Assembly: GCA_902633125.1 (NCBI GenBank)
Contig: CACPEZ010000001.1
Location: 186,001-250,000 of the forward strand
DNA length: 64,000 nt
From: an uncultured Pelagibacteraceae bacterium
GTDB lineage: Bacteria > Pseudomonadota > Alphaproteobacteria > Pelagibacterales > Pelagibacteraceae
Direction: 5' to 3'
Shown: positions 1-64,000 of the stretch, piece by piece
Position numbering within the stretch: the first letter of the stretch is position 1
Layout of the letters: each line of letters opens with the position of its first letter
Program-made: the position numbers and the translations under genes
Notes under the pieces: generated by a model
What the model was told of the DNA's origin: nothing
The model's input: only the letters and a program-made list of their open reading frames with translations
Database searches by the model: none

Positions 1-884
1 TGGTTTCTTCCGGAATAGTAAAAATTAATGGTGTGAATCCAAATAGCTATATTAAACCAGATAATGATAGTTATTGGGTAATTGGAAGTGAAAGAAGATC
101 TTCTTGGGTTGAAAATATTCCTAAAGATAACCCAATTTTAAAAGGAGAATGGTGGGATTTATCTAAACCTAACCAACTTCAGATATCACTTGATGCAAAA
201 GTGGCTAAAGATTTTAATATTGAGTTGGGAGATATTTTTACTTTAAACATTTATGGTCGAGAAATTGATGGAGAAATAGTTAATTTTAGAGAAGTTGATT
301 ATCGTGATCTAAGTATTAATTTTGCCATGCTATTTAATCCACAATTTGCAAAAAAAATTCCTCATGAATATTTAGCAACTGCTAAGTTTAAACATCCAGA
401 TAATTTTGATGAAACCAAAATGTTAGAAGTATTACCTAGTTTATCTATGATAAAAATTGCTGATTACTTAAACAAAGTAACATCAGTTTTAAATAAAGTT
501 TTCATAGCTGTAACCTTAATTTCTGGTGTAACAATTGTCATTGGATTGATTGTTATTTCAAGTGCTATAATGGTCCAAGGAAAAGTAAAAGAGTACCAAA
601 ATCTTGTATTTAAAATTTTAGGTTTTTCAAAAAAAGAAATTATATTTTCGTCTTTGATAGAATTTATAATAATTTTTATGTCGGTAATATTAATTGCAAT
701 TTTTTTTGCAGTAATTGGATCAAAATTTATTATGGAGAATATTTTTGAATTAGTTTGGCAATTTGATTTTAAAGTTTTAATTTATCTTGGTGCCTCTATA
801 GGAACTGTGACCTTGATTTTAATTATGCTAACTAATCTTAAATACTTAAGTCCTAAAGTTTATCCTTTAATTAGAAATCAGTAA
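1..884 (+). CDS. ABC transporter permease, FtsX-like, C-terminal part (5' end outside window)
   Basis: Frame is open from base 3 upstream of the listed GTG; several TM helices with FtsX-like C-terminal pattern. Confidence 0.7.
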   Translation, partial: VSSGIVKINGVNPNSYIKPDNDSYWVIGSERRSSWVENIPKDNPILKGEWWDLSKPNQLQISLDAKVAKDFNIELGDIFTLNIYGREIDGEIVNFREVDYRDLSINFAMLFNPQFAKKIPHEYLATAKFKHPDNFDETKMLEVLPSLSMIKIADYLNKVTSVLNKVFIAVTLISGVTIVIGLIVISSAIMVQGKVKEYQNLVFKILGFSKKEIIFSSLIEFIIIFMSVILIAIFFAVIGSKFIMENIFELVWQFDFKVLIYLGASIGTVTLILIMLTNLKYLSPKVYPLIRNQ

Positions 885-890
885 TAAATT

Positions 891-1736
891 TTATTTATTT
901 GCTCTCTTAAAACACTCAATTGTATTTTTAAGTAAACATGCAATAGTCATAGGTCCGACTCCACCTGGAACTGGAGTTAAAGCTTTTGCAACTTTTGATA
1001 CTTCATCAAATGCCACATCGCCAACTAGGCCGTTTTCAGTTTTATTAATACCAACGTCAATCACAATTGCATCTTTTTTTACCCAATCACCTTTTATAAG
1101 CTCAGGGATCCCAACAGCAGCGACTATAATGTCTCCTTTTAAACATTCTCCTTTAAGATCATTTGTTTTTGAATGAGTAATTGTGACTGTACAATTTTCT
1201 TTCAACAACAACTGTGTCATTGGCTTACCATTTAAATTTGATCTTCCAACAATTACAGCCTTTTTTCCATTAAGGTTTGGTTCAATTTTTTTTATTAATA
1301 AATAACAACCTAAAGGAGTGCACGGAATAGAACTTTCATAACCTGACGACAGATTACCAACATTCATGGGATGAAATCCATCTACATCCTTCTCTGGCAA
1401 AATTGCCTCTATAACTTTTTGTTTATCAATATGTTTAGGAAGTGGGAGCTGAACTAAAATTCCTGAAACGGAATCGTCATTATTAAGTTCATCGATTTTT
1501 TTTAAAACTTCACTTTCTTCAACACTGTCAGGGTATCTAATCACCTCTGATTTAAGGCCCACTTCATTGGCAGATTTCTCTTTATTTCTAACATAAATTT
1601 GACTAGGTGCTAAATCACCAATCAATATGACTGTTAAACCTGGTACTTTATTATGCTTATCTTTTAAAGATAAGACTTCTTTCTTGAGCTCTTCTCTTAA
1701 ATCAGCAGCAGCTTTTTTTCCATCAATTAAAATCAT
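891..1736 (-). CDS. folD: Bifunctional methylenetetrahydrofolate dehydrogenase/cyclohydrolase
   Basis: Motifs VGRSNLNGKPM and PVPGGVGPMTIACLL. Confidence 0.97.
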   Translation of the reverse strand: MILIDGKKAAADLREELKKEVLSLKDKHNKVPGLTVILIGDLAPSQIYVRNKEKSANEVGLKSEVIRYPDSVEESEVLKKIDELNNDDSVSGILVQLPLPKHIDKQKVIEAILPEKDVDGFHPMNVGNLSSGYESSIPCTPLGCYLLIKKIEPNLNGKKAVIVGRSNLNGKPMTQLLLKENCTVTITHSKTNDLKGECLKGDIIVAAVGIPELIKGDWVKKDAIVIDVGINKTENGLVGDVAFDEVSKVAKALTPVPGGVGPMTIACLLKNTIECFKRANK

Positions 1737-1739
1737 TTA

Positions 1740-2030
1740 TTAAAATATTAGTGGTGCAATGTAGAGTTTCATACACATTTCTATGAACCATATCAACAAA
1801 AGAAGTACGATAGGAGAAATATCAAAAGCACCAAGGTTAGGTAAAAATCTTCTTATTCTCATTAAAATCGGTTCTGTCATTTTATAAGTGAAATCTAATA
1901 TTAAATATACAAACCGATTGCTTGTATTTAGTACATTAAAAGCGACCAACCAACTTATAACAACATTGGCAATTACAACATATGAATAAAGTTTTAAAAT
2001 TTGAAGAGCTAAATAAAATATAGCAATCAT
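1740..2030 (-). CDS. YggT family membrane protein
   Basis: 96 aa with TM helices and TEPILMRIRRFLPNLGAFDISPIVLLL motif. Confidence 0.9.
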   Translation of the reverse strand: MIAIFYLALQILKLYSYVVIANVVISWLVAFNVLNTSNRFVYLILDFTYKMTEPILMRIRRFLPNLGAFDISPIVLLLLIWFIEMCMKLYIAPLIF

Positions 2031-3112
2031 TTTTTTTCAACATAGATGGACTGACTTGGGAATGCAAAGGCAGCTCCCTTACCTTCAACAATTTTTTTTA
2101 TTTCAAGTGCCAGATTTTCTTTAACTTGTAAATAATTAGTCCAACTATTTGTTTTTGTAAAACATCTTACATACATATCAATTGAGCTATCTGAAAACTT
2201 ATCTATTCTTACAGCAACTCCAACAGATTGATCATAATCATCACCTTTATTTATGTGATCTTCAATCTCATCTCTTATGGTTTTTAATTGATCAATTGTA
2301 GTGTCATATTGAAGAGTTATTATCCAACTAATAGCCCAGTTAGTCTTCCTTGTATTATTAATCACTGCATTTTCTGCAAATTGAAAATTGGGAATAATTG
2401 CTAGTGACTTATCAAATTTTCTTATAACGGTTGACCTAAATCCAATATTCTCAACAACTCCTTCAATAACTCCCTCGACTTTAATCCAATCACCAATTCT
2501 AAATCTTTTTTCAACTAATACTAAAATTCCAGATATTAAATTTTTAAATAAATCCTGTGCACCTAATGCTACTGCAACACCAAACAAGCCTAATCCTGCA
2601 ATTATTGGTCCAATTTTAATTCCCCATAACTCAAGAACAGCAGCTGCGCCTAAAATAAAAATTAAAATTTTAAGAGACTTTATAATCCAGCCTATTAATT
2701 CTTTTGTCAGGACTTTATCTAATCCACTTAAAATATATGATATAGGCTCAATTATCTGATGTATTATCCAAAATATTAAAATTGTTATTAATGTTCTGTT
2801 AACGTTATCTATGAAACCCCTTGTCTCATTATCAAATGACATATAGTAACTGGCAAAGAAGACACCAAGAACAATTGGAAGAAACCTAGCAGGACCTTCC
2901 ATAGATTTTACAAAAGTATCATCTAATTTATTAGTTGTTCTTTTTGAAATTAATTCTAATTTTTTTATAACAAGTTTGCTAATTAGGCCTCTAAATATTA
3001 AAAATAATACAAATATTCCAAGACCTACTATTATCTGAAAGAAATCTACCCCAAGAATTCCCTGCTTCCATACAGATAAAAATAACTCATTTAGTTTATT
3101 TAAAACTTCCAT
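2027..3112 (-). CDS. Mechanosensitive ion channel family protein (MscS-like)
   Basis: GLGLFGVAVALGAQDLFKNLISGILVLVEKRFRIGDWI. Confidence 0.93.
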   Translation of the reverse strand: MEVLNKLNELFLSVWKQGILGVDFFQIIVGLGIFVLFLIFRGLISKLVIKKLELISKRTTNKLDDTFVKSMEGPARFLPIVLGVFFASYYMSFDNETRGFIDNVNRTLITILIFWIIHQIIEPISYILSGLDKVLTKELIGWIIKSLKILIFILGAAAVLELWGIKIGPIIAGLGLFGVAVALGAQDLFKNLISGILVLVEKRFRIGDWIKVEGVIEGVVENIGFRSTVIRKFDKSLAIIPNFQFAENAVINNTRKTNWAISWIITLQYDTTIDQLKTIRDEIEDHINKGDDYDQSVGVAVRIDKFSDSSIDMYVRCFTKTNSWTNYLQVKENLALEIKKIVEGKGAAFAFPSQSIYVEKK

Positions 3113-3114
3113 TT

Positions 3115-3813
3115 TTAAATTTTATATAGCAAAAACTCTTCTTCACCAGGGTTAAAAAGAAAAATTTTTTTCCATTTTATGTCATTCAATGCTGAAGATG
3201 CTTTTTCACCCATACACATTAGGTTAGTTTCCATCCAAATATTATCTAAATTATATTTTTTTATTAACGTAAAAAATGCCTTCGCACTATTTTCAGAATA
3301 TATGTAAACAATCTCTGGCACAGAAGATTTAATATCTTTTAAAAAATCGTTACTTAAATTTTCATTGGGTATTGTAGTATAATTTATAATTCTCTTGATG
3401 ACATAGTTTTCTGAAGTTAAGTCTTGATCAAGATTATAAGAAACAATTTCTCCACTAATATACGCCATTGGACCAATCTTTGGGTCAAAATTTTGTAAAA
3501 TTAATTCTTTAAGATTATTTACGTTACCTTCGGCGCAGAAAATATTTTGGAAGCCTAATTCTTTTGCCTTTCTTTCTGTTGCAAGACCAACACAAAAACA
3601 AATTATTTTTTTATCTATTTTTGAAATATTTAGATTTTTTAAAGAATTAGCGCTCGTGAAAATGACGCCTTTGAATTGGCTAAAATCTATTTCTTGTGTT
3701 TCTATTTTTTTTATTTGTAATAAAGGTAAATGAGAAACTTTATGTTTCATAGAAGTAAATTTTAAAATTAATTCTTTGCTATCATCTAATGGTCTGGTTA
3801 ATAAAATATGCAT
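3115..3813 (-). CDS. hemD: Uroporphyrinogen-III synthase
   Basis: LLTRPLDDS start, FTSANSLKN motif, located directly after hemC. Confidence 0.85.
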   Translation of the reverse strand: MHILLTRPLDDSKELILKFTSMKHKVSHLPLLQIKKIETQEIDFSQFKGVIFTSANSLKNLNISKIDKKIICFCVGLATERKAKELGFQNIFCAEGNVNNLKELILQNFDPKIGPMAYISGEIVSYNLDQDLTSENYVIKRIINYTTIPNENLSNDFLKDIKSSVPEIVYIYSENSAKAFFTLIKKYNLDNIWMETNLMCMGEKASSALNDIKWKKIFLFNPGEEEFLLYKI

Positions 3814-3814
3814 T

Positions 3815-4726
3815 TTAATTTTTATAAGAACCTTTTGATTTTAATTTAAGCTCTTCTCCCACCATTCTACTAGTAGACTCAATATTATCTTTTTGAAGAC
3901 TTTTTTTTATGAAATATCTATATTTTCCATCGACAGAAAACAATTCAGTCAATAGGTCTACTTTTTTACCATTTAATTTTGCAAATACACCGACTGCAGT
4001 GTCACAATCTCCTTCAAGAACTTTTAAGACCTCTCTTTCTGCTTTTGCGACAATTCTTGTTTCTTGATCATTAATGTTTTCAAGTAATTTTTTAATTTCA
4101 TTATCATCTTCTCTGCATTGAATTGCTATAATTCCTTGGCCCGCACAAGGTATGAGTTCATCAACATTGAATTCTTGTGAAATTTTATGTTGTAAATTCA
4201 AAGCAACTAATCCTGCTTTTGAGAGAATTATTGCATCATATTCGCCTTTTTCTAACTTTTGAACTCTAGTGTCTACATTTCCTCTGATAAGTTTATATTT
4301 TAAGTTGGGTCTTTTTTTCTTAAGTTGATATTCTCGTCTATATGATGATGTACCAATAATTGAGTTTGGCTCTAAATCTTCAAATTTTATATTATTTTTA
4401 CTTATTAAAATTTCATTAGGAGAATTTCTTTTTAAAAAATTATTAGTTAAAAGATTTTCAGTTTCTTCAGTAGGCATATCTTTGAAGGCATGTACTGCTA
4501 TATCTATATTTTTATTCAATAAATCTTTTTCAATTTGTTTTGAAAATAATCCTTTGCCTCCTATTTCAGATAATCTCTCATCTTGCTTTTGATCTCCTGT
4601 TGTTACTATTTTTTTTAATTCAATCTCTTTAGGAAAATACTTTTTTAGTTCTTTTTTCACATTTTCTGCGTAAATCATTGCCAACTTACTTCCACGTGTC
4701 CCAATTACAAGATTAGCTCTTTTCAT
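3815..4726 (-). CDS. hemC: Hydroxymethylbilane synthase
   Basis: IGTRGSKLAMIYAE, VHAFKDMPTE, GTSSYRREYQL, RGNVDTRVQKL. Confidence 0.97.
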   Translation of the reverse strand: MKRANLVIGTRGSKLAMIYAENVKKELKKYFPKEIELKKIVTTGDQKQDERLSEIGGKGLFSKQIEKDLLNKNIDIAVHAFKDMPTEETENLLTNNFLKRNSPNEILISKNNIKFEDLEPNSIIGTSSYRREYQLKKKRPNLKYKLIRGNVDTRVQKLEKGEYDAIILSKAGLVALNLQHKISQEFNVDELIPCAGQGIIAIQCREDDNEIKKLLENINDQETRIVAKAEREVLKVLEGDCDTAVGVFAKLNGKKVDLLTELFSVDGKYRYFIKKSLQKDNIESTSRMVGEELKLKSKGSYKN

Positions 4727-4784
4727 AAAAGTTATTTTTATTACATTCTTATAGATTAATTGTATTAATTATAAAAAATAATTT

Positions 4785-5855
4785 ATGAATAAAAGCCCAA
4801 TAATATTAGGAATTGAGACAAGTTGTGATGAAACAGCGGTTTCAATTATTCAAGATAACGAAAGTGGTACACCAAAAATTTTATCAAATATAATTTCAAG
4901 TCAATTTGACATTCATAAAGAATTTGGAGGAGTTGTTCCAGAATTAGCTGCAAGGTCACATGTTGAAAAAATTAATTTAATTGCAAAAAAAGCTTTGGAT
5001 GAAAGCGGTATAACTCTTGATAAAGTATCTGCTGTTGCCGCAACATCTGGACCTGGTTTAATAATTTGTCTTAGTGTTGGTTTAAATTTTGCAAAATCAC
5101 TCGCATCATCTTTAAAGGTTCCATTTATTGGTGTTAATCATCTAGAGGGTCATGCTTTAAGTCCAAAACTTCAAACTAATATTAATTATCCTTATTTACT
5201 TTTGTTGATTTCAGGTGGACACAGTCAATTTTTAAGTGTGAATGGATTAGGCAGTTACAAAAGATTAGGAACTACAATTGATGATGCTTTAGGAGAAGCA
5301 TTTGACAAAACTGCAAAACTTTTGGGAATAGAATTTCCAGGTGGTCCAAAGTTAGAAAAATTTGCAGAAAAGGGTGATCCAAATAAATATAAATTACCCA
5401 AACCAATAATTAATAAAGGTGGATGCAATTTATCTTTTGCAGGACTTAAAACTGCGATACTAAGAATAACAAAATATATAAATTCAGAACAAGAAAAATA
5501 TGATTTAGCAGCGTCTTTTCAAAAAACTATCGAAGAAATATTGTATATTAAATCTAGAATTGCTTTTAAGGAATTTTTAAAAAACTCATTTAAAGAAAAA
5601 TCTTTTATAGTTGCAGGAGGAGTTGCCGCAAACAAAGGTATACGAAAAAAACTAATCGAAGTAAGCAATGAGAATGGCTTTAAAGCAATTTTTCCAGATA
5701 TTAAACTATGTGGAGACAACGCAGCAATGATCGCATTGGTAGGTCTAGAAAAATATAAAATAAAGAAATTTGATAATATGGATTTAGAAGCCAGTCCAAG
5801 ATTAGCCCTAGATGCTAGTGCTAAATTTTTAAAAGGAGCTGGTGTAGTTTTGTAA
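4785..5855 (+). CDS. tsaD: tRNA N6-adenosine threonylcarbamoyltransferase
   Basis: GIETSCDETAVSI, GVNHLEGHALSP, LISGGHSQ. Confidence 0.98.
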   Translation: MNKSPIILGIETSCDETAVSIIQDNESGTPKILSNIISSQFDIHKEFGGVVPELAARSHVEKINLIAKKALDESGITLDKVSAVAATSGPGLIICLSVGLNFAKSLASSLKVPFIGVNHLEGHALSPKLQTNINYPYLLLLISGGHSQFLSVNGLGSYKRLGTTIDDALGEAFDKTAKLLGIEFPGGPKLEKFAEKGDPNKYKLPKPIINKGGCNLSFAGLKTAILRITKYINSEQEKYDLAASFQKTIEEILYIKSRIAFKEFLKNSFKEKSFIVAGGVAANKGIRKKLIEVSNENGFKAIFPDIKLCGDNAAMIALVGLEKYKIKKFDNMDLEASPRLALDASAKFLKGAGVVL

Positions 5856-6268
5856 TGAATTATTGGTTGCTCAAATCGGAGCCTAATGTTTGGTCGATAG
5901 ATCAGCAATTTAAGGTTGGTCCAAAAGGTGCTGACTGGGATGGTGTAAGAAATTATCAAGCAGCAAATAATTTGAAAAAAATGGAGAAGGGTGATCTTTG
6001 TTTTTTTTACCATTCAAATATTGGTAAAGAAATCGTTGGAATTGTTGAAGTAATTAAAACAGCATTTATCGACCCAACAGATAAAGAGAAGCGATTTGTA
6101 GCAGTAAAAGTTAAGTATAAAAGCAAACTAAAAGCACCAGTTTCTCTTGAAAATATTAAAAAAAATAAAGATTTAAAAGATATTGCACTAATAAAACAAA
6201 GCAGACTGTCTGTAATGCCAATCGACACTAAATGCTGGAAAATTATTTTGAAGATGAGTAGTATCTGA
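5855..6268 (+). CDS. EVE domain-containing protein
   Basis: MNYWLLKSEPNVWSIDQQ, WDGVRNYQAANNLKKM, FYHSN. Confidence 0.93.
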   Translation: MNYWLLKSEPNVWSIDQQFKVGPKGADWDGVRNYQAANNLKKMEKGDLCFFYHSNIGKEIVGIVEVIKTAFIDPTDKEKRFVAVKVKYKSKLKAPVSLENIKKNKDLKDIALIKQSRLSVMPIDTKCWKIILKMSSI

Positions 6269-6282
6269 AAAATTTATAATCG

Positions 6283-8304
6283 ATGCCAAAAAAAAAAGTT
6301 AAAAAAAGAAAAAAAAAAATAATTACTAAAAGAAAAACTAAGGCAAAATCTTTAGCTCCAAAGCAAGAAAAAGAACTCATATATAGAACAAAGAAAGACT
6401 GGATTAGCAAAGCCTTAGTAAATAAATCTCAGTACGAAAAAAAATATAAATCTTCAATAAAAGATAATGATGGCTTCTGGAAAAAAGAAGGAAAGAGAAT
6501 TAATTGGATAAAACCGTATACAAAAATTAAAGATGTTAAATATAGTAAATCAGACGTTAAGATAAAATGGTTTTACGACGGTACTCTTAATGCATCAGCA
6601 AATTGTATTGATAGACACTTAAAGAAGAATAAAGATAAAACTGCGATTATATGGGTTGGAGATGATCCAAAAGTTCAAAAGAAAATTTCCTACAAAGAAT
6701 TACACAAAGAAGTTTCTAAAGCTGCAAATGGTCTTAAAGAATTAGGGGTTAAAAAAGGTGATAGAGTAACAATCTATTTAACTATGATACCAGAACTTGC
6801 ATATACAATGTTGGCGTGTGCAAGAATAGGAGCGGTGCATTCAATAATCTTTGGAGGATTTTCTCCAGATAGTATTTCTGGTAGAATAAACGATTGCGAG
6901 TCTGATTATCTAATTACAGCTGATGAAGGTGTAAGAGGTGGAAAAATAATCCCATTAAAATCAATAGCTGATGAGGCTTTAGTAAATTGCCCAAACGTAA
7001 AAAAATGTGTTGTTGTAAAAAGAACAGGCAATAGAATAAATTGGGATGAACGAAGAGATGTTTGGTACCACGAGTTAACAAAAAAAGTTTCAAATAAATG
7101 TGAACCCGAAGAAATGAATGCAGAAGATCCTTTATTTATTTTATATACTTCGGGATCAACAGGAAAACCGAAAGGGGTGATGCATACAACTGGAGGGTAT
7201 ATGGTTTACGCATCAATGACTCATCAGTATATATTCAATTATAAACCTAAAGATATTTATTGGTGTACAGCTGACATTGGTTGGGTAACTGGTCATAGCT
7301 ATATTATTTATGGACCATTATCAAATGGAGCAACAACAATAATGTTTGAGGGAATTCCAACTTATCCTGATAGTTCAAGATGGTGGCAGATCGTTGATAA
7401 ATATAAAGTGAATATTTTTTATACAGCACCAACAGCAATTAGAGCTTTAATGAGAGAAGGTGATAAGCCTGTTAAAAAAACATCAAGAAAATCACTGAAA
7501 TTATTAGGAACCGTGGGCGAACCAATCAATCCAGAAGCATGGGAGTGGTATTATAAAACTGTTGGAGATTCAAACTGCCCAATTGTTGATACTTGGTGGC
7601 AAACGGAAACGGGTGGAATATTAATCAGTCCTCAAACAGGTGCTATAAATTTAAAACCAGGTTCAGCAACAAAACCATTTTATGGAATTAAACCAGTAAT
7701 AGTTAGTAAAGATGGAAAAGTTTTAAAAGGAGAAGCTGAAGGTCGATTATGTATTGCACAATCTTGGCCCGGTCAGATGCGGACAGTTTACGGTGATCAT
7801 CAAAGATTTATTGATACTTATTTTTCTCAATTTGACGGAAAATATTTTACAGGAGATGGATGCAGAAGAGATAAAGATGGATATTACTGGATTACTGGAA
7901 GAGTTGATGATGTAATTATTGTTTCAGGACATAATCTTGGAACTGCCGAAATAGAAAGTGCTTTTGTAGCTCATCCAAAAGTTGCTGAGGCTGCTGTGGT
8001 TGGATATCCACATGATATTAAAGGTAATGGTTTGTATTGTTACGTTACTTTGAATGTGGGAGAAAAATCAACTTTAGATTTAGAGAGAGATTTAAAGCTG
8101 TGGGTTAGAAAACAAATTGGTCCAATAGCTACTCCGGATCTAATTCAATTTTCTCCTGGTCTTCCAAAAACTAGGTCAGGTAAGATCATGAGAAGAATAC
8201 TTAGAAAAATTGCCGCAAATGAACATGATCAATTAGGTGATACAACTACCTTGGCAGATCCAAGTGTTGTAAAAAGTTTAGTTGAAAATAGAAAAAATAC
8301 TTAA
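6283..8304 (+). CDS. acs: Acetate--CoA ligase (acetyl-CoA synthetase) with Lys-rich N-terminal extension
   Basis: [44 protein letters not shown]. Confidence 0.96.
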
Positions 8305-8930
8305 AAATTTATTAATTCAATAAATTCCTTTTTAACATTATCCCATTTCAGAATCATAGAATTTAAAACTATTTTTTTGTCTAAAGATTTTAACTCTTCA
8401 GCTATTGGTGACCATTCATATAAAGATAAAGCACTAGTATTAAAAGGTAATGACTCATGGTACTCATTCCAATTAATATTTTGATATCTCTCAAGAAATT
8501 TTTTTTTTGCATTTTCATATATTTCATTTGGCATTTTGTTTTTTTGAAGTTCATTATCTAAAATTTCAAAATAAATTTCATTTGCTTTTTCAGTATCATG
8601 TTGATTTCTAATATTTTTTAAAAAAGAAATCGCATAAAATGTAAGATCTTGTAAAGCAACTGAGTAGATGTTCCATTTAGCTTTGTTAATAGATCCTAAA
8701 AATATCTCATCTTCAAACATCAATACATATTTTGCTCCCATTCTTGTTTTAAGATATCCATATAGAGTTACTTGGCTTACCCATGCAGATTTTTTTTGGA
8801 TGAATTCTTTTAAATCAGAATAATTTTCGATTTTTTTTGTTTTTTTGAAATATTTTAAGAATGGAATGAAATATTCCTTTAAATACTCAAATTTCAAATC
8901 TTTGAGCTTTAATTTGTATTTAATGCCCAT
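8301..8930 (-). CDS. Hypothetical protein
   Basis: 209-aa ORF, convergent with acs; no family recognised. Confidence 0.75.
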
Positions 8931-9041
8931 TTAGAACCGATATTACTACTTTTGCTATAAATATATGCCATTTTTTACCCTTTAATTATCACATTAAATG
9001 AGTATGAATTATATCTTTAACCTATAGGGAGGATTAAAATA

Positions 9042-9299
9042 ATGTCAAACAAAGAAAAGCACTGGGAAAAAACCAAAGGATTAATGATAATTACATTAAT
9101 TATTTGGTTTGTTTTCGGTTATCTGATCTTCATGTTTGGTTCTGACCTAAACACTTCAAGTTTTATGGGATATCCATTAGCGTATTACATGTGTGCGCAA
9201 GGTTCCATCATTGCATTTGTGGTCCTAATTTTTTGGTTTGCAAATAGACAGGAAAAAATCGATGAAGAGTTTGGTTTTACCGAAAAGGAGGATGATTAA
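9042..9299 (+). CDS. DUF4212 family protein, putative small subunit of sodium/substrate symporter
   Basis: Two TM helices, AGGGAGG ribosome-binding site, coupled to the downstream symporter. Confidence 0.85.
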   Translation: MSNKEKHWEKTKGLMIITLIIWFVFGYLIFMFGSDLNTSSFMGYPLAYYMCAQGSIIAFVVLIFWFANRQEKIDEEFGFTEKEDD

Positions 9300-11137
9300 T
9301 GTTTAAAGGCAATTTTATTGACAACCTACCAAAAATTTACGGAACATATACTGGGGGCTTCTTCATATTCATCATTTTGATGGCAATAGCAGAGCAAGCA
9401 GGTATGACCGCAAAAACAATTGGTATTTTGTTTGTCGCCTTTACAGTTTGTATATATGCCATAATTGGATATCTATCTAGAACTGTACAGGTCGATGCTT
9501 ATTATGTTGCTGGAAGACAGGTACCAACAGTATTTAACGGAATGGCAACTGCAGCTGACTGGATGTCAGGTGCTTCATTCGTTGCAATGGCTGGTGGTAT
9601 TTACTTTGGTGGTTATACTTATATGGCTTTCTTAGTCGGATGGACTGGGGGATACGTTTTAGTATCATCACTTTTAGCACCATACTTAAGAAAATTTGGA
9701 TGTTATACTGTGCCAGATTTCATTGGAACAAGATATGGCGGAAACTTCGCAAGGTTCTGTGCCGTAGTTGTTTTAACATTGGCATCTTTCACTTATGTAA
9801 CAGCTCAAATTAACGCAACAGGAACAATCGCATCAAGAGCACTAAGTATTCCATTTGAATTAGGAGTTTGGGTTGGACTAGTAAGTATTTTACTTTGTTC
9901 AATGCTAGGCGGAATGAGAGCGGTAACTTGGACACAGGTTGCTCAATACATAGTATTGATTATTGCTTATCTAATTCCAGTATTCTGGATTAGTAACAAA
10001 TCAGGATTTGGTTTCTTTCCACACTTTATGTTAGGTGAGGAAGTAGCTAGATTAGGTGCACTTGAATCGCAATTTGGATTAGTTAAAAATGCTGCTGCAG
10101 ATATTAAAGCTGCAGGTGTACCAGGTGGTCTAAAATCTATCGCTGTGTCACACGCAGGTGTGCCAGAAGGTGGAATGGCTGCATGGAAATTTATTTCATT
10201 AGCACTATGTATGATGGTAGGAACAGCTTCTTTACCACACATTTTGATGAGATACTTCACTACTCCAAGTGTTAAAGCTGCAAGAAAATCAGTGGCATGG
10301 TCACTATTCTTTATTGCATTGCTTTATACTTCAGCGCCAATGCTTGCAACATTATCCAAAATCTCACTAATTGATCCAAACTTACCAACAGGTATTATTG
10401 GAAAACCAATTGCTGAAATTATGCAAATTGAGTGGGTAAATGCTTGGATTAATGTAAAACAAGCCTTCATAGCAGACTTTAACGGAGATGGTATTCTTCA
10501 GTTAAATGAATGGTTTATGAGAGGTGACGTGGTTGTACTAGCAACTCCTGAAGTTGCTGGATTACCATACGTAATCTCTGGACTAGTTGCTGCAGGAGGA
10601 ATGGCTGCTGCGATGTCAACAGCTGATGGTCTAATTCTTGCTATTGCAAACGCTTTATCACATGATATCTATTACAAAATCATTGATCCAAAAGCTGATG
10701 TAAGAAAAAGATTGTTAGTTGCTAGAGCACTTCTAATAGTTATTGGTGCTGCTGGAGCATACATTGCATCGATGAGAATCACTAGTATTCTTGGTGCAGT
10801 TGCTTGGGCATTTGACTTTGCAATGTCAGGATTGTTCTTCCCATTAATACTTGGTGTATGGTGGAAAAGAGCAACGAGACAAGGAGCGATAGCAGGTATG
10901 ATAGCAGGTCTTGCATCAGGAACAGCTTATCTAATTTATGTGTATCCTAAGTTTATGGGTAATGCACCTTGGTTAGGTATTGACCATTTACGTTTTGGTA
11001 TAATCGGAGCGTCGGTCTGTTTAGTTGTAATGGTTGTAGTAAGTTTAATGACTGAAGAACCAGATAAAGCTACACAGCAAATGGTAGACGAAGTTCGTGT
11101 TCCATCAGGTAAGACAATACTTGGTAAGCAACACTAA
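9299..11137 (+). CDS. Sodium:solute symporter (VC_2705-like, ActP-related; probable acetate/monocarboxylate uptake)
   Basis: SSS family pattern (YYVAGRQVPTVFNGMATAADWMSGASF, MAAAMSTADGLILAIANALSHD); linked to acs. Confidence 0.9.
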   Translation: MFKGNFIDNLPKIYGTYTGGFFIFIILMAIAEQAGMTAKTIGILFVAFTVCIYAIIGYLSRTVQVDAYYVAGRQVPTVFNGMATAADWMSGASFVAMAGGIYFGGYTYMAFLVGWTGGYVLVSSLLAPYLRKFGCYTVPDFIGTRYGGNFARFCAVVVLTLASFTYVTAQINATGTIASRALSIPFELGVWVGLVSILLCSMLGGMRAVTWTQVAQYIVLIIAYLIPVFWISNKSGFGFFPHFMLGEEVARLGALESQFGLVKNAAADIKAAGVPGGLKSIAVSHAGVPEGGMAAWKFISLALCMMVGTASLPHILMRYFTTPSVKAARKSVAWSLFFIALLYTSAPMLATLSKISLIDPNLPTGIIGKPIAEIMQIEWVNAWINVKQAFIADFNGDGILQLNEWFMRGDVVVLATPEVAGLPYVISGLVAAGGMAAAMSTADGLILAIANALSHDIYYKIIDPKADVRKRLLVARALLIVIGAAGAYIASMRITSILGAVAWAFDFAMSGLFFPLILGVWWKRATRQGAIAGMIAGLASGTAYLIYVYPKFMGNAPWLGIDHLRFGIIGASVCLVVMVVVSLMTEEPDKATQQMVDEVRVPSGKTILGKQH

Positions 11138-11149
11138 ATTAAACTTTTT

Positions 11150-11176
11150 GGGGGCGGATACCGCCCCCATTTTTTT
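11150..11176 (+). terminator. Rho-independent terminator
   Basis: GGGGGCGG-ATA-CCGCCCCC stem-loop followed by A then T7. Confidence 0.93.
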
Positions 11177-11183
11177 CAGATAA

Positions 11184-11519
11184 ATGCCTTTATATATTTT
11201 AGTAATAGACTACATTTTAGGTATCATTATGTGGACTTTAATTGGAAGATCTGCAATGAATATTTTTCAAAAAGAAGATTCTGAATTCTTTTTTATGAAA
11301 GTATTTGTAAAATACACAAATCCAATTATTAAAATTTTTAAATTCATAACTCCTACTTTCATTATAGGACCCTTAGTTCCACTTTATGTGGCATGGTTTT
11401 TTTATATGTTTAGATTTTATTTAATGCCTTATTTAATGGGTTATTCTGTTATGGGTATGTTATCGTTTCCATTAGAAAGTGAAATAGCTGCGGAAATTTA
11501 TAAAATATTTGGTAAATAA
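11184..11519 (+). CDS. Hypothetical membrane protein, possibly YggT-like
   Basis: 111 aa with TM helices. Confidence 0.7.
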   Translation: MPLYILVIDYILGIIMWTLIGRSAMNIFQKEDSEFFFMKVFVKYTNPIIKIFKFITPTFIIGPLVPLYVAWFFYMFRFYLMPYLMGYSVMGMLSFPLESEIAAEIYKIFGK

Positions 11520-11566
11520 TAATTCAAATATATTCAAAAATTGATAGTACTAGTTTTTATTTATTA

Positions 11567-12226
11567 ATGAAAAATATACAAATTTCGCCTTCAATACTTT
11601 CTGCAGATTTTAGCCAATTAGGTGAGGAAATTAAAAGGTTAGAAAATGGTGGCGCTGACTTAATTCATGTCGATGTAATGGATGGACATTTTGTTCCCAA
11701 TATTACAATTGGTCCCCCAGTGATAAAAACACTAAGAAATTATACAAAATTACCTTTTGATGTACATTTAATGATCTCACCAGTTCATAAATATATAAAA
11801 AATTTTGCTGAAGCAGGATCTGATATAATAACAATTCACCCTGAAGCAACCGACAATTTGATTGAGTCGATTAAACTTATAAAACAATTAAAGAAAAAAG
11901 TAGGCATATCTTTAAATCCAAATACGGAAGTAAGTATCATTGAAAAATTATTAAAAGAAATAGATTTAGTTTTAATTATGAGTGTACATCCAGGATTTGG
12001 TGGCCAAAAATTTATGCCAGAGGTAATTGAAAAAATTAAAAAACTTTATCAAATAAAAAAAGATAATAACTTAAAATTTGATATTGAAGTTGATGGTGGA
12101 ATAAATTTCTCTAATTCAAAAGAGGTTATATCTGCGGGAGCAAATATATTAGTTTCTGGAACAACAATATTCAAAGAAAACAATGGCGATATTAAAAAAA
12201 ATATAGAAACTCTAAAATCAATGTAA
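11567..12226 (+). CDS. rpe: Ribulose-phosphate 3-epimerase
   Basis: ISPSILSADFSQLGEEI, HVDVMDGHFVPNITIGPPV, VDGGIN. Confidence 0.97.
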   Translation: MKNIQISPSILSADFSQLGEEIKRLENGGADLIHVDVMDGHFVPNITIGPPVIKTLRNYTKLPFDVHLMISPVHKYIKNFAEAGSDIITIHPEATDNLIESIKLIKQLKKKVGISLNPNTEVSIIEKLLKEIDLVLIMSVHPGFGGQKFMPEVIEKIKKLYQIKKDNNLKFDIEVDGGINFSNSKEVISAGANILVSGTTIFKENNGDIKKNIETLKSM

Positions 12227-12227
12227 G

Positions 12228-13853
12228 ATGTATTTAAAAAATTCTTTAATTTTAATAAATGAATTTTTTAACTACACTAAAAATCAGATAAGAAATTTAT
12301 ACTTAAAATCAAGGTTTTATAATAATAAAATTTCAAAAATTGAGATAAGCAACATTTCTTATAGACCAAGTCTAAGTATTTTAAGCTGCTTAATTAAATA
12401 TGATAAAAAAAAAATTAAAATTGATGAATTGGATAAAGATAATATTTGGGAAAGTGAATTATTAAGTGGTAATAACCTCAATAAACTAAATAATTTTTAT
12501 TGGTTATTTAGTATTGATTTAAAATCTTCCCCAAGTATTACGCAATCAATAATTATTAAATGGATTGAAAAAAATCAAAGTTATAATTCATTAACATGGC
12601 AAATAGATATTTTATCAAAGAGAATAATATCTTGGATTGCAAACTCTAAATTATCTTATGATGAAAGTGATACTAAATATAAAAATAAATTTAACTTTTC
12701 TATAAATAAACAAATTAATCATTTAATAAATGAAATAAGCAAATCTCGATCTGTTAATGATAAATTATTAGGCTGTATAGCAATAATAATTACAGGATTA
12801 TCATACGCAAATGAAAAATTTTTAAATTATGGATTAGAATTACTCAGAAAAATTATTATTAATTCTTTTGACGACGAGTATTTTCCAAAAACGAGAAGTA
12901 TCAGACAATTAAATTTTTATTTAAAATATTTTGTTCTTGTTAGAGAATTATTAAAGGAGTCTTTTAATGATATACCTGAGTACCTTGATGAAATAATTTT
13001 CTATCTGGGAAAATCTTATTCTGTTTTTTCTAAGATCGAACAAAGTTTACTATTCAATGGGAATCATCAAAATGATTTAAAGGAATTTAATAAATATCTT
13101 TCGCTTTATAAATATAAGTTTGAAAATTCAAATAATGAAGTAGGAGGATATGCCATTTTAAAAAACAAAAATTGTATTCTTGCAATGGATGTTGGAAATT
13201 CACCCCAAAAAACTTTTTCTCATAACTATCAAAGCGGAGCTCTTTCATTTGAGTTCTTCTACAAAGATAAAAAACTTATTTCAAATTCTGGTTACTTTCA
13301 GGATTATAAAAATAAATTAAATCTAATTTCAAAATCTACTGCTGCTCACTCAGCACTTATAATTGATAATCATTCAAGTTGTTCATTTAGAAACAATGGA
13401 AACTATAAAATATTAGAAAATGGTTTGAAAATTTTTGATAAAAATATTGTTAATGAAAAGAACTATTGGTTAATCAAAGCATCTCATAATGGCTTTTTAA
13501 AAAAATTTGGAATTTTATATGAAAGATCTTTGGAATATTTTGTTGAAAAAAATAAATTGATAGGAACTGATAAAATAATTTCAAAAAAGAAGTTAGAAAC
13601 AAAAAAATATGATATCAGATTTCATATGGAACCAGGTGTTAAATTAACAAAAACGCTAGATAACAAAACTATACTAATTGAAATTGAAAATTCTGGATGG
13701 AAATTTTCAACTAACTGTGAGATTATAAATATTGAATCGGGTATATATTTCGGTAATAAAAATGTAACTAGTGAGAACCAAAATATATGTTTATCAGGCA
13801 AAATAAAAGATATAACTCAGGAAATTAAATGGGCATTCGAAAAAATACAATAA
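12228..13853 (+). CDS. Heparinase II/III family protein
   Basis: C-terminal heparinase II/III-like region (AAHSALIIDNHSS; SFEFFYKDKKLISNSG); upstream of purH as in other Alphaproteobacteria. Confidence 0.83.
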   Translation: MYLKNSLILINEFFNYTKNQIRNLYLKSRFYNNKISKIEISNISYRPSLSILSCLIKYDKKKIKIDELDKDNIWESELLSGNNLNKLNNFYWLFSIDLKSSPSITQSIIIKWIEKNQSYNSLTWQIDILSKRIISWIANSKLSYDESDTKYKNKFNFSINKQINHLINEISKSRSVNDKLLGCIAIIITGLSYANEKFLNYGLELLRKIIINSFDDEYFPKTRSIRQLNFYLKYFVLVRELLKESFNDIPEYLDEIIFYLGKSYSVFSKIEQSLLFNGNHQNDLKEFNKYLSLYKYKFENSNNEVGGYAILKNKNCILAMDVGNSPQKTFSHNYQSGALSFEFFYKDKKLISNSGYFQDYKNKLNLISKSTAAHSALIIDNHSSCSFRNNGNYKILENGLKIFDKNIVNEKNYWLIKASHNGFLKKFGILYERSLEYFVEKNKLIGTDKIISKKKLETKKYDIRFHMEPGVKLTKTLDNKTILIEIENSGWKFSTNCEIINIESGIYFGNKNVTSENQNICLSGKIKDITQEIKWAFEKIQ

Positions 13854-15388
13854 AAATTAAGACTGCTTTAATTTCTTTGTCAGATAAATCTAATTTAAGG
13901 CCATTATTAAATCTACTAAAAAAATATAAAATTAAAATAATAAGCTCAGGTGGCACATACAAAAAAATTAAGAGTATGGGTTTTAAATGCTTAGAAGTAT
14001 CTAAATTTACAAATTCAAAAGAGTTGCTAGATGGAAGAGTAAAAACATTACATCCAAAAATTCATTCTGGGATTTTGAATGTTAGGCAGAATAAAAAACA
14101 TCAAAAAGAAATGAAAATAAACAATTATGAAAATATAGATCTAGTTATTATAAATTTTTATCCATTTGAAAAAGTTTTATTAAGTAATTCTGGTCATGAA
14201 AATATAATTGAAAATATAGATATTGGAGGACCAACAATGGTTAGAGCAGCTGCAAAAAATTATAATGATGTAGTTATACTAAGTAATGCAAAACAGTATG
14301 AAGATTTAATTATTGAATTAAATAAAAATAAAGGTTCAACGAACTTAAAATTTAGAGAAAAATTGTCTGAAGAAGCATTTATGGAAACAGCATATTATGA
14401 ATCAAAAATTTTTAGTTATTTCAATCAGAAGTCCAAAAACTTTTTCCCAACAAAGAATATAATTTCTGGAAAATTAGTTGAGAAGACAAGATATGGGGAA
14501 AACCCTCATCAAAAAGGAGCAATATATTCACAAAATAATAAACAGGAAATTATTCAAATCAGTGGAAAACAACTAAGTTACAACAACTATAGTGATCTTT
14601 ATTCTGCCCTAAGTATATCTGAAACTTTACCAGAAAATAAGGGTGTAGCAATAATTAAGCATGGTAATCCTTGTGGAGTTTCAATTAATCCAAACAAAAT
14701 AAAATCTTTTAAAGAGGCTTTAGAAAGTGACCCAATTAGTGCCTATGGTGGTATTGTATCATGTAACTTTAAATTGAATATTAATTTAGCTAAAGAGATT
14801 AATAAAATATTTTTTGAGGTAATAGTTGCAAATGGATTTGACAAAAAATCAGTCAAACTTTTAAAAAAGAAAAAAAATCTAAGGTTAATTGATTCTAGTA
14901 AAGTAGAAAAAAATTTTAAATTTAATTTTATCAATAAATTTAATTCTATTTTAATTCAAGATCCAGATACTCAACATTTTTCTAAGAAAGATTTTAAAGT
15001 TGTATCAAAATTAAAACCTACAAATAAAACTTTAAACAAACTTATTTTTGCATTTAATATATGCAGAATTGTAAAATCGAATGCAATAGTCGTTACAAAA
15101 GATTACAGGACAATAGGCATAGGTTCTGGTCAACCAAGTAGGTTAGATAGTTGCAAAATAGCAATTGATAAAATGAAAAAGTTTCAGAAAATAAGCGACA
15201 GTGATGAAATCTTAGCGGCATCTGATGCGTTTTTCCCGTTTGTTGATGGTATAGAAAAATTGGTGCAAGCGGGAATTTCAGCAGTCATTCAACCGTCGGG
15301 TTCAAAAAATGATAAAGAAATTATTAAATTTGCTGACCAAACAAATACTATTTTAGTATTTTCCAAAACTAGACATTTTAATCACTAA
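13829..15388 (+). CDS. purH: Bifunctional AICAR transformylase/IMP cyclohydrolase
   Basis: ALISLSDKS, DGRVKTLHPKIHSGIL, RYGENPHQKGA, IKHGNPCGVS, DAFFPFVDGIE. Confidence 0.97.
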   Translation: MGIRKNTIKIKTALISLSDKSNLRPLLNLLKKYKIKIISSGGTYKKIKSMGFKCLEVSKFTNSKELLDGRVKTLHPKIHSGILNVRQNKKHQKEMKINNYENIDLVIINFYPFEKVLLSNSGHENIIENIDIGGPTMVRAAAKNYNDVVILSNAKQYEDLIIELNKNKGSTNLKFREKLSEEAFMETAYYESKIFSYFNQKSKNFFPTKNIISGKLVEKTRYGENPHQKGAIYSQNNKQEIIQISGKQLSYNNYSDLYSALSISETLPENKGVAIIKHGNPCGVSINPNKIKSFKEALESDPISAYGGIVSCNFKLNINLAKEINKIFFEVIVANGFDKKSVKLLKKKKNLRLIDSSKVEKNFKFNFINKFNSILIQDPDTQHFSKKDFKVVSKLKPTNKTLNKLIFAFNICRIVKSNAIVVTKDYRTIGIGSGQPSRLDSCKIAIDKMKKFQKISDSDEILAASDAFFPFVDGIEKLVQAGISAVIQPSGSKNDKEIIKFADQTNTILVFSKTRHFNH

Positions 15389-15727
15389 TCAATTTATCTT
15401 ATCTATTTTAGCAGCTAAAATAAAATCACTCTCAGCAAGACCTTTAATTGCATGAGTAAATATTTTAATTCTTGCATAGCCCCATCCAAACCACAGATCA
15501 GGGTGATGTCCCTCTGTTTCAGCAATTTCTCCAACTTTATTCACGAATTCTTGACTTTGTAAAAAATCATCAAATTTAAAATTTTTTATTAAATGAAATC
15601 CATCTATTTCATCTTTTATAACTTCCCATCCATCAACTTGTTTTAAATATTTATGAATTTCTTCTGTGTTAAATGGAGGGATATTGCCTTCGCACGGGAT
15701 ACATTTTTTATTTGCTAAATCACTCAT
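15389..15727 (-). CDS. phhB: 4a-hydroxytetrahydrobiopterin dehydratase
   Basis: FVNKVGEIAETEGHHPDLWFGWGYARIKIFTHAIKGLAESDF. Confidence 0.93.
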   Translation of the reverse strand: MSDLANKKCIPCEGNIPPFNTEEIHKYLKQVDGWEVIKDEIDGFHLIKNFKFDDFLQSQEFVNKVGEIAETEGHHPDLWFGWGYARIKIFTHAIKGLAESDFILAAKIDKIN

Positions 15728-15743
15728 AATATAATTCCTTTAC

Positions 15744-15818
15744 TGGAGCGGGCAATGGGACTTGAACCCACGACCTTCTCGTTGGCAACGAGACGCTCTA
15801 CCACTGAGCTATGCCCGC
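15744..15818 (-). tRNA. tRNA-Gly (anticodon GCC), CCA encoded
   Basis: Reverse complement GCGGGCATAGCTCAGTGGTAGAGCGTCTCGTTGCCAACGAGAAGGTCGTGGGTTCAAGTCCCATTGCCCGCTCCA folds as a cloverleaf. Confidence 0.97.
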
Positions 15819-15940
15819 TTATTCTTACATAACAAAACTAAAAGCTTTTTTTGAAATTAGCAAGTGATTAAATAGTTAAATGCGACTACGAATCATTTCT
15901 GTATAGTTGTAACCTTGAAAAGAATTATTATAATTAAATT

Positions 15941-16582
15941 ATGAAACTTGAAGAATTACCGAAAACTATACCAATTTTCCCTTTATCAAATTTTATAATG
16001 TTTCCTGGAACAACTGTTCCTCTCAATATTTTTGAGCCTCGATATTTACAAATGGTAAATGATAGTATGAAAAAACATAGGATGATTGGAATGATACAGC
16101 CAAAAAAAACAGGGTCTTTGAAAAAACCTGATTTATATGAAATAGGTTGTATTGGAAAAATCACAAGTTTCAATGAAACTGAAGACGGTAGAATACTTAT
16201 TATTTTAAACGGGATTTGTCGATACAAAATTAATTCAGAGTTAAATACTGACAAAATGTACCGTGAGTGCAACGTTCAATATGATAATTTTTCAAAAGAT
16301 ATAATGCAAAAAAGTAACGAAGTTAACTTTTCAGACTTAAGTTTAATTATGAAAAACATGAGAACGTTTTTCAAAAAACAAGGGTATATTGTAAACTTAA
16401 AAGACTTAGAAAAGAAGGATCTTAGCCAAACTCTTAATGATCTGTCAATGGCATCACCTTTTTCATTAGAGGAAAAACAAATATTATTAGAAAGTCTTGA
16501 TATAAATGTTAGAAAAGAAAAAATGGAACAAATTTTAAATAATTATATTAAAGACGAGTTTGAAAATACTACTCTCCAATAA
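15941..16582 (+). CDS. LON peptidase substrate-binding domain protein
   Basis: IPIFPLSNFIMFPGTTVPLNIFEPRYLQMV, IGMIQP. Confidence 0.92.
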   Translation: MKLEELPKTIPIFPLSNFIMFPGTTVPLNIFEPRYLQMVNDSMKKHRMIGMIQPKKTGSLKKPDLYEIGCIGKITSFNETEDGRILIILNGICRYKINSELNTDKMYRECNVQYDNFSKDIMQKSNEVNFSDLSLIMKNMRTFFKKQGYIVNLKDLEKKDLSQTLNDLSMASPFSLEEKQILLESLDINVRKEKMEQILNNYIKDEFENTTLQ

Positions 16583-16583
16583 T

Positions 16584-17666
16584 TTATAGGTTTAACCCTT
16601 TATCCGATAAAATATTAGAATACTTTTTAAAAATAGAATTTTTATTTAAAATACTAAAAACCGGTTTTGAAATTGAATTATTAATACTGCTATCCAATCT
16701 AAAAAATTCATAAATACCGTCGATTGCTTTTCCATAAAGATAATTTAGATGTTTAGTAGAACTCTGGAAATCTTCAGCAACAGAGATATCTATTGGTAGA
16801 CCTAAAGATATTCTATCATTTACTATATTTGAAATTATCTTAATATCCCTAATTGTCATATTAAATCCTTGCCCTGCTAGGGGGTGTATACGATGTATTA
16901 AATCACCAAAAGCAAGAATATTATTATAAGTATAATCTCTAAGCATTTCAAAACTCAGACTAAAATTTTCGATTTTGTTAATTTTAGTAAATGCATAAAA
17001 AGAATTGTATTTTTTAAATATATCAAGAATTTTCTTATCATCTATTTTCACTCCCTTATAAGAAAAAACTACTGAAGTTTTAGTATTAGATAATGGCAGA
17101 AATGCTAAAGGTCCAAATTTTGTAAAGACTTGAATGGCAGTATTATTATCTTTTCGACGATGATTTATTAAAAATGTATATGCTCTACTTCTGTAATCTT
17201 TTTTTATTTTATTTGTAAAAAATTTATTTGAAATGAAATTTTTGTTTTCACTATTAATAACTAAATCATATTTTTTAATTTTATTTAGAATAAGTGAACT
17301 AGAAGTGTCTGAACGATGTATTTTTATAAATTTTGATTTTTTTATTTTTTTAAAAAAAATTTCGTTTAATTTTGAGTAAGATACTAAATTAAAAACCTCT
17401 TTATTTTTTTTATTAAAGTTAATTATCTCTTTAGATTGTGAACTTTCTGTAAATATTTTAATTTCACTGCTTTTCCACGATATAATACTGGATTTTGCTA
17501 GAAATTTTAAATAATCAAAATTTTCGCTTGATAAAGCGATTGTTCTATTTGTCTTTATGTCTTGAAACTTTTTATTTAAATATATGTCAACATTGAGTTT
17601 TTTTTCCTCAAAAACATTCGCAAGAATCAAATTTGTTAAATTTTGGCCTATAAGACAAATTTTCAT
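16584..17666 (-). CDS. FAD-dependent monooxygenase, UbiH/UbiF-like
   Basis: AFGDLIHRIHPLAGQGFNMTIRDI motif. Confidence 0.85.
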   Translation of the reverse strand: MKICLIGQNLTNLILANVFEEKKLNVDIYLNKKFQDIKTNRTIALSSENFDYLKFLAKSSIISWKSSEIKIFTESSQSKEIINFNKKNKEVFNLVSYSKLNEIFFKKIKKSKFIKIHRSDTSSSLILNKIKKYDLVINSENKNFISNKFFTNKIKKDYRSRAYTFLINHRRKDNNTAIQVFTKFGPLAFLPLSNTKTSVVFSYKGVKIDDKKILDIFKKYNSFYAFTKINKIENFSLSFEMLRDYTYNNILAFGDLIHRIHPLAGQGFNMTIRDIKIISNIVNDRISLGLPIDISVAEDFQSSTKHLNYLYGKAIDGIYEFFRLDSSINNSISKPVFSILNKNSIFKKYSNILSDKGLNL

Positions 17667-17727
17667 AACAAAATAATTTTAACAATAAAAATTAAATGAT
17701 ACAAAGTGACAAAAGCAGTTTTGATTC

Positions 17728-19806
17728 ATGATAATTAAAAATTATATCAATAAAATAAGCGATTTTATTATAAAAAGATTGGCCGAATTAGTTGGTATTT
17801 TTCTAGTAGTTGCCTCTATATTACTTTTTATATCATTAATTAGCTATTCACCAGATGATCCAAATTTTATATTTCCAGAAAATCAGGAGATAAAAAATTT
17901 GCTTGGATTTAGGGGAAGCTTCATCGCTGATATATTTTTTCAATCAATTGGTTTAATTTCACTTTTAATTCCTTTTTCTCTTCTATTTACTGGAGTATCA
18001 ATAACGATTAACAAAAACTTTATTATTATTATAGAAAATTTATTTTTCATTATACTTTACATTATTGTTGCGACATTTTTCTTTAGTATTTTCCATAAAG
18101 AAACCTATTGGTTAATAATAAATGGAAACAACGGTTTTGTTGGTAATTTAATGTCAGAAACTATAATTGTAGATTTTTTGAAAATTAATCAAACAGTTAG
18201 TTACTACTTATTAATATTTTTTATTTTATTATTTTTTTTGCTAAGCAGTAATTTCAAAATTTCTCATATTTTAAGTTTTTTTAATATGATAAGAAAAATG
18301 TTTTCATCAAAAAAGGAAAATTTAATTTCTCAAGAAAATACTTTTAAAGAAAATACTATAATTGAAGGATCTAAGGAAACTCCAGTTCAAGAAGATTTGT
18401 TTTCTAATAACAAATTAATTTTAAGTGATGTAAAAATTAAATTACCTTTGATTGATTTTCTAAAAAAACCGGAAAAAGGCTCTAATAAAAAAGATGATAT
18501 TAAAATTGATGCAGAAGGTTTAGAAAAAATACTTCTAGATTTTGGTGTTGAAGGAAAAATAAAAAAAATAAGTCATGGACCAGTTGTTTCGCTTAATGAA
18601 TTTGAACCTGCTGCAGGAGTTAAGGTTTCAAAAATTATTAATTTAGCAGAGGATATTGCTAGAAATACAAGTTCTGAGTCTGCAAGAATAGCTACGATCC
18701 CTGGAAGTAATACTATTGGCATTGAACTACCTAAGATATCCAGAGAAAATGTTTTTTTAAGAGAAATAATTTCAGACAAGAATTTTAAAAAAAAAGATAT
18801 AAAATTACCAATAGCGCTTGGAAAAAGTATATCTGGTGAACCAATAACAAGTGATTTGAGTATTATGCCTCACTTATTGATAGCAGGAACAACCGGATCT
18901 GGTAAATCTGTATGTATTAATACAATTATTCTATCTTTGATTTACAAACACACACCAGAAATTTGTAAATTCATTTTGATAGACCCTAAAATGTTAGAAC
19001 TTTCAACTTACGAAGGTATACCGCATTTATTATGCCCAGTTATAACTGAAGCAAAAAAAGCTGCATCTGTTTTAGGTTGGGTTGTTAAAGAAATGGAGAG
19101 TAGATACAGATTAATGACGAAAGTGGGTGTAAGGAACATTGATGGTTATAATGAAAAGCACAAAGTTAAAATGCCTTATATTGTTGTAATTGTTGACGAG
19201 ATGTCGGACCTTATGTTGGTAGCTGGTAAGGAGATTGAAAACTACATTCAAAAATTATCACAAATGGCTAGAGCGGCTGGAATTCATATAATAATGGCTA
19301 CTCAAAGACCAAGTGTAGACGTAATAACTGGAACAATAAAGGCTAATTTTCCTACTCGTATTTCATTCCAAGTAACTTCTAAAATTGATAGCAGAACAAT
19401 TTTAGGTGAACAAGGTGCAGAGCAACTTCTAGGAAAAGGAGACATGTTATATATGTCCTCAGCAAACAGAATCACAAGGATACATGCACCTTATGTATCA
19501 GAGGTAGAAATAGACAAAGTAAATAACTTCCTTAGAAATCAAGCTGAACCTGACTATGTGGATGAAATTTTAAACTTTGCTGACGAAAAAGAAATTAATG
19601 AGAAAAATAAAGATAATTCAGAAACAGATGAATTATATGATGAGGCTTTAGAAATTATTAAGTCAGAGAGGAAAGCGTCTACCTCATTTTTGCAAAGAAA
19701 GTTGCAAATTGGATATAATAGAGCTGCTAGGATCATTGATCAAATGGAATTAAATGGTGAGGTGAGTAAGGCTAATCATGTAGGCAAAAGAGAAGTTTTA
19801 AAATAA
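17728..19806 (+). CDS. ftsK: DNA translocase FtsK
   Basis: N-terminal TM helices, LLIAGTTGSGKSVCINTII, IVVIVDEMSDLML, C-terminal gamma domain SFLQRKLQIGYNRAARIIDQME. Confidence 0.97.
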   Translation: MIIKNYINKISDFIIKRLAELVGIFLVVASILLFISLISYSPDDPNFIFPENQEIKNLLGFRGSFIADIFFQSIGLISLLIPFSLLFTGVSITINKNFIIIIENLFFIILYIIVATFFFSIFHKETYWLIINGNNGFVGNLMSETIIVDFLKINQTVSYYLLIFFILLFFLLSSNFKISHILSFFNMIRKMFSSKKENLISQENTFKENTIIEGSKETPVQEDLFSNNKLILSDVKIKLPLIDFLKKPEKGSNKKDDIKIDAEGLEKILLDFGVEGKIKKISHGPVVSLNEFEPAAGVKVSKIINLAEDIARNTSSESARIATIPGSNTIGIELPKISRENVFLREIISDKNFKKKDIKLPIALGKSISGEPITSDLSIMPHLLIAGTTGSGKSVCINTIILSLIYKHTPEICKFILIDPKMLELSTYEGIPHLLCPVITEAKKAASVLGWVVKEMESRYRLMTKVGVRNIDGYNEKHKVKMPYIVVIVDEMSDLMLVAGKEIENYIQKLSQMARAAGIHIIMATQRPSVDVITGTIKANFPTRISFQVTSKIDSRTILGEQGAEQLLGKGDMLYMSSANRITRIHAPYVSEVEIDKVNNFLRNQAEPDYVDEILNFADEKEINEKNKDNSETDELYDEALEIIKSERKASTSFLQRKLQIGYNRAARIIDQMELNGEVSKANHVGKREVLK

Positions 19807-20360
19807 TGAAATATATAATTTTTATTTTAATTTTTTTTTATCCATTAAATATTTTTGCATCTTCAAAGCAACTAATAAAAGATAAATTAGAAAATACTGA
19901 TAATATATCTTTTAAATTCATACAAAAAATTGGAAAAGTGACTGAGAAAGGAGAATGTATAATTTCGTATCCAAAAAAAATTTTATGTAGATATGATGAT
20001 AAATATAATAAAATTTTAGTATCTAACGGAAAATCACTAGTAATTAACAGTAAAAAAATTACAAATTACTTAAGGTACCAACTCAAAGATACACCTCTTA
20101 ATTTAATTTTAGATAAAAGATTTCTCCTTAATAAATTAGAAAATGTAGAATTAATTCGAGAAAATGACGAGACATTTTCTTTTAAAATCATTCACAATGA
20201 CAATTTATTAAATATTTTTTTTGATAAAGAAAGTTATGATATTATAGGGTGGACGACAACTGACGTTTATTTAAATACTGTTGAAACGAAATTATTCGAT
20301 ATTAACACAAATAAGATTATTGATAAAAAATTATTTAGAGTTCAAAATTATATTAACTAA
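19806..20360 (+). CDS. lolA: Outer-membrane lipoprotein carrier protein LolA family
   Basis: Signal peptide, FKFIQKIGK...GECIISYPKKILCRYDD, downstream of ftsK. Confidence 0.82.
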   Translation: MKYIIFILIFFYPLNIFASSKQLIKDKLENTDNISFKFIQKIGKVTEKGECIISYPKKILCRYDDKYNKILVSNGKSLVINSKKITNYLRYQLKDTPLNLILDKRFLLNKLENVELIRENDETFSFKIIHNDNLLNIFFDKESYDIIGWTTTDVYLNTVETKLFDINTNKIIDKKLFRVQNYIN

Positions 20361-20865
20361 TATCTAAATTAATCGTTTCAGATTTAAAAATTTTCATCCC
20401 CCGTCCTAGATAGTTTTTTAAGGCATGTTTGTGATCTAAAGAACAAGTATGCAACCAAACTTTCTGAGTATTTTTTCTAAATCCTAGTTTCAAAGCTTCC
20501 GATAAAAGATAGCCGCCATATTTTTTTCCTATAAATTCGTCTAGAATACCAAAATAAGCTACTTCACATTTTCTTGTCTCTGGATGAAACAAAAGTTCGA
20601 AAAAACCAATTAAGTCGTCATTTTCTCTGAGTATATAAGTTTCCAAATTTGAATTGTTAGTATATTCCATCCATTTGGTGTCATTCCAAATTAGTCTGTC
20701 AATCCAACGATAACTTTTACCTATTTGCTTATAAAAAAATTTATTGATTTGAAAATCTGGCGGATTTTTTTTTTCCACTTTACAATTACTTTTTGGTTTT
20801 TTAGATAAATTAATTTCATCAATTGAATTAATTTCTAAGTATTTTCTGTCTACTTTGGTGATCAC
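20353..20865 (-). CDS. GNAT family N-acetyltransferase
   Basis: FGILDEFIGKKYGGYLLSEALKLGF...VWLHTCSLDHKHAL. Confidence 0.88.
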   Translation of the reverse strand: MITKVDRKYLEINSIDEINLSKKPKSNCKVEKKNPPDFQINKFFYKQIGKSYRWIDRLIWNDTKWMEYTNNSNLETYILRENDDLIGFFELLFHPETRKCEVAYFGILDEFIGKKYGGYLLSEALKLGFRKNTQKVWLHTCSLDHKHALKNYLGRGMKIFKSETINLDIS

Positions 20866-21227
20866 GAGACCATTTTTCCAACTTTTTCACCACCAAATAA
20901 ATGAAAATGAAGATGAGGCACCTCTTGGCCTCCATAATCACTAATATTTGCAAGAGCTCTATAGCCTTTGCCATCAATGGATGAAATCCCTAATTTTTTC
21001 GCAACTGTAGTAATACCTTTCATTAAACCAATAATTTCTTCGTTTGAGGCGTAAGTATTAAAATCATCTAAATCTATATACTTTCCTTTGGGTATTACTA
21101 AGGCGTGAATCTTTTTTTGTGGATTAATATCGTAAAAAGATAATACAAATTCATCTTCATATATTTTATCACAAGGAATTTCCCCTCTTAATATTTTAGC
21201 GAATATATTACTATCGTTATATTTCAT
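20862..21227 (-). CDS. HIT family protein
   Basis: FAKILRGEIPCDKIYEDE, GGQEVPHLHFHLFGG. Confidence 0.96.
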   Translation of the reverse strand: MKYNDSNIFAKILRGEIPCDKIYEDEFVLSFYDINPQKKIHALVIPKGKYIDLDDFNTYASNEEIIGLMKGITTVAKKLGISSIDGKGYRALANISDYGGQEVPHLHFHLFGGEKVGKMVS

Positions 21228-21236
21228 AAATTTTTT

Positions 21237-21782
21237 TTATCTAAAATCACAAAAATTAATTTCTTCTGACATGAAATCATCTGATCCATCTCCATCGGTA
21301 TCTCCTAAATTAACTTTAACACAAGACATATTGCCAGCCATTCCACATGTGTTATTTTTATGTGCGTATCCCATAACTATTTGACCTTGAATAACATTCT
21401 GCGGTGGACATTTTCCATTACTCCAATTTATTCCAAGCTGAGAGCTACTAATCGGATTTTTTAGCCCATAATTTTCTAAATACAGCTTATATGTAATCGA
21501 GTCGGCATTTAACATGTTGCTTGAAAAGCCAGAGGTATTACAAGTATGCATATTTGGCGATCTTCCATCTAAATATGGACCAAATTTTATTTCAATACCA
21601 CTAAAACAACCTGTTGCAGATAATTTAATTTTTTTTTTTATATTTTCAAAATTAGATTTTAATACGTTTTGTTTTGCGCTTGTGGTATAGCCGCTGTAAG
21701 CAACAACACCAACAGCCGCTAAAATACCTATAATTGCTACTACAACAAGTAATTCGATTAGAGTGAAACCATTGCCCTTCAT
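21237..21782 (-). CDS. Type IV pilin-like protein (prepilin-type N-terminus)
   Basis: MKGNGFTLIELLVVVAIIGILAAVGVVAY class III signal. Confidence 0.9.
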   Translation of the reverse strand: MKGNGFTLIELLVVVAIIGILAAVGVVAYSGYTTSAKQNVLKSNFENIKKKIKLSATGCFSGIEIKFGPYLDGRSPNMHTCNTSGFSSNMLNADSITYKLYLENYGLKNPISSSQLGINWSNGKCPPQNVIQGQIVMGYAHKNNTCGMAGNMSCVKVNLGDTDGDGSDDFMSEEINFCDFR

Positions 21783-21850
21783 TTTGAAAGAGTATTTTAT
21801 TAAATTTTTTAAAATTTTGCATTGTTAAAATATATGCAACTAATAAGATA

Positions 21851-22891
21851 TTGCTTAAAAAAAAGAGAGGGAAAATGAATAAATTTAAATCAATTAGTAA
21901 AGCTATTATTAGCGTAACATTTATTTTTTCATTTGTTCTTACTTCAACAGCTGCTTTTTCAGAGATAGTTGGAAGATTATCTGTCCACTGGAGTCCGAAA
22001 CACCATAGTGCAAAACATGCACAAATTTTTGCAGATGAAGTTAATAAAAGAGCAAAAGGAAAGTTAAAAATAGAAGTTTATCCATCTAAACAATTATTCG
22101 GAATTAGAGAAGTGATGGGAGCGGTAACTTCTGGTGCAGTTGAACTTGGAGGAATCGTTGGTGTAGTAAGTTTTCCACCAATTAATAAAAACTTTAATGT
22201 TGCTTCATTTCCAGGGTTATTTAATTCATGGGAACAACAAAGAGGTTTTTTTCAAAACTCACCTAAAGGAAAAGAAATTTGGGGTGAATTAACAAAAAAA
22301 ACTAATTCAACATTAGTAATGTATAACCCTGTTGGACCTGTAATGACTTTTTCAAGTGCTAAAGAGTTAACAGGTATTGATGCTATGAAAGGTCTAAAAG
22401 CTAGAAGACTTTTAAAAAGTGAAGAGCCAATGTGGGATGCTTTAGGAGCAAATAGAGTATCTTTGCCTACTGGTGAAGTTTATACTTCATTACAAACTGG
22501 AATGATTGATACAATCAACAGCCCTCCAGGAAGTATTGAGGCGTATAGCTGGTGGGAGTTTTTAAAATACGCTCAAAAGCCTTATCAATATTATGCTGAT
22601 GCATATATTATGGCAAACTCAACTTGGTTTAATAGTCTGTCTCCAGACTTACAAAAAATCATAATGGATGTTGGTAAAGAAATAGGAAAAAGATCAACTG
22701 ACTTAATTATGGACACTGGAGAAAGCACTCTTAAAAAATTCCAAGAAAGAGGTGGAGTTGTTACTACACTTTCAGGGGCTGAAAAAGCTAAGTTTGATAA
22801 GCTTATGAAAGATGAAGTAATGCCAGCAATGGCTAAAATGATTGATGCTGATGCTTTAGAGGCAGCACAAGCATATGCTAAGAGTAATTAG
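21851..22891 (+). CDS. TRAP transporter substrate-binding protein (DctP family)
   Basis: Signal peptide, periplasmic DctP pattern (SGAVELGG, GLKARRL), adjacent DctQ/DctM. Confidence 0.93.
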   Translation: MLKKKRGKMNKFKSISKAIISVTFIFSFVLTSTAAFSEIVGRLSVHWSPKHHSAKHAQIFADEVNKRAKGKLKIEVYPSKQLFGIREVMGAVTSGAVELGGIVGVVSFPPINKNFNVASFPGLFNSWEQQRGFFQNSPKGKEIWGELTKKTNSTLVMYNPVGPVMTFSSAKELTGIDAMKGLKARRLLKSEEPMWDALGANRVSLPTGEVYTSLQTGMIDTINSPPGSIEAYSWWEFLKYAQKPYQYYADAYIMANSTWFNSLSPDLQKIIMDVGKEIGKRSTDLIMDTGESTLKKFQERGGVVTTLSGAEKAKFDKLMKDEVMPAMAKMIDADALEAAQAYAKSN

Positions 22892-22919
22892 AAGAAGTTA
22901 AACTTTTTCTATAAAGATT

Positions 22920-23414
22920 ATGAGGGCATTGCGAGCTATTAATAATTTGCTAGCAAAAGCTGCAATTTCGCTCGCAATGTTCATCGTCTTTTTAATGGTG
23001 GCAGCTTTAGCATTAAGCGCCACAACAAGATTTATCACAGGTACAGGATTTGCGTGGTTTATTGAATTACCACCCGTAATGGTGAGTTGGTTAGTATTTC
23101 CATTACTTGGTCCTTTATTAAAACAAGGACAACATATTAAAGTAGATTTTCTAAGTCATTATTTATCAGAAAAATCAAAAAATATAATTGGAACAATCGT
23201 AAATCTAATAGCTTTAATCTCTGCATGTGTTTTCTTTAAAGCAGGAGTTGATGCAACAACAATGTATTATAATTTAGGCCAGATGATGGAATTAGAAATT
23301 AATATTCCTATCTGGTGGATGTTTTTAGCTTTTCCAGTTGGTTTTTTAATTTTAGCCTTAACTTCATTAGAGCTAATTATAGATAATTTAAAAAAACTTT
23401 TAGGGAAAGAGTAA
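22920..23414 (+). CDS. TRAP transporter small permease (DctQ family)
   Basis: 164 aa with four predicted TM helices, between DctP and DctM. Confidence 0.92.
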   Translation: MRALRAINNLLAKAAISLAMFIVFLMVAALALSATTRFITGTGFAWFIELPPVMVSWLVFPLLGPLLKQGQHIKVDFLSHYLSEKSKNIIGTIVNLIALISACVFFKAGVDATTMYYNLGQMMELEINIPIWWMFLAFPVGFLILALTSLELIIDNLKKLLGKE

Positions 23415-24680
23415 ATGTTTGGATTGGCTTTTATTATTTCTCTTATAACATTAGTAATCTCAGTCCCGATTTTTTTAGTTTTTGGTTTAGGAAGTTCATT
23501 AGCTGCTATCGCTGGATTAAATTTACCATGGTCAGTTCTAATTCAAGTTTCATTTGGTGCACTAACAAAACATGTTCTTATCGCTGTTCCACTATTTATT
23601 TTTACTGGGATGGCAATGTTAAAAGGAGGGGCTGCTTCAAGATTAGTAAAATTTACAACAACTCTAGTTGGACATTGGCCGGGTGGATTAGGTGTTGCTA
23701 TGGTTATCGCAATGGGTTTCTTTGCAGCTTTTTGCGGTTCAATCTTAGCCGCTATTACTGCAGTTGGAACAATTATGATGCCAAAGATGATTGAACAAGG
23801 TTATCCAACTCCATTCGTTGTTGTCTTAGCAGCCTCTGCAGCTCTATTAGAGGCATTGATACCTCCATCTAATGCAGCAATATTATTCAGTGCTCTAACT
23901 AATGTTCCAGTCTCTAAAACATTTGCTGCAGGTGTTATTCCAGGCCTTGTTCTCTTAGTTTTGATGGTCCTTCTAGTTTTGTTTAAATGCAGGCATATTA
24001 GAACGGATGAGAAAGCGTCATTTAAAGAGAGAGTGAGTTCTTTCGTTGCTGCTCTACCAGCATTGATCACTCCAGTCATAATTTTAGGTGGAATTTATGC
24101 TGGTATACTAACTCCATCTGAGTCTGCAGCTGTTGCAGGAGTGTATGCAGTTCTAATTGGATTTTTAATTTACCGTGAACTTACTTTTTCATCTTTGATG
24201 AGCTGTTTAAGAGAAACAGCTATCATAACAGCTGTAATTTTTGCAATTATAGCTACTGCTACATTCTTAAGTGTAGTTTTAACTTACACTCAAGCTCCTC
24301 AAAAAATTATTACATTCTTCACAGATAAGGGAGTTAGTGTAAATCTATTTTGGATAATGCTTGGAGCAATCTGTTTAATTCTAGGAACGTTTATAGAAAT
24401 CGTTCCTGTATTTTATTTAACGGTACCAATTTTTGCAGCAATCACATTATCATTTAATCAAAGCTTACTTCATCTTTACGTGGTGTTTGTTGCATTTGCG
24501 GGAATAGGAATGATAACACCCCCCGTATGCGTTGGGATTTATACAGCTGCAGGTGTTATCAAAGAAAATCCAGCGAAAGCTTTTAAAGAAGTTCCTCTAT
24601 TTACAATCGTTGGAATAATTTACGGAATACTAATGATACTATTTCCAATATTCTCAACCTGGTTACCTGGTAAATTGTAA
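23415..24680 (+). CDS. TRAP transporter large permease (DctM family)
   Basis: Multi-TM, FFAAFCGSILAAITAVGTIMMPKM, TPSESAAVAGVYA. Confidence 0.95.
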   Translation: MFGLAFIISLITLVISVPIFLVFGLGSSLAAIAGLNLPWSVLIQVSFGALTKHVLIAVPLFIFTGMAMLKGGAASRLVKFTTTLVGHWPGGLGVAMVIAMGFFAAFCGSILAAITAVGTIMMPKMIEQGYPTPFVVVLAASAALLEALIPPSNAAILFSALTNVPVSKTFAAGVIPGLVLLVLMVLLVLFKCRHIRTDEKASFKERVSSFVAALPALITPVIILGGIYAGILTPSESAAVAGVYAVLIGFLIYRELTFSSLMSCLRETAIITAVIFAIIATATFLSVVLTYTQAPQKIITFFTDKGVSVNLFWIMLGAICLILGTFIEIVPVFYLTVPIFAAITLSFNQSLLHLYVVFVAFAGIGMITPPVCVGIYTAAGVIKENPAKAFKEVPLFTIVGIIYGILMILFPIFSTWLPGKL

Positions 24681-24681
24681 G

Positions 24682-24849
24682 TTATTTCTTTATTGTCCAA
24701 CCATTCTTTTCTAATGCTTTAATTAAATTTTTACGCATCTGATCTCTTGATGTTTTTTGATCACCTATTTTTTCAAAGAATACAGGTTCTAATCCTCTAT
24801 CCTTTTTGGATTTAAAGTAGTTTTTGATTGATTGTATTATTAGTTTCAT
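24682..24849 (-). CDS. Small hypothetical protein (55 aa), missing from ORF track
   Basis: Read by eye: MKLIIQSIKNYFKSKKDRGLEPVFFEKIGDQKTSRDQMRKNLIKALEKNGWTIKK*, preceded by AAAGGAGGCAA. Confidence 0.75.
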   Translation of the reverse strand: MKLIIQSIKNYFKSKKDRGLEPVFFEKIGDQKTSRDQMRKNLIKALEKNGWTIKK

Positions 24850-24911
24850 TTGCCTCCTTTAGCGTTGTGTTTAAAGTCCCAGCAAGTAGAGTTATTTCTA
24901 AATCAGGACTC

Positions 24912-25340
24912 CTATATCTTATTCTTTAATTTTTGTTTTTCAATTAATTCTTTTTGAAAAGAATAAATTTGTTTTTCTACGCTAATACTTTCAGATATAA
25001 TTTCACAGGTAAAGCTTTTACTTAGCAAATTTAAATTCAAATTTTCTCGATCAATTGATCCACCAAAAAAAATTTCTGTTCCACTAATATTCTTTACAAA
25101 TTTTATTCTTCTTGGTTCTAATTCGTAAGATAAAGTCCATTTTTTTATCTTAAAGTTATCTAATACAAATAGAATGACTTCTTTTTGATTTAAAAAGTGA
25201 ATGGTAGCAAAACTTGTTAATGACAAACTATTCATCCAATTATTATCCCCTTTACATGACAATTTTTTATTGAGTATGCTCGCTGAAGCTGAAGAAATAT
25301 TGATTATGAAAATTGATATTAGAAGAATATGCTTAATCAT
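24912..25340 (-). CDS. Hypothetical secreted protein
   Basis: N-terminal signal peptide; 8-nt overlap with upstream ORF. Confidence 0.75.
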   Translation of the reverse strand: MIKHILLISIFIINISSASASILNKKLSCKGDNNWMNSLSLTSFATIHFLNQKEVILFVLDNFKIKKWTLSYELEPRRIKFVKNISGTEIFFGGSIDRENLNLNLLSKSFTCEIISESISVEKQIYSFQKELIEKQKLKNKI

Positions 25341-25779
25341 TACAATTTAAATTGGCCAAATAATCTTCTGTATTTTTTGAGTCCTGAGCTGCTCTTAAAA
25401 AATAATATAATATAGTATTAGAAATTTTACCCTTTATATTTCCAAGAGTTCTGTTTGGATCCACTTTTATCTCTCCACCAAGACCATAATTAGTCATAAA
25501 TTTATTCATTATCAATTTTTGAAGTTTTTTAGTTTGATCATCAGTTTCTAACAAACAAATTGTATTTAATGGATCTAAAAGTTTTCCTTCAACGATCCAA
25601 ATACCTCTATAAGGACCTGATCCAGCGAAACTTAAAGTAAATACATCTTTTTTTGAATATTCAAAAGTAAACCATGCTTCAAGTCCATCATCAGCATAAC
25701 TAGTTACTCTATTTTCTAAAGAGTATGTATTTGTAACAAATAACAAATACAAAATTAAAGTACCTAAAAATTTTCTCAT
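25333..25779 (-). CDS. Hypothetical secreted protein
   Basis: N-terminal signal peptide; no family recognised. Confidence 0.75.
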   Translation of the reverse strand: MRKFLGTLILYLLFVTNTYSLENRVTSYADDGLEAWFTFEYSKKDVFTLSFAGSGPYRGIWIVEGKLLDPLNTICLLETDDQTKKLQKLIMNKFMTNYGLGGEIKVDPNRTLGNIKGKISNTILYYFLRAAQDSKNTEDYLANLNCND

Positions 25780-25784
25780 TTATA

Positions 25785-25931
25785 TTAAGTTAAAAAAAAA
25801 TGATAAACCAATAATCCTACTAAAATTCCTTTGATGAAAGATACCCATGCAAGTCCGTGTTCAGAAACACCGAGTTTTTTCTTCCACCATTGAATTTGTC
25901 TTTTTTCCCAATTTATATAAGTTTGGATCAT
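25785..25931 (-). CDS. Small hypothetical membrane protein (48 aa), missing from ORF track
   Basis: Read by eye: MIQTYINWEKRQIQWWKKKLGVSEHGLAWVSFIKGILVGLLVYHFFLT*; ATGA overlap with the upstream gene. Confidence 0.8.
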   Translation of the reverse strand: MIQTYINWEKRQIQWWKKKLGVSEHGLAWVSFIKGILVGLLVYHFFLT

Positions 25932-26425
25932 GTTTTTTTAACAATATCATCAAATTTCTTAATGTATTTTAAATATTGTTCATTTAAAACAGAATTTTCT
26001 TTTTTAGCTTTTTTTTCGTCGTAGTCCATTGTGGCAAGTTTCTTAATTAATTTCTCTTGATTTTGTTCACCCATAACCAAATCAGTTATTTTACTTGTGC
26101 TTGTTTTATACTTAGTCTTGACACTCTCGTCAAAATTAGCAAAATACATATAACAGGTTCTTACGTTTTCAATTAAATTTTTATCTTTAGTACTTTTTGC
26201 AGCCATTATACTAGATAACTCTAAGTATCTTTTTTCATATCTAAGTAATTTAGGATTGTAAATAATATGACTATCAAATTTAGTTCCATCTTCCAACATT
26301 TCGTCACCTGCAATAATTGCTCCCCAATATGGAACTAATTTTCTCCAATTGTTTTTGATATAATCAGCATCATCATTACTTTTACTGACTTTTTTTTTCT
26401 TTTTTAAAAAATCTAAAAGTCCCAT
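25928..26425 (-). CDS. Hypothetical protein
   Basis: 165-aa ORF downstream of hisE. Confidence 0.78.
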   Translation of the reverse strand: MGLLDFLKKKKKVSKSNDDADYIKNNWRKLVPYWGAIIAGDEMLEDGTKFDSHIIYNPKLLRYEKRYLELSSIMAAKSTKDKNLIENVRTCYMYFANFDESVKTKYKTSTSKITDLVMGEQNQEKLIKKLATMDYDEKKAKKENSVLNEQYLKYIKKFDDIVKKT

Positions 26426-26429
26426 ATTT

Positions 26430-26702
26430 TTATTTTTTTCTTCTGTTTAACTCTTCCATTACTTCTTCAATTTTTATTCCACTTTTTTCTAGATACATAA
26501 TTAAGTGATATAAAACATCTGCAGCTTCATGGATTTTATTTGAGTCTTGCTCTACAGCTTCTATTAGTTCATTTATTTCCTCTAAAACCTTTTCTTTTGC
26601 TAAAGTTTTATCTTCTAAAAGCTTATTCGTGTATGAGCCTTCAACAGGATTGCTTTTTCTTTCTCTTGCAAGGTTAACGAGATCTTCTAAAATCTTTAAC
26701 AT
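26430..26702 (-). CDS. hisE: Phosphoribosyl-ATP pyrophosphatase
   Basis: KVLEEINELIEAVEQDSNKIHEAADVLYHLIMYLEKSGI; start moved to internal MLKILEDLVNL just after hisF stop. Confidence 0.93.
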   Translation of the reverse strand: MLKILEDLVNLARERKSNPVEGSYTNKLLEDKTLAKEKVLEEINELIEAVEQDSNKIHEAADVLYHLIMYLEKSGIKIEEVMEELNRRKK

Positions 26703-26703
26703 A

Positions 26704-27456
26704 CTAAATCCTAACAGGTATATCTTTTGATGCCAAATATTGCTTGGCTTCATTTACTGAATAAGTCCCGTAATGGAATATAGATGCAGCTAAAACAGCA
26801 CTGGCGCCTGATTTTATTCCATCTACTAAATGATCTAGTGTTCCAACCCCACCTGATGCAATAACTGGAATATTGACGATAGATGATATCTTTTGCATCA
26901 ATTCAATATCATATCCTGACTGAGTTCCATCTTTATCCATTGAAGTAACTAAAAGCTCTCCAGCGCCACAATTCTCCATTTTAGATGCAAATTCTATAGC
27001 ATTTATACCCGTTGGATTTCTGCCCCCATGTGTAAAGATTTCCCATCCGTCATCTTTTCTTTTTGCGTCAATTGCAACAACAATGCACTGTGATCCAAAC
27101 TTTCTAGAACTATCTTCAATAACTTTTGAATTTTGAACAGCAGCTGTATTTATAGATACTTTATCAGCCCCACAATTGAGCAATTTATTAATGTCATCAA
27201 TACTTCTAACACCTCCACCTACAGTTAGTGGTACGAAACATTTTTTAGAAGTTTTCTCTACAACCTCATAAATAGTATCTCTATTTTCATTAGAAGCTGT
27301 AATATCTAAAAAGCAAATCTCATCAGCACCACCATCACTGTAGATTTTTGCTTGTTCAACAGGATCTCCTGCATCTTGTAGATCAACAAAGTTAATACCT
27401 TTTACAACACGACCATTTTTAACATCTAAACAAGGTATAATTCTATTTTTAAGCAT
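26704..27456 (-). CDS. hisF: Imidazole glycerol phosphate synthase subunit HisF
   Basis: [30 protein letters not shown]. Confidence 0.98.
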
Positions 27457-28168
27457 CTATTTCTTTTGCGAGTTCATCTAATTTTATATCTCCATCGTAT
27501 ATAGCTTTTCCAACTATAACACCTTCAATATTATTTAATTTTTTTGCTCTTTTAATGTCATCAATTGATGAAACACCACCTGATATAACTACTGGACAAT
27601 TAGAAATATTTGCCACTTTTTGTGTTTCTTCAAAATTTGGACTTTGCTTTGTTCCATCTCTATTAATATCTGTGTAAATAATTCTGCTTACTCCATAATT
27701 ATTTACTTTTTTTAAATATTCTGTTGTTAATTTATCCGACTCTTCGGTCCAGCCTGAAATTGCGAGATGACCATCCTTTGCATCTAAACCTAATGCAATT
27801 TGGTTTGAAAATTTTTTACAAGCTTCTTCTAAAAATCTTCTATCTTTAATGGCAGCACTTCCCAAGATTACTTTTTCAACACCAGCATCAATATATTTTT
27901 GAATAGTCTCAAAATTTCTTACACCACCTCCTATTTCTATTTTAAGGTCAAATTTACCAACAATATTATCAATAATATCAATATTAATCGGCTCCCCGGT
28001 TAATGCACCATCCAAATCGACTATATGTAAATTTTTAAATCCATTATCTTTATATTTTCCAGCTTGCTCTACAGGAGAAATTTCATATTCAGTTTTATTT
28101 TCAAAGTCTCCTTTAATCAATCTTACACATTTTTTATCTTTAATATCTATGGCGGGAAAAATTTTCAT
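27449..28168 (-). CDS. hisA: Phosphoribosylformimino-5-aminoimidazole carboxamide ribotide isomerase
   Basis: [37 protein letters not shown]. Confidence 0.97.
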
Positions 28169-28169
28169 T

Positions 28170-29021
28170 TTAGTTTAATTTAAAAAATTTATTGTTATAA
28201 AAAATCTCATCTTGACCAACTCTATCGAAAAACGAAAAATTATTTTCTTTTAAAAATGAGTTAAAATTTATTTCTTCAGGATTATTATTCTCAACAGAAA
28301 TAACTTTTATAATGTATTCTTGAAAATTTATTGATTTTAGGACATCCAGCTCTGCACCCTCAATATCAATTGATAAGTAATCAATTTCTTTAGTTAAAAT
28401 ACTTTTCTCAAAAGTAGAAGTCTTCATTTTATTTTTGTTAAATTTGTTTTTTTTATTATTCTCAATTATTAATTTTGCTGAATAATTATCATCATCAATT
28501 CCACTCATTTGTGTAAGACCTTCAATAACTTCGATGAACTCCACATCTTTTTCAGTTGAGCTAATAGCTGCATTCAAAACTTTACAATTTCTATTTTTTG
28601 AAAGTTTTTCAAATTGTATCTTTGACGGTTCGATCGCTATTCCTTCCCAGTTCATTGATTTTTCAAAATGTATGCAGTTACTTCCAAGAACACCGTCAAA
28701 TGCACCAATTTCAACAAAATAACCATTTTTTTTTGATCTAAAAAAAGAATTTTTTATTATTTTGTCTTGACCCGACTGAGATGCAAAATTTTCATTCCAA
28801 AAAAAACTTCTTTCACAATTCCAAATCTTTTGTCTTAAAATTCCTCTCAATTCACGCAATTTTATATTTTCATAATCAATAGGAATCTGTTCCAATAAAT
28901 TATTATAGATTTTGTGAGAGTGAATTTTTTCTTCTAAATTACCAATAAATAACTCATCAGCTTTTTTTAACAGAACTAGAATATCTTTACCTCTGAACTC
29001 TCTTAGATCTATATTTTTCAT
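28170..29021 (-). CDS. FkbM family methyltransferase
   Basis: SQSGQDKII, GYFVEIGAFDGVLGSNCIHFEKSMNWEGIAIEPS, DYLSIDIEGAELDVLKSI. Confidence 0.93.
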   Translation of the reverse strand: MKNIDLREFRGKDILVLLKKADELFIGNLEEKIHSHKIYNNLLEQIPIDYENIKLRELRGILRQKIWNCERSFFWNENFASQSGQDKIIKNSFFRSKKNGYFVEIGAFDGVLGSNCIHFEKSMNWEGIAIEPSKIQFEKLSKNRNCKVLNAAISSTEKDVEFIEVIEGLTQMSGIDDDNYSAKLIIENNKKNKFNKNKMKTSTFEKSILTKEIDYLSIDIEGAELDVLKSINFQEYIIKVISVENNNPEEINFNSFLKENNFSFFDRVGQDEIFYNNKFFKLN

Positions 29022-29023
29022 AT

Positions 29024-29650
29024 TTAAATGCTTATAAAATTATTTATTATTTTTAACCCAGTTTTATCACTTTTCTCAGGGTGAAACTGAGTTCCAAATA
29101 TATTCTCCTTTTCAACGGCACAAACAATATTTGATGAGTAATCTGTAGTAGCAGCTGTAACTGTTTTATCTTTAGGAACAAATTCATAACTATGAACAAA
29201 ATACATATGGGAGTTATTTTCTATATTTTTAAAAATTTTACTCTCTTTAATAATATTTACTTGATTCCAGCCAATATGAGGTAGTTTATATTTTCCATTT
29301 TGATTATCAATTTTAGATACTTTGCCAGAAATCCATCCTAATCCTTTAGTCTCAACTTCTTCATAGCCAACATCTGCGAACATTTGAAGACCTACACAAA
29401 TTCCTAGAAGAGGTTTTTTATTATCTAACACAAATTCATTTAAAGTATCAATTAAGCCATTTATACTATTTAAACCATCTATACAGCCTTTAAAAGATCC
29501 CTGACCTGGTAAAACAACTTTATCGCTCGATTTAATTTTATTTAAATCTGAGGTTACCTCGATGTTAACTTTATCTCTAGCTACTTCATTAAAGGAGTTT
29601 ATTACGGAGCTTATATTGCCAGATTTATAGTCAACAATTGTGACTCTCAT
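29024..29650 (-). CDS. hisH: Imidazole glycerol phosphate synthase subunit HisH
   Basis: VVLPGQGSFKGCI, LGICVGLQMFAD, GTQFHPEKS. Confidence 0.97.
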   Translation of the reverse strand: MRVTIVDYKSGNISSVINSFNEVARDKVNIEVTSDLNKIKSSDKVVLPGQGSFKGCIDGLNSINGLIDTLNEFVLDNKKPLLGICVGLQMFADVGYEEVETKGLGWISGKVSKIDNQNGKYKLPHIGWNQVNIIKESKIFKNIENNSHMYFVHSYEFVPKDKTVTAATTDYSSNIVCAVEKENIFGTQFHPEKSDKTGLKIINNFISI

Positions 29651-29655
29651 TAATT

Positions 29656-30246
29656 TTATAAAGAGCCTTTTGTCGAAGGAATTGTGCTTTTATTCCTTGG
29701 ATCCAATTCTAACGCAGCTCTTAAAGTTCTTGCTAAGCCTTTATAACAAGACTCAACAATGTGGTGACTATTATCACCATAAATGTTTTCAACGTGCAGT
29801 GTAATTCCTGCAGCTTGAGAAAATGCTTGAAACCATTCTTTAAATAGTTCTGTGTCCATCTCACCAAGTTTTTCAACTTTTAATTTTACATTCCATATCA
29901 AATAAGGTCTGTTTGAAACATCTATCGCAACTCTTGTTAATGTTTCATCCATTGGTAGTAAAATATGTGCATATCTTTTAATGCCTACAAATTTTTTTGA
30001 AGCTTTCTTCAAGCATTCTCCAATAGCAATTCCTGTATCTTCAGTTGTGTGGTGAAGATCTATGTGTGTGTCACCTTTAGCTTTAACGGTTAAATCCATT
30101 GACGAGTGCTTTGATAGTTGCTCAAGCATATGGTCTAAAAAACCTATACCTGTGTCAACTTTGTATTTACCTTTGCCATCAATATTAAGGTCGACACTAA
30201 TACTGGTTTCTTTTGTTTTTCTAGCTATTTTTGCTTTTCTTTTCAT
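29656..30246 (-). CDS. hisB: Imidazoleglycerol-phosphate dehydratase
   Basis: [49 protein letters not shown]. Confidence 0.98.
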
Positions 30247-30301
30247 AATCTAAATTAGGTATATAGGTATTTTTGATTATATCAATAATACTAAACCTAG
30301 G

Positions 30302-30329
30302 CTTGAACTATTTAAATTCATATCCATCT
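30302..30329 (+). promoter_or_regulatory. Putative RpoH (sigma-32)-type promoter of hslVU
   Basis: CTTGAA (30302-30307), 14-nt spacer, ATCCATCT (30322-30329), just upstream of hslV ATG. Confidence 0.5.
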
Positions 30330-30336
30330 ATAGTCC

Positions 30337-30852
30337 ATGACAACAATTGTACTTGTAAGAAAAAATAATGACGTAGTTGTGGCCAGTGATGGTCAAGTTA
30401 GTATGGGTAATACTGTAATTAAGAAAACTGCTAACAAAGTTCGTAAAATTGAGAAAAGAAATGTGATCGCGGGATTTGCTGGATCTACTTCAGATGCATT
30501 AACTTTATTTGAAAGATTAGAGTCTAAACTTGAAAAACATGCAGGTAATTTAACAAGAGCTGCTGTTGAATTAGCAAAAGATTGGCGGACTGATAAATAT
30601 TTAAGAAGATTAGAAGCATTAATGGCAATTGGAGATAAAGAAAAAAGTTTTATAATTTCAGGAACTGGTGATGTTTTAGAGCCCGAAGGTGATGTAATTG
30701 GAATTGGTTCCGGTGGAAATTATGCTTTAGCTGCTGCGAAAGTATTGATGGATACAGATATGTCCGCAGAAGATATTGCAAAAAAATCAATTAAAATTGC
30801 TTCAGATATATGTGTGTTCACTAATGACAACTTAAGTATGGAGAAAATATAA
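30337..30852 (+). CDS. hslV: ATP-dependent protease proteolytic subunit HslV
   Basis: [37 protein letters not shown]. Confidence 0.98.
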
Positions 30853-32219
30853 TGGAAAAATCAAATGTAACATCATTTCCAAAAGGCAAAGTTGCAAAAG
30901 AGAAAGCTACAATAGCAAATTCATTATCACCTAGAGAGATTGTTTCTGAATTGGACAGATTTGTTGTTGGACAAAACAAAGCTAAAAGAGCTGTTGCGAT
31001 TGCTCTAAGAAACAGGTGGAGAAGACAGGCATTAGAAGATGACATGAAAGATGAAGTTCTTCCAAAAAATATTTTAATGATAGGGCCAACTGGTGTTGGT
31101 AAAACTGAAATCTCTAGAAGACTTTCAAAATTAGCAGAAGCTCCATTCGTAAAAGTTGAAGCTACAAGATTTACAGAAGTAGGATATGTGGGCCGTGATG
31201 TTGAGCAAATTGTAAGAGATTTATTAGAAATTGCGATTGCAATGGAAAAAGTAAAGAAAAGAAAAGAAGTTCATGCTCAAGCGCAAAAATTAGCTGAGGA
31301 TAGAGTTTTGGATGCTTTAGTTGGAAATAAAGCAAGCGTAGCAACTAGAGAAAGTTTTAGAAAAAGATTAAGAGATGGAGATTTAGATGATAATGAAATT
31401 GAAATAGCCGTTAGCGAATCTAATCAGATGCCATCATTTGAAATACCAGGAATGCCAGGTGCAAATGTTGGAATGATAAATATTTCTGACATGCTTGGAA
31501 AATCTATGGGCCAAAAACCAAAGAAAAAAAAGATGTCAGTAAAAGAGTCTCATGATATTTTAATAAATGAAGAATCAGATAAACTTATTGAACAAGATAA
31601 AATTATAAAATCTGCGAAAGACTCAACAGAAAATAATGGGATAGTTTTTTTGGATGAGATTGATAAAATTTCTGCAAGAACAGACAGAGTTGGTGGAGAT
31701 GTATCAAGAGAGGGAGTTCAAAGAGATTTGTTGCCATTAATAGAGGGTACTACTGTCAGCACTAAATATGGGCCTGTTAAAACAGATCATATTTTATTCA
31801 TAGCCTCTGGTGCTTTTCAATTAGCAAAACCATCAGATCTTTTACCTGAATTACAGGGCAGACTTCCAATAAGAGTTGAGCTTGATGCCCTAAATAGTGA
31901 CGATTTTATTAGAATATTAAAGGAGCCAGATAACAGTTTAATTAAACAGTATAAGGCACTATTAAAAACTGAGAATGTAGATTTAGAATTTACAGAAGAT
32001 GGAATTAATACCATTGCTCATATTGCAAGTGAAGTCAATTCATCTGTTGAAAATATAGGAGCAAGAAGATTACATACTATAATTGAACGAGTCCTAGATG
32101 AAATAAGTTTTACAGCAACAGATAGAGCTGGGGAGAAAATAACTGTTGATGGCAAATATATTAAAGACAACATCGGTGAACTAGTAAAAGATACAGATCT
32201 ATCTAAGTTTATTTTATAG
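30852..32219 (+). CDS. hslU: ATP-dependent protease ATPase subunit HslU
   Basis: [56 protein letters not shown]. Confidence 0.98.
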
Positions 32220-32622
32220 ATTTAAGAATAATATCGAAATTTCCTTTTGATGGACTGTTGACAGATTCAAAATCAATTTTAATTATTTTTTTCATTAATT
32301 CAGAGTTATTTTTAATGTACTCTGGCACTGAATTTTTTAGAATACTGAGTTCTGAAGACTGGTAAGGATCATTTATATTTTTTGACCTCATCCCTTTACC
32401 TGTAATAACATTAATTTTTTTTACCTTATTTAAATAACAGTTCTCAATAAATTTTGAAATTTCTTTATTTGCTTCTTCCAACGTAAAGCCATGTAAATCA
32501 ATCGATCTTTCTAAAATTGCTCGATCGTTTGACTGTTCTAAGTCTTTACTCTGAAGTTTTTCAGAACTATTTATAAAATTTATCCAGTCTTTTTTGTCTT
32601 TATCTGATAACTTATTTGTCAA
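32209..32622 (-). CDS. Smr/MutS2 family domain protein
   Basis: [26 protein letters not shown]. Confidence 0.92.
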
Positions 32623-33206
32623 GCTTGGGTGTCAATTAGAAGCCAGTTAGGATTTGAAGATCGACTATCTTTAGAAAATTTCCAAGTATCTAGAACTTTT
32701 TTTATTTTTTCAGGATCTCCTGAAACTATTTTATTATCCTTGTCTTTAACACAAGAAATAATCTCGCTCACAAATTCAATTGTAACTTCTAACATATTTT
32801 TGTTTTGCTGATGATTTTTGACTTCTGCTGAATTGATACCAATAAATGTTGTTTCGGATAAATAATTTTTTGCGTCCCTATCTTTTATTGCTTCTTCAAA
32901 CTGTTGGTAAACATTTTTGTCTAACAGTGATTTAACATCTTTTAATTTTCCTTTTGCAAAATTTGTGATAATTGTTTCGTAAGCTATTTTTGCACCCTTC
33001 ACGAATTCTTTCTTGGCATTTTCATCAAAAGTGTTTGCATTTAAATCTACTCTTGGTTTAACTGGTGGCGCTTCATGAGCAAAACTAGAGTCAATATCTT
33101 CCTCAAACCCTGTTTTTTTTCCTAATATTCCTCTTAATCTAAGAAAAATAAAACCTGCAATCATTGCAAGAAGTATTATATCGATGTATTCAAAGCTATA
33201 ATTCAT
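32619..33206 (-). CDS. Tim44/TimA family protein
   Basis: N-terminal TM helix, Tim44-like domain (KVLDTWKFSKDSRSSNPNWLLIDT). Confidence 0.92.
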   Translation of the reverse strand: MNYSFEYIDIILLAMIAGFIFLRLRGILGKKTGFEEDIDSSFAHEAPPVKPRVDLNANTFDENAKKEFVKGAKIAYETIITNFAKGKLKDVKSLLDKNVYQQFEEAIKDRDAKNYLSETTFIGINSAEVKNHQQNKNMLEVTIEFVSEIISCVKDKDNKIVSGDPEKIKKVLDTWKFSKDSRSSNPNWLLIDTQA

Positions 33207-33263
33207 ACTGATATAATATTTACTATGTTGATAATTTCAACCTGCTAATTAAATAATAGACAA

Positions 33264-33689
33264 ATGAACACAGCATTACTTTTAATTATAGGTATTCCAC
33301 TTTTGGAGATATACTTATTCATTAAAATTGGATCACAAATTGGGGCATTTAATACAGTTTTATTGATATTAACAACAGCAATTTTAGGGGTTGCCTATGC
33401 TCGATACGAAGGATTTAACACTCTAAAATCAGGTATGAGTCAGCTAATCAAAAATGAATTGCCAATCTATGAAATTGTTTCAGGAGCAACTCTTGCATTT
33501 GCTGCATTCCTTTTAATTCTTCCTGGTTTTGCAACAGACATTATTGGAATACTACTTGTTATACCTTTTACTAGAAAAATCATTCTGAATAAATTTGTGA
33601 AAAAAGAAAAACAAAAAACCACTGTAAATAAAGATTTTATTGAGGGAGACTATGAGGATATAAATGAGGATGATGACAAAAAAATTTGA
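33264..33689 (+). CDS. FxsA family membrane protein
   Basis: LLEIYLFIKIGSQIGAFNTVLLILTTAILGVAYARYEG, LILPGFATDIIGILLVIP. Confidence 0.92.
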   Translation: MNTALLLIIGIPLLEIYLFIKIGSQIGAFNTVLLILTTAILGVAYARYEGFNTLKSGMSQLIKNELPIYEIVSGATLAFAAFLLILPGFATDIIGILLVIPFTRKIILNKFVKKEKQKTTVNKDFIEGDYEDINEDDDKKI

Positions 33690-34095
33690 AATTATTTTAA
33701 ACTATATTCAAGATTTATCAGTGGAAATACCTAGCCCAGATATTTATTTGTTTAGTAGAGAGTATATAACAAAATACTCCCTAGGGATAAATATCACTAC
33801 TAAGCCTATGAAAAATGAAATGATCGAAATAATAACAAAATTACATTACAAAGATCCAAGCGATAATAAAAGAAAATCTTATTTTGAAATTGCATATGCC
33901 ACAGTTATTAAAATTAAAGATAAAAATTTAATTAAGGAAGATTTAGAAAAAATAATACTAATTGAAGTTCAAAAAGAAATCTATCCTGAATTAGAGAAAA
34001 TTTTTTTGACTGTTATAAAAGATGCAGGATTTCCAGATTTAAAATTAGAAAAAAAAGTAGACTTTGAGCAGTTATATAACCAGAAATTAAATTAA
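33664..34095 (+). CDS. secB: Protein-export chaperone SecB
   Basis: Divergent SecB pattern (YIQDLSVEIPSP...INITTKP...FEIAYATVIKI...FPDLKLEKKVDFEQLY); start may be internal. Confidence 0.85.
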   Translation: MRMMTKKFEIILNYIQDLSVEIPSPDIYLFSREYITKYSLGINITTKPMKNEMIEIITKLHYKDPSDNKRKSYFEIAYATVIKIKDKNLIKEDLEKIILIEVQKEIYPELEKIFLTVIKDAGFPDLKLEKKVDFEQLYNQKLN

Positions 34096-34757
34096 TAAAA
34101 ATTTTTTTTTAATTCCTTTTTTAAAAAATTTTTGTGATTTTCAATTTCATCTAAAGTGGGAGTAATTACTTTTTTAAAATAATCAATATTTTTAATTAAT
34201 TCTTTACTATTTTTTTCCACTTCATTTTGAAACTGGAATACAGGCTCTTTTTGTCCGATTAAATTTATATATACTTTAGATAATAATTCACAATCAATCA
34301 AAGCAGTATGTTTATCCCTTTTTGAATTATCTATTTTAAATCTTTTGCATAATGCATCTAAACTGATTCCTGAGCCTGGAAATTTATTTCTAGCTATTTC
34401 CAATGTATCTATAACAAAATCTCTAGTAATTTTTTTTTTATTAATTAATGAAAGCTCATTGTTTAAGTGTGAAATATCAAAATCTGCATTATGTATTATT
34501 ATTTTTTTACCATTAATAAATTGTAAAAATTCATCAGCAACTTCTGCAAATTTTCTTTTATCTGATAAAAATTTATCGGTATATCCATGAACTTCAAGCG
34601 CACTCTTAGAAACTTCTCTTTCAGGATTTAAGTAACAATGAAAAATATTTTTAGTTGGAATTAAATTATCTAATTCAATGCACCCTATTTCTACGATTCT
34701 ATGTCCATCTTTAACAGACAAACCAGTTGTTTCAGTGTCTAATACTATTTCTTTCAT
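34092..34757 (-). CDS. dnaQ: DNA polymerase III subunit epsilon
   Basis: KEIVLDTETTGLSVKDGHRIVEIGCIEL, HNADFDISHLNNEL, KRDKHTALIDCELLSKVYINLIG. Confidence 0.96.
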   Translation of the reverse strand: MKEIVLDTETTGLSVKDGHRIVEIGCIELDNLIPTKNIFHCYLNPEREVSKSALEVHGYTDKFLSDKRKFAEVADEFLQFINGKKIIIHNADFDISHLNNELSLINKKKITRDFVIDTLEIARNKFPGSGISLDALCKRFKIDNSKRDKHTALIDCELLSKVYINLIGQKEPVFQFQNEVEKNSKELIKNIDYFKKVITPTLDEIENHKNFLKKELKKNFY

Positions 34758-35325
34758 TTAAAATTGTTTTTTTTAATAAATTAATTTTTTTTTTCATTAT
34801 ATTTGGTGAGTAATTATTATCTATAATATAGTTTGCTATTCTTCTTTTTTTTGAGAGATTTAACTGATTTTCTTTCAGACTTCGAAAGGTTTTCATATTA
34901 AAATTAGGTCTTTTTTTTAATCTTTCTATAATTTTTTTTCTATTTGTTTTTACAAATAGCAACACATCTTTTTTTTTATTCAATTTATTTTCAATCAATA
35001 ATGGAATATCTAAAATAATTATTTTTGAATTTTTTTTTTTATTTAAAAAAATTTTCATTTTTTCTCTGATAATTGGATGAACTATGGAGGAAATTTTTTT
35101 TAAATTTTTTTTATTTTCATTTATTGCAATTATAAGTTCCTTTTTTCTTACCGGAAATGACCTTACATGCTTTGGTAAAATTTTATTTAATTTTCTATAA
35201 CATTCTCTACTATTCTTATATAAATATCTAACTTCTTTATCAGCATCAAATACTGGATATTTGAATAATTTTGCTATAAATGATTTCCCCGATCCTATAC
35301 TTCCAATTATTCCAATTCTAATCAT
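34732..35325 (-). CDS. coaE: Dephospho-CoA kinase
   Basis: IGIIGSIGSGKSFIAKLF, VFDADKEV. Confidence 0.93.
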   Translation of the reverse strand: MIRIGIIGSIGSGKSFIAKLFKYPVFDADKEVRYLYKNSRECYRKLNKILPKHVRSFPVRKKELIIAINENKKNLKKISSIVHPIIREKMKIFLNKKKNSKIIILDIPLLIENKLNKKKDVLLFVKTNRKKIIERLKKRPNFNMKTFRSLKENQLNLSKKRRIANYIIDNNYSPNIMKKKINLLKKTILNERNSIRH

Positions 35326-35330
35326 TTAAG

Positions 35331-36071
35331 CTAAATGCACCTACCTCCATCAACTTCTAAAATAGCTCCTGTTATCATACTTGCTTCGTCTGAGCATAGA
35401 AAGCAAGCTGCATTCCCCATATCTTGTGGAGTTGAAAATCTGCCTATAGGTATTGTGGATAAAAATGCGTTTTTTTTCTTTAGTGTGTTACCTCCCATAA
35501 ATGATTTCAATAACGGAGTAACACCCGCAACGGGCGCTATAGCATTTACTCTTACTTTGTGGGGCGCTAACTCAATTGCCATTGCTTTTGTTGCTGTTAT
35601 CATCCATCCTTTACTTGCATTATACCAGTTTAGTTTTGGTCTTGGAGATAAGCCTGCCGTAGATGCAATGTTTAGTATAATTCCTCTTTTTAATTTTTTC
35701 ATTTTTGGAACAAAATATTTAGCACAGTAATATACTGATTTTGCATTTACTTTAAATACGTTGTTGAATTCGTTCTCAGTTACTTTTTCCATTGGTTTTG
35801 GTTTATGAGTTATTCCAGCATTGTTAACAACAATATCTAACTTATGGTAATTTTTTTTAACATACTTGGCTAATGATTTAAAATTTGAGTCTTTGGAAAC
35901 ATCTGCAACAAAATAATCTTGAGAATAATTTTTAGATATCTTTTTCAGTAATTTAGTGTTTATATCTACCATTATTATTCTTGCACCTTCCTCAGTAAAT
36001 TTTTTAGCGATACCCTTTCCAAATCCAGATGCAGACCCCGTTATAATTGCTACTTTGTTTTTTAATCTCAT
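35331..36071 (-). CDS. SDR family oxidoreductase
   Basis: KVAIITGSASGFGKGIAKKF, VNNAGITHKP, YNASKGWMI. Confidence 0.95.
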   Translation of the reverse strand: MRLKNKVAIITGSASGFGKGIAKKFTEEGARIIMVDINTKLLKKISKNYSQDYFVADVSKDSNFKSLAKYVKKNYHKLDIVVNNAGITHKPKPMEKVTENEFNNVFKVNAKSVYYCAKYFVPKMKKLKRGIILNIASTAGLSPRPKLNWYNASKGWMITATKAMAIELAPHKVRVNAIAPVAGVTPLLKSFMGGNTLKKKNAFLSTIPIGRFSTPQDMGNAACFLCSDEASMITGAILEVDGGRCI

Positions 36072-36076
36072 TTATT

Positions 36077-36871
36077 TTAATCTCTTAAAAATTTTATTAA
36101 CTCCTCGTTTACGGTTGGTTCTATGTTATGCCAAATACTAAAGGCTTTTTGTGCTTGATATACAAACATATTCAAACCATTTTCAAATTTATTATTTGGT
36201 AGATTTGCTGCTTTAGAAAATTCAGTTTGAAAAGGTTCATATATAACATCATAAAACAATTTATTTTGACCTACATTTGAAAAATCTATTCCGAACTTAT
36301 CATTTTGTTTTAAGCCTAAGCTTGTTGCGTTGATGATCATATCAAATTCAATTAAAGCTCCCCAATCTATTATTTCTATTTCGTTAAATATACTTTTTAG
36401 TTTCTCTGCTTTTTCTTTAGTTCTATTGCACAAAATTATTTTTGAAACGTTCATTTTTTTTAATGCATAGATTATAGAAGGCACTACACCGCCTGCACCC
36501 AAGATTAAAATAGTTTTGTTAAAAACATCATAATGAATTTTTTTAAGGCTGAGCTGAAATCCATCTATATCTGTATTATCTCCAATTAGCTTTCCCTCTT
36601 TTACAGAGATTGTATTTACAGATTGTGTTCTTAAAGCATTTCCACTTAATATATCTAAGTGCGGAATGATTTTATTTTTAAAAGGTATCGTTACATTTAA
36701 CCCATCTAGCTTGCCTTCTCTTAAATTGGCACATAGCTCGATTAAATCTTTTTCGTATGTTTCCAATTTACCATAGACTGCATCTAATTTGTTATTTTTA
36801 ATCCAATAGTTTTGGAGTTTTGGAGACAAGGAATGTTCAATTGGATTGCCTATTACTAAATACTTTTTCAT
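36077..36871 (-). CDS. aroE: Shikimate dehydrogenase
   Basis: LVIGNPIEHSLSPKLQNYW, GLNVTIPFKNKI, GAGGVVPSIIYAL. Confidence 0.95.
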   Translation of the reverse strand: MKKYLVIGNPIEHSLSPKLQNYWIKNNKLDAVYGKLETYEKDLIELCANLREGKLDGLNVTIPFKNKIIPHLDILSGNALRTQSVNTISVKEGKLIGDNTDIDGFQLSLKKIHYDVFNKTILILGAGGVVPSIIYALKKMNVSKIILCNRTKEKAEKLKSIFNEIEIIDWGALIEFDMIINATSLGLKQNDKFGIDFSNVGQNKLFYDVIYEPFQTEFSKAANLPNNKFENGLNMFVYQAQKAFSIWHNIEPTVNEELIKFLRD

Positions 36872-37452
36872 TCAGAAGCCTCTAAATACTCTAGTATTTT
36901 TTTTATTGGTAGACCCATGACTGTATCTTCATCACCCTCTATTTTTAAAAAAAGAGATCTTCCCTCTCCTTCAATTTGATAAACATTATAGGAATATAAA
37001 GCTTCGTCTGGTATTTTATTTAAATATATTTGTAATTCGTCATTCGAAAATTTTTTCATTTTTAAAAATGCTTTGTCTGTGTAATTCCATATCATCGAAC
37101 CATTTTTAGAAATACAAACAGAGCTAATGAGTAAATGCGTTTTTCCATTTAATTTTTTCAAAATATTAAGAGCTTCTTCTCTATTTGTAGGTTTTGAAAT
37201 TAACTCTCCATCAATATCTATTACGCTGTCTGCCCCCAAAACAAGCATATCCTGATTTTGTTGGCTAATTTTATTAGCTTTTAACTCAGCTAAATTTTTT
37301 GAAACTATTTCTGGAGTAGCACCTATTCCAAGTAGACTTTTTTTAACAGGCTCCTCGTCTACATTGGATGGTTTAATTATACATTCTACTCCATTTTTTT
37401 TTAGAATTTCTTCTCTAACTTTGCTCTTTGATGCTAATATAATACTACGCAT
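36868..37452 (-). CDS. maf: Maf family nucleotide pyrophosphatase
   Basis: IILASKSKVREEILKKNGV, VLGADSVIDIDG. Confidence 0.95.
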   Translation of the reverse strand: MRSIILASKSKVREEILKKNGVECIIKPSNVDEEPVKKSLLGIGATPEIVSKNLAELKANKISQQNQDMLVLGADSVIDIDGELISKPTNREEALNILKKLNGKTHLLISSVCISKNGSMIWNYTDKAFLKMKKFSNDELQIYLNKIPDEALYSYNVYQIEGEGRSLFLKIEGDEDTVMGLPIKKILEYLEASE

Positions 37453-38266
37453 TTTTATTCTTTATCTCAAAAATTTTAATTATTGATGCAGCAGTTTCCT
37501 CAACTGATTTTCTTGTCACATCAATAATAGGCCATTTATTTTGTTTAAATATTTTCCTAGATTGGTCGATCTCATCTCTTATTTTTTCCAAACTAGTATA
37601 ATCAGACGCTTCGTTTTCTTTTAGTGAATTTAGTCGGTTTCTCCTTATATCATATAATCTTTCTGCCTCTGTTGTTAAACCAATAATACAAATGGTGCTC
37701 GATTTTATCACTTCTTTTGGTATGCTCATATCGTTAACTAATGGAATGTTTGAAGTTTTTAAGCCTTTATTTGCCAAATATATCGATGTTGGAGTTTTGC
37801 TTGTTCGACTCACACCAATTAAAATTATATCCGACTCTAAAATATTCTCAGTATTGTTTCCATCATCATGGTTCATTGTAAATTGAATTGCTTCAATTCT
37901 TTTATAATAATCCTCGTCTAGGACGTGTTGAGCGCTCGGTTGATGAGTGGCTCTTTGATTTAAGATTTTTGAGAAGTTTAAAATTAAATCACCCAACACT
38001 CCGAAGCATGGAATTTGTTTCTTATTTGCTTCCTCAGATAAAAACTTAGCAAGCTTACTATTTACTACTGTGTATAAAATTATAGGGCTATCCTTGTTTT
38101 TGGCATCTTTGAGTATTGTGGATATTTGGTTTTCTGTTCTAGTAAATGAAAACTGATTTAACTCATAATTGAAATTGCTAAATTGAGCTTTTAAAGCCAT
38201 AAATATTCTGTCTAAAGTTTCCCCTGTGGAGTCTGATATTAAATAAACTTGATGTGTATTTTTCAT
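37445..38266 (-). CDS. ppsR: Pyruvate, phosphate dikinase regulatory protein (DUF299)
   Basis: VYLISDSTGETLDRIFMALKAQF, ILIGVSRTSKTPTSIYLANKGLKTSNIPLV. Confidence 0.95.
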   Translation of the reverse strand: MKNTHQVYLISDSTGETLDRIFMALKAQFSNFNYELNQFSFTRTENQISTILKDAKNKDSPIILYTVVNSKLAKFLSEEANKKQIPCFGVLGDLILNFSKILNQRATHQPSAQHVLDEDYYKRIEAIQFTMNHDDGNNTENILESDIILIGVSRTSKTPTSIYLANKGLKTSNIPLVNDMSIPKEVIKSSTICIIGLTTEAERLYDIRRNRLNSLKENEASDYTSLEKIRDEIDQSRKIFKQNKWPIIDVTRKSVEETAASIIKIFEIKNKNA

Positions 38267-38547
38267 GTATAAATAGTATATAAACTTTTAATTAAATAAG
38301 AATTATACTTAAAACTTAAATAAATTTTTAATTTTATAATTTATTACCAATTAATTAACATTTTTATATTTGTGGATACTTTATTAACAATTTTGCAATT
38401 TAATAAAATCGTTAAATAATCTAAGTTTTAAAAGATTTTTTTATAAATAGTATGTATAAAAAATGTATAAACTGTTGAAATTGAGTAATTTACGTTATCT
38501 ACAATTCATACTAATAATAAAATAAGAATATATATATTTTATTATAA
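38267..38547. other. Putative chromosomal replication origin (oriC) region
   Basis: AT-rich 281-bp intergenic strand switch between ppsR and hemE (the alphaproteobacterial oriC context), with DnaA-box-like TGTGGATAC (38371-38379) and TTATCTACA (38495-38503). Confidence 0.72.
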
Positions 38548-39549
38548 ATGACACCTATTCAAGAATGCTTAATAAATAAAAGGACTGATGTAAATCCCAT
38601 TTGGTTGATGAGACAAGCAGGCAGATATTTGCCTGAGTTTAGGGAGATTAGAAAAAAGAACACGAATTTTATAGAATTATGCTTAAACGAAGAACTCTCA
38701 GAGATAATAACACTACAGCCATTAGATAGATTCAAATTTGATGCTGCTATAATCTTTTCAGATATTTTAATGATACCTTTTGGTATGGGGCAAAAAGTAG
38801 AATTTCAAAAGAATTTTGGACCTAGGCTTGGAGAGATTAACAAAGAAGAAATGTTTAACTTAAAGGAAACTTATTTTTCAGATAAATTACAACCAATATA
38901 TAAACTAATAAATAACGTAAAAAGAAATGAAAAATTAAAAAATAAAGATGTAATCGGATTTGTAGGAGCACCATGGACTTTGCTTGTTTATATGATTAAT
39001 AAAGTTTCCCCAAAAAATGGGTTATCAAAATTCTTCTTTAAAGACACAAGTTTGATAATAGATATTTTAGAAATATTAGACAAATTCATTAAATTACATA
39101 TCAAAAATCAAGTAGAGGCAGGGGCAACAATAATTCAAATTTTTGATAGTTGGGCAGGATTAATTGAAAATGATTTTGACAAATATTTATATAAACCAAC
39201 TTCTTCACTAGTTGATTATACCAAAAAACTTGGTGTACCTGTTATTTGTTTTCCTAGAGGTATCTCTGATTACAAAGTCTTTTGTAAGGTTGTAAAACCT
39301 AGCATGGTTAATATAGATTATAATGTTAATTTAAAAAATATTATTAGTGATGTAGAGATACCCATCCAAGGAGGACTTGACCCACAAATCTTATTAACAA
39401 ATAAGGATATGCTTAATCTAGAGGTAAACAAGTACTTAGAAGCATTTAGAGATCGCCCTTACGTATTTAATTTAGGCCATGGTATCCTTCCAGAAACAAA
39501 AATCGAAATGGTAGAAGAGTTAGTAAAAATTGTAAGGAATTTTAAATAA
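38548..39549 (+). CDS. hemE: Uroporphyrinogen decarboxylase
   Basis: PIWLMRQAGRYLPEFREIR, GFVGAPWTLLVYMI, FNLGHGILPET. Confidence 0.98.
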   Translation: MTPIQECLINKRTDVNPIWLMRQAGRYLPEFREIRKKNTNFIELCLNEELSEIITLQPLDRFKFDAAIIFSDILMIPFGMGQKVEFQKNFGPRLGEINKEEMFNLKETYFSDKLQPIYKLINNVKRNEKLKNKDVIGFVGAPWTLLVYMINKVSPKNGLSKFFFKDTSLIIDILEILDKFIKLHIKNQVEAGATIIQIFDSWAGLIENDFDKYLYKPTSSLVDYTKKLGVPVICFPRGISDYKVFCKVVKPSMVNIDYNVNLKNIISDVEIPIQGGLDPQILLTNKDMLNLEVNKYLEAFRDRPYVFNLGHGILPETKIEMVEELVKIVRNFK

Positions 39550-40538
39550 TGGAGAAACACCCCGAAGTTAAATTTGGAAAAACTGGAGTACTTATAGTAA
39601 ATTTGGGAACACCAGACTCAACAAATTGGTTTGATATTAGAAAATATTTAAAAGAATTTTTATCTGATAAAAGAGTGATCGAGGTAAATCCTTTGTTGTG
39701 GCAAATAATTTTAAATGTTTTTATTCTAAATTTTAGGCCTTCCAAAACTGCAAAAGCTTATAAAGAAATCTGGATGAAAGAACAAAATATGTCCCCATTA
39801 TTATATTATACTCAAAAACAAGCAGAAAAAGTTTCAAATTCTATCTCAAATGAAAACCTAATGATAGATTTTGCAATGAGATATGGCAATCCAAGTATAA
39901 AAAGTAAAATAAAAAATTTACATGAAAAAGGTTGTGAAAACCTTATAATTCTGCCTTTATATCCTCAATATGCTGCTGCGACCACGGCAACAGTTTGTGA
40001 TGAAGTTTACAGAACGCTTATGAACATGAGGTGGCAACCTTCATTAAAGATTATACCTCATTATGAATCAGACCCTTTGTATATCGAAGCTTTAGTGAAT
40101 TCTATTAATAAAAAACTTGGAAGTATAAATTGGAAACCAGATTTAATTTTGGCTTCGTATCACGGAATACCAAAAAAGTATTTTGATAAAGGAGATCCAT
40201 ATCACTGCTATTGTCACAAAACTACAAGATTAATTTCAGAAAAGTTCAAATCAATTGAAATTAAAACTACTTTTCAATCAAGGTTTGGGCCTCAGGAATG
40301 GTTACAACCTTATACAGATAAAACTCTAGAAAATTTACCTAAAGAAGGAAAAAAAAATGTCCTTGCAATATGTCCTGGCTTTTCATCAGATTGCGTAGAA
40401 ACATTGGAAGAGATATTGATACAAGGAAAGGAAAGTTTTATGGAGTCTGGAGGTGAAAATTTTGACATGATACCATGCCTAAATGATAACAAAGATCATA
40501 TAAATTTGTTGAATGATTTAATTAAACGCAACATTTGA
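39549..40538 (+). CDS. hemH: Ferrochelatase
   Basis: GVLIVNLGTPDST, LPLYPQYAAATTATV, SYHGIPKKYFDKGDPYHC, QSRFGPQEWLQPYTDKTL. Confidence 0.98.
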   Translation: MEKHPEVKFGKTGVLIVNLGTPDSTNWFDIRKYLKEFLSDKRVIEVNPLLWQIILNVFILNFRPSKTAKAYKEIWMKEQNMSPLLYYTQKQAEKVSNSISNENLMIDFAMRYGNPSIKSKIKNLHEKGCENLIILPLYPQYAAATTATVCDEVYRTLMNMRWQPSLKIIPHYESDPLYIEALVNSINKKLGSINWKPDLILASYHGIPKKYFDKGDPYHCYCHKTTRLISEKFKSIEIKTTFQSRFGPQEWLQPYTDKTLENLPKEGKKNVLAICPGFSSDCVETLEEILIQGKESFMESGGENFDMIPCLNDNKDHINLLNDLIKRNI

Positions 40539-40541
40539 AAG

Positions 40542-40976
40542 ATGAATTATTATTTACTGTTTAAATCGTTCCATTTAATTTCTGTTATTTCTTGGATGGC
40601 TGGTCTTTTATATCTCCCAAGAATTTTTGTTTATCACTCACAAAATAAAGATGTACTTAAAACTTCCGAAGTATTTAAGGTAATGGAAAGAAAGCTATAT
40701 TATTATATTATGACACCAGCTATGATACTTTCATGGATTTTTGGATTGCTATTAATTCATAGCATAGGATTTCAGCAGTTGAGTCAAACTTGGATGTTGA
40801 TTAAATTAGTTTTGGTTACATTCCTGACGATTTATCATTTTTATTTAGGAAAAATTCTAAACAAATTCAAAATAGATCAAAACAGTCACTCTCATAAATT
40901 TTACAGATTTATTAATGAAATACCGACAATATTGCTTATTTTGATTGTTTTTGTTGTGATATTTAAGCCTTTATAG
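40542..40976 (+). CDS. hemJ: CopD/HemJ family protein (probable protoporphyrinogen oxidase)
   Basis: KSFHLISVISWMAGLLYLPRIFVYH; follows hemE-hemH. Confidence 0.9.
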   Translation: MNYYLLFKSFHLISVISWMAGLLYLPRIFVYHSQNKDVLKTSEVFKVMERKLYYYIMTPAMILSWIFGLLLIHSIGFQQLSQTWMLIKLVLVTFLTIYHFYLGKILNKFKIDQNSHSHKFYRFINEIPTILLILIVFVVIFKPL

Positions 40977-41037
40977 GGTTGAAATATTTTAACACATAAC
41001 TATATTATACCTATCTAAACAATAACCCCCCAACAAT

Positions 41038-42309
41038 ATGAATATTCAAGAATTGAAAGAAAAAAGCTCAGAAAAGCTTATTACTGAAGCTGAGAACTTA
41101 GGAATTGAAAACGCTAGCACATTAAGAAGACAAGAAATTTATTTTGCTATACTAAAAAAATTAGCAGAAAAAGGTGAAGAAATAACTGGTGGAGGAGTTC
41201 TTCAGTTGTTGCAAGATGGTTTTGGTTTTCTCAGAGCAATAGAGTCAAATTATCTACCTGGTGCAGATGATATTTACGTCAGCCCAAATCAAATTAGAAG
41301 ATTTGGACTTAGAACGGGTGATACCGTGGAAGGGCCAATAAGGGCACCAAAGGAGGGCGAAAGATATTTTGCTTTGCTTCAAGTAAGCAAGATTAATTTT
41401 GAGGAAACTGAAAAATTTAAACATAAAATTGCCTTTGACAACCTAACTCCATTGTATCCAAATAAACAATTGGTTATGGAAGTGGAAAGCAATAAAGTTG
41501 AAAAAAAAGTGGATTTAACTCCTAGACTAATTGACCTAGTTAGTCCAATAGGAAAAGGACAAAGATCACTAATTATATCACCTCCCAAAGCTGGTAAAAC
41601 AATGATTTTACAAAGTATAGCAAATTCAATAACAGCAAATCATCCTGAATGTTATTTAATGGTTTTACTAATTGATGAGAGACCAGAAGAGGTAACAGAT
41701 ATGCAAAGAACTGTTAAAGGTGAGGTAATTAGTTCAACTTTTGACGAGCCAGCCCAAAGACACGTTGCTGTAGCAGAGATGGTAATAGAAAAAGCAAAAA
41801 GATTGACCGAGCACAAAAAGGATGTTGTAATTCTATTAGATTCTATAACTAGATTGGGTAGAGCTTATAACGCTGTGGTGCCGAGTTCAGGAAAAGTGCT
41901 AACAGGTGGAGTTGATGCAAACGCATTACAAAGACCAAAAAGATTCTTTGGTGCAGCAAGAAATATTGAGGAAGGTGGATCTTTAACCATAATAGCCACA
42001 GCTTTGATTGATACAGGTAGCAGAATGGATGAGGTAATATTTGAGGAATTTAAGGGGACTGGTAACAGTGAAACTATTTTAGACAGAAAGATTTCTGAGA
42101 AAAGAATATTCCCGGCTATAGATATAACTAAATCTGGAACTAGAAGAGAAGAACTTATATTTGAGAAAAATGACCTTCAAAAGATGAATGTTTTAAGAAG
42201 AATTATAGCACCCATGGGATCAATGGATGCAATTGAATTTATTAATTCTAAATTAAAAGATACAAAAAATAATTCAGAATTCTTTAATTCAATGAATAAA
42301 CCAGCTTAA
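41038..42309 (+). CDS. rho: Transcription termination factor Rho
   Basis: [57 protein letters not shown]. Confidence 0.98.
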
Positions 42310-42311
42310 TT

Positions 42312-43151
42312 TTAAAGATAACCTAATTCCTCCATTTCCTTTCTAAATAATTTTTCGATTGCTTTCGCGGTTTGTGGCTTAATTAGTTCTTTATAATTGT
42401 TTTTTTTTCCAAGATTAAAAAACTTTTTAGTCTTACCGTCTTTTCTTGAGTAAACTGCCTCAACAAATCCTTCGTCTTCCTCTTTTTTTTTTAAAATATC
42501 AAATTTAGTTGTCTCAATGGCTGAACCAAATTTTTTTTGATCAACTTTATTATTCTTTTTTAAAAGGTTGTCTGTAAAATTCAAAATTTCCAAGAATGTC
42601 TCATTTTCCTTATTTTCCAGGTCTTCGTATTTTATAATCAATTTGTTAATATTTTTTGACATTTTCCAAGATTTATAATTATTCGCCCATGAGCTAATAA
42701 ATGAATAACTTGAAAAATCATAATTATCATTTTCATCTCTTAAATTTCTATAAATACTGTTTATCATTTTTAAAGCATCATCCTCAGTTAATGAATAATG
42801 ATTCATTAATGAGGTCAGAACATTTCTAGGATCTCTTACTATATAAATAGCACCCAATGTAAAATCTGGTGTGGTAAAACTTTTACCTTTATAGGCTCCA
42901 TAAACATTATGAGTTTTTAAAAAACAAAACTCATTTTGATCATTTATTTTTTTTTGAGCAATCAACCAATTTTCTGCAGCCTCATCTACACTTTTCAATT
43001 TTTGGCTTAAAAAATCTCTGCTCGGAAATTGTCTTATTTTTTCAAGTAGTTTAAAATCAAACTTTCCATCATGAGAATAATAATAAGCAGATAAAAAAGA
43101 TCTTACCCACGTATTTCCACTTTTTGGGTAAGATGCCAGCCAAATAATCAT
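42312..43151 (-). CDS. Sulfotransferase domain protein
   Basis: IWLASYPKSGNTWVRSFLSAYYY (PAPS-binding motif), IYIVRDPRNVLTSLMNHY. Confidence 0.93.
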   Translation of the reverse strand: MIIWLASYPKSGNTWVRSFLSAYYYSHDGKFDFKLLEKIRQFPSRDFLSQKLKSVDEAAENWLIAQKKINDQNEFCFLKTHNVYGAYKGKSFTTPDFTLGAIYIVRDPRNVLTSLMNHYSLTEDDALKMINSIYRNLRDENDNYDFSSYSFISSWANNYKSWKMSKNINKLIIKYEDLENKENETFLEILNFTDNLLKKNNKVDQKKFGSAIETTKFDILKKKEEDEGFVEAVYSRKDGKTKKFFNLGKKNNYKELIKPQTAKAIEKLFRKEMEELGYL

Positions 43152-43193
43152 TGAATTATTTTTATATTAAATTCATATTGTAGCTATAATAAA

Positions 43194-44525
43194 ATGACTA
43201 TCTACGCTTTATCCTCTGGACCAGGATTATCAGGTATAGCCGTAATAAGAATCTCAGGATCAGATACAAAAAAAGTATTGCAAAACATGACTTTTTTAAA
43301 ACTTCCTGAAGCTAAAGTAGCTACACTGAGAAAATTTAAAAACCCGCAGACTAAAGATTTAATAGATGAGGGTATACTATTGTGGTTTCCTGGCCCAGAA
43401 AGCTACACAGGTGAGGATATGGCAGAATTCCATGTGCATGGTAGCAAAGCGGTTGTTGAGGCTATGCATTCATCATTATCCAAAATTAATGGATGCAGAT
43501 TAGCTGAACCAGGTGAGTTTACTAAAATTGCCTTTCAAAATGGAAAAATAAATTTGCTTAAAGCTGAGAGTATATCAGATTTGATTTCATCAGAGACAGA
43601 AATTCAAAGACGCCAAGCTATTAAAATAATGTCAGGCAAAAGTTCAGATAAATTTAATTCATTGAGACAGAAATTGCTAAAAATTTTATCAAATATTGAG
43701 GCAAAAATTGACTTCCCAGAGGATGATTTACCAGATGATATTTTGAATAACATTCTGTTAGAGGCAAAAAATGTAAGACAAGAAATTGAGAAAATATTAA
43801 ATGACCAGAAAGTAGGAGAGAAAATAAGAGAAGGCTTTAAAATTGCAATTATAGGTCCTGTAAATGCTGGCAAATCATCTTTATTAAACTATTTATCAAA
43901 AAGAGATGTTGCAATTGTTTCAGAGATAGCTGGAACTACTAGGGACGTAATAGAAACATATTTAAACTTAGATGGTTATCCTGTTATAATATCTGATACT
44001 GCTGGAATTAGAGAGTCTATAGATGAAATTGAAAAAAAAGGAATTAAATTAGCTTTAGAAAAAGCAGAAAATGCTGATTTAAACTTAATTGTTTTAGAGC
44101 CAAAAAGTGTTAATTTAAGCCACTTTTTAAATGATGATGTTTCTAAGAATTCCATATTTGTGATTAATAAAATGGATCTTGGAATTGATAAATTTAACAA
44201 TGAATTAAAAAAGTATAATCCGATACAAATTTCAATCAAAGAAGAAAAAAATTTAGATAAACTAGTAAACTTAATTAAAGAAAATTTAAAAAATAAATTT
44301 ATTTCATCAGAGGAAATTTTTATAACTAGACAAAGACACAGAATGAATCTTGAAGAATGTGTTGCGTGTTTAAAAAATTTTGAGGAAAAAAATACTAAAG
44401 AAGACTTTGATAAAGCGGCAGAAGATTTAAGATTAGCAACAAGATATCTTGGAATGATTGTGGGTAAAGTTGATGTTGAGGAGATTTTAGGATCAATTTT
44501 CAACGATTTTTGTATAGGTAAATAA
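43194..44525 (+). CDS. mnmE: tRNA uridine-5-carboxymethylaminomethyl(34) synthesis GTPase
   Basis: YTGEDMAEFHVHGSKAVVEAM, GPVNAGKSSLLNYL, GTTRDVIE, C-terminal FCIGK. Confidence 0.97.
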   Translation: MTIYALSSGPGLSGIAVIRISGSDTKKVLQNMTFLKLPEAKVATLRKFKNPQTKDLIDEGILLWFPGPESYTGEDMAEFHVHGSKAVVEAMHSSLSKINGCRLAEPGEFTKIAFQNGKINLLKAESISDLISSETEIQRRQAIKIMSGKSSDKFNSLRQKLLKILSNIEAKIDFPEDDLPDDILNNILLEAKNVRQEIEKILNDQKVGEKIREGFKIAIIGPVNAGKSSLLNYLSKRDVAIVSEIAGTTRDVIETYLNLDGYPVIISDTAGIRESIDEIEKKGIKLALEKAENADLNLIVLEPKSVNLSHFLNDDVSKNSIFVINKMDLGIDKFNNELKKYNPIQISIKEEKNLDKLVNLIKENLKNKFISSEEIFITRQRHRMNLEECVACLKNFEEKNTKEDFDKAAEDLRLATRYLGMIVGKVDVEEILGSIFNDFCIGK

Positions 44526-44601
44526 TTGTTGAAAATGGTTACTTTTTTGACGTTTTTAAGTGTTTTCTTGTAAATTTTAAGATCAATAATAAATTACATC
44601 T

Positions 44602-46473
44602 ATGAAAAAGGAATTGTTATTTGATGTCGTAGTAATAGGCGGAGGCCATGCTGGCTCTGAAGCAGCCGCTGCATCTGCTAGATTGGGGGTTAATACGGCA
44701 CTTTTCACTCACAAATTTGAAACCATTGGGGAGATGTCATGTAATCCAGCAATAGGAGGCTTGGGTAAAGGACACTTAGTAAGAGAAATTGATGCATTGG
44801 ATGGAGTTATGGGTGAAGTTGCAGATAAATCAGGCATTCAATTTAGACTTTTAAACAGAAGTCGCGGCCCAGCTGTTCGTGGCCCTAGAACGCAAAGTGA
44901 TAGATCATTATATAAAAAATTTATGCAAGAAAAACTTGTAAACTATTGTAATTTAAGCATTTTTTCTGACCCTGTAATTGGATTTAATTTTCATAATAAT
45001 GATATAATCGGCTTCATAACACAATCAGGCAAGATAATTAGATCTTCGAAAATAATTTTAACAACTGGCACTTTTTTAAATGGTTTGATTCATATTGGCG
45101 AACAAAGGACGCCAGCTGGAAGATTTAATGAGAAACCGTCAACAGGTTTAAGTGAACAATTAGAAAAATATAATTTTAAAATTGGAAGATTAAAAACCGG
45201 TACTCCTCCAAGACTTGATTCTCGTACGATAAATTTTGAAAACTTGGAAGAGCAATACGCTGACAATGATCCTTACTTTTTTTCTTTTTTAACAAAAAAA
45301 AATTCTAACAAACAAATATCATGCCGAATGACTTATACAAATGAGGCTGTCCATAAAATTATTTCTAAAAATATAAAACGAAGCGCTATGTATTCTGGAA
45401 ATATAAAAGGTGTTGGGCCAAGATATTGCCCATCTATTGAGGACAAGATCAAAAAATTTGCAGATAAGCAGAGACACCAAATTTTCTTAGAACCTGAAGG
45501 TTTAAATGATAATACAATTTATCCAAACGGAATTTCGACATCTTTACCAGCAGATGTGCAGCAAGAAATATGTAGTAAAATCAGTGGTTTAGAGAACGTA
45601 AAAATTTTAAGGCCTGGATATGCTATAGAGTACGATTTTGTCGACCCTAGAGAACTTTTTTTAACTTTGGAAACTAAAAAAATTAAAAATCTCTTTCTTG
45701 CAGGTCAAATCAACGGAACCACAGGTTATGAAGAAGCAGCGGCCCAAGGACTAATAGCAGGGATTAATGCAGCTTTAGCTATTAAAGGAAAAGAACCATT
45801 TATACTGGACAGGTCTGAAGCATATATAGGGGTTATGATTGATGATCTTGTCACTAAGGGTGTAGCCGAGCCTTATAGAATGTTTACCTCAAGAGCTGAG
45901 TATAGACTTTCTTTGAGAGCTGATAATGCTGATATAAGACTAACTCAAAAAGGAATAGATATAGGTCTCGTTTTGAAAGAAAGGGAAAAACTATTCAAAG
46001 AGAAAAAGAAGAAATTAGAGATTATTCAGCTAAAAATGGATAAATTGATAATTACACCATCAAAAATTGAAAAATTTGGAGTTAAAGTAGCAAAAGATGG
46101 TATTAGCAGATCTGCTAACCAAATTTTAGGTCAAAAATCAGTAAATATGAGCAAAATCAGAGAAATATGGCCAGAAATTAAATATTTTTCACGTGAAATT
46201 GACGAGCAATTGGAAATTAATTCACATTACAAGGGTTATTTAAAGAAGCAAAAAGCTGATATATTAGCATTTAAAAGGGATGAAAATTTAATAATACCTG
46301 AAAATTTGAATTACGATAGTTTTTCAGGATTATCCAACGAAGTTAAGTCAAAATTCAAGAAAATTAGACCAAAAACAATGGGTCAAGCATTAAGAATAGA
46401 TGGGATAACTCCAGCCGCTGTTTATATTTTGTTGTCTCATCTTAAAAGAAAGTCTATTAAGCATATAGCTTGA
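44602..46473 (+). CDS. mnmG: tRNA uridine-5-carboxymethylaminomethyl(34) synthesis enzyme
   Basis: [45 protein letters not shown]. Confidence 0.98.
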
Positions 46474-47117
46474 TTGATTCGAATAATTTAAAAGTTGATA
46501 AAATTCTAAATCTAAGTGTTTCACGTGAAACACTAAGAGAGCTAGACGACTTTTCAAAAGCAATATTTTTAAGAAATAAAAGCATAAATTTGATTGGTAA
46601 AAGCACAGAAAATTCAATAAAACAAAGGCATATAGAGGATAGTGCACAAACCATTGATTTTATTGATAAAAAAGATATTAAAATTTGTACTGACCTTGGA
46701 TCAGGCGCAGGCTTACCTGGTATAGTTTTAAGTATTTTAATGAAACCAAAAAAACCAATGTTTAAAGTGATTTTTTATGAAAAAAGCTATCATAAAAGCA
46801 TTTTCATAAAAGAAATGACAAAAAAATTTAAATTAACTTCCGAAGTTTACAGAAAAAATATTTTTGATGAAAAAAATTTGAGTACAGATGTAATAATTTC
46901 ACGCGCTTTTAAACCCTTACCAATAATTTTTCAAATTGCACAAACAAATTTTAAAAATTTTAAATATATTATTTTATTTCTCGGCAAAAGTGGAAAAAAA
47001 ATCTTAGAAGATGCACTCAAGATCTGGAGATTTGACTACGAAGAAAAAAAAAGTTTAACAAATAATGACTCTATAATTGTAAAAATTTCAAATCTGGAAA
47101 AAAAATATGAATATTGA
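46470..47117 (+). CDS. rsmG: 16S rRNA (guanine(527)-N(7))-methyltransferase
   Basis: [38 protein letters not shown]. Confidence 0.95.
46517..46532. promoter_or_regulatory. parS centromere-like site (ParB binding)
   Basis: Exact TGTTTCACGTGAAACA, within a 20-bp perfect palindrome AGTGTTTCACGTGAAACACT (46515-46534); adjacent to parAB. Confidence 0.95.
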
Positions 47118-47202
47118 AAATATAAAACAATTAAATTTAAAAATTCATCAAATAAAATTATCGAAAAGAAAAAATTATAATTACGAAATTAAAAAATTTT
47201 AA
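47107..47202 (+). CDS. Possible small ORF (31 aa) between rsmG and parA
   Basis: [31 protein letters not shown], start overlaps rsmG stop. Confidence 0.25.
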   Translation: MNIENIKQLNLKIHQIKLSKRKNYNYEIKKF

Positions 47203-47207
47203 TAAGT

Positions 47208-48008
47208 ATGGAAAAAAAAATTATATCAGTCATCAATCAAAAAGGAGGTGTGGGTAAGACGACTACAGTTATTAATTTAGCGGCTGGATTATCTATGAAA
47301 GGAAAAAAAGTTTTAGTGATAGACTTGGATCCACAGGGAAATGCCACTACAGGTCTAGGGTTATCAAATACTACAACATCAGACATGACAATTTACAACG
47401 TGCTAAATGGCAATAAAAATATTTATGAAGTTGTACAGAAAACTGACTTTGCAAATCTGAACTTAATATCCTCTAATGTAGATTTATCAGGATTAGAGGT
47501 TGAAACTGCTGGAGATAGCCGCAGAGCTTTTAAATTAAAGGATGAATTAGGGTCTATTTTAAATGATTCTAGCGCATCATATGATTATATACTAATCGAT
47601 TGTCCGCCATCTCTAAGTTTGCTTACAATTATGGCGTTAGTGGCTTCAGATGCCCTAGTCGTTCCACTTCAGACAGAATTTTTTGCCTTGGAGGGTCTGA
47701 CACAACTCATGAAAACAATCGAAAGAATTAGATCTAATTTAAATCCGTCTCTGGTGATAAGAGGCATTCTTCTTACTATGTATGATAAAAGAAATAAGTT
47801 GTCAGGGCAGGTTGAAGTAGAAGCAAGAAACTATTTTAAAGAAAAAGTTTACTCCACAGTGGTTCCACGTAATGTCAGATTGTCAGAAGCCCCATCACAT
47901 GGCATACCAGTATTACTATATGACAAGGTTTGTCCAGGTAGCAAAGCATACTTTAAATTTGCAGAGGAATTTTTAGACCAAGATAAACAGGTAGAGAGCG
48001 CAGCATGA
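47208..48008 (+). CDS. parA: Chromosome partitioning ATPase ParA
   Basis: ISVINQKGGVGKTTTVINLAAGLS, IDLDPQGNATTGLG. Confidence 0.98.
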   Translation: MEKKIISVINQKGGVGKTTTVINLAAGLSMKGKKVLVIDLDPQGNATTGLGLSNTTTSDMTIYNVLNGNKNIYEVVQKTDFANLNLISSNVDLSGLEVETAGDSRRAFKLKDELGSILNDSSASYDYILIDCPPSLSLLTIMALVASDALVVPLQTEFFALEGLTQLMKTIERIRSNLNPSLVIRGILLTMYDKRNKLSGQVEVEARNYFKEKVYSTVVPRNVRLSEAPSHGIPVLLYDKVCPGSKAYFKFAEEFLDQDKQVESAA

Positions 48009-48856
48009 TTAATCCTTTTAAAAATAAGAAGGGTCTGGGAAGAGGACTCTCGTCTTTAATAGGTGATAGTGATATAAAATCTTCTAACGATAAAATTTCT
48101 ATAAGTTCTATTATTCCAAATAAAAATCAACCAAGAAAGATATTTGAAAAAGAAGCTTTAGAAGATTTAAAAAATTCTATTAAGGAAAGAGGCATTATCC
48201 AACCATTAATTGTTAGAAGATCAAATGATCAGAACGGTATGTTTGAATTAATTGCTGGTGAAAGAAGATGGCAAGCGGCGCAATCTGCTGGTCTTCACGA
48301 GGTACCTGTCGTTGTTGTCGAGGCTGATAATTTGAAATCATTGGAGTTAGCAATTATTGAAAACGTCCAGAGAAAGGATTTAAATCCTATTGAGGAAGCA
48401 GAAAGTTACAAAAATTTAATTGATAATTTTGGGTATGATCAAGATAAGGTTTCAGTATTTATTGGTAAAAGTAGATCCCATATTTCAAATTCTTTGAGAT
48501 TATTGTCTCTACCAGAAAAGATAATTGAGATGATAAAAAATGAAAAAATATCACAAGGACATGCTAAAGTTTTAATTGGGCTAGATAATGCATTGCTTCT
48601 TGCAGAAAAAATTATAAAAAAAAAATTGTCTGTAAGACAAACTGAGAGCCTAGTAAGAATAATAAAAAACGGTTCAAATAAAATTTATAAGTCGAAAGAT
48701 ACGAATGTATTAGCTACCGAGAAAGAACTAGCTGAGAAAATTGGCATGCGTGTAATATTAAATAATAAAAAAAATAATTCTGGAATACTTTCATTTGAAT
48801 ATAAAGACATAGATCAATTGGATAGATTAATTAGGGTAATTAAAAATAATTACTAA
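48005..48856 (+). CDS. parB: Chromosome partitioning protein ParB
   Basis: KKGLGRGLSSLIGD, IIPNKNQPRKIFEKEALEDL, GERRWQAAQSAG, ENVQRKDLNPIEEAESY. Confidence 0.98.
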   Translation: MINPFKNKKGLGRGLSSLIGDSDIKSSNDKISISSIIPNKNQPRKIFEKEALEDLKNSIKERGIIQPLIVRRSNDQNGMFELIAGERRWQAAQSAGLHEVPVVVVEADNLKSLELAIIENVQRKDLNPIEEAESYKNLIDNFGYDQDKVSVFIGKSRSHISNSLRLLSLPEKIIEMIKNEKISQGHAKVLIGLDNALLLAEKIIKKKLSVRQTESLVRIIKNGSNKIYKSKDTNVLATEKELAEKIGMRVILNNKKNNSGILSFEYKDIDQLDRLIRVIKNNY

Positions 48857-49830
48857 TAATTTATCACAAAGTCTGAAATTAAATTTATGGAGTTTCTAGA
48901 GTTAATCTTTATTAATGTTTCAATATCATTAATTTCATAAATTTTATTTTTCAATTCGCTTAATACCCAGGTTTTTGCCTGCTTTTTTACAGATATTTTA
49001 TCTTTCCAAAATACAGGCGGTTTAGCACTCATTATTGCCTCATCTAGATCTTTTGTCTCATTATATATTTCAATTATATTCATAAGCCTTTTAGATTTGC
49101 TTAGAATAGAACGAATTATTAAAACACAATCTTGTTCTGTAAATATATTTTCATTTAAAATTTTTGAAGTGCTTTTAATATTTTTCTCTAAATAGCTGTC
49201 TGCCAACTTATTTACTCCATAGTTCTCCGATAAATTGGTTAACTTTATTATATTTTCATAATCTATATTTTTATTTGTTATTGAAAAATTAAAAATTTTT
49301 TCTAAATCATTTTTTAAATTCTCTCTATTCCCATTTGCTCTATTTACAATTAGGTTCAACGACTCCCTTGACATTTTAATATTATTTTTTCTTATGAAAT
49401 TTAAAGCGATTGTCGATAGTGAATTATCATCATCTTCATAAAATGGAACAATTACTAAATTTTCATTTTTTTCAAAGTAATTTCTTAATTTTGATTTTTT
49501 CTCTAAAATTCCACTTTTTAAAATAAATTTTATATCTTTTATGTCTCTTTCAATTATTTCTTGAATTAATTTTAATATTTTTTCACTAGTCCTTGAAATA
49601 ATTATTATTTTTTCACTTTCAAAAAGCGATTTTGTTAATACTTCTGTTGCAATAATATTGTAATTTTCTATAAATTCTTTCTCATCATATCTATTAATAT
49701 TTCCTTTAAAATTATTTATGAAACTTTTTTTAATTATTTCATTTTGAAGTCCATCATTTTTTCCGTAAAATAGGTAAAAGTTAGATTTATTTAAATCAGT
49801 TTTATCTATCTCAAAGTATTTAATAATCAT
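48853..49830 (-). CDS. holA: DNA polymerase III subunit delta
   Basis: FYLFYGKNDGLQNEIIKKSF; conserved position next to lptE/leuS. Confidence 0.88.
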   Translation of the reverse strand: MIIKYFEIDKTDLNKSNFYLFYGKNDGLQNEIIKKSFINNFKGNINRYDEKEFIENYNIIATEVLTKSLFESEKIIIISRTSEKILKLIQEIIERDIKDIKFILKSGILEKKSKLRNYFEKNENLVIVPFYEDDDNSLSTIALNFIRKNNIKMSRESLNLIVNRANGNRENLKNDLEKIFNFSITNKNIDYENIIKLTNLSENYGVNKLADSYLEKNIKSTSKILNENIFTEQDCVLIIRSILSKSKRLMNIIEIYNETKDLDEAIMSAKPPVFWKDKISVKKQAKTWVLSELKNKIYEINDIETLIKINSRNSINLISDFVINY

Positions 49831-50279
49831 TAATTTATAATTTTTATTGAAAACAATATTTCATTGGAAATGTTTTTTGACAGACTTTTTATTAAATTTT
49901 GCTCATATAGAGATAACTCGTATTTATCACTGATATTGTTATATGTAGCTTGATTTACTAATTTATTTTTATAAATAATTTTTTCATCTTCTAGTACATC
50001 ATAGTTTACTATAATTTTTAATTTGTAAATTTTGGGGTCTCCCTTAGTATCTGACGATACTACTTCTCTAAATTCTTCAGAGGCGATATTAATACTGAAT
50101 TCCTTCTCTCCAGATGCTTTACTTGTTAAGTAAGTTTTTATTATCTCATTTACTTCTTTTTCACCAGATGAACTAATACTAATGAATTTAAAATCATATA
50201 ATTTATTTATAAGTATGGGTTCATAAGAACAACTCTGACATAATAAAATTACTGCAAGAATTTTTAAAATTTTATTCAT
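49830..50279 (-). CDS. lptE: LptE family LPS-assembly lipoprotein
   Basis: Lipobox-like [11 protein letters not shown]; between leuS and holA. Confidence 0.8.
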
Positions 50280-52815
50280 TAATTAAAATATTTATTAGCT
50301 TATCTTGAATGAAAATAATTTTCTTTATTTCTTTTCCTTTTATATATTTTTCTACTAATTTTTCTTTTTTTGATAGTCCTAAAACTTCCTTTTCGCTCAA
50401 TCCTTTTTTAATATTTAAAATAGCCCTCTTTTTACCATTAATTTGTATAACTATATTAGATTTTTCATCTTCAATAAGTGCTTCATTGTAAGAAGGCCAT
50501 TCCATTTTTTCTTTATGTCCAAGTTCAGCGAGACATTCATTAGCAAAATGTGGAATTACAGGAGCAAAGCAAATTAAAATTTTAATATAATTTTCTTTAA
50601 GGTTTTTAATATCATAATTATTTTTTAAGTAGTCTATTAAATAATTATATGTTGTATACATGTTGGCTATAATTACATTGTAATTAAATTTCTCAAGATT
50701 ATTAGTTATTTTTGAAATCAATTGATTAGTAAATTTTTCAAGTTCAATATTGTCTTGAATATTTTTCTCGCTACTAATTTTATTCTTAATTTCATTGTGT
50801 AAAATCCAAAGTTTTTGAATGAACTTATAAGATGATACCATTCCTTGTTCTGACCATTGCACATCTTTTTCTGGAGGACTATCAGATAGAATAAACAATC
50901 TAACAGCATCTGCCCCATAACTCTTAATGATAAATTCAGGATCAACTACATTTTTTTTTGATTTAGACATTGATTCAGATGGACCTACTTTTATGCGTTT
51001 ATTATTTGTTCCTTTTCGAACAAATATATTATCTATTTTTTCTACTTCATCAGGACTTAACCAGTTGTTATCCTCATCTTTATATGTCTCATGGCAAACC
51101 ATACCTTGTGTAAATAAACTTTCGAAAGGCTCTTTTATATCAAAATTATTATTATTATAATCTATTGCTCTCATAAAAAATCGTGAATACAATAAATGTA
51201 AAATTGCATGTTCAACTCCTCCAATATATTGATCAACAGGCATCCAATAATCAATATCTTCTTTTTTAAAACCATATTTATTTTCATTTGGAGAACAAAA
51301 TCTTAAGTAATACCAGGATGAACACACGAAGGTATCTAATGTGTCAGTTTCTCTTTTCATTTTTTTTCCATCAATCTCTATAAACTTCCAATTTTCTTCA
51401 CTATCCAATGGATTTCCTTTTACTTTTAAATTAATATTTTCTGGAAGTTTAACTGGCAACATTGATTTGGGTATTGGATGTGCATCTCCATTCTCATCGT
51501 AGGCTATTGGAATTGGACATCCCCAATATCTTTGTCTTGATACACCCCAATCCTTAAGTCTATAGTTTATTTGTTTTTTTCCTAATTTTTTTTTTTCTAA
51601 TAATTTAATTGTTTCAATTACAGATTTATCTGGCGCATTTAAGCCATTTAAAAATTTAGAATTAATTAAAACTCCTGGACCTGGATATGCTTCATCTCTT
51701 ACTTTAAAATTCTCATCTTTTTCATGAGGCCTCACCACAGTCTTGATATCTAAATTATATTTTTTAGCAAAGTCGAAATCTCTTTGATCATGTCCAGGGC
51801 ATCCAAAAACAGCACCAAATCCATAATCCATCAAAACAAAGTTGGCAAAATAAACTGGCACTTTCTGATCAGGATTTAAAGGATTTATTGCAATTAAATC
51901 TGTTTTAAATCCTATTTTATCTCCTACAGCTATTGCTTCTTCGGTTGTACCAGTTTTAGAACATTCCTCTTTAAATTTTAAAAATTCTTTATTATTTTTA
52001 TAATAATCTGAAATTTCATGGTCTATTGATAGAGCTAAAAAAGAAAATCCAAATAGTGTATCTGGTCTTGTTGTAAAGCATTTAATTTTTTTAACTGGTA
52101 AGCTACCTTCTATATTAAAATCAATTTCACAGCCAAATGATTTTCCAATCCAATTTCTTTGCATTGTTTTAACTTTGTTAGGCCATGTATCTAATCTTTC
52201 TAGGCCATCAAGCAATTCTTGAGAAAATTTAGAAATATTAAAAAACCACTGATTTAATTTTTTTCTTTCAACAACAGCACCAGATCTCCAGCCTTTACCA
52301 TCAATTACCTGTTCATTCGCTAAAACTGTTTCGTCAACTGGATCCCAATTAACATAATTTTCTTTTCTATAGACAAGTTTTTTCTCTAACAGTTCTAAAA
52401 AAAAAATTTGTTGGTGTTTATAGTATTCTTCAGAGCAAGTGGATATTTCTCTACTCCAATCAATTGACAAACCAAGTTTTTTTAATTGATTTTTCATAGT
52501 AAGTATATTTTTATTTGTCCACTCTTTAGGATCTAAATTGTTTTCTCGCGCTGCATTTTCTGCAGGCATTCCAAATGCGTCCCATCCCATTGGGTGCAAA
52601 ACATTAAAACCTTTTAATGATTTGTATCTTGATAAAACATCTCCAATTGTATAATTACGAACATGACCCATATGAATTTTTCCTGATGGGTATGGAAACA
52701 TTTCTAAACAATAAAATTTTTTCTTACTCTTATCAATTTCTGTTACAAAGCTATTGTTATCTAACCAATGCTTTTGCCACTTCTCTTCAACTTTTTTAAA
52801 ATTATATCTTTCCAC
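50272..52815 (-). CDS. leuS: Leucine--tRNA ligase
   Basis: [37 protein letters not shown]. Confidence 0.98.
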
Positions 52816-52853
52816 AACAAAGATTTTAGTCTTTATAAGGCTCGGCTATGTAT

Positions 52854-53375
52854 TTACGTTTTTTTTTTGGACTGTGTCTCTTTTTCATAAATAGCTGCTT
52901 TGGATAATATTTTTCTTGCCAATTCGCCTGATAAATTTTCAGATTTATCTGAAATTTTACAATTACTTTCTATTGAGCAATTTTTATAAAATACTTTAAT
53001 ATTTAATGCATCAGCTCTAATTTCATTGCTAAGAAATCTTATTGAAATCTTCACAGACTCACCATCGGATGAACCATCACTATACCAATCCGTAACGATA
53101 ATACCCCCACTATAATTTGCAAGCGCTAATGGCATAAAATCTAGTGTGTCTAATGATGCTCTCCATAATTCATTTGAACTTGCAAAATCAAATTCTCCTG
53201 ATTTTTTCTTTTCAACAGAGCCCATTAAGGTAAAGCCTCTTCCTTCTTCTATATTTTTTTTTATTCTATCCTTAGCGTTTGGTGGTATTTTTCTTGCATC
53301 CGCTCCAGGAACTTTTCCATTACATGCCCCAATAAGTAAAAAAATTAATAAAAGTGGAATGATTCGTGTTTTCAT
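52854..53375 (-). CDS. DUF3576 family lipoprotein
   Basis: Lipobox LIGAC; SNELWRASLDTLDFMPLALANYSGGIIVTDWYSD. Confidence 0.92.
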   Translation of the reverse strand: MKTRIIPLLLIFLLIGACNGKVPGADARKIPPNAKDRIKKNIEEGRGFTLMGSVEKKKSGEFDFASSNELWRASLDTLDFMPLALANYSGGIIVTDWYSDGSSDGESVKISIRFLSNEIRADALNIKVFYKNCSIESNCKISDKSENLSGELARKILSKAAIYEKETQSKKKT

Positions 53376-53596
53376 AGTTTTTTTTTAAAGCACTGGTTTT
53401 TAGAACATTTACTTAAGATTTAACAATATTATTTATAAATCAGAAAAAAACACACATTTTATTGATGTTTTATAGATGTAATTATGCAACACTTTTGCAT
53501 TAAATAACGATAAATTTACCAAAATTTAAGTGTTTTCCTTCAATTTTGTTACAAGTGTTCTGTTTAATATTAAACAATAAACAAGGAGTACTTAAT

Positions 53597-54541
53597 ATGA
53601 ACAATATAAAAAAAATAGGGTTAACAGCACTTGCTGGTTCCCTAGTTGCTGGTTCAGTATCAGCAGCTGAAATGTCAGTATCAGGTTCTGCTGGTATGTC
53701 ATACACAGGTGGTGATGAGAAGAAAACTCAAGGTCAAGGTTGGACAATGGGTGACTCACTTACATTCTCTGCTTCAGGTGATGTAAATGACATCGGCGTT
53801 ACTTTAACTTACGAGTTAGATGGTGACGATGCAGATACAGGATCAGAGTTTGACAACCAGTCAATCGCTTTTGATTTAGGTGATGCTGGAACATTAACTT
53901 TCCATGGTCACGGTGGAAGCTCAGCTCTTGGTGCAAAAGATGACGTAATGCCAACAGCTAACGAAGAGCCATGGGATATCGTAACTGGTGCAGAAGCTCA
54001 TGTAATCGGTGGTGCAGGTGGTAACAACATGTTTGCATACTCTTACGCACACGAGTCAGGTGTAACAGGTACTGTAACATACGTTAACGCAGCAGATGCA
54101 GTAACAGATGTTTCATCAACTTCATACGGTATTGAATATACTGGTATGGAAGGTTTAACTGTTGGTTATGCACAACAAGATGTTGAGGTAACAACAAATA
54201 CTAAAGGTGATGAAAGCACAATGTATGCTAAGTATGCGATTGGTGGTTTCACAGTAGGTATCCAGATGTCTGAAAATGACATGGAAACTGGAAATGACTA
54301 TGAGTCAACAGGAATTGGTGTATCTTACCAAGTAAATGATGACCTAGCTATTTCTTATGGTAACCATGAGATTGAAGAAGTAAGTTCTGGAAACCCAGAT
54401 CAAGAAGCTGCAGCATTAAGTTTCTCATACACTATGGGATCTTTAGGTATAGTTGGAACAGTTCATGATGTTGATAACATCGATAACTCTTCAACTAACA
54501 GCAGAGAAGCTTACAGTTTAGGATTATCTTTTAACTTCTAA
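53597..54541 (+). CDS. Porin-like outer membrane beta-barrel protein
   Basis: Signal peptide, acidic beta-strand repeats, C-terminal LGLSFNF; start set to 53597 with upstream AAGGAG. Confidence 0.9.
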   Translation: MNNIKKIGLTALAGSLVAGSVSAAEMSVSGSAGMSYTGGDEKKTQGQGWTMGDSLTFSASGDVNDIGVTLTYELDGDDADTGSEFDNQSIAFDLGDAGTLTFHGHGGSSALGAKDDVMPTANEEPWDIVTGAEAHVIGGAGGNNMFAYSYAHESGVTGTVTYVNAADAVTDVSSTSYGIEYTGMEGLTVGYAQQDVEVTTNTKGDESTMYAKYAIGGFTVGIQMSENDMETGNDYESTGIGVSYQVNDDLAISYGNHEIEEVSSGNPDQEAAALSFSYTMGSLGIVGTVHDVDNIDNSSTNSREAYSLGLSFNF

Positions 54542-54560
54542 GTTATAGATACTATTATTA

Positions 54561-54591
54561 AAAAAGGCCTCAGAAATGAGGCCTTTTTTTT
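54561..54591. terminator. Rho-independent terminator of porin (A/T tracts on both sides, possibly bidirectional)
   Basis: AAAAAGGCCTCAGAAATGAGGCCTTTTTTTT. Confidence 0.95.
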
Positions 54592-55117
54592 ATTCGAAAA
54601 AACTAATTCCACTAAATCCTATACAATTAACGATTCTCAATTTTCTAATATTATTTTTAGAAATTCCTCCAAGAGCGACCACTCTTTTTTTTGTTAACTT
54701 ACTTATGATATTAAATTTTCTTATACCTAAGTAATTCTTATTCTTCTTAAATAAAGATGATAGAAATAATGAATTAACTTTCTGATTTTCTTTTGTTTTT
54801 ATCTCTTTAATATTATGTGCAGAACCGATCAAATCAAAATTATTTTTAAATGAGTATGACAAATGTCTATAACTTCTATTAAAAGAAGGTATATATGCTC
54901 CGTCTAACTTAAGATTTAATGATAATTTAATATTATTTGAAATATAAAATTTAATTCTTTTTTTCCTACAATAATTTCTAATTTGAATTATACATTTCAA
55001 GTTATTTTGTTTTTTATAATTTCTATAAATAATTGTTGTATTATTGTCTAAATTATCAATATTATTTTTATTAAACTGATTTATAAAATAATATTTTTTT
55101 AATTTAAAGTTATGCAT
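54590..55117 (-). CDS. Thiamine phosphate synthase/TenI-like protein
   Basis: YYFINQF start, LDGAYIPSFNRSYRH, LIGSAHNIKEI, VVALGGISKNNIRKL. Confidence 0.75.
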   Translation of the reverse strand: MHNFKLKKYYFINQFNKNNIDNLDNNTTIIYRNYKKQNNLKCIIQIRNYCRKKRIKFYISNNIKLSLNLKLDGAYIPSFNRSYRHLSYSFKNNFDLIGSAHNIKEIKTKENQKVNSLFLSSLFKKNKNYLGIRKFNIISKLTKKRVVALGGISKNNIRKLRIVNCIGFSGISFFE

Positions 55118-55762
55118 CAAACAGTAAAAAATTTAATTAACATACAATCAAATGTTAAGCAAAAACTTCAAGAAAATAATTTTATAAATCAACCTAATAT
55201 TATAGCAGTATCAAAAACTTTTAAACTAAATCATATAATTCACTTAATAAATCATGGGCACACACATTATGGAGAAAATAAAGTACAGGAGGCGGTGGAT
55301 AAATGGGAAAAAGTAAAAAAAGAAAATAAGAATATTAAATTGCACTTAATAGGAAAATTGCAGACCAATAAGGTTAAATTTGCTGTAAAAATTTTCGATT
55401 ATATACATTCTCTTGATAGTGAAAAGTTAGCAAATAAAATTGCCTCATACGAAAACCATAAAATAAAATTATTTATTCAAGTCAATATTGGAAACGAAGA
55501 GCAAAAATCAGGAATAAGTGTTAATAAATTAAATGATTTTTATAACTTTTGTAAGGACTTAAAACTAAATGTAGTAGGATTGATGTGTATTCCTCCAATT
55601 GATGACAGTTCAGTTAGATATTTTAAAAAAATGCTAGAGTTAAAACAAAAGCATAATTTTAATGAATTAAGTATGGGTATGTCCTCTGATTATTTAAACG
55701 CTGTGCAGCAAGGTTCTACATTTTTGAGAATAGGATCCGATATATTTGGAAAAAGAAATTAA
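55112..55762 (+). CDS. YggS family pyridoxal phosphate-dependent protein
   Basis: IIAVSKTF, HYGENKVQEAVDKW, LHLIGKLQTNKVK, GLMCIPP, LSMGMSSDYLNAVQQGSTFLRIGSDIFG. Confidence 0.97.
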   Translation: MHQTVKNLINIQSNVKQKLQENNFINQPNIIAVSKTFKLNHIIHLINHGHTHYGENKVQEAVDKWEKVKKENKNIKLHLIGKLQTNKVKFAVKIFDYIHSLDSEKLANKIASYENHKIKLFIQVNIGNEEQKSGISVNKLNDFYNFCKDLKLNVVGLMCIPPIDDSSVRYFKKMLELKQKHNFNELSMGMSSDYLNAVQQGSTFLRIGSDIFGKRN

Positions 55763-56253
55763 AAAATTTTAATTTTAGTGTTCTTTTTTATTAATTTTAA
55801 TAAAATTAAGAAATCTTTCTTCATCATTGCTATACAACCGTTTGTACTTCTAAAATTTTTTGTCAAATGTAAAAAAATTGCACTACCTTTAGGAATTTTT
55901 GGATTAATCCAATTATATTTAATAGGAATAAAATAATCATATTTATAATCTTTTCTATATAACTTTTCTGATTTAACTTTTTTACTCAGATTAGTAATTT
56001 TATTATAAAATTTTCTGTTACTTACGTCATCGCACCATGCCATATTTTTTTTAATTTTTATAATATTTAAATTTGTCTCAGGTTTTTTGACTCTATCATG
56101 CCTGTAATATAAGTTTCCAAGCGAAAAAATGCCTATAGGTGTTTTTTTATCTCCTTCTAATTTATTTTTAGTAAATCCTTTTTTTCCAACACAACATTTA
56201 AACTCAAACTCATCAAAAAAAAGTGTATGTTTATTTTTTATAATAATTGTCAT
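55759..56253 (-). CDS. L,D-transpeptidase family (YkuD-like) protein
   Basis: EGDKKTPIGIFSLG, IFLHLTKNFRSTNGCIAMMKKD (HX..S.GC). Confidence 0.87.
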   Translation of the reverse strand: MTIIIKNKHTLFFDEFEFKCCVGKKGFTKNKLEGDKKTPIGIFSLGNLYYRHDRVKKPETNLNIIKIKKNMAWCDDVSNRKFYNKITNLSKKVKSEKLYRKDYKYDYFIPIKYNWINPKIPKGSAIFLHLTKNFRSTNGCIAMMKKDFLILLKLIKKNTKIKIF

Positions 56254-56264
56254 AATCTAAAATA

Positions 56265-56816
56265 ATGCAGAAACAAAATTTATTAATTCATAATTCTACA
56301 ATTTTGTATGATATTTTATTTGAAATTAAACATCTTGTCAGTTTTAATATAAAGGAAATAAGTAATCTTGAGATAGAAGAACAAAGTTTTCATGCTTTAG
56401 ATTTAATAATTTCTGATGATGAACTTAAATTAGAAAATCAAATAAAAATTCATTCAAAACCAATTCAATTACCAAAATTGATTGATTCTATAAACCTAAG
56501 CTTTCTGAAAAACAAAATCAATTTTCAAAAAGATATAAAAATTGGAAATTATATTATAAACTTTAATACTCGAAAATTGTTCAAAGAAAATAAAGTTCTT
56601 TCTTTAACAGAAAAAGAAGCACTGATTATTAGTTTTTTAAATAACGCCAAAAATGCTGCATCAATAAAAGAACTTCAAAAAAATGTTTGGGGATATAAAT
56701 CTAAACTCGAGACACATACGGTAGAAACCCATGTGTATAGACTAAGAAAGAAAATTCTAAAAACTTTTGACGATAACAATTTTATAAAAAGTTTAAAATT
56801 AGGATACAAAATATAA
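56265..56816 (+). CDS. OmpR-type winged-helix DNA-binding protein with non-canonical N-terminal domain
   Basis: LSLTEKEALIISFLNNAKNAASIKELQKNVWGYKSKLETHTVETHVYRLRKKI. Confidence 0.9.
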   Translation: MQKQNLLIHNSTILYDILFEIKHLVSFNIKEISNLEIEEQSFHALDLIISDDELKLENQIKIHSKPIQLPKLIDSINLSFLKNKINFQKDIKIGNYIINFNTRKLFKENKVLSLTEKEALIISFLNNAKNAASIKELQKNVWGYKSKLETHTVETHVYRLRKKILKTFDDNNFIKSLKLGYKI

Positions 56817-56843
56817 CAATTCTCCTAATATGCTCCATGCAAA

Positions 56844-56963
56844 ATGATTAAAATTTTAAATAAAAAAAACTTAATTGCAAAAGATTTGTTTACAAAAAAA
56901 TATAAACCTAAAATAATAAAACCTAAAAAAGGTAAAGGTAGTTTTAAGAGAAAAAAAAAATAG
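56844..56963 (+). CDS. arfA: Probable alternative ribosome-rescue factor ArfA (39 aa), missing from ORF track
   Basis: Read by eye: MIKILNKKNLIAKDLFTKKYKPKIIKPKKGKGSFKRKKK*; matches ArfA core LFxxxxxxxKKGKGSYxRK. Confidence 0.75.
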   Translation: MIKILNKKNLIAKDLFTKKYKPKIIKPKKGKGSFKRKKK

Positions 56964-57575
56964 CTACTTTAAAATATCGATATTGAAACTTATTACAATT
57001 CTATCTTCTTCTGATAAATTCATACCAACTGAATGTGGAAGATAAGCAGGAAAAAGCAATAAATCTCCTGCTACAGGTTTTATTTGTGCAATATTCTGAT
57101 TAAATTCTGTTCTTTTATTACTTATTGCTATTCTCTCTTTTGCAACTTGATTAGGATTTGAAACATTAAATGAACCACAATTTTCTGGTGCCTTCACATA
57201 GTATGCTGCACTTAAATAATTATTTGGATGCGTATGTTCTATATTAAAATTATTTTTTTTATTTATAATTGCCCACATTTCTGTAAGATTAACTTTCTCT
57301 GGTGCATAAAACCATCCGTATTCCCTGAATACATCTGCAACATATTTTTGTATTTCCATAAAGAAATTAAATGGCGGTTTATCTTTTTTTTTTAGATCAA
57401 ATGGTTTTGAATGCCATCCTCCTTGATTAGATCTAATTAAGCCATCTTTGTCATCTTTATAAAGCTCATATATATATTTTGATAAGTTCTCATTATGTTT
57501 TTCATAGTTTTCAACTTTGTAGTGAAAAATAGGTTGAGGGAAAAATTTAAAAATTTTTTTTTCTATTAGGGTCAC
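56964..57575 (-). CDS. 2OG-Fe(II) oxygenase family protein (TIGR02466-like)
   Basis: IEHTHPNNYLSAAYYVKAPENCGSF, GDLLLFPAYLPHSVGMN, RIVISFNI. Confidence 0.88.
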   Translation of the reverse strand: MTLIEKKIFKFFPQPIFHYKVENYEKHNENLSKYIYELYKDDKDGLIRSNQGGWHSKPFDLKKKDKPPFNFFMEIQKYVADVFREYGWFYAPEKVNLTEMWAIINKKNNFNIEHTHPNNYLSAAYYVKAPENCGSFNVSNPNQVAKERIAISNKRTEFNQNIAQIKPVAGDLLLFPAYLPHSVGMNLSEEDRIVISFNIDILK

Positions 57576-57577
57576 AA

Positions 57578-58507
57578 TTATAGTCTAGCCCCTATCTGTT
57601 GAATTACTTTTGATGACATTTGCCTTCCCTTATCAAGACATTCAATTGAACTTAAATTATTAATATTTCCATGTAAAAAACCCGATGCAAATAAGTCTCC
57701 TGCACCAGTAAGATCTTTAATACTCAAATTTTTTTCTACACCATTCTCAACTACCTCATCTCCATTTATTGAAATAGCTCCTTTATCTCCTCTAGTTACA
57801 ATTAGTAGTTTTTTTAAATTTTTTCCAAAATCAATTACATCCCTGAAATTTTTTGCATCAATCAATGACATTATTTCTTGTTCATTTGAAAAGATAATAT
57901 CTAATTTATTTTTTACTAAATCTAAAAAATGTTGCTTGTGCCTATCAACGCAGAACTGATCTGACAAAGACATAGCAACCTTATTGGCGTTTTTAATCGC
58001 TTTTTCAAATGCTTTTTTTGGTTCTCCTTCATCCCATAAGTACCCTTCAAGAAATATCATTTCAGAATTTTTTACAACTTCAATATTGACGTCATTTTCA
58101 TTAATTTTGCCTGCAGTACCAAGAAATGTACACATTGTTCTTTCAGAATCTGGAGTTACTAAAATTAAACAAGTTCCTGTAGGTAATTTTTCTTTCTTTT
58201 TAGAGTAAAAATATTCGACATTCTCGGATTTTAAACCATCTTCGTATTTACTTCCAAGTTCATCATCGCTCACTTTCCCAATAAAACCTACTTTATTACC
58301 AAGTTGAGATAATCCTACAATAGTATTTGCTACTGATCCCCCTGATATAGTTTTCTCAATTTTAAGATTAGATAACATAGTCTTAAATTCCTTATCATCA
58401 AAAATAAGCTTCATGGTACCTTTAGTTAAATTATTTTGTTCGATAAAATCTTCGTTAACTTTACAAATAACATCAACAATTGCATTTCCAATTCCTAGAA
58501 TTTTCAT
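57578..58507 (-). CDS. PfkB family carbohydrate kinase / adenosine kinase
   Basis: GIGNAIVDVICKV, SGGSVANTIVGLSQLG, DLTGAGDLFASGFLHG. Confidence 0.93.
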   Translation of the reverse strand: MKILGIGNAIVDVICKVNEDFIEQNNLTKGTMKLIFDDKEFKTMLSNLKIEKTISGGSVANTIVGLSQLGNKVGFIGKVSDDELGSKYEDGLKSENVEYFYSKKKEKLPTGTCLILVTPDSERTMCTFLGTAGKINENDVNIEVVKNSEMIFLEGYLWDEGEPKKAFEKAIKNANKVAMSLSDQFCVDRHKQHFLDLVKNKLDIIFSNEQEIMSLIDAKNFRDVIDFGKNLKKLLIVTRGDKGAISINGDEVVENGVEKNLSIKDLTGAGDLFASGFLHGNINNLSSIECLDKGRQMSSKVIQQIGARL

Positions 58508-58508
58508 T

Positions 58509-59162
58509 TTAAGCTTTCTTTGTTTTAATTGGCCTTTTTCTTTTAGGATAACAAGAAGTACAAATTTTACAAGAAATACCGTAACACTCTCTCGCTTTAC
58601 AATATTCCCTCCCGTAATAAATTATTTGAAGATGGAGTTTATTCCAATATTTTTTTGGGAATAAACGCTTTAAATCCTCTTCTGTTTGAACAACATTTTT
58701 TCCACTAGTTAAACCCCAACGTTGAGCAAGTCTATGTATATGAGTATCTATTGGAAACGCAGGATATCCAAAACCTTGTGACATAACTACACTTGCTGTT
58801 TTGTGTCCTACGCCAGGTAGCTCCTCTAACTCCTCAAAAGTCTTTGGAACTCTACCATTATATTTTTCTACTAAAGTTTTTGAAAGATTATAAACGCTCT
58901 TCGCTTTAATTCTAAAAATCCCAATGCTTCTTATTAATTTTTCTATTTTCTTTCTACCTAGCTTAACAAAATGCTGAGGTTTATTGTATTTTGGATAAAT
59001 ATTTTTTGTGACATTATTTACATTAACATCTGTACATTGAGCAGAAAGTAATACAGATATTAAAAGCGTAAATATATTTCTATGTTTTAATGGTATTGGT
59101 GTTGTTGGATAGGTTTTATTAAGTATTTTTAAAACTATTTTAGCCCTTTGAACTTCATTCAT
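58509..59162 (-). CDS. nth: Endonuclease III
   Basis: LLSAQCTDVNVN, ELPGVGHKTASVV, C-terminal C-X6-C-X2-C-X5-C Fe-S cluster. Confidence 0.97.
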   Translation of the reverse strand: MNEVQRAKIVLKILNKTYPTTPIPLKHRNIFTLLISVLLSAQCTDVNVNNVTKNIYPKYNKPQHFVKLGRKKIEKLIRSIGIFRIKAKSVYNLSKTLVEKYNGRVPKTFEELEELPGVGHKTASVVMSQGFGYPAFPIDTHIHRLAQRWGLTSGKNVVQTEEDLKRLFPKKYWNKLHLQIIYYGREYCKARECYGISCKICTSCYPKRKRPIKTKKA

Positions 59163-59938
59163 TATTTAAAATTCAGAAGATTTCTCATTGAATAAAGGCC
59201 TGGTTTTTTATTTATTAGCCATTTTGCAGCAGTTATTGCTCCTTCAGAATATAAAGCTCTATCAAAAGCTTCATGGTTTAGTGTTATAATTTCCTTTCCA
59301 CTTGAAAAGGTAACTTCGTGTTCACCTATAATTTCACCTTTTCTGATTGAATTGAAATTAATTTTTTTTCCATAAGGAAATTTTTTTTTATTTAAATATT
59401 TTTTACCGATCATTTTATAAAAGTTTTTATTTTTTCCTACAGCAATTCCCTTTCCAAGCATTAAAGCTGTACCAGATGGATGATCTTTTTTATGTTTGTG
59501 ATGAACCTCAAAAACTTTACTTAGATAATTATTACCAAGCGATGCCGATGTAATCTCGGTTAGGTACATGAGCAAATTAATTCCAAGGCTCATATTTCCT
59601 GCTTTTAAAATTGGAATTTTTTTAGAAAACTTCTTTATTAAATTTTCCTCTTTTTCTGTAAAACCTGTTGTGCCTATAACTACTCTTTTTTTTAATCTAC
59701 TAGCGATTTTTAGAACCTCAAATGTACATTTTGGTATTGTGAAATCTATTATTACATTTGCTTTATTTAAAGTTTTTTCGGTATTTAACCCGAGATTTAT
59801 TCCACTGATTTTCTTTTTAATTAATCTATTTTCAGTAAGAGCAACTAATTTAGTGGACTTATCTTTTATAGCAGATTTAATGAGTTGTTGACCCATTCTT
59901 CCCATACAACCAGTTATAGCTAAATTAATTTTTTTCAT
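59162..59938 (-). CDS. dapB: 4-hydroxy-tetrahydrodipicolinate reductase
   Basis: AITGCMGRMGQQLI, IGTTGF, EVHHKHKKDHPSGTAL. Confidence 0.97.
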   Translation of the reverse strand: MKKINLAITGCMGRMGQQLIKSAIKDKSTKLVALTENRLIKKKISGINLGLNTEKTLNKANVIIDFTIPKCTFEVLKIASRLKKRVVIGTTGFTEKEENLIKKFSKKIPILKAGNMSLGINLLMYLTEITSASLGNNYLSKVFEVHHKHKKDHPSGTALMLGKGIAVGKNKNFYKMIGKKYLNKKKFPYGKKINFNSIRKGEIIGEHEVTFSSGKEIITLNHEAFDRALYSEGAITAAKWLINKKPGLYSMRNLLNFK

Positions 59939-59981
59939 TAATATTTATTTAATATAATATACATAACTTAAATTAATTTAA

Positions 59982-60995
59982 ATGAATTATATTATAAAAA
60001 TTATTTTTTTACTTAGCATTTGTACTTCGGTTGTTGCTGAAGAAGCAATATTTCATAAAAATTTAAAAATTAAAAAAGATGATACCACTGTAAATGTTAA
60101 AGGTGGGTTTAAAATTATAAGAGAACAATTTTACAAAAATTTTAAAAAAGAAAATAATTTGGATTATAACTTTTTAGAAGTTACAAAAAAAAATCCTAGA
60201 CATGGTGATACCGCACTTAAGTTAACTGTAGGGACAGGGTGTATTGGTTCAAAGGCAGATTGTAAAAGATCTAACTTTGAGTCTAAAAAAAGAGTCGAGG
60301 TGAGTGGAAGAAAAAACGGAAAAAAGGACGATAATGTATGGATGTCGATGTCACTTTTGATACCAAAGGACTTTAAATGGGGAGGAAGATTAACAATACA
60401 GCAATGGCATAACGATATAGAAGTTTATGAACCAATGTTTGAGACTGATATAAAAAATTTTGTTGGACTGATAATGAAAAATGGAACCAGAAAGGGCTAT
60501 TTTGTACTAGATAAGCCAAATAAGAATTGTTCTGCAGGATCAGGAGATGGTTCTACAGGAGCCAATTTCTGTATAAAATCATATCAAGAGTTTAAATTAT
60601 TAAATTGGGACGAATTATTGAGCTTTAAAGGAAAATGGATAGACATTATACACAACATCAATTTTAATTCTGATCCAGAGAAAGGTTACTTTAAAATTTG
60701 GATTAATGGTGATCTTAAAGTAGATCATAAAGGACAAACAATTTGGAAAACTCATGGAGATGTAGAAAAGTATTTTGGAAAAAATCGTTGGGATTTTAAA
60801 TTTGGAATTTACACAACTTCAAAAATGGCATTTAAATTATATTTTGATGAAATTTGGATTAAAAGATCATGTAAAGGTCTAAAGTTAAAGCGACTTGGTT
60901 ATAAATGTAAAAATTTATTAGATCAAGAAGGAGGTGTTAAACCTTATTCAATTAAGGATATCAGTGCTAATCCAGAATTAGCAGGTACTTTATAA
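59982..60995 (+). CDS. Secreted heparin lyase I-like/polysaccharide lyase family protein
   Basis: Signal peptide; jelly-roll lyase-like pattern (WMSMSLLIPKDF, QQWHND, WIDIIHNINFNSDPEKGYFKIWINGDLKVDHKGQT, KFGIYTT). Confidence 0.75.
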   Translation: MNYIIKIIFLLSICTSVVAEEAIFHKNLKIKKDDTTVNVKGGFKIIREQFYKNFKKENNLDYNFLEVTKKNPRHGDTALKLTVGTGCIGSKADCKRSNFESKKRVEVSGRKNGKKDDNVWMSMSLLIPKDFKWGGRLTIQQWHNDIEVYEPMFETDIKNFVGLIMKNGTRKGYFVLDKPNKNCSAGSGDGSTGANFCIKSYQEFKLLNWDELLSFKGKWIDIIHNINFNSDPEKGYFKIWINGDLKVDHKGQTIWKTHGDVEKYFGKNRWDFKFGIYTTSKMAFKLYFDEIWIKRSCKGLKLKRLGYKCKNLLDQEGGVKPYSIKDISANPELAGTL

Positions 60996-61002
60996 TTTTT
61001 GG

Positions 61003-62127
61003 TTAATTTTTCCAGAAACTCTTAGCTTTTTGAAAAAACTTTCTAATACTTGGGTTAGATTTTTCGTTTTCAATTTCTCTAAATTTTTCTAATAATTCTT
61101 TTTGTTCTTTATTAAGAGATATTGGAACTTCAGTGTTAACCTGCACATAAAGGTCTCCAAAATCATTACCTCTCATGTAAGGCATTCCTTTTCCTCTTAA
61201 TCGAAATTGTTTTCCACTTTGTGTTCCTGCTGGAATTTTAATTTTAGCTTTACCTCCGTCAATTGTTGGAATTTCAATCGATGTACCTAGAGCAGCATCT
61301 GCTATAGAAACTGGACACTCAAAAAATAAGTTTTCATCTGATCTTTTAAATAAATCATGAGAATGAACATTGATGAATAAATATAAATCACCACTACTTC
61401 CACCTCTCGATCCAGCTTCACCCTTCCCTGAAAGCCTTATTCTTGTCCCATCATCCACACCTTTTGGAATAGTAACTGATAATCTTTTTGAAGCCTGTTT
61501 TTTACCCTGTCCATTACAACTAGAGCAAGGATGAGTGATTTCCTCCCCTGCACCAGCACATTGAGGACATGTTTGTTGGACTGTAAAGAAACCTTGGCTC
61601 GATCTTACTTGACCATGACCACCGCACATCGAGCAAGCTCCAGCCTGATGACCAGGTTTTGAACCTGATCCACTACAAGTATCGCATTTTTCAGATGTTG
61701 AAAATTTTATATCTTGTTTCTTTCCTGAAAAGGCTTCTTCCAATGATATAGATAAATCATATCTTAAATCCGACCCTCTATTATTTGACCTTCTTGATCT
61801 ACGGCCTCCACCGAAACCCTCTCCAAAAAAATCTTCAAAAATATCAGAGAAATGATTTGAAAAGTCAAAATTTCCAAATCCGCCTCTTCCACCACCTCCA
61901 TTTTCAAAAGCTGCATGACCAAAATTATCATAATTTTGTTTTCTCTCGGAATTCGAGAGTACATGGTAAGCTTCAGATGCTTCTTTAAATTTTTCTTCAG
62001 CACCTTTATCACCTTTATTTTTGTCTGGATGATATTTAACTGCGAGTTTTCTGTAAGCTGATTTTATCTGGTCTGTAGAAGCACTTTTATTTACACCTAA
62101 AACTTCGTAATAATCTCTTTTTGCCAT
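61003..62127 (-). CDS. dnaJ: Molecular chaperone DnaJ
   Basis: J domain with HPD, four CxxCxGxG-type zinc motifs. Confidence 0.98.
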
Positions 62128-62155
62128 AACATGTTATAGACAAATAGTTGTTTTG

Positions 62156-64000
62156 TTAGGCGCTTTTTTCTTTATTCTCTTCTTTTACTTCTTCAAAATC
62201 TGCATCAACAACGTTATCGTCTTTCGTATCTTCTTTCTTTGCGTCTTTTGGAGCATCTTCAGGTTTTGCACCTTGTTGTGATTTATAGATTGCTTCACCT
62301 AATTTCATAGATGCCTGAACCAAATCTTGTGTTTTCTTTTTAATTTCTTCAACATCAGTTCCTTTAAGGGCGTTTCTTAGATTTGCTGATGCATCTTCTA
62401 TAGCTTTTTTATCAGCATCAGAAACTTTGCTACCGTGTTCTTTTATATTTTTTTCAGTTGAGTGTATTAATGTATCCGCTTGGTTTCTTGCATCTACAGC
62501 TTCTCTTTTCTTCTTATCTTCTTCTTTGTTAGACTCTGCATCTTTTACCATTTGATTAATTTCTTCATCGCTTAATCCTCCAGATGCTTGAATTTGAATT
62601 TTTTGTTCTTTACCAGTTCCTTTGTCTTTAGCTGAGACATTTACAATACCATTTGCATCTATATCAAACGTTACTTCAATTTGCGGAACTCCCCTTGGTG
62701 CTGGAGCTATTCCTACTAATTCAAAATTTCCTAAAACTTTGTTATCAGATGCCATTTCTCTTTCACCTTGAAGAACTCTGATTGATACAGCGGGTTGATT
62801 ATCTTCAGCTGTTGAGAATACTTGACTCTTTTTTGTTGGAATTGTTGTATTTTTATCGATTAGTTTTGTTGATACACCACCTAAAGTTTCTATTCCTAAC
62901 GATAAAGGGGTTACATCCAAAAGTAATACATCTTTTACATCGCCTTGTAATACTCCAGCTTGTATTGCAGCACCCATTGCCACAACTTCATCAGGATTTA
63001 CAGATTTATTAGGATCTTTTCCGAAAAAATTTTTTACTTCCTCAATAACTTTTGGCATTCTAGTCATACCACCTACTAATACAATTTCATCCACTTCACT
63101 TGCAGATAAACCTGCGTCTTTTAGAGCAGTTTTACATGGTGGAATAGTTCTTGAGATTAGATCTTCTACCAAAGCTTCAAGCTTCGCTCTTGTCATCTTT
63201 AAGTTAATATGTTTTGGTCCAGTTTTATCCGCTGTTATAAATGGCAAATTTATTTCAGTTTGAGTTGCTGATGATAATTCTATTTTAGCTTTTTCAGCAG
63301 CTTCCTTAAGTCTTTGTAATGCCAATTTGTCAGATTTTAAATCAATACCATTTTCTTTTTTGAACTCTGATAAAAGATAATCAACTATTGCATTGTCAAA
63401 ATCTTCTCCACCTAAAAAAGTATCTCCATTGGTTGATTTTACCTCAAACACGCCATCCCCTAATTCAAGAATTGAAACATCAAATGTTCCTCCACCTAAA
63501 TCATAGACTGCTATTTTCTTGTTTGCTTTTTTGTCTAAACCATAAGCTAGAGATGCTGCTGTTGGCTCATTTATAATTCTTAAAACTTCAAGTCCAGCTA
63601 TTTTACCTGCATCTTTAGTAGCTTGTCTTTGAGCATCATTAAAATATGCTGGAACAGTTATAACTGCTTGTTTTACTTCAGAACCCAAATATTTTTCTGC
63701 AGTCTCTTTCATTTTTTGAAGTGTAAAAGCCGAAATTTGTGATGGTGAATATTTCTGACCCTTTGCTTCTATCCATGCATCACCTTTATCAGAATTTACT
63801 ATTTTAAAAGGAGCAGTTTCTACATCTTTTTTAACTGTTGGATCGTCAAAATTTCTTCCAATCAATCTTTTCACTGCAAATATTGTATTTTCAGGATTTG
63901 TAACAGCTTGTCTTTTTGCAGGTTGACCTATTAATTTCTCACCTTCATCTGTGAATGCAACAACTGAAGGTGTCGTTCTTGCCCCCTCAGCATTTTCCAA
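62156..64000 (-). CDS. dnaK: Molecular chaperone DnaK (5' end outside window)
   Basis: [49 protein letters not shown]. Confidence 0.98.

Follow-up and report, generated by a model that had tools for sequence, protein, structure and literature searches.

A probable chromosomal replication origin in the ppsR-hemE intergenic gap of a SAR11 bacterium

Introduction

At which bases does a SAR11 bacterium begin to replicate its chromosome? SAR11 is among the most abundant marine bacterial groups and is hard to manipulate. A base-level origin would give peak-to-trough growth estimates a fixed reference point and would supply a defined fragment for probing streamlined alphaproteobacterial initiation without the usual CtrA, IHF, and GANTC sites. 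The one SAR11 study we found that used origin positions relied on the GC skew of reordered contigs to place them (PMC9516812). Our literature search found no base-level SAR11 oriC and no report pairing Pelagibacter ubique with DoriC; a database entry may exist.

The window analyzed here is a stretch of 64,000 nucleotides (positions 186001 to 250000 of contig C1) from a 994-kb draft genome in 37 contigs, whose named neighbors are Pelagibacteraceae, i.e., SAR11. An initial annotation had pointed to a 281-bp gap between divergent genes in this window as a probable oriC. The location, DnaA boxes, A+T content, proximity of parS and parAB, and conservation across genomes all support that proposal, which is also backed by a strand-asymmetry switch in one complete relative (G012). 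We conclude that the ppsR-hemE gap is very probably the chromosomal replication origin of this bacterium. On sequence grounds, the predicted location is the one expected for the alphaproteobacterial type, now mapped at base level.

Results

Genomic context of the gap

The gap separates divergent ppsR and hemE and contains 12.8% G+C, compared with 29.3% in the window. The main features of the locus are as follows.

37445-38266, minus strand: ppsR (COG1806/DUF299), left boundary (PF03618 Kinase-PPPase, E value of 6e-93)
38267-38547, unstranded: probable oriC region, the ppsR-hemE intergenic gap (254 to 288 bp long across 101 distinct relatives)
38548-39549, plus strand: hemE, right boundary (PF01208 URO-D, E value of 4e-80)
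46517-46532, unstranded: parS, perfect TGTTTCACGTGAAACA, inside rsmG (the assembly holds no other exact copy; the gap is 8 kb away)
47208-48856, plus strand: parA and parB (AAA_31, ParB_N, and HTH_ParB)

Pfam matches also confirm the flanking Maf, ferrochelatase, and UPF0093 (hemJ) genes. To the right of hemE, the gene order is hemH, hemJ, rho, mnmE, mnmG, rsmG, parA, and parB, in which the names rho, mnmE, and mnmG rest on reading frames. The gap is adjoined by hemE and COG1806, and this neighborhood is retained in the sampled relatives. The annotation had named hemE and DUF299 as known origin neighbors, and the same boundary genes do flank the Caulobacter and Rickettsia origins (PMC1914354).

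Two other frames in the window were called by eye. A sulfotransferase-like frame (42312-43151, starting ASYPKSGNTW) lies on the opposite strand and breaks the gene row right of the origin, between rho and mnmE. Further along, a 183-amino-acid frame (56265-56816) appears to combine a winged-helix response-regulator C terminus with an atypical N-terminal part and may be an orphan regulator.

The perfect parS was not listed in the initial annotation. One exact parS is present in 50 of 81 genomes, at a distance of about 7 to 13 kb from the gap or from hemE in every comparison made, and G012 carries a one-mismatch copy ∼7 kb from its gap. Placement near the origin is the most common one for parS (PMC7333895). 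The dnaA gene of the draft genome is located on another contig, as a full open frame of 468 amino acids whose DNA-binding domain carries the RDHTTV motif.

Conserved DnaA boxes at fixed positions

Single 9-mers with one mismatch carry little weight alone. The window overall is not enriched in DnaA boxes, with 25 sites at no more than one mismatch versus 21.6 expected, while the gap holds 4 sites within one mismatch of TTATNCACA versus 0.63 in dinucleotide shuffles (P = 0.0015). No exact TTATNCACA box is present in the window's own gap; exact copies occur in the gaps of 58 of the 101 relatives. Exact box counts across the draft genome were also tried and gave no signal (10 copies versus 18 of a reversed control pattern). 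Among the 7 gaps of at least 150 bp in 238 kb of its contig, a part of the draft genome, the ppsR-hemE gap is the longest, has the highest A+T content, and holds the most boxes (4; next, 1), DnaA boxes being the only sites counted. It likewise ranks first in box number among 41 such gaps in 633 kb sampled from G012 (4 versus at most 2).

Alignment of 101 distinct ppsR-hemE gaps shows conservation close to the level of the adjacent coding DNA at the gap ends and in a middle block, and not in the stretches between them. DnaA-like boxes (no more than one mismatch) recur at fixed positions, with a mean of 3.98 per gap versus 0.75 in shuffles.

38275-38283, minus strand: conserved DnaA-like box position toward ppsR (site with no more than one mismatch in 76/101 relatives); degenerate in the window (2 mismatches), with TGTTTATAA in many relatives
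38371-38379, minus strand: DnaA box TGTGGATAC, 1 mismatch (site with no more than one mismatch in 61/101); relatives often carry TGTGAATAA, the exact TTATNCACA complement
38381-38389, plus strand: DnaA-like box TTATTAACA, 1 mismatch to TTATNCACA (54/101 here; 14 more shifted one base on)
38451-38459, minus strand: weak DnaA-like site TATGTATAA, first of a pair 11 bp apart (35/101)
38462-38470, minus strand: weak DnaA-like site AATGTATAA, 2 mismatches, 11 bp past the 38451 site (no more than one mismatch in 27/101)
38495-38503, plus strand: main conserved DnaA box TTATCTACA, adjoining the trios described below (90/101 relatives); relatives carry TTATTCACA, TTATCAACA, or TTATCCACA

The initial annotation gave the gap coordinates, three box-like 9-mers, and a 12-bp direct repeat with correct positions and letters throughout, and each of the three 9-mers differs from TTATCCACA or its complement at one base. 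It did not list the conserved sites at 38381-38389 and 38451-38459 or the trio run at 38508-38519. Two of its elements were dropped as support for oriC because neither is conserved among relatives. The direct repeat TATAAATAGTAT is indeed present at 38268 and 38442 but was found in 0 of 100 other distinct relatives, and the box inside ppsR at 38117, correct in its letters, is near consensus (no more than one mismatch) in just 1 of 101.

A predicted box-plus-trio unwinding module

The main box is followed on its right by two elements that extend to the hemE start.

38508-38519, plus strand: DnaA-trio run ATA-CTA-ATA-ATA (complement 3′-TAT-GAT-TAT-TAT-5′), separated by 4 bp from the main box
38520-38547, unstranded: A+T tract to the hemE start, AAATAAGAATATATATATTTTATTATAA, a probable duplex-unwinding stretch (the sister family has TATATATA here)

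In the described DnaA-trio rule, the top strand reads 5′-CTA-3′ with a fixed middle T, downstream of a DnaA box (PMC8287927; PMC8235120). The mean [AC]TA run is 2.78 for 23 cluster representatives versus 0.89 in shuffled sequences (shuffle maximum, 1.35), and a run of four trios is present in 84 of 101 relatives. T predominates at each successive third place (87, 61, 74, and 87% of the cluster representatives); across relatives, the dominant T is followed by A and preceded mainly by A or C. By the rule for the bacterial basal unwinding system (BUS), a DnaA box with up to two mismatches lies no further than 16 bp from three or more NAN trios on the bound strand; the site has the box at 38495-38503, a 4-bp spacer, and four trios. 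This rule is lenient in A+T-rich DNA, and stronger support comes from the conserved periodicity. The layout of box, trios, and A+T tract fits a predicted DnaA-trio unwinding module.

The draft genome has a single match to the box-plus-four-trios pattern, at the site in the window; a set of 81 genomes has 13 matches, and by their coordinates all 13 fall in the ppsR-hemE gap. As the pattern was derived from the site itself, these counts show uniqueness and are not an independent discovery. The trios are not universal, being degenerate or looser in part of family f1 and in most f2 g2 sequences.

In the sister family f2 (L082 to L090), ppsR was undetected (0/32 sampled genomes) and maf now neighbors the origin, while hemE and the origin module stayed together. 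Some f2 genera carry CACAGG followed by CTACTACTACTA and TATATATA directly upstream of hemE. The pattern CACAGG-N-CTACTAC was found in only 2 of 32 f2 genomes, with one further match in an f1 genome; it is rare in f2 because most f2 g2 sequences have the looser run.

Strand asymmetry

Raw GC skew in the window and contig is dominated by gene direction and was discarded as uninformative. Skew was therefore measured at 4-fold sites and fitted with gene strand as a covariate. In G012, which was read as stretches covering 47% of its complete genome, the T-A skew flips at the gap from 0.041 to −0.040 (60 kb on each side), with a best offset of 0 and t of about −5.5. No T-A flip was found at the G012 dnaA, 63 kb from the gap (0.044 and 0.039 over 60 kb). 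Gene orientation in this genome places the origin at 1.23 to 1.31 Mb and the terminus near 0.61 Mb, and 60% of genes are co-oriented given an origin at 1.262 Mb and a terminus at 0.59 Mb.

SAR11 skew is weak and uneven across the genomes measured. A second relative, G042, has an equally strong flip, with a best fit 16 to 31 kb from the gap, and the switch is weak in the f2 genome G049. The skew test suggested in the initial annotation gives mixed results: the T-A skew flips at the gap in G012, and the signal in the draft contig is too weak to decide, its skew at the gap being nonsignificant (t of 1.6 for T-A and −1.7 for G-C).

The signs of the skew also differ among genomes. The 4-fold sites of the presumed leading strand favor A over T in G012 and G042, and the T-A sign of the draft contig is reversed relative to these two (nonsignificant). 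The presumed leading strand favors C over G in G042, G049, and the draft contig, opposite to the usual G-rich leading strand.

CtrA, IHF, and GANTC sites

The window's gap contains no CtrA site (TTAA-N7-TTAA), no IHF site (WATCA-N5-WTR), and no GANTC. CtrA sites are present in the gaps of 49 of 101 relatives at scattered positions; such sites are variable in, and absent from some, alphaproteobacterial origins (PMC1914354). The IHF consensus averages 0.33 per gap in relatives versus 0.45 by chance, and IHF/HU-family proteins are encoded. GANTC is rare across relatives' gaps, with 0.04 per gap versus 0.33 expected in shuffles. GANTC methylation has been reported in Pelagibacter (PMC9516812), and a search of 6 genomes detected an intact N6/N4 methyltransferase domain in 4 (not in the draft genome or G039). 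That the gap has no GANTC is therefore not simply due to SAR11 lacking this mark.

Discussion

The layout and conservation of the gap suggest how initiation might proceed. DnaA would bind the boxes of the gap, anchored by the box at 38495-38503, and a DnaA filament would grow from there along one strand of the trios (38508-38519). This would open the A+T tract preceding hemE for helicase loading, after which ParB, acting at parS 8 kb away, would segregate the new origins.

The conserved blocks could instead be transcription signals, the gap serving only as the divergent promoter region of ppsR and hemE. The gap is indeed divergent and has promoter-like hexamers on both strands, and the conserved TACTAAT stretch could be a −10 element of hemE. 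The promoter-like matches, however, are at chance level (6 found versus 5.1 expected), and a promoter predicts neither five or six fixed positions for DnaA boxes nor a 3-bp periodicity after the box. Nor does it predict the sole genomic occurrence of the pattern, the proximity of parS, or a skew switch at the gap, and the hemE-side module persists in f2, where ppsR is undetected. We therefore regard a promoter-only gap as very unlikely; promoter and origin roles can coexist in the same DNA.

The ppsR-hemE synteny might also be an ancestral leftover, with the origin now elsewhere, for example at dnaA, which oriC adjoins in many bacteria. The coarse 4-fold G-C skew in G012 fits best near 1.22 Mb, a point that falls between dnaA at 1.199 Mb and the gap at 1.262 Mb, and leans to some extent toward such a relocation. 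Yet the T-A skew of that genome does not change across dnaA and flips at the gap, parS and parAB sit on the gap side, and no sampled G012 intergenic region matches the gap in box number. A relocated origin is accordingly an even fainter prospect than a promoter-only gap, and we retain the ppsR-hemE gap as the very probable origin.

More tentatively, and with somewhat more doubt than confidence, the SAR11 origin may be a stripped-down version of the alphaproteobacterial type. It would have kept its place at hemE and dropped the CtrA, IHF, and CcrM (GANTC) control sites; it would open through the box-plus-trio module, whose trios drifted from CTA repeats to mixed ATA/CTA, and DnaA itself would be the main point of control over initiation.

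The predicted module resembles the BUS of Bacillus subtilis and Helicobacter pylori, in which a box, a short spacer, three or more consecutive NTN triplets (four in the window), and an A+T tract follow in the same order (PMC8287927; PMC8235120). It differs from them in that its trios are mostly ATA with one CTA rather than repeated CTA, its spacer is not G+C rich, and it has weak sites further upstream in place of a close tandem second box. Among Alphaproteobacteria, Caulobacter crescentus Cori and Rickettsia prowazekii oriC share with the SAR11 gap the hemE/COG1806 boundary, an A+T-rich gap of a similar order of size, and several DnaA boxes (PMC1914354). Compared with these origins, the window's gap lacks CtrA sites, the IHF consensus, and GANTC, and its boxes are weaker. 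The origins of Wolbachia and other Rickettsiales retain the hemE boundary while the other boundary gene changes (PMC1914354). Whereas Wolbachia has COG1253 as the partner, together with CtrA and IHF sites, the window still has ppsR, and it is in SAR11 family f2, with maf at the boundary, that the Rickettsiales pattern of a constant hemE and a changing partner is found again.
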